A DNA stretch of 33,918 bases from the NCBI GenBank assembly GCA_016283575.1, contig JAEEND010000019.1, positions 1-33,918 on the forward strand, in the 5' to 3' direction. This DNA is from Lachnospiraceae bacterium (GTDB lineage Bacteria; Bacillota; Clostridia; Lachnospirales; Lachnospiraceae). Within the stretch, counting starts at the first letter, position 1. The number at the start of each line of letters is the position of its first letter. Position numbers and translations under genes: made by a program. The notes under the pieces are model-generated. The model was not told the origin of the DNA. It did not search any database and saw only the letters and a list, made by a program, of their open reading frames with translations. This document shows, piece after piece, positions 1 through 33,918 of this stretch.

Positions 1-157
1 GCGCATCACGAAGGATCTCCCGGATCTCTATTAATCTGGGCTTATATTTCTCATCCTGGGCAGCAATGTATTCATCAATATTCTGCGGCTTCACACAGTA
101 ATGGTCCTGGTTTTGTCTGCTGAACTCTCTGCCGCATTTCGGACATTTCCATGCCAT
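1..157 (-). CDS. DUF1801-type protein with N-terminal zinc-finger-like segment, partial
   Basis: Only the first 52 or so codons are in the window; the gene runs off the left edge. The start at 157 is preceded by a good ribosome site (AGAGGTGAAG). Residues 1-22 carry CPKCGREF followed by HYC, a possible metal-binding knuckle. The next stretch, IDEYIAAQDEKYKPRLIEIR, resembles the opening of the DUF1801 (YdhG-like) family, where a phrase of the type IDEYIA...I..IR is typical. The function of that family is poorly known, though some members have been linked to iron or frataxin-like roles. Assignment rests on recognition of the first helix only, so it is tentative. The gene is separated from the ribosomal genes by more than 700 bases of non-coding sequence. 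Confidence 0.6.
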   Translation of the reverse strand, partial: MAWKCPKCGREFSRQNQDHYCVKPQNIDEYIAAQDEKYKPRLIEIREILRDA

Positions 158-470
158 GGCTTCACCTCTTCAAATCTCGATTTGTTATCATCTATAAAAC
201 TGAAATTTAATATCATCACGCCCGTAATTATAACATATTCATCCGGGGAAATCTCAAAAATCTCTCCGTTTGGTGCGCTGTCTCGTTTTGGCATAGTTTG
301 ACATGATTTGATAAAAACGATGTTTTTTAATTGTGTCAACTTTTTCAGTTCCCGCATGCAAACGCATTACTTCGCAATACGTTTGCCAAGCCTTATCCTT
401 AATCTTTAAGCCCAAAAGTGGTCCACTAACCCCGTCCCCCAGGACCATTATTGCGTTCATTTCAGTTTTT
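158..470. other. gap with no convincing gene
   Basis: Short open frames exist here on the minus strand, overlapping each other in different frames and in one case overlapping the start of the DUF1801-type gene. None has a recognisable domain or a convincing ribosome site. I see no strong promoter or terminator in it. It may be decayed sequence between the left-edge gene and the periodic array that starts at 471. Confidence 0.5.
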
Positions 471-690
471 ACAGCGGAATTTTCAATTTCATATTTCTCG
501 CTGTACATTTCAAGATTAATTATCTCTATTTTACAGCGGATTTTGATAAAAATCCGTTCCCGCTGTCTGACTCAGAATCAAAAGACGGTTTTATACAGCG
601 AGGTTTTCAAAACAGCATTTTCCGCTGTCCGCGTCGATGAACAAGCACGTTTTTCTACAGCGAAATCCATAATTCTAGTATTCCCGCTGT
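471..690. repeat. period-62 array of inverted ACAGCG/CGCTGT half-sites
   Basis: Four units of exactly 34 bp start at 471, 533, 595 and 657. Each begins with ACAGCG and ends with its complement CGCTGT, with 22 unrelated bases between. The units are separated by exactly 28 bp of unrelated sequence, so the period is exactly 62 bp and dyad centres fall every 31 bp. Flanking bases extend the half-site towards ACAGCGGRAA. Because 62 is not a multiple of three and the interior is not conserved, this is not a coding repeat. It is not an ordinary CRISPR array, since the repeated part is only 6-10 bases and alternates in orientation. A regularly phased protein-binding array is the simplest reading, but its role is unknown. 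Confidence 0.85.
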
Positions 691-705
691 CTTAGGCCAC
701 AAAAA

Positions 706-730
706 AAGACTCCACAAAACGTGGAGTCTT
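706..730 (-). terminator. intrinsic terminator behind the duplicated rpsI end
   Basis: A perfect 10-bp stem (AAGACTCCAC with GTGGAGTCTT) and a 5-base loop, followed on the minus strand by a run of seven T. It lies 12 bases after the stop codon of the duplicated S9 tail at 743-766. It was therefore probably the original rpsI terminator before the intervening segment arrived. Confidence 0.85.
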
Positions 731-742
731 GATTTGTCCTGA

Positions 743-766
743 TTAACGCTTTGAGAACTGCTGAGC
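743..766 (-). pseudogene. duplicated 3' end of rpsI (S9 tail remnant)
   Basis: Read on the minus strand this gives AQQFSKR followed by TAA, almost the same as the true S9 ending APQFSKR. Twelve bases (CAGTTCTCAAAG) are identical to 902-913 inside rpsI, and the next codon is a synonymous Arg (CGT instead of AGA). No S9-like coding sequence precedes it, so it is only the end of the gene. It is followed at once by its own terminator. It looks like a target-site duplication or att-type scar at the rpsI 3' end. Confidence 0.7.
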
Positions 767-773
767 CGTTAAG

Positions 774-845
774 AAAACAGTCCGGTGGACTGTTTTTAGG
801 CGAAGCCTTCAAGCTATGCTTGAAGGAACCTCAGGAACTGAGGTT
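774..845. repeat. string of perfect triloop hairpins
   Basis: Three consecutive hairpins, each with a 3-base loop: 774-796 (10-bp stem, AAAACAGTCC), 806-826 (9-bp stem, CCTTCAAGC) and 827-845 (8-bp stem, AACCTCAG). The terminator at 860-882 is a fourth with the same loop size. They fill the segment between the true rpsI end and its duplicated tail. No reading frame fits them. They may be a structured RNA, terminator relics or a small palindrome-rich insertion. Confidence 0.75.
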
Positions 846-859
846 CTTGCAACAAAAAA

Positions 860-882
860 ATCCCTCCGCATAGCGGAGGGAT
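860..882 (-). terminator. rpsI terminator, usable in both directions
   Basis: A perfect 10-bp stem (ATCCCTCCGC with GCGGAGGGAT) and a 3-base loop. On the minus strand it is followed by seven T and begins 13 bases after the rpsI stop codon. A T run also follows on the plus strand. Confidence 0.9.
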
Positions 883-895
883 ACTTTTTTTGCAA

Positions 896-1300
896 TTATC
901 TCTTTGAGAACTGAGGTGCACGACGAGCGGCCTTTAAGCCGTACTTCTTTCTTTCCTTCATACGAGGATCTCTTGTTAAGTAGCCTGCCTTCTTGAGTGT
1001 AGGTCTGTAATCAGCATCTACTGTAAGAAGTGCACGTGCGATACCGTGACGAACAGCGCCTGCCTGGCCTGTGAATCCGCCACCCTTTACAGTTACGATA
1101 ACGTCAAACTTTTCAGTTGTTTCTGTAGCAACCATGGGCTGACGAACGATAACCTTTAAAGTTTCAAGACCGAAATATTCATCGATATCTCTCTTGTTGA
1201 TTGTGATATTTCCCTTACCGGGTACTAAATATACTCTAGCTACGGAAGATTTTCTTCTACCGGTTCCGTAGTACTTAACTGCCTTAGTAGCCTTAGCCAT
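896..1300 (-). CDS. rpsI: 30S ribosomal protein S9
   Basis: Small-subunit protein of the 30S head whose basic C-terminal tail reaches the P-site tRNA. The 134-residue product is close to the usual 130 and ends in the typical tail APQFSKR. The family phrase [14 protein letters not shown] is at the N-terminus, and [19 protein letters not shown] is in the middle. AAAGGAG lies in front of the start at 1300. It is the second gene of the rplM-rpsI pair, 24 bases after rplM, and ends at the terminator at 860-882. The 3' end is unusual because its last five codons and stop are repeated about 150 bases downstream. Confidence 0.98.
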
Positions 1301-1324
1301 TTTACTAATCTCCTTTCAAGTCTC

Positions 1325-1753
1325 TTAGAATTCTAATACTTCAGGTTTCTGAGCTTCATGCTTGTGCTCGGGTCCTGCGTATACAAAAAGCTTCTTAGCC
1401 ATCTGTCTTCCAAGAGGTCCCTTGGGAAGCATTCCCTTAACTGCGATTTCAATTACTTCTTCGGGCTTTGTAGCGAGCTTTTCCTTTAAGGGCATCTCTG
1501 TTACGCCACCTACGTAATCGGAATGACGGAAGTAGATCTTCTGTTCCATCTTCTTACCTGTAACTGCAACCTTCTCAGCGTTTACAACGATCACATAATC
1601 GCCTGTATCAACGTGAGGAGTAAAAATAGCTTTATTCTTTCCTCTTAAAACCTTAGCGATTTCGCTGGCTAAACGTCCAAGAGTCTTATCTGTAGCATCA
1701 ACTACGTACCATTTTCTTTCGATGGTAGCAGGATTTGCCATAAATGTTTTCAT
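1325..1753 (-). CDS. rplM: 50S ribosomal protein L13
   Basis: Early-assembling large-subunit protein that binds 23S rRNA; in some bacteria it represses its own operon. The start was set at 1753, giving 142 residues beginning [15 protein letters not shown], the usual length and N-terminus, with GGAGG correctly placed upstream. A longer in-frame reading back to 1840 would translate the leader and is unlikely. Family motifs are [23 protein letters not shown] and the C-terminal [11 protein letters not shown]. It is first in a two-gene unit with rpsI and has its own promoter at 1851-1879 and a structured leader, so it can be expressed apart from the upstream ecf-truA genes. Confidence 0.97.
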
Positions 1754-1843
1754 GATATTTCCTCCATAAAAATCAACTACTGTAGTATTTATGTTCATAT
1801 GCCGTACCGGGGCTTTGGCTGGGCATAGTAAACTCGTCACATA
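1754..1843 (-). promoter_or_regulatory. rplM leader with hairpin, candidate L13 autoregulatory element
   Basis: The transcript from the promoter at 1851-1879 should carry roughly 90 untranslated bases. They hold a hairpin with stem TATGCC/GGCATA (1798-1803 with 1822-1827), whose 18-base interior is C- and G-rich. An L13 leader RNA motif is known in Firmicutes in front of rplM. Position and size agree, but I cannot verify the consensus here. Confidence 0.5.
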
Positions 1844-1850
1844 CTAAGAT

Positions 1851-1879
1851 AGTATAACCTCAGGCTTTTCCTGTGTCAA
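1851..1879 (-). promoter_or_regulatory. promoter of rplM-rpsI
   Basis: TTGACA (1874-1879), exactly 17 bases, then TATACT (1851-1856) on the minus strand. This is a near-consensus vegetative promoter lying just past the truA stop. No terminator separates it from truA, so upstream read-through is also possible. Confidence 0.9.
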
Positions 1880-1897
1880 GAAAAATTTATCCGAAAC

Positions 1898-2650
1898 TCA
1901 AATATTAGGGTCGATAAACCTGAATTCTTTTAAAATAAGTCCACAGGCAGGAGCTGTAGGGCCTGAAGCCTCTCTGTCGCAGGCTTCAAGCATTTCTTTC
2001 ACATCTTCGGGCTTTCTAAGTCCCAGACCCACCCACATAAGGGTTCCCGCAATGATCCTCACCATGTTATAGAGAAAACCGTTGCCCGTGACACTTATTA
2101 TCACTTCAGCCCCATCTTTTCTCACATTAACATCGATAACCTTACGCACCGTGGTTTCCGCCGATGACTTAACCGAGCAAAAACTCTTAAAATCATGCTC
2201 ACCCACCAGGTATTTGGCCGCCTCATTCATTAGTTCCACATTTAACGGCCTGTTTTCATAAAAAGAATAAAGCCTCTCTGTCGGCGGTCTGAAATCAGCA
2301 TTGTAAATGTGATACTCATAGGTCTTTTCAGTGAGGCAGTGTCTCGGATGAAAATCCGCCGGCACTTCTTTTGACCACACTACTCTGATATCTTCAGGTA
2401 ATCTTACATTTAATGCAAAAGAAACTTTCTCCGCAGGCATCCTCGCTTCCGTATCAAAAACAGCCATGTTGCAGAGAGCATGGACGCCGGCATCCGTACG
2501 GCTTGCGCCGATCACGGCAATTTCCGTGCCAAACAGGTCCGATAAAGCCTTATTAAGTTCTCCTTCAATGGTTCTTGCGTTCTCCTGTACCTGCCAGCCC
2601 GAATACCCGGTTCCGTCATAGGATACGCACAAAAGCACTCTCTTACTCAT
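1898..2650 (-). CDS. truA: tRNA pseudouridine(38-40) synthase TruA
   Basis: Isomerises uridines 38, 39 and 40 in the anticodon arm of many tRNAs to pseudouridine, a cytosolic tRNA modification. The 250-residue product matches the family length. The catalytic motif SRTDAGVHAL is at residues 50-59, with D53 as the expected nucleophilic aspartate. The N-terminal YDGTGYSGWQ (residues 11-20) and the C-terminal GNGFLYNMVRIIAGT are also typical. It lies about 50 bases downstream of ecfT and upstream of rplM, the standard Firmicutes arrangement, and is probably co-transcribed with the ecf genes. No terminator is visible after it. Confidence 0.97.
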   Translation of the reverse strand: MSKRVLLCVSYDGTGYSGWQVQENARTIEGELNKALSDLFGTEIAVIGASRTDAGVHALCNMAVFDTEARMPAEKVSFALNVRLPEDIRVVWSKEVPADFHPRHCLTEKTYEYHIYNADFRPPTERLYSFYENRPLNVELMNEAAKYLVGEHDFKSFCSVKSSAETTVRKVIDVNVRKDGAEVIISVTGNGFLYNMVRIIAGTLMWVGLGLRKPEDVKEMLEACDREASGPTAPACGLILKEFRFIDPNI

Positions 2651-2704
2651 AAACTACCGAAAATCCACAAAAATATGTAAAGTAAGCTAAAATAAGCCTT
2701 CTTC

Positions 2705-3505
2705 TTAAAAGAATCTCTTAGCCATTATGATCAAAACAAAATAAGCAATGATAATGACATATGCCAAGTAATCTCTTGTCTGATAGTGAAGGGGCTTCAT
2801 CTTGGTGCGTCCCTCCCCGCCTCTGTAGCAACGGGCCTCCATGGCGGTCGCTAAATCATTGGCCCTTCTGAAAGCCGACACAAACAATGGTACCAGCAGG
2901 GGGATCAGGCTCTTTGCCCTCTGTATGAGCTTTTTACTTTCAAAATCGGCACCTCTCGCCATCTGCGCTTTCATGATCTTATCCGTTTCATCCATAAGGA
3001 TCGGGATAAATCTTAACGCAATGGAGATCATCATGGCGATTTCATGCACCGGCACCTTGATGTATTTCATAAATCCCAGTCCTTTTTCAAGACCGTCCGT
3101 CAGGTTGTTGGGAGTGGTGGTAAGTGTCATAAGCGATGAACCGATTATCAGAAAAGAAAGTCTTACGGCCATGAACACCGCCGTGTAAACACCTTCTTTT
3201 GTAATGCTTATTTTCCAAAAAGAAAAAATAACCGTACCCTTTGTCAAAAAGAGATTTAATACCACGGAGAACATCAAAAGAACTGCGATCGCTTTCATGC
3301 CCTTTACCATAAATTTAAAGGGAACTCTCGATAATTCAATGGCCATGACAAGAAATCCCATCGCCACCAGTATTCCTATAAAGTTGTCATTGATAAAGAG
3401 GGAAACTAAGAACAACAAAGTTCCTAAAAGCTTCACCCTCGGGTCCAGCCTGTGGATCACTGAATCTACAGGATAATACTGCCCTAATGTAATATCTCTT
3501 AACAT
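2705..3505 (-). CDS. ecfT: ECF transporter transmembrane subunit EcfT
   Basis: Membrane scaffold of the energy-coupling factor module, which joins the two ATPases to exchangeable vitamin-binding S components. The 266-residue product has several hydrophobic segments between about residues 25 and 125 and another at the C-terminus. The two coupling motifs of the family are visible as MARGADF (Ala-Arg-Gly) and MEARCYRGG, which dock in the ATPase grooves. Its start overlaps the last codons of ecfA2 by 7 bases, so the two are translationally coupled. No S component gene is nearby, as expected for a shared (group II) ECF module. Substrates therefore cannot be read from this locus. Confidence 0.96.
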   Translation of the reverse strand: MLRDITLGQYYPVDSVIHRLDPRVKLLGTLLFLVSLFINDNFIGILVAMGFLVMAIELSRVPFKFMVKGMKAIAVLLMFSVVLNLFLTKGTVIFSFWKISITKEGVYTAVFMAVRLSFLIIGSSLMTLTTTPNNLTDGLEKGLGFMKYIKVPVHEIAMMISIALRFIPILMDETDKIMKAQMARGADFESKKLIQRAKSLIPLLVPLFVSAFRRANDLATAMEARCYRGGEGRTKMKPLHYQTRDYLAYVIIIAYFVLIIMAKRFF

Positions 3506-4347
3506 CTGTTTCCTCTGATAAAATCCTCAACAGCTTCTTCAACTGTCAGGACATCTGTCGATACTTTAAAGCCTGCTTCTTTTAACTTGTACATGGTTTC
3601 GGTTATATCAGGCACTCCGAGACCGATGCTCTTTAATTCATCTCTGTGTTTAAAAACTTCCTGAGGCGTATCATCAAAAGCAACTTCGCCTTTGTTCATT
3701 ACAATTATTCGGTCGGCGTAGCGCGCTACATCCTCCATGCTGTGTGAAACCAACACGATTGTACAGCCTGTTTCTTCCTGCACCGACTTAAGCATATTAA
3801 GAAGATCGTCTCGGCCTCTCGGGTCAAGTCCTGCAGTAGGTTCATCAAGAACCAGCACTTCAGGTTTCATGGCAAGAACGCCGGCTATTGCCACTCTTCG
3901 CTTCTGTCCGCCGGAAAGATCAAAGGGTGACTGGTAAAAATATTCATCTTCGATCCCCACCTGCTTAAGAGCGGTAAAAGCGCGAAGCTCCACTTCTTTC
4001 TTGGAAAGTCCCATATTTTTAGGGCCAAAGCATACATCCGAAAAAACATCTGCTTCAAAGAGCTGATGCTCCGGATACTGGAACACAAGTCCCACCTTGA
4101 ATCTTAAGCTCTTTAAGTCAAAATCCGGATCGGATATGTCCTCACCGTTAAAATATACAGCTCCCTCAACGGGCTTAAGCAAACCGTTAAGATGCTGCAC
4201 TAACGTAGACTTGCCGCTTCCGGTATGACCGATAAGACCTATAAACTCGCCTTTATTTATTTGTATATTCACATCCTTAAGTGCAACGGACTCCATGGGA
4301 GTTCCGGCATTGTATCGGTATGTGAGGTTATTTACCAACATTAACAT
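3499..4347 (-). CDS. ecfA2: ECF transporter ATP-binding protein EcfA2
   Basis: One of two ATPases that power the ECF vitamin and metal uptake module. It has Walker A GHTGSGKS at residues 40-47, a Q-loop FQYPEHQLF, signature [13 protein letters not shown] and Walker B VLVLDEP, followed by the switch histidine in LVSHSMEDV. The 282-residue length is normal. The start overlaps the end of ecfA1 by 20 bases. A second ATG two codons later (4341) is an equally possible start, since neither has an ideal ribosome site. The tight overlaps with ecfA1 and ecfT indicate one co-translated operon. Confidence 0.95.
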
Positions 4348-5188
4348 TCTTAAGTGCCTCTATCAGTTCAGCGTTTGTAAGTATACCTTCCGGAATGGGA
4401 ATGCCTTTCTTTCGAAGGGCATGAGCAAATTCAGTTACCTGAGGAACATCAAGTCTTAAATTCTTTAAGTCTTCAACTTTCGAAAAGATTTCTTTGGGAG
4501 TACCCTCCATGCAAACCTTCCCCTTGTCCATTACAAAGACTCTGTCCGCATTTACCACTTCGTTCATGTAGTGGGTGATCAGGATAACCGTAATCTTCTC
4601 TACATCGTTTAAAGCCCTGATGGCTCTTATTACATCCTTACGACCGTTGGGATCAAGCATCGCGGTGGGTTCGTCAAGCACTATGCATTTAGGATGCATG
4701 GCGAGCACTCCCGCAATTGACACTCTCTGCTTTTGTCCGCCGGAAAGCCTGTTGGGAGAAGCCTTTCTGTAAGCATACATATTAACGGCTCTTAAGCTTT
4801 CTTCTACGCGCTCCCATATTTCTTTGGTGGGGACACCCATATTCTCAGGGCCGAATCCCACATCTTCTTCCACCACCTGACCTATGATCTGGTTATCGGG
4901 ATTCTGGAATACCATTCCCGCCGTCTCACGTATAGGCCAGATATTTCCGTAATCATTGGTATCCATTCCCGCTACATGTATCACGCCTTCCGTAGGAAAA
5001 AGAAGGGCATTTATATGCTTTGCAAAGGTGGACTTACCGCTGCCGTTATGACCCAGTATCGCCACGAATTCGCCTTCTTTTACGGATAAAGAAACATCAT
5101 CGAGAGCTCTTGTAATGCCTTCAACGTTTCCTTCTTCGTCGCGTCTTATATATTCAAATGAAAGTTTCTCGGATTTTACTATTTCCAT
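4328..5188 (-). CDS. ecfA1: ECF transporter ATP-binding protein EcfA1
   Basis: The first ATPase of the ECF module. Walker A is GHNGSGKS at residues 46-53, with Q-loop [10 protein letters not shown], signature [13 protein letters not shown], Walker B CIVLDEPT and switch LITHYMNEV. It is 286 residues, normal for the family. It is the first gene of the ecfA1-ecfA2-ecfT-truA unit and has a promoter at 5233-5261, giving a leader of about 40 bases. Together with EcfA2 it forms the heterodimeric motor under EcfT. The A1 and A2 labels follow gene order in Firmicutes. Confidence 0.95.
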
Positions 5189-5232
5189 CTGTACTCTTTC
5201 TTGATTTCTGCTATGATTAGAATATCGAACTG

Positions 5233-5261
5233 ATTATACTTAAATTTACGTAAAAAAACAA
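5233..5261 (-). promoter_or_regulatory. promoter of ecfA1-ecfA2-ecfT-truA
   Basis: On the minus strand TTGTTT (5256-5261), 17 bases, then TATAAT (5233-5238). A plus-strand TATACT at 5235-5240 overlaps it and could serve the small gene at 5271, but I see no good plus-strand -35 box. Confidence 0.8.
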
Positions 5262-5270
5262 GGAAGTCCC

Positions 5271-5447
5271 ATGAAAGAAAAGATTATTGCATTATATAAA
5301 GAATTCGATGCTCTCATAGAACCTTATAAAAAGAATCTCATAATCCCCTTCTTAAAGATTATGGGCATCATCATTGTCTGCGCCATTGTTGCTCACTTTA
5401 TGAGCGGCAATGAAACACTTTTGGAATATGCCGCCAAACACGGCTGA
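5271..5447 (+). CDS. small single-pass membrane protein, unknown
   Basis: A 58-residue frame beginning MKEKIIALYKEFDALIEPYK, on the strand opposite to all its neighbours. A charged N-terminal third is followed by one hydrophobic segment (residues about 25-45, LIIPFLKIMGIIIVCAIVAH) and a short polar tail. AAGGAAG lies a few bases before the ATG as a modest ribosome site, and a bidirectional terminator (5491-5520) follows. I do not recognise a family. Charge pattern, start site and terminator argue for a real gene, and its placement between the alpha operon and the ecf operon is unexplained. It could also be chance. Confidence 0.55.
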   Translation: MKEKIIALYKEFDALIEPYKKNLIIPFLKIMGIIIVCAIVAHFMSGNETLLEYAAKHG

Positions 5448-5490
5448 TTCTTTATCTGTATCTTTCCTTTAGTTTAAATATGAATAATAA

Positions 5491-5520
5491 AAAAGGGTGA
5501 CGAATCATCGTCACCCTTTT
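5491..5520. terminator. bidirectional terminator between rplQ and the small ORF
   Basis: A perfect 12-bp stem AAAAGGGTGACG with CGTCACCCTTTT and a 6-base loop. It ends the alpha operon 8 bases after rplQ on the minus strand and would also end the plus-strand small gene. Confidence 0.95.
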
Positions 5521-5528
5521 CAATGCAA

Positions 5529-6011
5529 TTATACAAGTTCTAAGATAACTTCCATTGCTGCATCACCCTTACGCTGTGCGATCTTAACGATTCTTGTGTA
5601 ACCACCGTTACGATTTGCATACTTGGGAGCGATTTCATCGAATAACTTATTGGTTTCATCTGTGTAGAGAACCTTAAGCATCTGACGTCTTGCGTGAAGC
5701 TTGGAAGGCATATCCTTCTTGATTTCTTTTTCAACGGATTCGTAAACAGTTACTTTCTTTCCGTCTACTACTTCTTTCACGCGCTTTCCGTCTTTATCTT
5801 TCTTTGCAACCTTAGCTGTTACTTTAACAGTTTCGAAGTTGTCCTTTTCCTTTACAGCAAGTGCGATCAGGCCTTCAGCGATCTTCTTAACTTCCTTAGC
5901 CTTAGCTTCGGTTGTTCTGATCTTGCCGTTAGCGATGAGTGCTGTAACCTGGCCTCTTAAGAGTGCCTTTCTCTGTGCAGAAGTTCTGCTTAACTTTCTG
6001 TATTTTGCCAT
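5529..6011 (-). CDS. rplQ: 50S ribosomal protein L17, with insert
   Basis: Large-subunit protein close to the exit tunnel. The N-terminus ([20 protein letters not shown]) and C-terminus ([20 protein letters not shown]) are typical. The protein is 160 residues against about 120 in Bacillus, because a lysine-rich, charged insert lies at about residues 58-105 ([11 protein letters not shown] and on). From memory, longer L17 proteins of this kind also occur in other Lachnospiraceae, so it is probably a lineage trait and not damage. It is the last gene of the alpha operon, downstream of rpoA, and is followed directly by a strong terminator. Confidence 0.96.
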
Positions 6012-6027
6012 TTTTAAAATCCTTTCA

Positions 6028-6095
6028 TGCGTGCTCTTACGGTCTTACCGCACAATCATAATACTGGTTTTGCGTGCTCTTACGGTCTTACCGCA
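6028..6095. repeat. 25-bp direct repeat in the rpoA-rplQ gap
   Basis: Two identical 25-base copies at 6028-6052 and 6071-6095, spaced 43 bases start to start. Each copy is partly self-complementary (TGCG/CGCA ends, with CGGT/ACCG inside). In the mRNA they would give two tandem hairpins between rpoA and rplQ. I do not recognise them; they may set mRNA stability or processing within the operon. Confidence 0.85.
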
Positions 6096-6102
6096 TTATT
6101 TT

Positions 6103-7071
6103 TTATAAAAGATCATCAGGTGTGTTTAAGTGTAAACCTAATTCCTGAAGCTTGAAGAGTACTTCTTCAAGTGATTTACGACCAAGGTTTCTAACCTTCA
6201 TCATTTCGTCGGGAGTCTTGTTAACAAGCTCACCAACTGTATTGATTCCTGCTCTCTTTAAGCAGTTGTAAGAACGTACTGAGAGTTCAAGTTCGTCGAT
6301 GCTCATGTCATCAACAGCTCTACCCTTTGTATCGCCAGTCTTAGCGTTAAGTACGTCCATATTTTCAGCAGCATCTGAAAGATCGATGAACAAGCTCAAA
6401 TGCTCGCTAAGTACTTTAGCTGCAAGGCTGACTGCTTCTTCAGGAGCAAGAGTTCCGTTTGTGAATACGTCAAGTGTAAGTTTGTCATAATCAGTGATCT
6501 GACCTACACGTGTGTTGTTAACGGTCATATTTACTCTCTCAACGGGAGTGTAAATAGAATCGATAGCAATAACACCAATAGGAAGATCTGCGTTCTTATT
6601 CTTATCTGCGCTTACATAACCGCGTCCCTTAGTGATTGTAAGTTCCATATAGAACTTAGCATCCTTGCCACCGCTTAATGTTGCGATCACAAGATCGGGA
6701 TTTAAGATTTCGATATCGGAATCTGCCTGGATATCGGAAGCCTTAATAACACCTTCACCCACAAAATCAATGTAAGCTGTCTTGGGTTCGTTACTGTCGC
6801 TGTTGTTTCTAATAGCAAGCTTCTTAATGTTAAGAATGATTTCTGTAACATCTTCTTTTACGCCGGGGATGGAAGAGAATTCATGAAGAACTCCTTCAAT
6901 CTTGATCTGGCTTACAGCCGCACCGGGTAATGAAGAAAGCATAATTCTTCTTAAAGAGTTACCAAGAGTGATGCCGTATCCTCTTTCAAGAGGTTCAGCA
7001 ACAAACTTACCATACTTTTTATCTTCTGATACTTCCACAACTGTAATATTGGGTCTTTCAAAATCAAACAC
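6103..7071 (-). CDS. rpoA: DNA-directed RNA polymerase subunit alpha
   Basis: Alpha subunit, which dimerises to start core polymerase assembly and contacts activators and UP elements. The N-terminal domain (about residues 1-230) holds [20 protein letters not shown], and the C-terminal domain (about 250-322) holds [20 protein letters not shown] and [14 protein letters not shown], the DNA-binding helices. At 322 residues the length is slightly above the 314 of Bacillus. It sits between rpsD and rplQ as usual for the alpha operon. A pair of 25-bp repeats separates it from rplQ. Confidence 0.98.
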
Positions 7072-7107
7072 GGGAAACTGCCTCCTTCAGGTTTAAGTGG
7101 TAATGCA

Positions 7108-7701
7108 TTATTTGGAGTATAACTCGACGATAAGCATTTCGTTTACAGGAACATCAATCATTTCGCGGCTGGGAAGATTCTTTACTGTTCCCTTGAATGC
7201 TTCCTGGTCTACATCGATCCATTCAGGAACGAGTCTGCCACCTGTTACTTCGAGAATTGCCTTATAACGATTTAATCCCTTAGCCTTTTCGGTAAGTTCG
7301 ATAACATCACCGGCCTTAACTAAGTATGAAGGAATGTTTACACACTTGCCGTTTACTAATACATGCTTGTGGTCAACAACCTGTCTTGATTCCTTACGAG
7401 TACGAGCAAATCCCATACGGAATACTACGTTATCAAGTCTGGATTCAAGCATAACCATAAGGTTTTCACCGGTCATACCTTTCATACGATCAGCCTTTTC
7501 ATAGTAGTTACGGAAAGGCTTTTCAAGTACGCCGTAAATGAATTTAGCTTTCTGCTTTTCACGAAGCTGAAGACCGTATTCAGACATCTTCTTGCCTGCG
7601 CGAGCGGAAGTTCTGTTAGACTTCTTGTCATATCCTAAAAATGTAGGATCTAAATCGAGGGATCTGCATCTTTTTAATACAGGAGTTCTGTTAATTGCCA
7701 T
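7108..7701 (-). CDS. rpsD: 30S ribosomal protein S4
   Basis: Primary 16S rRNA-binding protein that starts 30S body assembly; in several bacteria it also represses translation of its operon. The S4 RNA-binding domain is visible in the second half ([20 protein letters not shown], then [20 protein letters not shown]). The 197-residue length is normal. Being placed in the alpha operon before rpoA follows the order seen in E. coli and Clostridia, while in Bacillus rpsD lies elsewhere. The gap upstream to rpsK holds two small hairpins. Confidence 0.98.
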
Positions 7702-7730
7702 TTTAGTAAATGTCCTTTCTATTATTGTTT

Positions 7731-7781
7731 ACAGCAGCGTTACGCTGTCTTCATCCAACCATTTCTATATACATGTAGAAA
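7731..7781 (-). other. hairpins in the rpsK-rpsD gap
   Basis: Two short dyads lie in the 85-base gap. One is ACAGC...GCTGT at 7731-7748 with an inner GCG/CGC, and the other is TTTCTA/TAGAAA at 7762-7767 and 7776-7781. They could form hairpins in the operon mRNA ahead of rpsD. Their function is not evident. Confidence 0.4.
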
Positions 7782-7786
7782 AATCA

Positions 7787-8179
7787 CTACACACGACGAC
7801 GCTTGGGAGGACGGCATCCGTTATGAGGAACGGGTGTTACATCCTTAATGGAAACTACTTCCAAACCTGAAGCAGCTAATGCACGAATCGCAGCTTCACG
7901 GCCTGAGCCGGGACCTTTTACGAATACATCAACATACTTTAAGCCATGTACAAGAGCAGCCTTTGTAGCTGTCTCTGCAGCTGTCTGTGCAGCATAGGGA
8001 GTAGATTTCTTTGAACCTCTAAATCCAAGACCACCGGCACTTGCCCATGATAAAGCGTTACCTTCAGCATCTGTTAATGTAACGATAGTGTTGTTAAAAG
8101 ATGCCTGGATATGTGCCTGTCCGCGTTCAACGTTTTTCTTTACACGCTTTTTTGTTACTTTCTTTGCAACTTTAGCCAT
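7787..8179 (-). CDS. rpsK: 30S ribosomal protein S11
   Basis: Platform protein of the 30S subunit, near the mRNA exit and the Shine-Dalgarno helix. The 130-residue product contains [20 protein letters not shown], the glycine-rich [13 protein letters not shown] and the hallmark C-terminus [18 protein letters not shown]. It lies between rpsM and rpsD, 38 bases after rpsM, as in most alpha operons. Start at 8179 is supported by the typical lysine-rich N-terminus of Firmicutes S11. Confidence 0.98.
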
Positions 8180-8217
8180 TTTAAACTAACCTACTTTCTT
8201 CCTAATCAAATTTCTAC

Positions 8218-8586
8218 TTACTTCTTCTTGTTTGCAACAGTACGCTTGGGTCCCTTACGGGTACGAGCGTTTGTCTTAGTCTTCTGTCCACGAACAGGAA
8301 GACCCTTACGGTGACGGATACCTCTGTAGCATCCGATTTCCTGAAGACCCTTAATGTTAAGAGCTACTTCTCTTCTTAAGTCACCTTCTACGACATATTC
8401 TTCAGCGATAACTTCACTGAGTCTCTTTACTTCATCATCAGTTAAATCTCTGACACGAGTATCAGGATTAACCTTTGCAGCGGCTAAGATCTTGTTGGAA
8501 GAAGTTCTTCCGATACCATAAATATAGGTTAAGCCGATCTCAATACGCTTTTCTCTGGGTAAGTCAATACCAGCAATACGAGCCAT
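8218..8586 (-). CDS. rpsM: 30S ribosomal protein S13
   Basis: Protein of the 30S head that bridges to the 50S subunit and contacts P-site tRNA. The 122-residue product begins [20 protein letters not shown] and ends in the basic tail with [20 protein letters not shown], both diagnostic. The start at 8586 is preceded by AGGAGG. It is the first ribosomal gene after a 204-base hairpin-rich gap that follows rpmJ, so its translation may be controlled separately from the genes upstream. Confidence 0.98.
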
Positions 8587-8607
8587 TTTGTTTCCTCCTA
8601 AATATGT

Positions 8608-8765
8608 GCGATTTTCTCGCTAAACTTCGCGGTTTTTCCGCGTTTACTAATTGAATGGGGCATCATGCCCGACCGGGACGGCTCCCGATTTTTCCGGCAA
8701 AAGACGAGTCCACCGTAGTATCGGACTCTTGCGGTTTCAAAAGTATTCTTCGTAGGCTCACTACG
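8608..8765 (-). promoter_or_regulatory. hairpin-rich leader between rpmJ and rpsM
   Basis: The 204-base gap holds no gene but six consecutive short stems: CGTAG/CTACG (8751-8765), GAGTCC/GGACTC (8706-8728), CGGGA/TCCCG (8674-8687), GGGCA/TGCCC (8658-8670), CGCGG/CCGCG (8628-8642) and GCGA/TCGC (8608-8620). The last ends just before the rpsM ribosome site. In other bacteria S4 binds a folded RNA in front of rpsM to repress the alpha operon. This could be a counterpart, but no specific motif is recognised. Confidence 0.55.
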
Positions 8766-8790
8766 TCTATACTTTAAATCCTAATAAGGA

Positions 8791-8904
8791 TTAACCCTGT
8801 CTCTGCTTGTGCTTGGGGTTTTCACAGATGATTCTGATTTTGCCCTTGCGCTTAATAACTTTGCATTTTTCGCAAATTGGTTTTACTGAAGATCTTACTT
8901 TCAT
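8791..8904 (-). CDS. rpmJ: 50S ribosomal protein L36
   Basis: The smallest ribosomal protein, 37 residues beginning [18 protein letters not shown]. It contains a zinc ribbon formed by CEKC near the N-terminus and C...H in CENPKH, so this is the zinc-binding C+ form. It stabilises 23S rRNA near helices of domain VI. AAAGGAGG precedes the ATG at 8904. It follows infA, the classic infA-rpmJ-rpsM order, and has an internal promoter immediately upstream at 8960-8988. Confidence 0.97.
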
Positions 8905-8932
8905 AACGTCCTCCTTTCAGTTCATCCAGTAT

Positions 8933-8988
8933 GGTCTTTCCCAAAAAAGACCGAATATCATTGTATCACAACAGTTTCCTGATTGCAA
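8933..8988 (-). promoter_or_regulatory. internal promoter and hairpin upstream of rpmJ
   Basis: On the minus strand TTGCAA (8983-8988), 17 bases, TACAAT (8960-8965). A GGTCTTT/AAAGACC hairpin (8933-8952) lies at the start of the expected transcript, ahead of the rpmJ ribosome site. It would let rpmJ, rpsM, rpsK, rpsD, rpoA and rplQ be transcribed independently of the long S10-spc transcript. Confidence 0.65.
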
Positions 8989-8996
8989 CCACTAAT

Positions 8997-9215
8997 TTAT
9001 TTGTCTCTCCAGATGATTCTGCCCTTTGTAAGATCATAGGGTGAAAGCTCAAGTGTTACCTTGTCGCCGGGAAGAATTCTGATGAAATTCTGGCGAAGCT
9101 TTCCGCTTATGTGAGCAAGTACCTGGTGACCGTTTTCAAGTTCTACCTTGAACATTGTGTTGGGAAGTTTTTCTACTACAGTTCCCTCTATTTCGATTAC
9201 ATCCTGTTTAGACAT
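8997..9215 (-). CDS. infA: translation initiation factor IF-1
   Basis: Binds the 30S A site during initiation and helps IF-2 and IF-3 select the start codon. The 72-residue single OB-fold protein contains [39 protein letters not shown] and the closing LTKGRIIWR. Length and sequence are entirely typical. Its ATG overlaps the last codons of the small KOW-domain gene upstream, so the two are likely translationally coupled. The ribosome site (AAAGGAG) is inside that upstream gene. Confidence 0.98.
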
Positions 9216-9372
9216 TTGTATCTCCTTTAATTGGTTGAATATGTTTTCTATTCTTTTTCTTAATGCGTCCCGTCTGATCTTTAAGTTCTACAACTCTTTC
9301 CGAAAAAGAAACGATCTCGTAAATCTTTCCTTTGTCATGACCCTTTAAGGACTTCGCATATTTATATTTCAT
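9208..9372 (-). CDS. KOW-domain RNA-binding protein (L14e/L27e-like)
   Basis: A 54-residue protein starting [20 protein letters not shown], followed by a strand-rich stretch and a basic tail ([17 protein letters not shown]). The [11 protein letters not shown] phrase resembles the KOW loop of small proteins annotated L14E/L27E-like that Clostridia encode between map and infA. Known members are thought to bind RNA, but their role is not settled. It ends inside infA, overlapping it by 8 bases. It starts 10 bases after the map stop codon. Gene order and overlap make it a real gene. Confidence 0.85.
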
Positions 9373-9381
9373 ATTTCGCCT

Positions 9382-10134
9382 TTATCTGAGTGTCAGAATT
9401 TCAGGTTCGCCTTCCGTGATGAGGATGGTGTTTTCGTAATGTGCGGAATAGCTGTGATCCTCACTGATCACTGTCCAATCATCATCAAGCCACTCTACCT
9501 CGGCAGTTCCCATATTGATCATGGGTTCAACCGCAAGTGTCATGCCCGGCTCTAAGCGAATGCCTTTCTTTTTCTGACGGAAATTGGGAATCTGGGGATC
9601 TTCGTGAAGTGAAGTTCCGATACCGTGTCCTACAAGGTCACGGACGATTCCATATCCAAAGGGTGTAACATAATCATCAATGGCATTTGATATATCATAT
9701 AAGTAGTTACCGGCTTTTGCCATCTTGATTCCTTCAAAGAAGGACTGTTTTGTTACATCTATAAGCTTCTGGGCTTCAGGGCTTATCTTTCCCACTCCGT
9801 AAGTTCTTGCGGCATCTGAATGATATCCTCTGTAGATAAGTCCACAGTCAAGACTTACTATGTCGCCTTCTGAAAGCTTTTTCTTTTTGGTGGGAATTCC
9901 GTGTACAACCTCTTCGTTGACGGATACGCAGATTGATGCGGGATATCCGTTGTAGTGAAGGAAGTTGGGAATTCCATCCCTTTCTCTTATAAGCTTGTCG
10001 CCCATGATGTCAATTTCTTTGGTGGTAATACCGGGTTCGATAATCTTTGAAAGTTCTTCGTGTACTTCTGCAAGTAATCTGCAGGATTCACGCATAAGTT
10101 CTATTTCTCTGGGAGATTTAATCGTTACTGCCAT
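9382..10134 (-). CDS. map: methionine aminopeptidase, type I
   Basis: Removes the initiator methionine from new proteins in the cytosol. The 250-residue product has the family metal ligands in SLDCGLIYRGYHSDAARTY (two Asp), VGHGIGTSLHEDP (His), AVEPMI (Glu) and HYENTILIT (Glu), plus NGYPASICVSVNEEVVHGIP around the substrate histidine. No N-terminal SH3-binding extension is present, so it is the short type Ia form. It lies between adk and the KOW gene, the usual secY-adk-map-infA order. Confidence 0.98.
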   Translation of the reverse strand: MAVTIKSPREIELMRESCRLLAEVHEELSKIIEPGITTKEIDIMGDKLIRERDGIPNFLHYNGYPASICVSVNEEVVHGIPTKKKKLSEGDIVSLDCGLIYRGYHSDAARTYGVGKISPEAQKLIDVTKQSFFEGIKMAKAGNYLYDISNAIDDYVTPFGYGIVRDLVGHGIGTSLHEDPQIPNFRQKKKGIRLEPGMTLAVEPMINMGTAEVEWLDDDWTVISEDHSYSAHYENTILITEGEPEILTLR

Positions 10135-10151
10135 TTTATTCCTCCGACCGA

Positions 10152-10793
10152 TTAGCCAAGAATCTTAACAATACTCTCAAACACTTCGTTCATGGAAACT
10201 GTTCCGTCTACTTCTTTTAAGATTCCCTTATTGCTGTAATACTCAATTAAGGGCTGAGTCTGCTTGTGATAAACATCAAGTCTGTTCTTGACTGTTTCAG
10301 GCTTGTCGTCATCTCTTAAGATAAGTTCGGATCCGCACTTGTCGCAGATGCCTTCAACCTTGGTGGGTGCGTACTGTACATGATATGTAGCACCGCATGT
10401 TACGCAGGCACGACGTCCTGACATACGATTGATGATATTTTCATCGGGAACATCTACGTTGATAGCGAAATCAACTTTATCATTTAATTCGGTAAGAGCC
10501 TTATCAAGTACTTCTGCCTGAGGAATTGTACGGGGGAATCCATCAAGTACATATCCTGCCTTGCAGTCGTCCTTTGCTACTCTGTCCAAAAGAATCTTTA
10601 CTGTAAGCTCATCGGGAACAAGTAATCCCTGATCCATGTATTTCTTGGCTTCTTTTCCAAGTTCTGTTCCGTTCTTGATATTAGCACGGAAAATGTCGCC
10701 TGTTGAGATGTGGGGAAGGTTGTACTTCTCGCAAATCATCTCAGCCTGTGTTCCTTTACCCGCACCGGGTGCACCTAACATAATAATCTTCAT
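10152..10793 (-). CDS. adk: adenylate kinase, zinc-lid type
   Basis: Catalyses ATP + AMP = 2 ADP, keeping adenine nucleotides balanced. The P-loop GAPGAGKGTQ is at residues 7-16, the AMP-binding region follows (STGDIFR, GFPRTIPQAE), and the lid carries two CxxC pairs (CVTC and CDKC), the zinc-binding form found in Gram-positives. Length 213 is normal. It lies between secY and map. A terminator-like hairpin in the secY-adk gap suggests that expression of adk and later genes may be damped relative to secY. Confidence 0.98.
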   Translation of the reverse strand: MKIIMLGAPGAGKGTQAEMICEKYNLPHISTGDIFRANIKNGTELGKEAKKYMDQGLLVPDELTVKILLDRVAKDDCKAGYVLDGFPRTIPQAEVLDKALTELNDKVDFAINVDVPDENIINRMSGRRACVTCGATYHVQYAPTKVEGICDKCGSELILRDDDKPETVKNRLDVYHKQTQPLIEYYSNKGILKEVDGTVSMNEVFESIVKILG

Positions 10794-10843
10794 ATCATAA
10801 TCCCTCTATATTTAAACTTTCGTATTATTTTCTTTTTAAAAAC

Positions 10844-10888
10844 GCACAATGTCGGAGCAGGCATAAACCCGCTCCGAACTGTATGTGC
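10844..10888 (-). terminator. terminator-like hairpin in the secY-adk gap
   Basis: An inner 7-bp stem (GCTCCGA/TCGGAGC, 10852-10877) lies inside an outer GCACA/TGTGC pairing (10844-10888), followed on the minus strand by GTTTTT. It sits right after the secY stop codon. It could be a partial terminator or an RNA stability element inside the operon, since the genes beyond it are essential. Confidence 0.55.
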
Positions 10889-10891
10889 TGA

Positions 10892-12211
10892 TTACTGATT
10901 TAAAAATCCTTTGTAATTTCTTACAAGCATCATGCTCTCTACCTGGTTAAGTGTTTCAATTACAACGCTTACCACGATGATAAGGCTGGTGCCGAGGAAG
11001 CTTACGGAAACTTTGAATACGCCGTAGAGGATGTAAGGAATCACACCGATCACGGTAAGTCCGATTGCTCCGATAAAGATAATTGCATTTAAAACTGTTG
11101 TAAGATAATCGCTTGTGGATTTACCGGGTCTGATACCGGGAATAAATCCGTTGGATTTCTTTAAGTTGTCAGCTACTTCTATAGGATTGAAAGTAATTGA
11201 TGTATAGAAGTAAGCAAATACAACAACGAGTATACAGTAAACTAACAAACCGATGGAATAGATGGGAGCTTCTTTTCTTACCCAGTAGGTTGAAGATAAG
11301 TACTTAAGTACTTCGCTCCATACACCGGTTCCTTTATATCCTGCAAGTGAAGAGATAATTCCGGGCGTCTGCATCAAGCTTGATGCGAAGATGATGGGAA
11401 TAACACCTGCAGTGTTGATTCTGATGGGAATGTTGGAAGCTGTTCCACCACCCATAGAACCCTGGCTTCTTCTTGCATACTGTACGGGAATCTTACGAGT
11501 TCCTGCATTAAGTAATACAACAAGCATAATCATTCCAACGAGGATTGCAACGATAACAACTACAGCGAGTACGTTGGTTGCAATTCTTTCGGAAGTAGCA
11601 AACTGCTTGAAAACTGATGTAAGATCCTGAGGCATTCTTGCAATGATATTAATCAAAAGGATAATTGATATACCGTTTCCAATACCGTTCTCAGTAATTC
11701 TTTCACCAATCCACATTACAAAGGCACTTCCTGCCGTAAGAGCAGCGATGATGGTAACTACATTGAGCCATACGGGAATACCTGTGTTTCTGAGCATTCC
11801 TGAGTTGTTAAATGAAATTGCCATTGCTGCAGCTTCGATAAGTGCAAGTCCTACTGTTACGAAACGAGTGTAAGAAGCAATCTTCTTTCTTCCTTCGCCG
11901 CCTTCTCTCTGCATTTCTTCAAGTGCAGGGATCGCGATGGTAAGTAACTGCATGATAATCGAAGATGTAATGTAAGGTGTGATATTCAATGCCAGTAATG
12001 ACATGTTCAAGAATGATCCACCTGTAAATGCATCTAAGAAGTTAAATGCATCGCTTGTCTGGCTCTGGAACCAGCTTGAAAAATATTCTCTGTCGATACC
12101 CGGTACAGGCAACTGTGAGCCTATACGGATAACGATGAGCATTACTAAAGTATATAATAACTTTACGCGAATTTCTTTTATCTTTAATGCATCTCTAAGT
12201 GTTTTTAACAT
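10892..12211 (-). CDS. secY: preprotein translocase subunit SecY
   Basis: Central channel of the Sec translocon in the cytoplasmic membrane, driven by SecA. The 439-residue product has ten hydrophobic segments. The first is preceded by the cytosolic N-terminus [20 protein letters not shown], and conserved loops such as GIGNGISIILLINI (after TM4), GTRKIPVQYARR and IPGIRPGKSTSDYL are present. Its ATG overlaps the rplO stop in a TAATG, with GAGGTGAT as ribosome site inside rplO, so the two are coupled. It leads the secY-adk-map part of the spc operon. Confidence 0.98.
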   Translation of the reverse strand: MLKTLRDALKIKEIRVKLLYTLVMLIVIRIGSQLPVPGIDREYFSSWFQSQTSDAFNFLDAFTGGSFLNMSLLALNITPYITSSIIMQLLTIAIPALEEMQREGGEGRKKIASYTRFVTVGLALIEAAAMAISFNNSGMLRNTGIPVWLNVVTIIAALTAGSAFVMWIGERITENGIGNGISIILLINIIARMPQDLTSVFKQFATSERIATNVLAVVVIVAILVGMIMLVVLLNAGTRKIPVQYARRSQGSMGGGTASNIPIRINTAGVIPIIFASSLMQTPGIISSLAGYKGTGVWSEVLKYLSSTYWVRKEAPIYSIGLLVYCILVVVFAYFYTSITFNPIEVADNLKKSNGFIPGIRPGKSTSDYLTTVLNAIIFIGAIGLTVIGVIPYILYGVFKVSVSFLGTSLIIVVSVVIETLNQVESMMLVRNYKGFLNQ

Positions 12212-12651
12212 TAGATCACCTCAGCTGTTCCACCAAGCTTCTCAATCTTTTCTTTAGCAGATGCGCTAAAGCCTGTAACCTTTACATTGAGCTTTTTGGT
12301 AAGTTCCCCATTGCCAAGAATCTTAACACCGTCGCGAGGATTCTTAACGATACCCTGTTCAACAAGTGCAGCTACATCAACAGTAGCTCCGTTTTCAAAA
12401 ACTTCTAATGCATTTAAGTTGATTGCAACGATTTCCTTGTGATTTCTATTCTTGAAACCTCTCTTGGGAAGTCGTCTGTATAAAGGCATCTGACCACCTT
12501 CAAAACCGATTCTCGGTGCTCCGGAACGAGCTTTCTGACCCTTATGACCCTTACCGGCTGTCTTTCCGTTTCCTGAACCGTGTCCACGACCTCTTCTGAA
12601 GTTATTGCTGTGTTTAGAGCCTTCTGCGGGCTGTAAGTTAGATAATTCCAT
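12211..12651 (-). CDS. rplO: 50S ribosomal protein L15
   Basis: Late-assembling large-subunit protein. The 146-residue product begins [18 protein letters not shown] and has the glycine-rich extended arm [20 protein letters not shown], the PROSITE-type feature of L15, then [19 protein letters not shown]. Stop overlaps the secY start. It follows rpmD after 18 bases as in nearly all spc operons. Confidence 0.98.
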
Positions 12652-12669
12652 TGTGACACCTCCTTTTTA

Positions 12670-12864
12670 TTAAGCTTCTTCTACTTTAACTAAGTGTCTT
12701 ACCTGCTGAATCATTCCTCTTACTGCATCGTTGTCAGGAAGTTCTACAGTCTGGTGAAGCTTGTGAAGACCAAGTGCTTCAACTGTAGCTCTCTGCTTCG
12801 GAATTGCTCCAATAGTAGATTTCACTAAAGTAATGTTTAACTTTTTAACTTTCTTTGTTGCCAT
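12670..12864 (-). CDS. rpmD: 50S ribosomal protein L30
   Basis: A small, 64-residue large-subunit protein made of one alpha-beta domain. It contains the family phrase [20 protein letters not shown] and ends with [16 protein letters not shown]. The length matches the bacterial form. It sits between rpsE and rplO with a 14-base gap to rpsE and an AAGGAGG site, so it is a standard spc operon gene with no oddities. Confidence 0.97.
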
Positions 12865-12878
12865 GATCTCTGTCCTCC

Positions 12879-13388
12879 TTAAGCGCGAACTTCGTCTACG
12901 GACTTACCACGGTTTGCAGCTACTTCTTCAGGAGTCTTTAACTGAGAAAGGCCACTGATTGTTGCAAGTACTACATTCTGCTTGTTGTTAGATCCGAGTG
13001 ACTTTGTACGGATGTTCTTAATTCCTGCGAGCTCGCATACAGAACGAGCAGGGCCGCCGGCGATAACACCGGTACCTTCAGGAGACTTCTTAAGTAATAC
13101 GGATGCAGATCCGAACTTACCTAAGTAATCATGTGAGATACTCTTATTTTCATCTAATGCAACAGAAATGATGTTCTTCATTGCATCTTCTTTTCCTTTA
13201 CGGATAGCTTCCGGAATTTCAGCTGCCTTTCCAAGGCCGGCGCCTACGTGACCGTTACCGTCACCAACTACAACCAAGGCTGCGAAACGCATGTTACGTC
13301 CGCCCTTAACAACCTTAGTAACACGCTTGATGGAAACTACCTTTTCACTAAACTCCATGTTAGTTGTATCTATCATAGTACGTTTCAT
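12879..13388 (-). CDS. rpsE: 30S ribosomal protein S5
   Basis: Protein at the 30S neck and mRNA entry, important for decoding accuracy and the site of classical spectinomycin-resistance changes. The double-stranded RNA-binding-like N-terminal domain ([20 protein letters not shown]) is followed by the conserved [20 protein letters not shown]. The 169-residue length is normal. It lies between rplR and rpmD in the standard spc order. Confidence 0.98.
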
Positions 13389-13405
13389 GTGATGTGTTCT
13401 CCTTC

Positions 13406-13774
13406 CTAAAATTCCAAGCCGGCTTCTCTAGCTGCATCAGCTAAAGCTGCCACCTTGCCCTGGTATATAAAGCCGCCTCTGTCAAAGACTACTTCTTTAA
13501 TGCCTGCTTCAAGAGCACGCTTTGCAATTACAGTACCTAAGTATGCTGCTGCTTCAACGTCATTGGTCTTCTTTAATTCAGCCTTAACATCCTTTTCAAC
13601 TGTGGATGCTGCAACTAATGTCTTACCAACCGTATCATCAATAATTTGAGCATACATATGGTTGTTGCTACGGAATACTGCAAGACGAGGTCTTTCAGCG
13701 GTTCCTGCAAAACGGCCACGGATTTTCATGTGCTTTTTAACACGGACTTCCTGTCTAGATTTCTTACTAACCAT
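13406..13774 (-). CDS. rplR: 50S ribosomal protein L18
   Basis: Binds 5S rRNA together with L5 and anchors the central protuberance. The 122-residue product has a basic N-terminus ([20 protein letters not shown]), then [20 protein letters not shown], and ends [15 protein letters not shown], all typical. It lies 18 bases after rplF and 17 bases before rpsE. The start at 13774 has AAGGAG upstream. Confidence 0.98.
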
Positions 13775-13792
13775 TTTTACACTCTCCTTATC

Positions 13793-14332
13793 TTACTTCT
13801 TACCGGTCTTACCAACTTTACGTCTGATTACTTCATCAGCATACTTGATACCCTTGCCCTTATAAGGTTCAGGTCTTCTCTTGTCTCTGATTTCAGCTGC
13901 ATATTGGCCAACTTTTTCTTTATCGATACCTTTAACGGTAATGGTGTTACCTTCAACTACAGATTCAAGACCTGCAGGATCTTCCATCTCAACGGGATGT
14001 GAATAACCTAAGCTAAGTACAAGCTTCTTACCCTGCTTCTGTGCCTTGTAACCAACACCGTTGATTTCAAGCTTCTTTTCATAACCGCTTGTTACACCAA
14101 CAACCATGTTATTGATAAGAGTTCTGGTTAAACCATGAAGAGATTTCATCTTCTTTAAATCATTGGGTCTGGAAACAACTACTTCTGCTCCTTCAACCTT
14201 GATTTCCATTTCCTTGGGTAATACTCTTTCAAGTGTTCCCTTGGGACCTTTAACGGTCACTTTGTTATTTTCTGCAATATCTACAGTTACGCCTGCAGGA
14301 ATTGCGATTGGCATTCTACCTATACGTGACAT
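13793..14332 (-). CDS. rplF: 50S ribosomal protein L6
   Basis: Large-subunit protein near the factor-binding centre and sarcin-ricin loop. The 179-residue product has two repeated domains of similar fold. It opens [15 protein letters not shown] and has [20 protein letters not shown], and the C-terminal signature [19 protein letters not shown] is diagnostic. It sits between rpsH and rplR as expected, with GGAGGTA before the start. Confidence 0.98.
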
Positions 14333-14373
14333 GCCCGTACCTCCTATATGTTTTAGGTTTATTGTTACTTAAA

Positions 14374-14775
14374 TTACCAAACGAAAGCTAATACTTCGCC
14401 GCCTACCTGAAGTTCGCGAGCCTTTTTATCGGTTACGACACCCTGGTTGGTGGAGATGATAGCGATACCAAGTCCGCCAAGTACTCTGGGAAGATCTTCC
14501 TTGGAAGCGTACACACGAAGTCCGGGCTTAGAGATTCTCTGAAGACCGGAAATGATCTTTTCGTTCTTGTCTGCACCATACTTTAATGTGATGCGAAGAG
14601 TCTTGAAGTTACCTTCTTCAACTGTTTCAAATTTCTTAATATAACCTTCATCAAGAAGAATCTGAGCGATGCTTGTCTTCATCTTGGATGCAGGTACATC
14701 TACTGTATCATGCTTTGCAGTATTTGCATTACGAATTCTTGTAAGCATATCTGCAATAGGATCACTAATTGCCAT
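14374..14775 (-). CDS. rpsH: 30S ribosomal protein S8
   Basis: Binds the central domain of 16S rRNA and in E. coli also represses the spc operon at the rplE start. The 133-residue product begins [20 protein letters not shown] and ends with [20 protein letters not shown] and AFVW, all standard. It follows rpsN after 23 bases and precedes rplF. Confidence 0.98.
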
Positions 14776-14798
14776 TTGTTTGTCCTCCTTCCTAAATC

Positions 14799-14984
14799 CT
14801 ACCAGCTTGCTTTCTTAACGCCGGGAATCTGTCCCTTGTAAGCGAGTTCACGGAAGCAAACTCTGCAAATTCCATACTTTCTTAATACCGCATGGGGACG
14901 ACCACAAATATTGCAGCGAGTATAAGCTCTTGTAGAGAACTTAGGTGTCTTCTGCTGTTTAAGCTTCATTGCTTTTTTAGCCAT
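14799..14984 (-). CDS. rpsN: 30S ribosomal protein S14, zinc-binding type Z
   Basis: Head protein of the 30S subunit, needed for late assembly. The 61-residue length and the zinc ribbon with CNICGRPH and CRVC show the short zinc-dependent form usual in Gram-positives. The longer zinc-free paralogue used under zinc starvation is not in this window. It is located between rplE and rpsH, 14 bases after rplE. Confidence 0.97.
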
Positions 14985-14998
14985 GAATTTACCTCCTC

Positions 14999-15538
14999 CT
15001 ATTTCGCGAACGGCATGCCGAATAATCTTAATAATTCGCGTGCCTCTTCATCTGTCTTTGCTGTTGTTACGAAGATAACGTCCATACCACGAACCTTATC
15101 TACCTTATCGTATTCGATTTCGGGGAAGATAATCTGTTCCTTGATACCAAGAGAATAGTTACCTCTTCCATCGAATCCGTTAGGATTAACGCCTCTGAAG
15201 TCACGAACACGAGGAAGGGCTAAGTTTACTAAACGATCAGCAAACTCATACATCTTCTCGCCTCTTAAGGTTGTCTTACAACCGATAGCCTGGCCTTCAC
15301 GAATCTTGAAGTTAGCAACAGACTTCTTAGCCTTAGTGATAACTGCCTTCTGGCCGGTGATGGTTTCCATATCTTTAACTGCGGATTCCAAAACCTTAGC
15401 ATTTTCCTTAGCTTCGCCAACACCCATGTTAACTACGATCTTGTCAAGCTTAGGAACTTCCATAATATTTTTATAACCGAACTTATCAGTCATAGCCTTG
15501 ATAATTTCGTTCTTATAAGTATCTTTTAATCTTGCCAT
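14999..15538 (-). CDS. rplE: 50S ribosomal protein L5
   Basis: Binds 5S rRNA and contacts P-site tRNA in the central protuberance. The 179-residue product contains [40 protein letters not shown] and the C-terminal [20 protein letters not shown]. All are typical, with no truncation. It lies between rplX and rpsN. The AAGGAGG site lies within the 28-base gap after rplX. Confidence 0.98.
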
Positions 15539-15566
15539 GATTTAAATATGTCCTCCTTCCTTAGAA

Positions 15567-15878
15567 TTAATCAATGATGTCTCCGGTCTTCTTAGCAAAA
15601 CGAACCTTCTTGTCACCGTCCATCTTGAAGCCTACTCTTGTAGTCTTTCCCTTGAATACGAGCATAACGTTTGATGCATCGATGGGAGCTTCCATCTGAA
15701 CAATGCCACCATTCTGATTAGCCTGGGAGGGCTTCATATGCTTGGTGATCATGTTAACGCCTTCAACTGTAACCTTAGCGTTCTTGTGATCTACGGAAAG
15801 GACTTTACCTTCCTTACCATTATCTTTACCGGCGATAACTTTAACGGTATCACCTTTTTTAATCTTCATTGTTGCCAT
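15567..15878 (-). CDS. rplX: 50S ribosomal protein L24
   Basis: Assembly initiator that binds the 5' part of 23S rRNA near the exit tunnel. The 103-residue protein starts with a KOW motif (KIKKGDTVKVIAGKDNGKEG) and continues KVTVEGVNMITKHMKP and NGGIVQMEAPI, as usual. It sits 11 bases after rplN and before rplE in the standard order. Confidence 0.98.
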   Translation of the reverse strand: MATMKIKKGDTVKVIAGKDNGKEGKVLSVDHKNAKVTVEGVNMITKHMKPSQANQNGGIVQMEAPIDASNVMLVFKGKTTRVGFKMDGDKKVRFAKKTGDIID

Positions 15879-15889
15879 TACGCTACCTC

Positions 15890-16258
15890 CTACAGTACTT
15901 CGGGAGCGAGAGAAACGATCTTACCGAACTGTTTCTCACGAAGCTCTCTAGCTACAGGTCCAAAGATACGTGTTCCCTTGGGTTCCTTGTCATCGTTAAC
16001 AATAACTGCAGCATTTTCGTCAAATTTTATATAGGAGCCATCTTTACGACGTGCGCCTTTAACAGAACGAACAACAACGGCCTTAACTACATCACCCTTC
16101 TTAACCATTCCGCCGGGTGTTGCATCTTTAACGCTGGCTACGATGATGTCGCCTATGTTAGCATATCTTCTTGTAGATCCGCCCATAACACGGATGCAAA
16201 GCAATTCTTTAGCACCGGTGTTATCAGCAACCTTCAATCTGGTTTCCTGCTGAATCAT
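15890..16258 (-). CDS. rplN: 50S ribosomal protein L14
   Basis: Large-subunit protein that forms an intersubunit bridge. The 122-residue product begins [20 protein letters not shown] and contains the highly conserved [20 protein letters not shown] and [20 protein letters not shown]. Length and ends are exactly those of the family. It lies between rpsQ and rplX. Confidence 0.98.
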
Positions 16259-16278
16259 ATTATTTCTCCTTCCAATGC

Positions 16279-16536
16279 TTACTTAGCTCTTTCTACGATT
16301 TCAACAACTCTCCATCTCTTATCTTTTGAGAGGGGTCTTGTTTCCATTACTTTTACTGTATCGCCAACTTTACAAGCGTTTTCTTCATCATGAGCCTTTA
16401 ACTTGTAAGTTCTCTTAACGATCTTTCCGTAAAGGGGATGCTTTACGTTATCTACAACTGCAACCGTGATTGTCTTGTCCATCTTGTCGCTGACAACCTT
16501 ACCGGTACGTGTTTTTCTAAGATTTCTTTCTTCCAC
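16279..16536 (-). CDS. rpsQ: 30S ribosomal protein S17, GTG start
   Basis: Primary 16S rRNA-binding protein of the 30S body. The 85-residue product reads (M)[20 protein letters not shown], then [20 protein letters not shown] and [14 protein letters not shown] place the start at the GTG at 16536 because AAAGGAG lies 10 bases before it and the resulting N-terminus aligns with other S17 proteins. An in-frame ATG at 16560 would put that ribosome site inside the coding sequence. It follows rpmC closely. Confidence 0.95.
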
Positions 16537-16573
16537 GATTTTAGTCTCCTTTCTAATCATCCGAATGCATTAA

Positions 16574-16783
16574 TTATGCTTCAGCCTTAGACTTTGCAGT
16601 CATAACGGTCTGAATTCTTGCAATGTTCTTTCTTACTTCCTGAATTCTTGCAGTGTTGTCCAACTGGTTAGTAGCATTCTGGATTCTTAAGTTGAAAAGT
16701 TCCTTTTTAGCATCGGTTAATTCCTTAGCTAATTCTGCAGCTGTTTTTGCATTTAAGCTTTCAACATACTTATTAGTTTTCAT
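16574..16783 (-). CDS. rpmC: 50S ribosomal protein L29
   Basis: Small helical protein near the tunnel exit that helps dock the signal recognition particle and trigger factor. The 69-residue product starts [20 protein letters not shown] and carries [20 protein letters not shown], the family signature region. The start at 16783 overlaps the end of rplP by 11 bases, with a GGAAGGCGG site inside rplP. A longer in-frame reading to 16816 would extend it far beyond the family's N-terminus. Confidence 0.95.
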
Positions 16784-17210
16784 TAGATGCACCGCCTTCC
16801 AAGTCTGCCTTTGCAACTATCTTACATTTACAAGGAAGCTTATGTGATGCCAAACGTAACGCTTCTCTTGCTACTTCTTCAGGCACGCCTGCGATTTCGA
16901 AAAGAACGCGTCCGGGCTTAACTACTGCTACCCAATACTCTACTGTTCCTTTACCGGAACCCATACGGGTTTCTGCCGGTTTAGCTGTGATGGGCTTGTC
17001 AGGGAAAATCTTGATCCATACCTGACCACCACGCTTTACGTATCTTGTCATAGCGACACGGGCTGCTTCGATCTGATTTGACTTGATCCAGCTGGGCTCT
17101 GTAGCTACGATACCGAATTCACCGTAAGAAATTGTATTACCACGTCCAGCTTTTCCTGCCATAGTGCCACGGAACTGCTTACGACGCTTTACTCTTTTAG
17201 GCATTAACAT
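16773..17210 (-). CDS. rplP: 50S ribosomal protein L16
   Basis: Large-subunit protein next to the A site and peptidyl transferase centre. The 145-residue product opens [20 protein letters not shown] and contains [20 protein letters not shown] and [20 protein letters not shown], both diagnostic. Its ATG shares a base with the rpsC stop (TAATG), and its 3' end overlaps rpmC, so the three are coupled. Confidence 0.98.
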
Positions 17211-17869
17211 TATTTATCGCTCCCTTCCTTTTTAGACTTTGTAGGAAGTACCTCACCCTTGTAAATCCATACTTTAATACCAAGCTTACCATAAGTGGTA
17301 TCTGCTTCTGAGAAACCGTAATCGATATCGGCTCTTAATGTCTGAAGCGGGATAGTACCTTCACTGTATGTTTCACCACGAGCAATATCAGCTCCGCCAA
17401 GACGTCCGCTGACAGTTGCCTTAATACCGAGTGCTCCTGCCTTCATTGTTCTGGACATTGAAGACTTCATTGCACGACGGAAAGATACACGGTTTTCAAG
17501 CTGCTGAGCAATGTTTTCTGCAACAAGCTGTGCATCCTTATCGGGTCTCTTGATTTCCTTGATGTCAACAAGAACTTTCTTGCCGTTTGTAAGCTTAGAG
17601 ATTTCGTTCTTGGTAACTTCGATTTCCTGACCGCCCTTACCGATGATAACACCGGGCTTAGCAGTGAAAATAATTACTTTAACGCGATCGGAAGCACGCT
17701 CGATTTCTACCTTGCTGATTCCTGCGCTGTATAATTTCTTTTTAAGAAACTTTCTGATGTTATAATCTTCAACTAAGTTCTCGGAGAATTCGGATTCTGC
17801 ATACCACTTGGAATCCCAATCCTTGATAACGCCGACTCTCAGTCCATGAGGATTAACTTTCTGTCCCAT
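17210..17869 (-). CDS. rpsC: 30S ribosomal protein S3
   Basis: Head protein at the mRNA entry channel with helicase-like activity. The 219-residue product begins [20 protein letters not shown]. It carries a KH domain ([19 protein letters not shown]) and the C-terminal block [20 protein letters not shown]. Length is typical for Firmicutes. It is located between rplV and rplP, starting 11 bases after rplV. Confidence 0.98.
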
Positions 17870-17880
17870 TTTCGCTCCTC

Positions 17881-18267
17881 CTATCTTTCGTCAAGCACAA
17901 CAGTGATGTGGCTCATTCTCTTTTCGATTCTGTAAGCTCTGCCCTGTGCTCTAGGTCTAACTCTCTTCATTGTGGGTCCCTTGTTTGCATATGCTTCTGC
18001 AATGTAAAGGTTTTCTGCGTTCATACCGTTGTTGTTTTCAGCATTAGCAATTGCGGACTCTAACAACTTTTTAATGATACTGGAACCATATCTGGGATTG
18101 TAAGTAAGAATACCAAGTGCTGTATTTACATCCTTACCTCTGATGGCATCCAAAACGAAACAAGCCTTCTGAACTGAAATTCTTGCGTAAGACAATTTTG
18201 CTGAAGGTCTTGTGTCTTTCTGTGCGTTTCTTTCTCTCTTTATCTGAGATCTATGTCCTTTAGCCAT
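17881..18267 (-). CDS. rplV: 50S ribosomal protein L22
   Basis: Its long hairpin lines the exit tunnel constriction, where macrolide resistance changes occur. The 128-residue product contains [40 protein letters not shown] and the tunnel-loop region [20 protein letters not shown], ending [10 protein letters not shown]. Ordinary member of the S10 operon between rpsS and rpsC. Confidence 0.98.
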
Positions 18268-18294
18268 AGATGTGTCCTCCTTTCAAATTGCCTC

Positions 18295-18576
18295 TTATTT
18301 AACTTTTGACTTCTTTTCGTCCTTACCATGTCCTCTGAAAGTTCTGGTAGCAACGAATTCGCCAAGTTTATGTCCAACCATATCTTCTGTTACATATACC
18401 GGTACGTGCTTACGTCCGTCATGAACCGCAATTGTATGTCCTACAAAAGAAGGATAAATTGTGGAACGACGAGACCAGGTCTTAATAACCTGCTTCTGTC
18501 CGGCTGCGTTCATCGCATCGACCTTCTTAAGAAGGCTTGCATCTGCGAAAGGTCCTTTTTTAATCGATCTAGCCAT
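18295..18576 (-). CDS. rpsS: 30S ribosomal protein S19
   Basis: Head protein that forms a complex with S13 and contacts the 50S subunit. The 93-residue product begins [20 protein letters not shown] and contains [20 protein letters not shown] and [17 protein letters not shown], all diagnostic. It is located between rplB and rplV, 17 bases after rplB, with AGGAGG before the start. Confidence 0.98.
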
Positions 18577-18593
18577 TTATTTTTCCTCCTGTA

Positions 18594-19436
18594 TTATTTG
18601 ATAGCTTTACCGTTACGTCTTCTTACGATGAGCTTGTTGGAAGCCTTCTTAGACTTACGTGTCTTAAGACCAAGAGCAGGCTTGCCCCAAGGAGTGCTGG
18701 GACCGGGACGTCCGATACCGGTCTTACCTTCACCACCACCGTGAGGATGGTCGTTGGGGTTCATAACAGAACCACGAACTGTAGGGCGGATACCCATGTG
18801 ACGCTTACGTCCGGCTTTACCGAGGTTAATAAGGTTGTGATCGCCATTGCCTACAACACCGATTGTTGCTCTGCATACGAGGGGAACCATTCTCATTTCG
18901 CCTGAAGGAAGACGAAGTGTTGCGTACTTACCTTCTTTTGCAAGTAACTGTGCGCTGTTACCTGCGGAACGAACGAGCTGACCACCCTTACCGGGATAGA
19001 GTTCGATGTTGTGTACCTGAGTACCTACAGGGATTTCGGAAAGAGGTAAGCAGTTACCGATACGAACTTCTGCGTTAGCACCGTTCATGATCTTCATTCC
19101 GTCCTTAAGTCCTTCAGGAGCAAGGATATATGCCTTTTCGCCGTCTGCGTAGCAGATTAAAGCGATATTAGCTGTTCTGTTGGGATCATATTCGATACCG
19201 ATTACGGTTGCAGGAATATCATCCTTGAAACGCTTAAAGTCAATTACTCTGTATTTCTTTTTGCTACCACCGCCAATGTGTCTTACGGTGATTTTACCCT
19301 GATTGTTACGACCAGCTGTCTTAGGAATTGCAACAAGAAGGCTCTTTTCAGGTGTCTTCTTTGTGATTTCTGAGAAATCAGAACCGGTCATATTTCTTCT
19401 GGAGGGTGTATAGGGGTTATATTTCTTAATTCCCAT
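18594..19436 (-). CDS. rplB: 50S ribosomal protein L2
   Basis: One of the most conserved ribosomal proteins, needed for subunit joining and peptidyl transferase activity. The 280-residue product has an OB-fold and an SH3-like domain. It contains [20 protein letters not shown] and ends with the hallmark [20 protein letters not shown] that includes the key histidine. Length is normal. It lies between rplW and rpsS, with a 57-base gap upstream. Confidence 0.98.
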
Positions 19437-19493
19437 TTTCTTTTCTCCTTTACTGATTTGTTATCACGCTTTGTTTGCGTATACTTGGCAATC

Positions 19494-19793
19494 TTATAAA
19501 CCTGCGAAGATTTCAATATCCTTGGAATCTTCTGTTAACCAAACGATTGCCTTCTTTGTAGCTGCCGTCTTACCTGTTGTAGCGCCACGTCTCTTTGACT
19601 TTCCGTCATAGTTAACTGTGTTTACGCGCTTAACCTTTGTTCCTGCGAACATCTTTTCAACAGCTTCTTTAATCTGAGATTTGTTGGCTTCTGTGTGAAC
19701 AAGGAATGTGTATTTCTTTTCACCCATGCCTGCCATACTCTTTTCTGTAAGTACGGGCTTAAGGATTACGTCATAGTACTGAATTGCTGCCAT
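19494..19793 (-). CDS. rplW: 50S ribosomal protein L23
   Basis: Exit-tunnel protein that docks trigger factor and signal recognition particle. The 99-residue product has [20 protein letters not shown], then [20 protein letters not shown] and [17 protein letters not shown], as usual. The start codon touches the last base of rplD, indicating coupling. It is an ordinary S10 operon member before rplB. Confidence 0.98.
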
Positions 19794-20413
19794 TATGCGT
19801 ACACCTCCTCGATCTTCTTAGCGGCATCCTTTGTAAGAACAACAGTGCCGGCCTTCATGATATCGTAAACATTGATTTCGCTTACGAGTGTTGTATCAAC
19901 CTTTGCTAAGTTTCTTGCGGAAAGAACAACGTTTGCGTCGTTTTCAGCGAGAACAACAAGGCCCTTTTCTACCTTTAAGTTGTTCATAACGTTAGCAAAA
20001 TTCTTTGTCTTGATCTCGTCGAACTTTAATTCGTTAACAACGATTAACTTTTCAGACTGTAAACGGTCTGTAAGAGCGCTCTTAAGTGCTGCTCTCTTTT
20101 CCTTCTTGTTAAGCTTGAAGGAATAATCTCTGGGAGTGGGAGCGAATACTACGCCGCCTCCTGTCCACTGAGGAGATCTTGTTGAACCCTGACGAGCATG
20201 TCCGGTTCCTTTCTGTCTCCAAGGTTTTCTTCCGCCACCGGATACTTCAGAACGTGTCTTAGCTTTCTGTGTTCCCTGACGATTATTTGCAAGCTGTTGA
20301 ACGACAGCCATGTGTACGAGATGTTCGTTAACTTCTACACCGAATACAGCATCGCTTAAGTCAATCTTTTCAACTTCTTTGCCTTCCATATTATAAACAG
20401 ATACTTTTGCCAT
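19793..20413 (-). CDS. rplD: 50S ribosomal protein L4
   Basis: Large-subunit protein with a loop in the exit tunnel; in gammaproteobacteria it also represses the S10 operon. The 206-residue product has the tunnel-loop region [20 protein letters not shown] followed by [15 protein letters not shown], and a C-terminal alpha-beta domain. Start at 20413 is supported by GGAGG. It is located between rplC and rplW. Whether it regulates the long leader ahead of rpsJ here is unknown. Confidence 0.98.
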
Positions 20414-20439
20414 CTGATTGGTCCTCCTTCCGATCTTTA

Positions 20440-21123
20440 TTAAGCGTTAGCCTTTACGGTTTCTTTAATAGTAACCAAAGCTTTCTTAGGTCCGGGTACA
20501 GCGCCCTTAACAAGTAATAAGTTGTTTTCAAGATCAACTCTTACAACTTCAAGGTTCTGAACTGTTACCTTTACGTGACCCATGTGACCGGGCATTCCTT
20601 TTCCCTTGAATACACGGCTGGGAGATGAACATGCACCGTTGGAACCCTGATGACGATGGAACTTGGAACCATGCTTCATGGGACCTCTGTGCTGGCCTAA
20701 TCTCTTGATTGCGCCCTGGAATCCTTTACCTTTGGAGATAGCGGTTGCATCAACCTTATCGCCTTCAGCAAAGATGTCTGCCTTGATTTCCTGGCCAAGA
20801 GCATATTCAGAAGTGTTCTCAAACTTGAACTCTCTTACGTATCTCTTTGTTGTTGTGCCTGCCTTATCGAAGTGGCCCTTTAAAGCCTTGTTAACGCCGT
20901 GAGCGTGAACATATTCCTTCTTGCCGGCTGCATCTTTGTTGGTGATTCTTTCTTTCTTCTCAGCAAAGCCAACCTGAACTGCTTCATAACCATCGTTATC
21001 AACAGTCTTAACCTGTGTTACTACACAAGGGCCTGCCTGAAGTACTGTAACGGGAACTAAGCTTCCGTCTGCATTGAAGATTTGAGTCATTCCGACTTTT
21101 GTAGCAAGTATTGCTTTTTTCAT
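20440..21123 (-). CDS. rplC: 50S ribosomal protein L3
   Basis: Early assembly protein that reaches the peptidyl transferase centre. The 227-residue product begins [20 protein letters not shown] and contains [20 protein letters not shown] and the signature [20 protein letters not shown], both diagnostic. A strong AAAGGAGG precedes the start at 21123. The 95-base gap upstream to rpsJ contains a 7-bp hairpin. Confidence 0.98.
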
Positions 21124-21146
21124 TTTTCCTCCTTTGTTCTACAGCG

Positions 21147-21178
21147 GAATGGAAACGCTCTCGCGCCTTGCTCCATTC
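21147..21178 (-). other. hairpin in the rpsJ-rplC gap
   Basis: Stem GAATGGA/TCCATTC (21147-21153 with 21172-21178) with an 18-base interior rich in GC. On the minus strand no T run follows, so it is not an intrinsic terminator. It probably shapes the mRNA between rpsJ and rplC. Confidence 0.5.
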
Positions 21179-21218
21179 ATTCTAGTAGAGGGTGTTTTGT
21201 TTTTGTTTCTTCTAATGA

Positions 21219-21533
21219 TTATTTCATCTTAATATCGATGCTAACACCGGCGGGCATTTCTAATCTCTGAAGTGCCTCAACAGTCTTGGGTGTAGCAGCA
21301 ATGATATCGATCAATCTCTTGTGTGTTCTCTGTTCGAACTGTTCTCTGGAATCTTTGTACTTGTGAACAGCACGTAAGATGGTAACAACTTCCTTTTTAG
21401 TAGGAAGCGGAACAGGACCACTTACCTGAGCACCGTTTTTCTTAACGGTTTCGATGATTTTCTTGGCAGATGCATCTACTAACTGATGATCGTATGCCTT
21501 AAGAATGATTCTCATTACTTGACTTGTTGCCAT
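21219..21533 (-). CDS. rpsJ: 30S ribosomal protein S10
   Basis: Head protein of the 30S subunit, also part of transcription antitermination complexes with NusB and NusG. The 104-residue product contains [40 protein letters not shown] and the conserved [15 protein letters not shown]-like segment ([20 protein letters not shown]). It is the first gene of the S10-spc-alpha supercluster and follows a long leader of almost 300 bases with a promoter at 21823-21851. AAAGGAGG precedes the start by about 11 bases. Confidence 0.98.
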
Positions 21534-21815
21534 AAAAAAAGTCTCCTCCTTTTCGTACTTTAACTTCTAAGTACAACAAGTGGCGACTGTACACTCTCCC
21601 GTGCGTGTCCTTCATGCTTAAAAATTTTGAAGAACGCATAGCATTCTTCTTTAAGCAATTGGCGTTGCACGTCGTTTCTAACCTTATGTTAGACAGTTGC
21701 TTGGTACAGTGACTTGTCGTCAGTTTACATGACCTTCGCTCCACGGAAAACCTGCATCCGATTATGATTTTTCGGGCTGCAGCAACCTCACGCTTCATCG
21801 CTATCATGTCACAGC
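21534..21815 (-). promoter_or_regulatory. long S10 operon leader with terminator-like hairpin
   Basis: About 280 untranslated bases separate the promoter from rpsJ. They include a 9-bp triloop hairpin (GAAGAATGC/GCGTTCTTC with one wobble, 21629-21649) followed on the minus strand by AAAATTTTT, and with outer CTTAAA/TTTAAG pairing to 21617-21655. Upstream is a small stem CTAAC/GTTAG (21678-21692) inside a possible AAGCAA/TTGCTT pairing (21653-21658 with 21697-21702) that competes with the outer terminator stem. This layout suggests attenuation control. The regulator is not identified. Confidence 0.5.
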
Positions 21816-21822
21816 AAGGAAT

Positions 21823-21851
21823 ACTATATTACATTTTCAAGCAAAATGCAA
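21823..21851 (-). promoter_or_regulatory. S10 operon promoter
   Basis: On the minus strand TTGCAT (21846-21851), 17 bases, TATAGT (21823-21828). It is preceded by an A/T-rich tract (poly-A on the minus strand) that could act as an UP element. This is the main promoter for the roughly 16-kb ribosomal cluster. Confidence 0.75.
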
Positions 21852-21891
21852 TAGGTAAATGAAAATTTTTTTTTGAGGAAAATTTTCACAT

Positions 21892-21954
21892 TAAATGCAA
21901 CTACTATGTTGCATTTAGTATGACAGACCGAGAATGTTGCATTTAATATGACAG
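21892..21954. repeat. TGCAAC/GTTGCA palindrome and direct repeat at the island edge
   Basis: A perfect 10-bp inverted repeat TAAATGCAAC/GTTGCATTTA with a 6-base centre is at 21892-21917. A 20-base direct repeat (one mismatch) then occurs at 21907-21926 and 21935-21954, period 28. It lies between the hicA terminator and the S10 promoter. Related palindromes occur at 24770-24793 and 24897-24922 on the other side of the accessory genes. Confidence 0.75.
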
Positions 21955-21992
21955 AAAAAGAGAGTTACGTTTGAATACGCAACTCTCTTTTT
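21955..21992 (-). terminator. terminator of hicBA
   Basis: Perfect 12-bp stem AAAAAGAGAGTT with AACTCTCTTTTT and a 14-base loop, starting directly beside the hicA stop codon. Symmetric A and T tracts mean it could also act on the other strand. Confidence 0.9.
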
Positions 21993-21993
21993 C

Positions 21994-22215
21994 TCAAATT
22001 TTCACGTCCATAAAATCTTCTAACGAAACATTAGCTTGAGCTAAAATACTCTTTAGAGTTCCCTTTGCAACTTCGTCGTGCATCGGAATAACGCACTTGT
22101 TTGTTCCATTAGACATTTTTCGGTGGCTTCCTCTTTGGCTGACATAATAAAAGCCAAACTTTTCAAGTCGTTTAATTACTTCATCTGGCGTTAATACTGG
22201 ATACTTTGAAGGCAT
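21994..22215 (-). CDS. hicA: HicA family mRNA interferase toxin
   Basis: Ribosome-independent RNase toxin of type II HicAB modules, with a double-stranded-RNA-binding-like fold. The 73-residue product has the N-terminal phrase TPDEVIKRLEKFGFYYVSQR and the signature GSHRKM at about residues 30-35, including the catalytic histidine, then CVIPMHDEVAKGTLKSIL. Length is typical. Its start shares one base with the hicB stop, so the order is antitoxin first, which is the less common arrangement. The intact catalytic motif suggests an active toxin. Confidence 0.93.
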   Translation of the reverse strand: MPSKYPVLTPDEVIKRLEKFGFYYVSQRGSHRKMSNGTNKCVIPMHDEVAKGTLKSILAQANVSLEDFMDVKI

Positions 22216-22433
22216 TAGGCTAACACCTCTAAAGTAGTAAGAAAGGCAGGATAAGTAACTTCATTAGAAATATCATCATCTTCATAATAAAGCTCTAATG
22301 CTTCCTTTAAATTTGATAAAGCACTTTCAACTGTTAATCCCTGTGAAGCAACATTACTTGCTATGTCAGTTGCTACATAGTATTTTTCTTCTTTTGTAAT
22401 AACAACTTGACGAGTCATATTTGCTCCTTTCAT
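22215..22433 (-). CDS. hicB: HicB family antitoxin
   Basis: Antitoxin partner of HicA. The 72-residue protein has the partly degraded RNase H-like fold of HicB: VVITKEEKYYVATDIASNVA, then GLTVESALSNLKEALELYYE. It lacks an obvious C-terminal DNA-binding domain, so operon autoregulation may depend on other contacts. Two starts are possible, 22433 and 22418, and both have AAAGGAG at a good distance. The second gives the more usual short N-terminus. It is first in the hicB-hicA pair, with a promoter at 22549-22577. Confidence 0.9.
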   Translation of the reverse strand: MKGANMTRQVVITKEEKYYVATDIASNVASQGLTVESALSNLKEALELYYEDDDISNEVTYPAFLTTLEVLA

Positions 22434-22548
22434 TTGCTACTCCTTTCCCCGCTTATTTAACGGAATTATTTACTGTATATAAACGAGGAAAGCTCATGGC
22501 TCGCCTCGATTGTTTTCAAGGCGAATCGCCACATCTGTTTCTATAATG

Positions 22549-22577
22549 ATTATAACACATGTGTATTACAATCTCAA
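22549..22577 (-). promoter_or_regulatory. hicBA promoter with embedded palindrome
   Basis: On the minus strand TTGAGA (22572-22577), 17 bases, TATAAT (22549-22554). The spacer contains the perfect palindrome ACACATGTGT (22555-22564), a likely operator for repression by the antitoxin complex. A roughly 110-base leader with a GGCGA/TCGCC dyad follows before hicB. Confidence 0.75.
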
Positions 22578-22607
22578 TTTTGCTCGTCCGCTCATTTAGA
22601 GTGAACA

Positions 22608-22637
22608 AAAGCCAGTCACAATATGGTGATTGGCTTT
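22608..22637. terminator. terminator between the IS30 transposase and hicBA
   Basis: A 12-bp stem (AAAGCCAGTCAC with GTGATTGGCTTT, one G-T pair) and a 6-base loop. It would end transposase transcription on the minus strand, about 65 bases after the stop codon, and insulate hicBA. Confidence 0.8.
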
Positions 22638-22702
22638 AAGTGTTTTTTATTTTGAGCTTTTTCTTGGTTATGAATATAATATATCACTCTTTTATCTATT
22701 CT

Positions 22703-23995
22703 TCAAGCATTTTTAAAGAGTCTGGGTGTTAAGTTAATATCTTCTGGCGGTATTTCCTCAATTTTTAATAGGTCAAAGAAGTCCGACGGGAACATCATCT
22801 TCGCCATTTTGTATGCTGATAAACCATGCAGTTCTTTCCGAGAGTAGCTGTTTATATGATTCATTAACAAGTTTATGTCCTCTTGATTGAATGGCTCTAA
22901 TGAAGTACCTTTGGGAATTGCATAACGAATCATCTTGTGGTGATTTTCACATGAACCTTTTTCATCAGAGCGGTTCGGTTCGCAAAAAAATACTTTCGTT
23001 CTTATCCCGCCGTGTATAGAACGTTCCATGCCTTTTATGTCTGTAAACTCCTGCCCGTTGTCGGTCAGAATAAGAGGAAACATTTCCTTAAAAAGGTCAG
23101 CTCCTATCATTCTTTCAATCTTATCCAGAGCCGATACTACTTCTTCGCTATTTTGTTCTTCCATTATGATTGCTATTTGTAAAAACGCCTCTTTAAAATG
23201 CAATGTCAGCAAAGTTGCTTTTTCGTCTTTCTTGCCTTCAACACAGTCCATTTCAACAGTATGAACGCTATGCTCTTTAACATAATCAAGATAGTCTGAA
23301 TAAAGGTGGTCTATCTTTGATACATGAATCCGAGCCAAACGGTCTTTATTGCGAGTACGTTTTCTTTCTTTTCGCTTAACAACTTCCCTTAAGTCAATGT
23401 CCCTTGCGTCAAACACATTCCCATGTATCATTCTTCTTAAAGTGGCTTCGCTTACTGGGATTTTGTCGCCATAGGTTTGCTTGATATGATATGGTGAGCA
23501 ACCATTCTTAATCATGGGAGATACAAGTTCATTTATAGTCTTTAATTGCCCCGTTGTAATATCATAGCCCTCTCTACGCTCTTTAAGGTTTTTGTTGTAA
23601 CCAACTTGAGCTTTATGTGAGTTATACAGAACACGACGATGTTGACAATGCCCCCTTTGCGGACAGCCATTACACACATATGGCGGTCTTCTTAACCTTT
23701 TACAGCTAATGGGTACATAATCGGGACAATACTGCTTACACGATACCATTTTGCACTCGGAACACAGAGAATTGCACCCTTCTTTAGGACACCGATTCTT
23801 GTAAGGACAACCTTCTCTATGAATACAATCATTGTTTGCAGACATAGACACAATAACATTTTTCTGGATTTCGCGAGATATGGTAGACGGGGATTTTTCA
23901 AGTTCATTAGCTATTTGCCGAATGGAATTATTTTGTCGTAATCGGTCTTCGATGATGACTCGCTGTTGATAAGTAAGATGTTTGAATTTAGACAT
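22703..23995 (-). CDS. IS30-family transposase
   Basis: DDE transposase that moves its element by cut-and-paste or circle formation. The 430-residue product has an N-terminal helix-turn-helix (residues about 8-45, LTYQQRVIIEDRLRQNNSIR then KSPSTISREI), a cysteine-rich region (57-118) probably binding zinc, and a catalytic core. The DDE triad is D250 (VEMDCVEG), D312 (LTDNGQEF) and E350 (EKGSCENHHKMI), all present. The frame is intact, so it may be active. A minus-strand promoter TTACAT-N17-TATTAC lies upstream. Length suits the longer, zinc-containing IS30 subgroup of Clostridia. Confidence 0.95.
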   Translation of the reverse strand: MSKFKHLTYQQRVIIEDRLRQNNSIRQIANELEKSPSTISREIQKNVIVSMSANNDCIHREGCPYKNRCPKEGCNSLCSECKMVSCKQYCPDYVPISCKRLRRPPYVCNGCPQRGHCQHRRVLYNSHKAQVGYNKNLKERREGYDITTGQLKTINELVSPMIKNGCSPYHIKQTYGDKIPVSEATLRRMIHGNVFDARDIDLREVVKRKERKRTRNKDRLARIHVSKIDHLYSDYLDYVKEHSVHTVEMDCVEGKKDEKATLLTLHFKEAFLQIAIIMEEQNSEEVVSALDKIERMIGADLFKEMFPLILTDNGQEFTDIKGMERSIHGGIRTKVFFCEPNRSDEKGSCENHHKMIRYAIPKGTSLEPFNQEDINLLMNHINSYSRKELHGLSAYKMAKMMFPSDFFDLLKIEEIPPEDINLTPRLFKNA

Positions 23996-24012
23996 AATGC
24001 TCCCTTCTTATA

Positions 24013-24118
24013 TTTTAAAGGGAACACTCAAGACATCGCGTAATAAACAATTTTACTTGACAATGTAAAATCGGTGTAATATGCTTGTTTTAGTTTAAAG
24101 GGGAGTGTTCCCTTTAAT
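24013..24118. repeat. 15-bp inverted repeat flanking a divergent promoter region
   Basis: TTAAAGGGAACACTC at 24013-24027 and its exact complement GAGTGTTCCCTTTAA at 24104-24118 enclose about 76 bases of AT-rich DNA. The outer copy also forms a local hairpin with TTAAAGGG just before it. It may be a transposase-binding site or operator beside the transposase start. Confidence 0.8.
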
Positions 24119-24160
24119 ATTTTTAGGCATCAGCTATTGCGAGTAGCTGATGCTTTTTCT
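24057..24160 (+). ncRNA. possible short transcript with promoter and terminator
   Basis: On the plus strand TTGACA (24057-24062), 17 bases, TATGCT (24080-24085). A strong terminator follows: a 10-bp stem GCATCAGCTA/TAGCTGATGC at 24127-24153, then TTTTTCTTTT. The expected RNA of about 65-70 bases would also contain a TTAAAGGG/CCCTTTAA hairpin that shares its sequence with the transposase mRNA leader. No reading frame fits, so a small RNA divergent from the transposase is inferred. Confidence 0.5.
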
Positions 24161-24227
24161 TTTGTCTTTTTCACCTTAAAGCAGGATATACCAAAGGTCA
24201 AGCGGTTCAATGCGCCTTTAGTTTTAT

Positions 24228-24506
24228 GTAACGATATTTCGTTATTCTTGGGTATATTTCACAAAATTTTTCCTGCTTATCATTTCAACAAGTTCAAAAC
24301 TGTTGGTGTAATTATGTAATGTTGAATGAATAACGTTAATATCACTATATGAATGCTAAAGCCATGATTACACCATTTGTAACGATTTATCGTTACTTGG
24401 TGTAATATTCACCTAACCCGCTATTTATATGTCTCTCAAAGCTGTTATACTTTTGGTGTAATTATCAAACAAACAAAAGGAGATAAAAGTAACGATATTC
24501 AGTTAC
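24228..24506. promoter_or_regulatory. operator-like palindromes and GGTGTAAT repeats upstream of the XRE gene
   Basis: Three 18-bp sites of form GTAACGA-N4-TCGTTAC lie at 24228-24245, 24379-24396 (perfect arms) and 24489-24506 (weaker). The last ends 14 bases before the XRE start codon. GGTGTAAT occurs at 24073, 24305, 24399 and 24455, with an inverted copy at 24367, so the middle palindrome is bracketed by ATTACACCA and TGGTGTAAT. They are probable binding sites for the regulator encoded next door. Confidence 0.65.
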
Positions 24507-24520
24507 TATTTTGAGGCTGT

Positions 24521-24748
24521 ATGGCGAATACCACAAACTCAAGACTTAATGATGTAATAGGGAGATATTTAAAAGAAGCAAGAACAAATGCGAATGTTAC
24601 TCAAGGTCAAATGGCTATTTCATTGGGTATGAGTAAGAATCATATATCTGCTTTAGAAAGAGGAAAGTGCAAAGTTTCAGTAGATGTATTAATGGGATAC
24701 TGTAAACGTCTAAAAACAACCCCAGATGTAATTCTGCATTATAAATAA
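24521..24748 (+). CDS. XRE-family (Cro/C1-type) transcriptional regulator
   Basis: A 75-residue protein consisting almost only of a Cro/C1 helix-turn-helix domain: YLKEARTNANVTQGQMAISL, then GMSKNHISALERGKCKVS, where QGQMAISLGMSKNHISALE is the two-helix DNA reader. GAGG lies 5 bases before the ATG. It is the only plus-strand gene of the island and has palindromic sites directly upstream, so autoregulation is likely. It has no recognisable partner such as a toxin or restriction enzyme next to it. It may be the remaining regulator of a lost mobile element. A terminator follows at 24855-24897. Confidence 0.93.
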   Translation: MANTTNSRLNDVIGRYLKEARTNANVTQGQMAISLGMSKNHISALERGKCKVSVDVLMGYCKRLKTTPDVILHYK

Positions 24749-24769
24749 CTTTCAAATGCCTTGTCATAG

Positions 24770-24922
24770 TAAATGCAACGGTTGTTGCAATAACTTCGAC
24801 AGTAAGTGAAAAACAGTGAAAACGCTCGAATATAAAAGAAAGTATAAAAGCAAGAAAAAGGACTGTCCAAGACAATAACTCTCGGAAAGCCCTTTTTTAT
24901 TGCAACAGTAGTGTTGCGTTTA
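24770..24922. repeat. two further TGCAAC/GTTGCA palindromes
   Basis: TAAATGCAAC-N4-GTTGCAATAA at 24770-24793 and TTATTGCAAC-N6-GTTGCGTTTA at 24897-24922. Both match the palindrome at 21892-21917 on the other side of hicBA, IS30 and XRE. Their position at the margins of the accessory segment suggests element ends or binding sites of an imported regulator. Confidence 0.65.
24855..24897 (+). terminator. likely terminator of the XRE gene
   Basis: A 14-base stem with two mismatches (AAAAAGGACTGTCC with GGAAAGCCCTTTTT) and a 15-base loop, ending in a run of six T on the plus strand. It lies about 105 bases after the XRE stop codon. The remaining sequence to 25021 shows no gene. Confidence 0.7.
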
Positions 24923-25021
24923 ATTTGTTAATTCTCTAATTTTTTTTTGAAGAGCTTTTGCCACATCCCCTTGCTTGTTGCAAAGCGAAGCTTGCGAGGT
25001 GGGACGAGTGGACATAAAAAA

Positions 25022-25043
25022 GCCCCGGGCTTTCGCCCGAGGC
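25022..25043 (-). terminator. opp operon terminator
   Basis: GC-rich hairpin, stem 9 bp with one mismatch (GCCTCGGGC with GCCCGGGGC) and a GAAA loop, followed on the minus strand by TTTTTT. It begins 13 bases after the oppA stop codon. Confidence 0.92.
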
Positions 25044-25056
25044 CTCATTATAACCT

Positions 25057-26796
25057 TTATCTGCCAAACTGGCAATCGTTGTTACCGGAATCTGTGATCC
25101 ACATTTCAAGCATGTTGATGGGGTCGTTGAAGTCAGCGATCCAACCTTCACGAGCGAAGTCGAAGTTTCCGGCCTTTCTTTCTTCAAGGAATACGTTCCA
25201 ATCCTGTTCCTGGATGGTGAGTTCAACACCGATTTCGGATAAGTCGGACTGAATTGCTTCTGCAACTGCGATGTGACCTGAAGAAGAGTTGGTGATATAT
25301 TCTACAGCGATAGGTGTTTCGGAAGAAAGCTTACCGTTTTCAAATACATAGCCTGCTGCTTCGAGAAGTTCGATAGCTTCAGCAACTGTTCCTTCGTAAT
25401 CTTCATTGATTGCGTAGGGATTGAAGTAACCTTCTTTTACAGCGTCTGTCTTGAATACGCCGCCGTTACCGTCAGCCATTCCGAGAGGAATGAATGCGTT
25501 AGCTGCAACCTGACCTGTCTGTCCGATGTTTTCGCAGATGTAGTCACGGTCGATGAGGATTGAGAATGCCTTACGGATGCAAGCTGCCTGAGCAGGTGTC
25601 TTGCCTTCGAATAAGGAGCTCTTTGCATTGAATGCAACGTAGTAGGTACCAAGTTCGTCTACGATGTGGAATTCTTTGTTACCTTCTTCAAGAAGAGAAG
25701 CGATTTCGTCTGTAGGTACGGAGTCAGCGAAATCAAGGTCGCCTGCGTTGTATGCAGCAAAAATTGCTGTATCATCGGCAGAAAGCATGAATTCGATCTT
25801 TTCTACGGATACCTTATCAGCATCGTAGTAGTAAGGGTTCTTTTCATAAGTCATGGAAACGTCGTGGTTCCATTCTGTACATACATAAGCACCGTTTGAT
25901 ACGAAGCCTGCATCTGTACACCATGAACCGGGTTCGTCGCCTGTGGAGTTAGCTTCTACATAAGCCTGGTTAACAGGGAAGAATGTAGGGAATGCCATTA
26001 AGTCTTCGATGTATGCGCAGGGAGCAAGAAGAGTGAATACAAGTGTTGTATCATCTGTTGCTTCAACGCTTACGGAACCTTCTTCATATCCTGCAAAACC
26101 GGAGAACATATAACCGTAGTCAGCTGCTGTTTCGGGAGAAGAAGCTCTCTTCCAGGAATATTCGAAGTCCTTAGCTGTAAGGTCAGATCCGTCGGACCAC
26201 TTAAGACCGCTCTTTAATGTAACTGTGTAAGTTAAACCGTCATCTGATACTGTGTAACCTTCAGCAAGTGCAGGCTGTGTCTTACCGTCTTTGTTGTAGG
26301 TGTAAAGACCTGCGAAGCTGTTTGCTGCAAGACATGCACCGTCAACTGAAGAGTTAAGTGCGGGATCAAGGTAATCGGGTTCGGATGCAAGGTTGATACG
26401 AAGAGTATCTGAACCGTTTGCAAGTGTTGCATACATAAAGAACTTTGTAGCGAAAGCGTTACTGAAGATTCCGTCTACGTAATCTTTCTGCATGTATACG
26501 TCATTGTAGTAGTAGAGAGGGATTACGCAGTAGTTGGACATAAGAATGTCTTCTGCCTGATGCATAAGCTCAGTACGCTTAGCGTAATCTGTTTCCATTT
26601 TGATCTGTGTGATCAGGTCGTTGTACTGACCCCATTCGGAAATAGGATCGATGAAGTTTTCGCTTACAAGCTGTTCAGCTGCAGTGCCGTCAACTTCTGC
26701 TCCGCTGTTATCAGCTGCGGGCTTTGTCTCATTTCCACATGCAACGAGGGAAAGAGACATTACAGTAGCAAGTGCTAATGCAATAAGTTTTTTCAT
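25057..26796 (-). CDS. oppA: oligopeptide-binding lipoprotein OppA, apparently circularly permuted
   Basis: Substrate-binding lipoprotein of the peptide ABC transporter (SBP family 5). A signal peptide with lipobox LVAC (Cys20) anchors it. The normal mature N-terminus, TLRINLASEPDYLDPALNSS, appears only at residue 131, and the rest of the fold follows (SDDGLTYTVTLKSGLKWSDG near 180). The protein then stops at DSGNNDCQFGR (residue 579). In usual family members this point is followed by about 70-80 more residues of the type YD.LI, R..LMHQAEDILM, IPLYYY. Exactly such a block (YNDLITQIK, RTELMHQAEDILM, VIPLYYY) is found here at residues 55-123, between the lipobox and the N-lobe. Total length is normal, so nothing is lost, only reordered. 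It has a strong AAGGAGG site and is last in oppBCDFA. Confidence 0.93.
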   Translation of the reverse strand: MKKLIALALATVMSLSLVACGNETKPAADNSGAEVDGTAAEQLVSENFIDPISEWGQYNDLITQIKMETDYAKRTELMHQAEDILMSNYCVIPLYYYNDVYMQKDYVDGIFSNAFATKFFMYATLANGSDTLRINLASEPDYLDPALNSSVDGACLAANSFAGLYTYNKDGKTQPALAEGYTVSDDGLTYTVTLKSGLKWSDGSDLTAKDFEYSWKRASSPETAADYGYMFSGFAGYEEGSVSVEATDDTTLVFTLLAPCAYIEDLMAFPTFFPVNQAYVEANSTGDEPGSWCTDAGFVSNGAYVCTEWNHDVSMTYEKNPYYYDADKVSVEKIEFMLSADDTAIFAAYNAGDLDFADSVPTDEIASLLEEGNKEFHIVDELGTYYVAFNAKSSLFEGKTPAQAACIRKAFSILIDRDYICENIGQTGQVAANAFIPLGMADGNGGVFKTDAVKEGYFNPYAINEDYEGTVAEAIELLEAAGYVFENGKLSSETPIAVEYITNSSSGHIAVAEAIQSDLSEIGVELTIQEQDWNVFLEERKAGNFDFAREGWIADFNDPINMLEMWITDSGNNDCQFGR

Positions 26797-26816
26797 ATTA
26801 CTTCCTCCTTATATAT

Positions 26817-26843
26817 AAAACCGTGATTATGCCACGCGGTTTT
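26817..26843 (-). other. hairpin between oppF and oppA
   Basis: Stem AAAACCG/CGGTTTT with a 13-base interior lies between the oppF stop and the oppA ribosome site. On the minus strand it is followed by TTTTATATATA. It may be a weak terminator or an RNA-stabilising hairpin that sets OppA level apart from the membrane subunits. Confidence 0.5.
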
Positions 26844-26845
26844 TA

Positions 26846-27802
26846 CTATCTGTTCCAGCATGCAACAAGATGGTTATTGCCCTTGTCCTTAAGAGTGGGA
26901 CATTCTTTTGCACACTGTTCCGTCGCATACTTACATCTTGTTCTGAAGGGACAGCCTGTAGGCATGTGAAGGGGACTGGGAACGTCGCCTTCAAGAACGA
27001 TACGCTGTCTCTCTCTTGCAATCTTGGGATCCGGAATAGGAACCGCAGAAAGAAGGGACTGGGTGTAAGGGTGTTCGGGATGGTCGGAAAGTTCGTCGGC
27101 ATCCGCGATCTCAACGATCTTTCCTAAATACATAACTGCTATTCTTTTTGAAATATGGCGCACGACCAAAAGGTCATGAGCAATGAAAAGATATGCAACT
27201 CCAAGCTTCTCCTGAAGCTCTTCAAACATGTTGATTACCTGAGCCTGGATGGAAACGTCCAATGCGGAAACCGGTTCATCGCAGACGATGAATTTCGGGT
27301 TGACCGCAAGAGCTCTTGCAATACCGATACGCTGACGCTGTCCGCCGGAAAATTCATGAGCATAACGGGTAGCATGCTCCGCATTAAGTCCTACCGTCTC
27401 CATAAGATCCAGGATACGCTCGCGGCGTTCTTTCTTATTAGAGTAGAGCTTGTGTACATCCAGAGGTTCACCGATGATATCTTCAACCGTCATACGAGGA
27501 TTTAAGGATGAGTAAGGGTCCTGGAACACGATCTGCATCTTCTTTCGCATTTCAGCGATATTCTTTTTGGTAATCTCCTCGCCTTCGAAGAAAACCTGTC
27601 CGGCGGTGGGCTCATATAAATGAAGGATTGAGCGGCCAACGGTTGTCTTACCGCAGCCGGATTCACCTACAAGACCTAAAGTCTCTCCCTTTCCAACGGT
27701 AAAAGAAACATCATCCACAGCCTTTAACTGTAACGTCTTAAAGCCTGCTCTTACGGGGAAATACTGCTTAAGGTTTTTTACTTCAATAAGATTCTCGCTC
27801 AT
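26846..27802 (-). CDS. oppF: oligopeptide ABC transporter ATP-binding protein OppF
   Basis: One of two ATPases of the peptide importer. The 318-residue product has Walker A GESGCGKT (about residues 44-51), Q-loop [12 protein letters not shown], signature [15 protein letters not shown], Walker [15 protein letters not shown] and switch FIAHDLLVV. The C-terminal oligopeptide extension holds the cysteine set CPFRTRC...C...C that in related proteins can bind an iron-sulfur cluster. Its ATG follows the oppD stop directly (TAAATG). Together with OppD it forms the motor under OppB and OppC. Confidence 0.96.
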
Positions 27803-28810
27803 TTACGCTTCCCCCTTTCCTTCGTCCAATGCTTCTTTTATATTCATCCAGCAGGCAGCCTTGTGATTTTCATTGATCCAAAGCTCTTCCGGCTGCTCAG
27901 TTAAGCAAACCTTTAATGCTGCGTCGCATCTTGTACAGAACGCACATCCTGCAGGAAGATTAAGCATATTGATGGGGGTACCGGCTATGGGTACGAGTTT
28001 CTTCTTCATATTACTAATGTTAGGTATGGAGCGAAGAAGTCCTTTGGTGTATTCGTGCTTGGGATTGTAGAATATTTCATCTGCAGTTCCGCGTTCACAT
28101 ATACGACCGCCATACATAACGATGATGTTGTCACACATATCGGCGATCACGCCAAGGTCATGAGTTACAAGGATAACTGACATGCCCATTTTCTTTTGCA
28201 GCTTCTGGATCTCTTCAAGGATCTGAGCCTGAATGGTAACATCCAATGCCGTGGTAGGTTCGTCGGCAATAAGAATATCGGGTTCGCATGCAAGAGCCAT
28301 GGCGATCATAACTCTCTGACGCATACCGCCTGATAATTCAAAGGGATACTGCTTGAATCTTCGCTCGGGCTCGTTGATACCAACAAGCTCCAGCATTTCG
28401 ATGGCACGTTCTTTTATCTCTTTGCCCTTCTTATCGGTATGAAGGCGAATTGCTTCGCTTATCTGGTTACCGATGGTAAATACGGGATTTAAACTGGTCA
28501 TGGGATCCTGGAAGATTATGGAGCAGCATTTTCCGCGGAAATCACGCATTTTATGCTCGTTCCATTTTGTGATATCTTCGCCTTTATAAAGGACCTGACC
28601 TCCGGAAATATTTCCGTTGTCTGCTAAAATCTGCATTATGGAGTAGGCGGATACGGATTTACCGGAGCCCGACTCACCAACTATTCCGAGGATCTCTCCT
28701 CTTTTAAGATCATATGACACGCCATTTACGGCCTGTACTGTACCTGCGTCGGTCTTAAAGCTTGTGTGTAAGTCCCGAACGCTTAATAAAACTTCATTTT
28801 CTTCATTCAT
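27803..28810 (-). CDS. oppD: oligopeptide ABC transporter ATP-binding protein OppD
   Basis: The second ATPase of the importer. With the start at 28810 ([18 protein letters not shown]) it has 335 residues. Walker A is GESGSGKS at residues 45-52, with signature [15 protein letters not shown], Walker [15 protein letters not shown], switch LVTHDLGV and the C-terminal cysteine motif CAFCTRC...C...C. GAGGTAG lies before this start and the oppC stop is only 4 bases away. An in-frame ATG at 28855 would add 15 residues that lie inside oppC and is unlikely. Confidence 0.96.
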
Positions 28811-28814
28811 AGGA

Positions 28815-29891
28815 CTACCTCGATAATTTAGGATCAAACGCATCTCTGAGTCCATCGCCGATGAGGTTTAAGCTGAGAACCACAAGGCAGATGGCAACTG
28901 CGGGAAATACAAGTTTATAGGGATAACTCTGCAAGCCTTCTCTTGCTGCATTGGCAAGGGAACCGAGGGAGGGCATGGGAGCCGAAACACCTAAGCCTAC
29001 AAAGCTCAAATAACTTTCCGTAAATATTGCAGAAGGGATCTGCAATGCGGTGGAAATAATGATAACTGACAAGCAGTTAGGTAAAATATGCTTTCTTATG
29101 ATCCGTCCGGGCTTGGCTCCGATGGATTTTGCTGCCAGCACATATTCATTTTCCTTAATAGAAAGAATCTGTGCTCTTATAAGTCTCGCCATTCCTACCC
29201 AGTAGAGCACACCAAACACTATAAACATGGAAATCATGTTGGCGCCTATGGAAGCTAGGAAGGATCCACCTTTAAATTTAAGTACGGAACCGAGTACTAC
29301 GGACAAAAGAATGATGACCAGCATGTCGGGAAGGGAATAGATCATATCCACTATTCTCATCATGATAAGGTCCGTTCTTCCGCCTGCGTATCCGGAGATA
29401 CTTCCGTAGATAAGTCCGATGATAAGTACGATGATACTTGCAAAGAAGCCAACCACAAGAGAAACTCTTGTACCGTACACAACACGGATAAAGTAGTCAC
29501 GGCACTGTTCGTCGGTACCGAAGATGTGGGGAAATCTGAAGTTACCCGCATCGATGTATTCCTGTTCAAGAACACTGTAGGTGAAGGGAGCAAGGTTCTT
29601 GGCGCCTTTATCTCTCACACCGTTTACTTTAAGGATCTCATCGTAGCTGTAGGGTACAACCATGGGAGCTACGATTATTATTACTAAAATTATCGCAAGA
29701 ACGATAAGACTCGCCATTGCCAGGCGGTTCTTTCTGAGGCGTCTCAGGCCATCCTTTAAGAAGGTGGTGCTTTCGCTCATTACGTCCTGCTGTTTCTTTT
29801 CTTCTTCAGTTGCCTTTTCAAATTTGGAAAGGTCAAGCTGCATGCTTAACACCTGCTTTTTAGGTGTCTTATTTACATCATATTCACTCAC
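28815..29891 (-). CDS. oppC: oligopeptide ABC transporter permease OppC
   Basis: Membrane subunit of the peptide channel. The 358-residue product has a polar N-terminus of about 55 residues, then a first transmembrane helix (LAMASLIVLAIILVIIIVAP), a large external loop (HIFGTDEQCRDYFIRVVYGT) and five further helices. The coupling loop EYVLAAKSIGAKPGRIIRKH docks to the ATPases. The N-terminal extension is longer than in E. coli OppC. It follows oppB by 12 bases and is coupled to oppD. Confidence 0.96.
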   Translation of the reverse strand: MSEYDVNKTPKKQVLSMQLDLSKFEKATEEEKKQQDVMSESTTFLKDGLRRLRKNRLAMASLIVLAIILVIIIVAPMVVPYSYDEILKVNGVRDKGAKNLAPFTYSVLEQEYIDAGNFRFPHIFGTDEQCRDYFIRVVYGTRVSLVVGFFASIIVLIIGLIYGSISGYAGGRTDLIMMRIVDMIYSLPDMLVIILLSVVLGSVLKFKGGSFLASIGANMISMFIVFGVLYWVGMARLIRAQILSIKENEYVLAAKSIGAKPGRIIRKHILPNCLSVIIISTALQIPSAIFTESYLSFVGLGVSAPMPSLGSLANAAREGLQSYPYKLVFPAVAICLVVLSLNLIGDGLRDAFDPKLSR

Positions 29892-29903
29892 TTGCCGTTC
29901 CTC

Positions 29904-30815
29904 CTACTCGTACTTAATTCTGGGATCAACGGCTTTATAAAGTAAGTCGCAGATAACGTTGGCAACTACCATGAGGGAAGCCAAGAAAATTGTGGTAGCC
30001 ATGATCATGGTGTAGTCACGGTTTGTAATGGCATTTACGAATTTGGAGCCGATGCCGCCTACGGTAAATACGGTTTCAACAACCATGGAACCTGTAATAA
30101 TGTATGCGATTTCGGGACCGGCATAGGTAATTACGGGAAGCAATGAATTCCTGAGGGCATGCTTGAAGATGATGATCCATCTTGATACACCCTTTGCACG
30201 CGCAGTTCTGATGTAATCCTGGCTAAGCGCATCAAGCATGCTGGTCTTTGCAAGTCTTGTGGTGTAGGCCATGGGATACATGGCAAGCGAAATGACCGGG
30301 AGCACATAGTTGGTCTCCGTTGCACTCCACACAGGGAACCATCCGAGCTTGATACAGAAGATCAAAAGCAAGAACGTAGCCAGTACAAATGAGGGTACCG
30401 CAGTGAACAATGTTGATATAAAGATGATAATTCTATCGGGAAGTTTATTTCTCATAAGAGCCGCAACACTGCCAAAGATTGTTCCTGCAACCAAAGCAAT
30501 TATTACAGCAGTAAGACCTAACCTTGCTGATATCGGGAAAGATTCTCCGATGATTTCTTTGATATCTCTTCCGGTTTTAAGACTTACACCAAAATCACCT
30601 TTTAACAGATTCTTCATATACAATCCAAACTGAACTATTATGGGCTTGTCGAGATTGTATCTCTCGTTTAATGCCTGAATAGTCGCCTTGCTTAGAGCCT
30701 TTTCTGAATTGAAAGGGCCTCCGGGGATTGCATTCATTAAAAAGAATGTTAACAGGCAGATCAGGAAAACAGTCAAAATAGCCAGACCGATTCGTTTTAA
30801 AATATAACGCGCCAT
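29904..30815 (-). CDS. oppB: oligopeptide ABC transporter permease OppB
   Basis: The first membrane subunit and first gene of the operon. The 303-residue product starts MARYILKRIGLAILTVFLIC with the first helix. It has the family phrase IPGGPFNSEK, the coupling loop DYIRTARAKGVSRWIIIFKH and the C-terminal phrase AVDPRIKYE. Six transmembrane segments are expected. GGAGAGAAGGAA precedes the ATG. It has a leader of about 100 bases with a small hairpin (AAAGCGA/TCGCTTT) and the promoter at 30921-30949. Confidence 0.97.
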   Translation of the reverse strand: MARYILKRIGLAILTVFLICLLTFFLMNAIPGGPFNSEKALSKATIQALNERYNLDKPIIVQFGLYMKNLLKGDFGVSLKTGRDIKEIIGESFPISARLGLTAVIIALVAGTIFGSVAALMRNKLPDRIIIFISTLFTAVPSFVLATFLLLIFCIKLGWFPVWSATETNYVLPVISLAMYPMAYTTRLAKTSMLDALSQDYIRTARAKGVSRWIIIFKHALRNSLLPVITYAGPEIAYIITGSMVVETVFTVGGIGSKFVNAITNRDYTMIMATTIFLASLMVVANVICDLLYKAVDPRIKYE

Positions 30816-30920
30816 TTCCTTCTCTCCTTTGCCACATCAGATTCACTCACGCCTTGAACCTGCTATCACTTTAAAGCGACCTCGCTTTACCGCGTTACCG
30901 TGGCTATAAAATACTTCCCT

Positions 30921-30949
30921 ATAATATCTGTCTCAAATGCGGATGTCAA
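30921..30949 (-). promoter_or_regulatory. promoter of oppBCDFA
   Basis: On the minus strand TTGACA (30944-30949), exactly 17 bases, TATTAT (30921-30926). Near-consensus vegetative promoter. I see no operator palindrome beside it. The inverted dyad array begins about 120 bases upstream. Confidence 0.92.
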
Positions 30950-31072
30950 GGGTGTTTTGCAAATTTTGTCCGTTCTGCGCAAACATATTTCTTTTCACGG
31001 TGTACATTTGTGGAATTGTAATGTTTACTAAATCTCTTGTGGTGGGTTGCTGTGCTGGTGGGTTGTCCTATC

Positions 31073-31617
31073 GTATCCCAGTATGTTTTTTACAGGTTAA
31101 TTGGGATAGGTTTAAAACACTTCCGCCCTTTAGTTTTGCTTGTCGTATCCCAATATGGAAATTTCCATCTAACTGGGATAGTTTTTCACTTCCTATACCC
31201 TTTCATATTGTATATCGTATCCCAATACGGAAGCTTCCACCTAAATGGGATAGTTTATCACTTCTTATACCCTTTCATATTGTATATCGTATCCCAATAC
31301 GGAAGCTTCCATCTAAACTGGGATAGTTTATCACTGTTCTCACCCCTTCACGTTGTCTCACGTATCCCAATACGGAAATTTCCATCTAAACTGGGATAGT
31401 TTTTCACAGCTAATACCCCTTCACCTTATCTCACGTATCCCAATACAGAAGCTTCCATCTAAACTGGGATAATTTTTCACAGCTAATACCCCTTCACCTT
31501 GTCTCATGTATCCCAATACGGAAGCTTCCATCTAAACTGGGATAGTTTTTCACAGCTAATACCCCTTCACCTTGTCTCACCTATCCCAGCGGGCCACACA
31601 AAATGATATAGGGATAG
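31073..31617. repeat. left array: eight 72-73 bp units built on a 37-38 bp dyad
   Basis: Units start at 31073, 31145, 31217, 31289, 31362, 31435, 31508 and 31581. Each has an outer TATCCCA...TGGGATA inverted pair and, in six of them, an inner palindrome GGAAGCTTCC or GGAAATTTCC (one unit has a single change, AGAAGCTTCC). The switch between GC and AT at its centre keeps the symmetry. A linker of about 35 bp (CACAGCTAATACCCCTTCAC and relatives) is also conserved, with variants in the first four units. The first and last units are degenerate. The array lies between the opp promoter and the methyltransferase promoter. Linkers are conserved, not unique, so it is not a CRISPR. Confidence 0.95.
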
Positions 31618-31628
31618 AATATGAAAAC

Positions 31629-31657
31629 TTGCGGGTGCAAGGGCTTTATTATATAAT
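31629..31657 (+). promoter_or_regulatory. promoter of the methyltransferase gene
   Basis: TTGCGG (31629-31634), 17 bases, TATAAT (31652-31657) on the plus strand. It begins 12 bases after the last dyad unit, so proteins bound to the array could affect it. A leader of about 60 bases leads to the start at 31725. Confidence 0.75.
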
Positions 31658-31724
31658 AACGAAAGGCTTTTAGGCCTGAGAAACCATTAATGCGATACCT
31701 CGCAGTCACGTAACGGAGATTAAT

Positions 31725-32606
31725 ATGTGGATTGCCAATAACTGGAAAGATTATGAAGTAATAGATACATCTGACGGAGAAAAGCTTGAACGCTGGGGCA
31801 AGTATACCCTTCTTCGTCCGGACCCTCAGGTAATCTGGAAAACCGACAAAAAGAATCCTGCCTGGAAAAAGCTTAACGGTCATTACCACAGAAGTAGTAA
31901 GGGCGGTGGCGAATGGGAATTCTTTGATCTTCCCAATGAATGGATGATTGAATATAAGAATGGAGCCAAGTTTCATTTAAAGCCATTTGCTTTTAAACAT
32001 ACCGGTGTATTTCCTGAGCAGGCAGTTAACTGGGACTGGTTTTCAGAGATTATAAAGAAAGAAAAAGCTAAAACCCCTGATAAACCAATTAAGGTTTTAA
32101 ATCTCTTTGCATACACCGGTGGCGCCACTATGGCAGCTGCTCTTGCAGGAGCTGAAGTAACACATGTAGATGCTTCAAAGGGTATGGTACAGTGGGCCAA
32201 AGAAAATGCAGCTTCTTCCGGCTTGGCTGATGCTAAAATCAGATGGCTTGTAGACGATTGCGGTAAATTCGTTGAAAGAGAAATCCGCCGTGGCAATAAA
32301 TATGATGCTATCATCATGGATCCTCCTTCTTATGGAAGAGGTCCCAAAGGCGAGGTTTGGAAAATAGAAGAAAGCATCTATCCGTTTATAAAGCTTTGCG
32401 AACAGGTTCTTTCGGAGGATGCACTGTTTCTTCTTATAAATAGTTATACCACAGGACTTCAGCCTGCTGTTCTTACTTATATGATCAGTACGGCGATTAT
32501 GTCTAAACACGGTGGGAGAGTTGAGTCCAATGAGATTGGCCTGCCGGTGAAAGATAACGGCCTTGTGCTTCCTTGCGGCGCCAGTGGCCGCTGGACCAGA
32601 GATTAA
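31725..32606 (+). CDS. class I SAM-dependent rRNA-type methyltransferase (RlmI/RlmK-like)
   Basis: The 293-residue product has a Rossmann methyltransferase fold. Motif I is VLNLFAYTGGA (124-134), the acidic adenosine-ribose ligand is D149 (THVDAS), and motif IV is MDPPSYGRGPKGEVW (198-212), typical of 23S rRNA methyltransferases related to the C-terminal domain of RlmI and RlmK (PF10672-like). The N-terminal part lacks a PUA domain. The exact base modified cannot be told. GGAG precedes the ATG. It is convergent with the next gene and shares the terminator at 32616-32673. Confidence 0.9.
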   Translation: MWIANNWKDYEVIDTSDGEKLERWGKYTLLRPDPQVIWKTDKKNPAWKKLNGHYHRSSKGGGEWEFFDLPNEWMIEYKNGAKFHLKPFAFKHTGVFPEQAVNWDWFSEIIKKEKAKTPDKPIKVLNLFAYTGGATMAAALAGAEVTHVDASKGMVQWAKENAASSGLADAKIRWLVDDCGKFVEREIRRGNKYDAIIMDPPSYGRGPKGEVWKIEESIYPFIKLCEQVLSEDALFLLINSYTTGLQPAVLTYMISTAIMSKHGGRVESNEIGLPVKDNGLVLPCGASGRWTRD

Positions 32607-32615
32607 AAGTATGAG

Positions 32616-32673
32616 CCCCTTTGTTTTCGGCAAGCGTTGAATGCATAGCATTCTATACGCCGAGATAAAGGGG
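32616..32673. terminator. bidirectional terminator between convergent genes
   Basis: Nested hairpin: outer CCCCTTT/AAAGGGG (32616-32622 with 32667-32673), middle CGGC/GCCG and inner GAATGC/GCATTC with a 3-base loop. TTTT follows on the plus strand. It lies directly between the methyltransferase stop and the stop of the minus-strand gene. Confidence 0.85.
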
Positions 32674-32675
32674 TT

Positions 32676-33440
32676 TTATGAATTAAGCCAGAGTTCTATT
32701 TTATCTATAGCTGCGGCTATTGTAGAAGTAGTAAGCGGATTGCTGCCTGTTTCAAAAGTACAAATCAGCTTGTCATCAGGATATATTCCGTTATCCATAT
32801 ACTTTTCAAGCTTCTCCATTGCCGTTAATCGGTAGTGAAGATCATCCATCATCCCGAAGTGTTCCCAGTACATATACTCATTTGTTGACGGTTTATAAAA
32901 AGTAAAATCAGGAAATATATATCCATTTTCGAAATCCAGTCTACATTCATATCTGTATGGAATGTTGCGGTAGAATAATTCCATATCGATGAGGCACTCG
33001 GATTTTGATCTGAGAATGTTGCCGGATGGACTTGGGTGTTTGAGACTCTCTGAGTGACTCGTATTTTTCTCATAATCTTCTTTTGCCCAGGCATCTTTAA
33101 CAGCTGAGATTTGCCCTGCCAAAAGCAGAAAGTCGCTGAAGTTCGTAAGAGTCTCGTTTTCACTTCCTGAAGCCAGATAGTAATTAACTGCTTCCAGTTC
33201 TTGCTTCAATGATTGGATCCGATCTTCGGTCACCCGCTTCAGAGCCAGCTTGGCAGCGGTGGCTTTCTCTTTCTTTGATAGGTAGATTCTGACCTTTCCT
33301 GGATACTTAATATAGTACTTAGTCGACTTGTTGTTCTTATAAATTTCCAATTTCCCCTTGGGTGCGCTTTTTAAAAGCTTCTTGCAACGAGTAATCTCGG
33401 CCTCGAGATACTCCTTGCGTTTTAACATGTGATTCTGCAA
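32676..33440 (-). CDS. uncharacterised protein with PD-(D/E)XK nuclease-like region
   Basis: The start is a TTG at 33440, preceded by AAGGAGAG at the right distance; the first ATG, four codons later, has no ribosome site. The 254-residue protein has a lysine-rich, probably coiled-coil N-terminal half (about 1-90, EYLEAEITRCKKLLKS and RIQSLKQELEAVNYYL). A C-terminal region carries RSKSE (E148), YIFPDFTF (P177-D178) and YWEHFGMMD (E193). Such a spaced E, PD and E pattern suggests a restriction-endonuclease-like fold, although the usual lysine of ExK is replaced by histidine here. Similar proteins seem common in Lachnospiraceae, but no function is known to me. Confidence 0.65.
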   Translation of the reverse strand: MQNHMLKRKEYLEAEITRCKKLLKSAPKGKLEIYKNNKSTKYYIKYPGKVRIYLSKKEKATAAKLALKRVTEDRIQSLKQELEAVNYYLASGSENETLTNFSDFLLLAGQISAVKDAWAKEDYEKNTSHSESLKHPSPSGNILRSKSECLIDMELFYRNIPYRYECRLDFENGYIFPDFTFYKPSTNEYMYWEHFGMMDDLHYRLTAMEKLEKYMDNGIYPDDKLICTFETGSNPLTTSTIAAAIDKIELWLNS

Positions 33441-33522
33441 TGCTCTCTCCTTATTAAATTAAAATTGTGAAATTAAATTATTCAGAATAAATAATTTCCT
33501 CGAAGGAACTTCGATTGCATTC

Positions 33523-33551
33523 ATTATATCTTGCAAAAGAAACTATGTCTA
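33523..33551 (-). promoter_or_regulatory. promoter of the nuclease-like gene
   Basis: On the minus strand TAGACA (33546-33551), 17 bases, TATAAT (33523-33528). It starts 10 bases inside the first unit of the right-hand array, mirroring the placement of the methyltransferase promoter beside the left array. Confidence 0.75.
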
Positions 33552-33560
33552 CTCTAAATT

Positions 33561-33918
33561 CTATCCCTATATGGATTTCTACATACGATTGGGATACATG
33601 AGACAAGGTGGAGGGGTATTAGCTGTGAAAAACTATCCCAGTTTAGATGGAAATTTCCGTATTGGGATACATGAGACAAGGTGAAGGGGTGAGAACAGTG
33701 ATAAACTATCCCAGTTTAGATGGAAATTTCCGTATTGGGATACATGAGACAAGGTGGAGGGGTATTAGCTGTGAAAAACTATCCCAGTTTAGATGGAAAT
33801 TTCCGTATTGGGATACGTGAGACAAGGTGGAGGGGTATTAGCTGTGAAAAACTATCCCAGTTTAGATGGAAATTTCCGTATTGGGATACGTGAGACAAGG
33901 TGGAGGGGTGTGAGCTGG
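33561..33918. repeat. right array: the same dyad units in inverted orientation
   Basis: Units start at 33561 (degenerate), 33633, 33706, 33779 and 33852, with period 72-73 bp. All but the first contain CTATCCCAGTTTAGATGG followed by the palindrome GGAAATTTCC and end TTGGGATAC. It is the exact reverse orientation of the left array, with the same linker. One linker (33671-33705) is the TGTTCTCACC variant also present once in the left array. The array runs off the window. Confidence 0.95.

Follow-up and report, generated by a model that had tools for sequence, protein, structure and literature searches.

The opp operon and the parts of its oppA gene

The window, that is the whole stretch of 33,918 nt analysed here, is contig JAEEND010000019.1 of a Lachnospiraceae bacterium (assembly GCA_016283575.1). 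An open reading frame on its minus strand (25057-26796) encodes an OppA-type lipoprotein of 579 residues, whose parts are collected in Table 1. Upstream on the same strand oppB, oppC, oppD and oppF are all present, in agreement with the first-pass annotation, which had placed the gene inside a complete opp operon; the order oppBCDF-A was found in loci with permuted and with canonical OppA. A Shine-Dalgarno-like site, read by eye, lies immediately 5′ of oppA. The protein scored 283.8 bits against PF00496 over residues 173-573 (gathering cut-off 32.4) and 224.9 bits against the NCBIfam OppA equivalog, below the cut-off of 947.

Table 1. Parts of the oppA gene and neighbouring features of the opp operon in the window
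Feature	Coordinates	Strand	Basis
Intrinsic-terminator-like GC hairpin and T-run directly after the oppA stop	25016..25046	-	read by eye
SBP family 5 core, residues 130-579, new C-terminus SGNNDCQFGR	25060..26409	-	PF00496, phmmer, HMM
New joint of old C-terminus and old N-terminus, residues 125-129 (LANGS)	26410..26424	-	sequence, phmmer
Relocated C-terminal block, residues 55-124, with two helices, one long strand and the final short strands	26425..26634	-	phmmer, HMM, pLDDT
Flexible linker, residues 21-54	26635..26736	-	model pLDDT, mean 37 (residues 21-30) and 65 (residues 31-40)
Signal peptide with lipobox LVAC (residues 17-20); Cys20 predicted lipid attachment	26737..26796	-	sequence
oppF (ATPase)	26846..27802	-	top NCBIfam OppF, 404.1 bits, below equivalog cut-off 540
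oppD (ATPase)	27803..28855	-	top NCBIfam OppD, 379.5 bits, below cut-off 575
oppC (permease)	28815..29891	-	top NCBIfam Opp3C, 304.7 bits, below cut-off 450
oppB (permease)	29904..30815	-	top NCBIfam Opp3B, 320 bits, below cut-off 480

Between a ribosomal protein cluster and the opp operon lies an IS30-family transposase gene (22703-23995; NF033563, 103.6 bits, cut-off 80), followed by short repeats such as TGTAACGATATTTCGTTA at 24227-24505. On the other side, upstream of the operon, plus-strand ORFs at 30937-31400 carry the recurring motifs IVSQYGSFHLN and IPFHIVYRIPIRKLP and probably represent a short tandem repeat array.

Segment order, predicted fold and membrane anchor

The canonical mature start, TLRINLASEPDYLDP, stands in the window OppA only after the block and the five-residue joint. 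We observed the same displacement by phmmer against PDB sequences: residues 127-575 matched positions 17-450 of the Bacillus subtilis OppA chain and residues 57-120 positions 456-519, and similarly residues 127-573 and 57-112 matched DppE chain positions 19-444 and 452-507. Searched alone (86 aa), the block recovered nine distinct PDB sequences at E <= 0.1 (DppE 8.8e-11, B. subtilis OppA 4.4e-7), with the best stretch near the chain end in each. An HMM of the canonical order, built from 39 canonical relatives (543 positions), split the native chain into three domains in the wrong order (18.3, 80.7 and 625.3 bits; whole sequence 714.0). Moving residues 43-126 to the C-terminus gave a single domain covering positions 1-541 of 543 with 758.4 bits. 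The rotated query outscored all 20 random rotations, the next best being those cut close to the same joint. The same HMM found swapped segments in 111/111 permuted rows and colinear ones in the 39/39 canonical rows from which it had been made.

Thus, by phmmer, block-alone search and HMM rotation, the match greatly exceeds what chance would give, and both joints fall at segment borders where the first-pass annotation had placed them. This confirmed its reading of a circularly permuted OppA: the C-terminal block (residues ~55-124) sits between the signal and linker and the normal N-terminus, and rotation restores one continuous alignment. The family 5 sequence is complete once order is ignored, in a segment order that is not the canonical one. 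A practical consequence is that models assuming the canonical order recover only part of such a protein in one stretch.

The predicted structure of the window OppA had a pLDDT of 89.3 and a pTM of 0.86. Structure prediction had been proposed as a check; residues 51-130, which span the relocated block, reached pLDDT 92-96, with residues 14-33 below 50 and the last nine at ~52. The closest PDB folds found by Foldseek were OppA, MppA and DppE, not the cluster B (Type I) sugar-binding fold; the best was B. subtilis OppA 8arn (TM 0.74 by target, 471 columns, in a chain-order alignment that is blind to the place of the block). A viral fold search with the model gave no match at E <= 0.001. On the strength of the model, the permuted chain would fold much as the canonical one does.

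The position of the break relative to the lobes was examined with MppA, of which domain 1a comprises residues 23-65, 197-285 and 509-540, domain 1b residues 66-196, domain 2 residues 288-506 and the hinge residues 286-287 and 507-508 (PMC6022919). By phmmer alignments, with chain positions assumed to be counted from the mature start, the query end at residue 579 corresponds to about MppA residue 460-470, inside domain 2 and ~40 residues ahead of the second hinge crossing. On these boundaries, both canonical ends would lie in domain 1a and both permuted ends in domain 2, the number of lobe crossings remaining two. The first-pass annotation had stated that both chain ends lie in one lobe; this holds for the canonical ends, and the permuted ends appear to share the other lobe. 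Since the break loop belongs to lobe 2 by alignment, the membrane anchor of the permuted OppA would shift from lobe 1 to lobe 2.

The mature chain would accordingly begin with a lipid-anchored Cys followed by a flexible linker, enter lobe 2 via the old C-terminal helices, cross the hinge to lobe 1 and reach the old N-terminus by way of a tight joint some five residues long; it would then pass through lobe 1, return to lobe 2 and end with QFGR close to the entry point. The fold, both hinge crossings and the peptide-anchoring Trp-x-x-Asp motif would be retained. Compared with OppA and DppE (SBP family 5, cluster C, PF00496), the window protein shares the full-length sequence irrespective of order, the predicted fold, Trp-x-x-Asp, the operon and the size, but its first part corresponds to their last ~70 residues and its anchor probably sits on lobe 2.

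Distribution and conservation of the permuted order

Related genomes were searched for the same order, as had been suggested, by scanning genome contigs with six peptides of the window OppA and retaining the best 80 of 245 loci. The block preceded the core in 80/80 of these; because the queries came from the window OppA and only the best 80 of 245 loci were retained, this is not a population frequency. Among the best 80 of 245, L081 is truncated where its contig stops and L083 is divided over more than one frame. By record title, ten of the 80 belong to Spirochaetes and the others to Clostridia or further Bacillota, most of them being metagenome genomes from gut or rumen. The permuted order also occurs in strain records not marked as MAG (Treponema bryantii XBD1002, Roseburia sp. 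1XD42-69) and in the one-contig genomes G218 and G730. Such conservation among relatives points to a family of gut Clostridia and Spirochaetes, not a single-genome oddity.

Wider genome searches scored the three best candidates per genome; one of them gave 30 places used as loci, and further canonical rows were picked by hand. Over all loci we counted 176 OppA-like ORFs, of which 124 were block-first, 49 block-last and three fragments, some loci holding the same gene twice. The block on both sides of the core, an arrangement that the first-pass annotation had raised against its own reading, was found in 0/176 ORFs, and with it no block-core-block intermediate. The distinct genes number 111 permuted and 39 canonical. 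The permuted OppA, thought very unusual in that annotation, is thus a large family.

In the window's own genus, 0/17 other genomes (62-99% complete) had a match near the strength of the window OppA: the best was a canonical gene with 43% identity in G007, and the next had E 1.3e-18. The opp operon is therefore patchy there, and the window may possibly have acquired it by transfer.

We then compared selection on the two parts (Nei-Gojobori). In nine permuted-permuted pairs, dN/dS of block and core was 0.05-0.14 in 15 of 18 values, dS being saturated in the other three. Core dN/dS of mixed pairs was 0.10 (L064/L138) and 0.23 (L184/L190), and the block of the canonical pair L190/L191 gave 0.50 on few changes. 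These ratios indicate purifying selection on the block as well as on the core.

A lipobox was found by a simple pattern, used in place of a signal-peptide predictor, in 39/39 canonical and 91/111 permuted genes; the pattern misses likely lipoboxes in L019, L037 and L071. The 20/111 pattern-negative permuted OppA (at least three of them pattern misses; relatedness not factored in) include L021, L023, L031, L034, L038, L075, L077, L080, L127, L130, L132, L183 and L192, and many seem to have signals of the signal-peptidase-I type. In the 78/111 permuted rows with a Cys found by pattern, its distance to the block had a median of 35 residues and ranged from 9 to 68. In L063 (4800-6000), very long low-complexity repeats of EAAEETAEAAGEAVEEA type lie 5′ of the block of a permuted OppA; its signal peptide is in another frame, which suggests a frameshift or sequence error inside the repeats.

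Concerning function, W552 and D555 were invariant in 50 aligned rows. D555 aligned by phmmer with chain position 419 of Escherichia coli OppA, Asp419 being presumably the ligand-anchoring Asp. In AliD the peptide amino end meets D501 with W498 (PMC11192437), and in DppA, R383 binds the carboxyl group of the dipeptide and D436 its amino group (PMC12136057). By analogy, W552 and D555 are probably equivalent to AliD W498 and D501, and D555 to DppA D436. Operon, selection, lipobox and the conserved W552/D555 together support an ordinary peptide receptor, and this is most likely how the permuted OppA works; it would hand peptides to the OppBCDF of its own operon.

Interleaving of the two orders and its explanation

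The main result, not foreseen by the first-pass annotation, is repeated switching between the two orders. In a core tree made by a quick method (92 rows) the order has to change seven times, five changes being forced by starred branches; in a block tree (92 rows, 77 columns) it has to change eight times, with six of these changes forced. A more careful tree of core and block together (the OppA tree, 71 rows) required a minimum of eight changes, with five forced by starred branches. None of its 200 bootstrap trees (0%) had a single origin, and holding the permuted rows as one clade was 513 lnL worse (p-AU 0.003). The 71 rows were drawn from the 150 distinct genes: 44/111 permuted ones with less than 78% mutual identity, and 27/39 canonical ones whose identity was 45% or more to some permuted row but below 95% to any kept row.

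Similarly, interleaving was observed in a tree of the partners that contains no part of OppA. This OppFDCB tree (65 rows, 1299 columns, 15 rows less than half filled) required seven changes, 7/7 forced by starred branches; a single origin was again seen in 0% of 200, and the one-clade tree was 816 lnL worse (p-AU 1.6e-8). Of the 71 OppA rows, four had no usable oppF, and L182 and L145 were removed for long branches and foreign oppF; with these two kept, the changes numbered eight. A single permuted clade is thus rejected by the OppA tree and, separately, by the partner tree.

Mixed groups common to both trees are permuted L184 (G730, 1 contig) with canonical L190 (G663, 2 contigs), permuted L064 (Butyrivibrio MAG) with canonical L138 (G170, 180 contigs; a genus search around G170 covered one genome), and a third clade of 11 canonical rows (10 in the OppFDCB tree) with the two permuted rows L120 and L122. 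The closest mixed pair, L064/L138, has 83% residue identity in the core and 77% in the block. At the DNA level the two mixed pairs (L184/L190 being held by loci L195/L196) were 79% and 76% identical in the collinear oppF, 80% and 72% in the core, and 74% and 77% in the block, located at the opposite end. The trees conflict in places: the core tree joins permuted L134 to three canonical rows, the OppFDCB tree puts it beside permuted L049, and the L184/L190 pair is placed differently in the OppA and OppFDCB trees. A transfer replacing oppA alone does not account for the mixed groups, since OppA and partner trees agree there.

The direction of the changes was examined on both trees. On the OppA tree, gains only required 10 gains with lnL -28.8, against -27.3 with reversions, so that the two models fit almost equally well; on the OppFDCB tree an irreversible model required 13 gains and fitted clearly worse, with lnL -36.9 against -26.8. 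Taken together, the likelihoods imply at least one gain and, judging from these sequence-based trees, reversions to the canonical order probably occurred.

The ends of the permuted proteins are very uniform. Trimmed block and core are 1-5 residues apart in the 111 permuted rows; the C-terminus is the same G[RK] in 94 of the 108 proteins (of 111) with the end motif found, and the remaining 14 extend 2-13 residues beyond it. Most of the distant canonical genes are insert-free at the break (GNNDAQYSNPEYD type), and an insert between the QFGK-like motif and W..YD is present in the nearest outgroup (L148, L150, L154) and in canonical genes of the mixed clades, where it is of similar length. Two tandem permuted oppA copies stand behind one oppBCDF in L062 (3926-7599), their cores having 48% and 61% identity to that of the window OppA, and L059 has an additional oppA copy with a large internal deletion; the raw events for duplication-deletion thus exist at this locus. 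Repeats at the joints beyond controls were not found in 150 genes (mean longest exact match 6.9, 6.5 and 6.7 nt at three joints versus 6.7 nt).

We favour, with a probability of about 0.83, a working OppA-type peptide-binding lipoprotein that is permuted and whose order has switched several times within its operon by duplication-deletion. The permuted order would have arisen in an opp lineage of gut bacteria, at a loop with an insert already in it; this insert may have made the break site permissive. Later switches would have taken place within the operon, probably in both directions, through tandem duplication and deletion. The broader formulation, that OppA of gut Clostridia and Spirochaetes underwent recurrent and reversible permutation (at least seven moves in one operon and at one loop, the anchor lobe changing and function apparently kept), we regard as fairly likely.

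The most serious competitor is one ancient permutation followed by exchange of core and block through homologous recombination or gene conversion, with the joints kept and the trees merely looking mixed. The uniform ends and junction inserts are its best argument, as repeated independent events alone would not predict such uniformity. We nevertheless consider it unlikely: the main mixed clades (L138 beside L064; L120 and L122 within canonical rows) recur in the core, block and partner trees, so recombination would need to have replaced both core and block, from the same donor each time and in agreement with the partners. Moreover, among 10 genomes with at least two matches (E <= 1e-60; with three best candidates scored in each genome, a second copy may go undetected), a permuted gene was present in G237 only, beside a distant canonical one (36%). 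A programmed or phase-variable DNA switch within one strain would also explain why relatives differ in order at the same break, but it is very improbable given the joints without shared sequence, an opp operon without a recombinase gene in the window, and the core DNA of even the closest mixed pair being just 80% identical.

Decay of a gene without function is equally improbable. An in-frame TAG does occur in the core of the permuted oppA of G303 (L165:7150-7152, on a 3.5 Mb contig; also L139), which may reflect error, recoding or decay, and the extra copy of L059 is broken and L083 split between frames. The low dN/dS of block and core where measurable, and in the window the open frame, RBS-like site, terminator-like hairpin and complete operon, speak for a maintained gene. 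Least probable of all is an assembly chimera of tandem oppA copies, an alternative already named in the first-pass annotation; some relatives do carry tandem copies (L062, L059), yet the order recurs throughout the best 80 of 245 loci, strain records included, as well as in one-contig genomes, which removes its basis, and a collapsed tandem pair alone does not yield signal-block-core.

Most known natural circular permutations are single, ancient events that separate distant relatives. Saposin/swaposin, DNA methyltransferases and transhydrogenases are other examples; permutation by duplication is a standard model, and the domain orders of transhydrogenases are reported to have arisen independently (PMC3320104). 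Compared with these cases, OppA keeps both orders among close orthologues of one operon, is cut within one of the lobes of a single-chain fold, and has orders that appear to interconvert. The nearest precedent found is TpMglB-2 (Tp0684) of Treponema pallidum, a permuted lipoprotein that binds glucose and has been crystallised. Its relatives occur in treponemes and gut Gram-positives; 'Type Ic / Cluster Bc' was proposed for it, and anchoring was discussed as a possible reason for the permutation (PMC4990184). Both are naturally permuted solute-binding lipoproteins of treponemes and gut Gram-positives, but TpMglB-2 belongs to the cluster B sugar class, has its N-terminal strands near the C-end, a break in the N lobe and a fourth hinge crossing, and within-family switching is absent from its description in the excerpted text (PMC4990184); peptide-binding SBPs are cluster C (PMC12136057). 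That permuted receptors of two classes occur in the same two bacterial groups is striking. In open-access literature, with subscription journals mostly outside the search, none of the matches listed concerned an OppA or other family 5 protein in permuted order.

Orthologous pairs in both orders, with up to 83% core identity and the same partners, make origin, intermediates and effects on folding and function directly testable; they also test whether the anchor-bearing lobe matters to a binding-protein-dependent importer. The apparent switching suggests that evolution can rewire the path of a chain through the same structure, and probably undo this again. Finally, a very divergent permuted OppA was observed in G358 (L147; 39% identical across the full query, on a long branch, adjoining an oppF-like gene), and the permuted group may reach further back in time, or extend more widely, than this sample shows.
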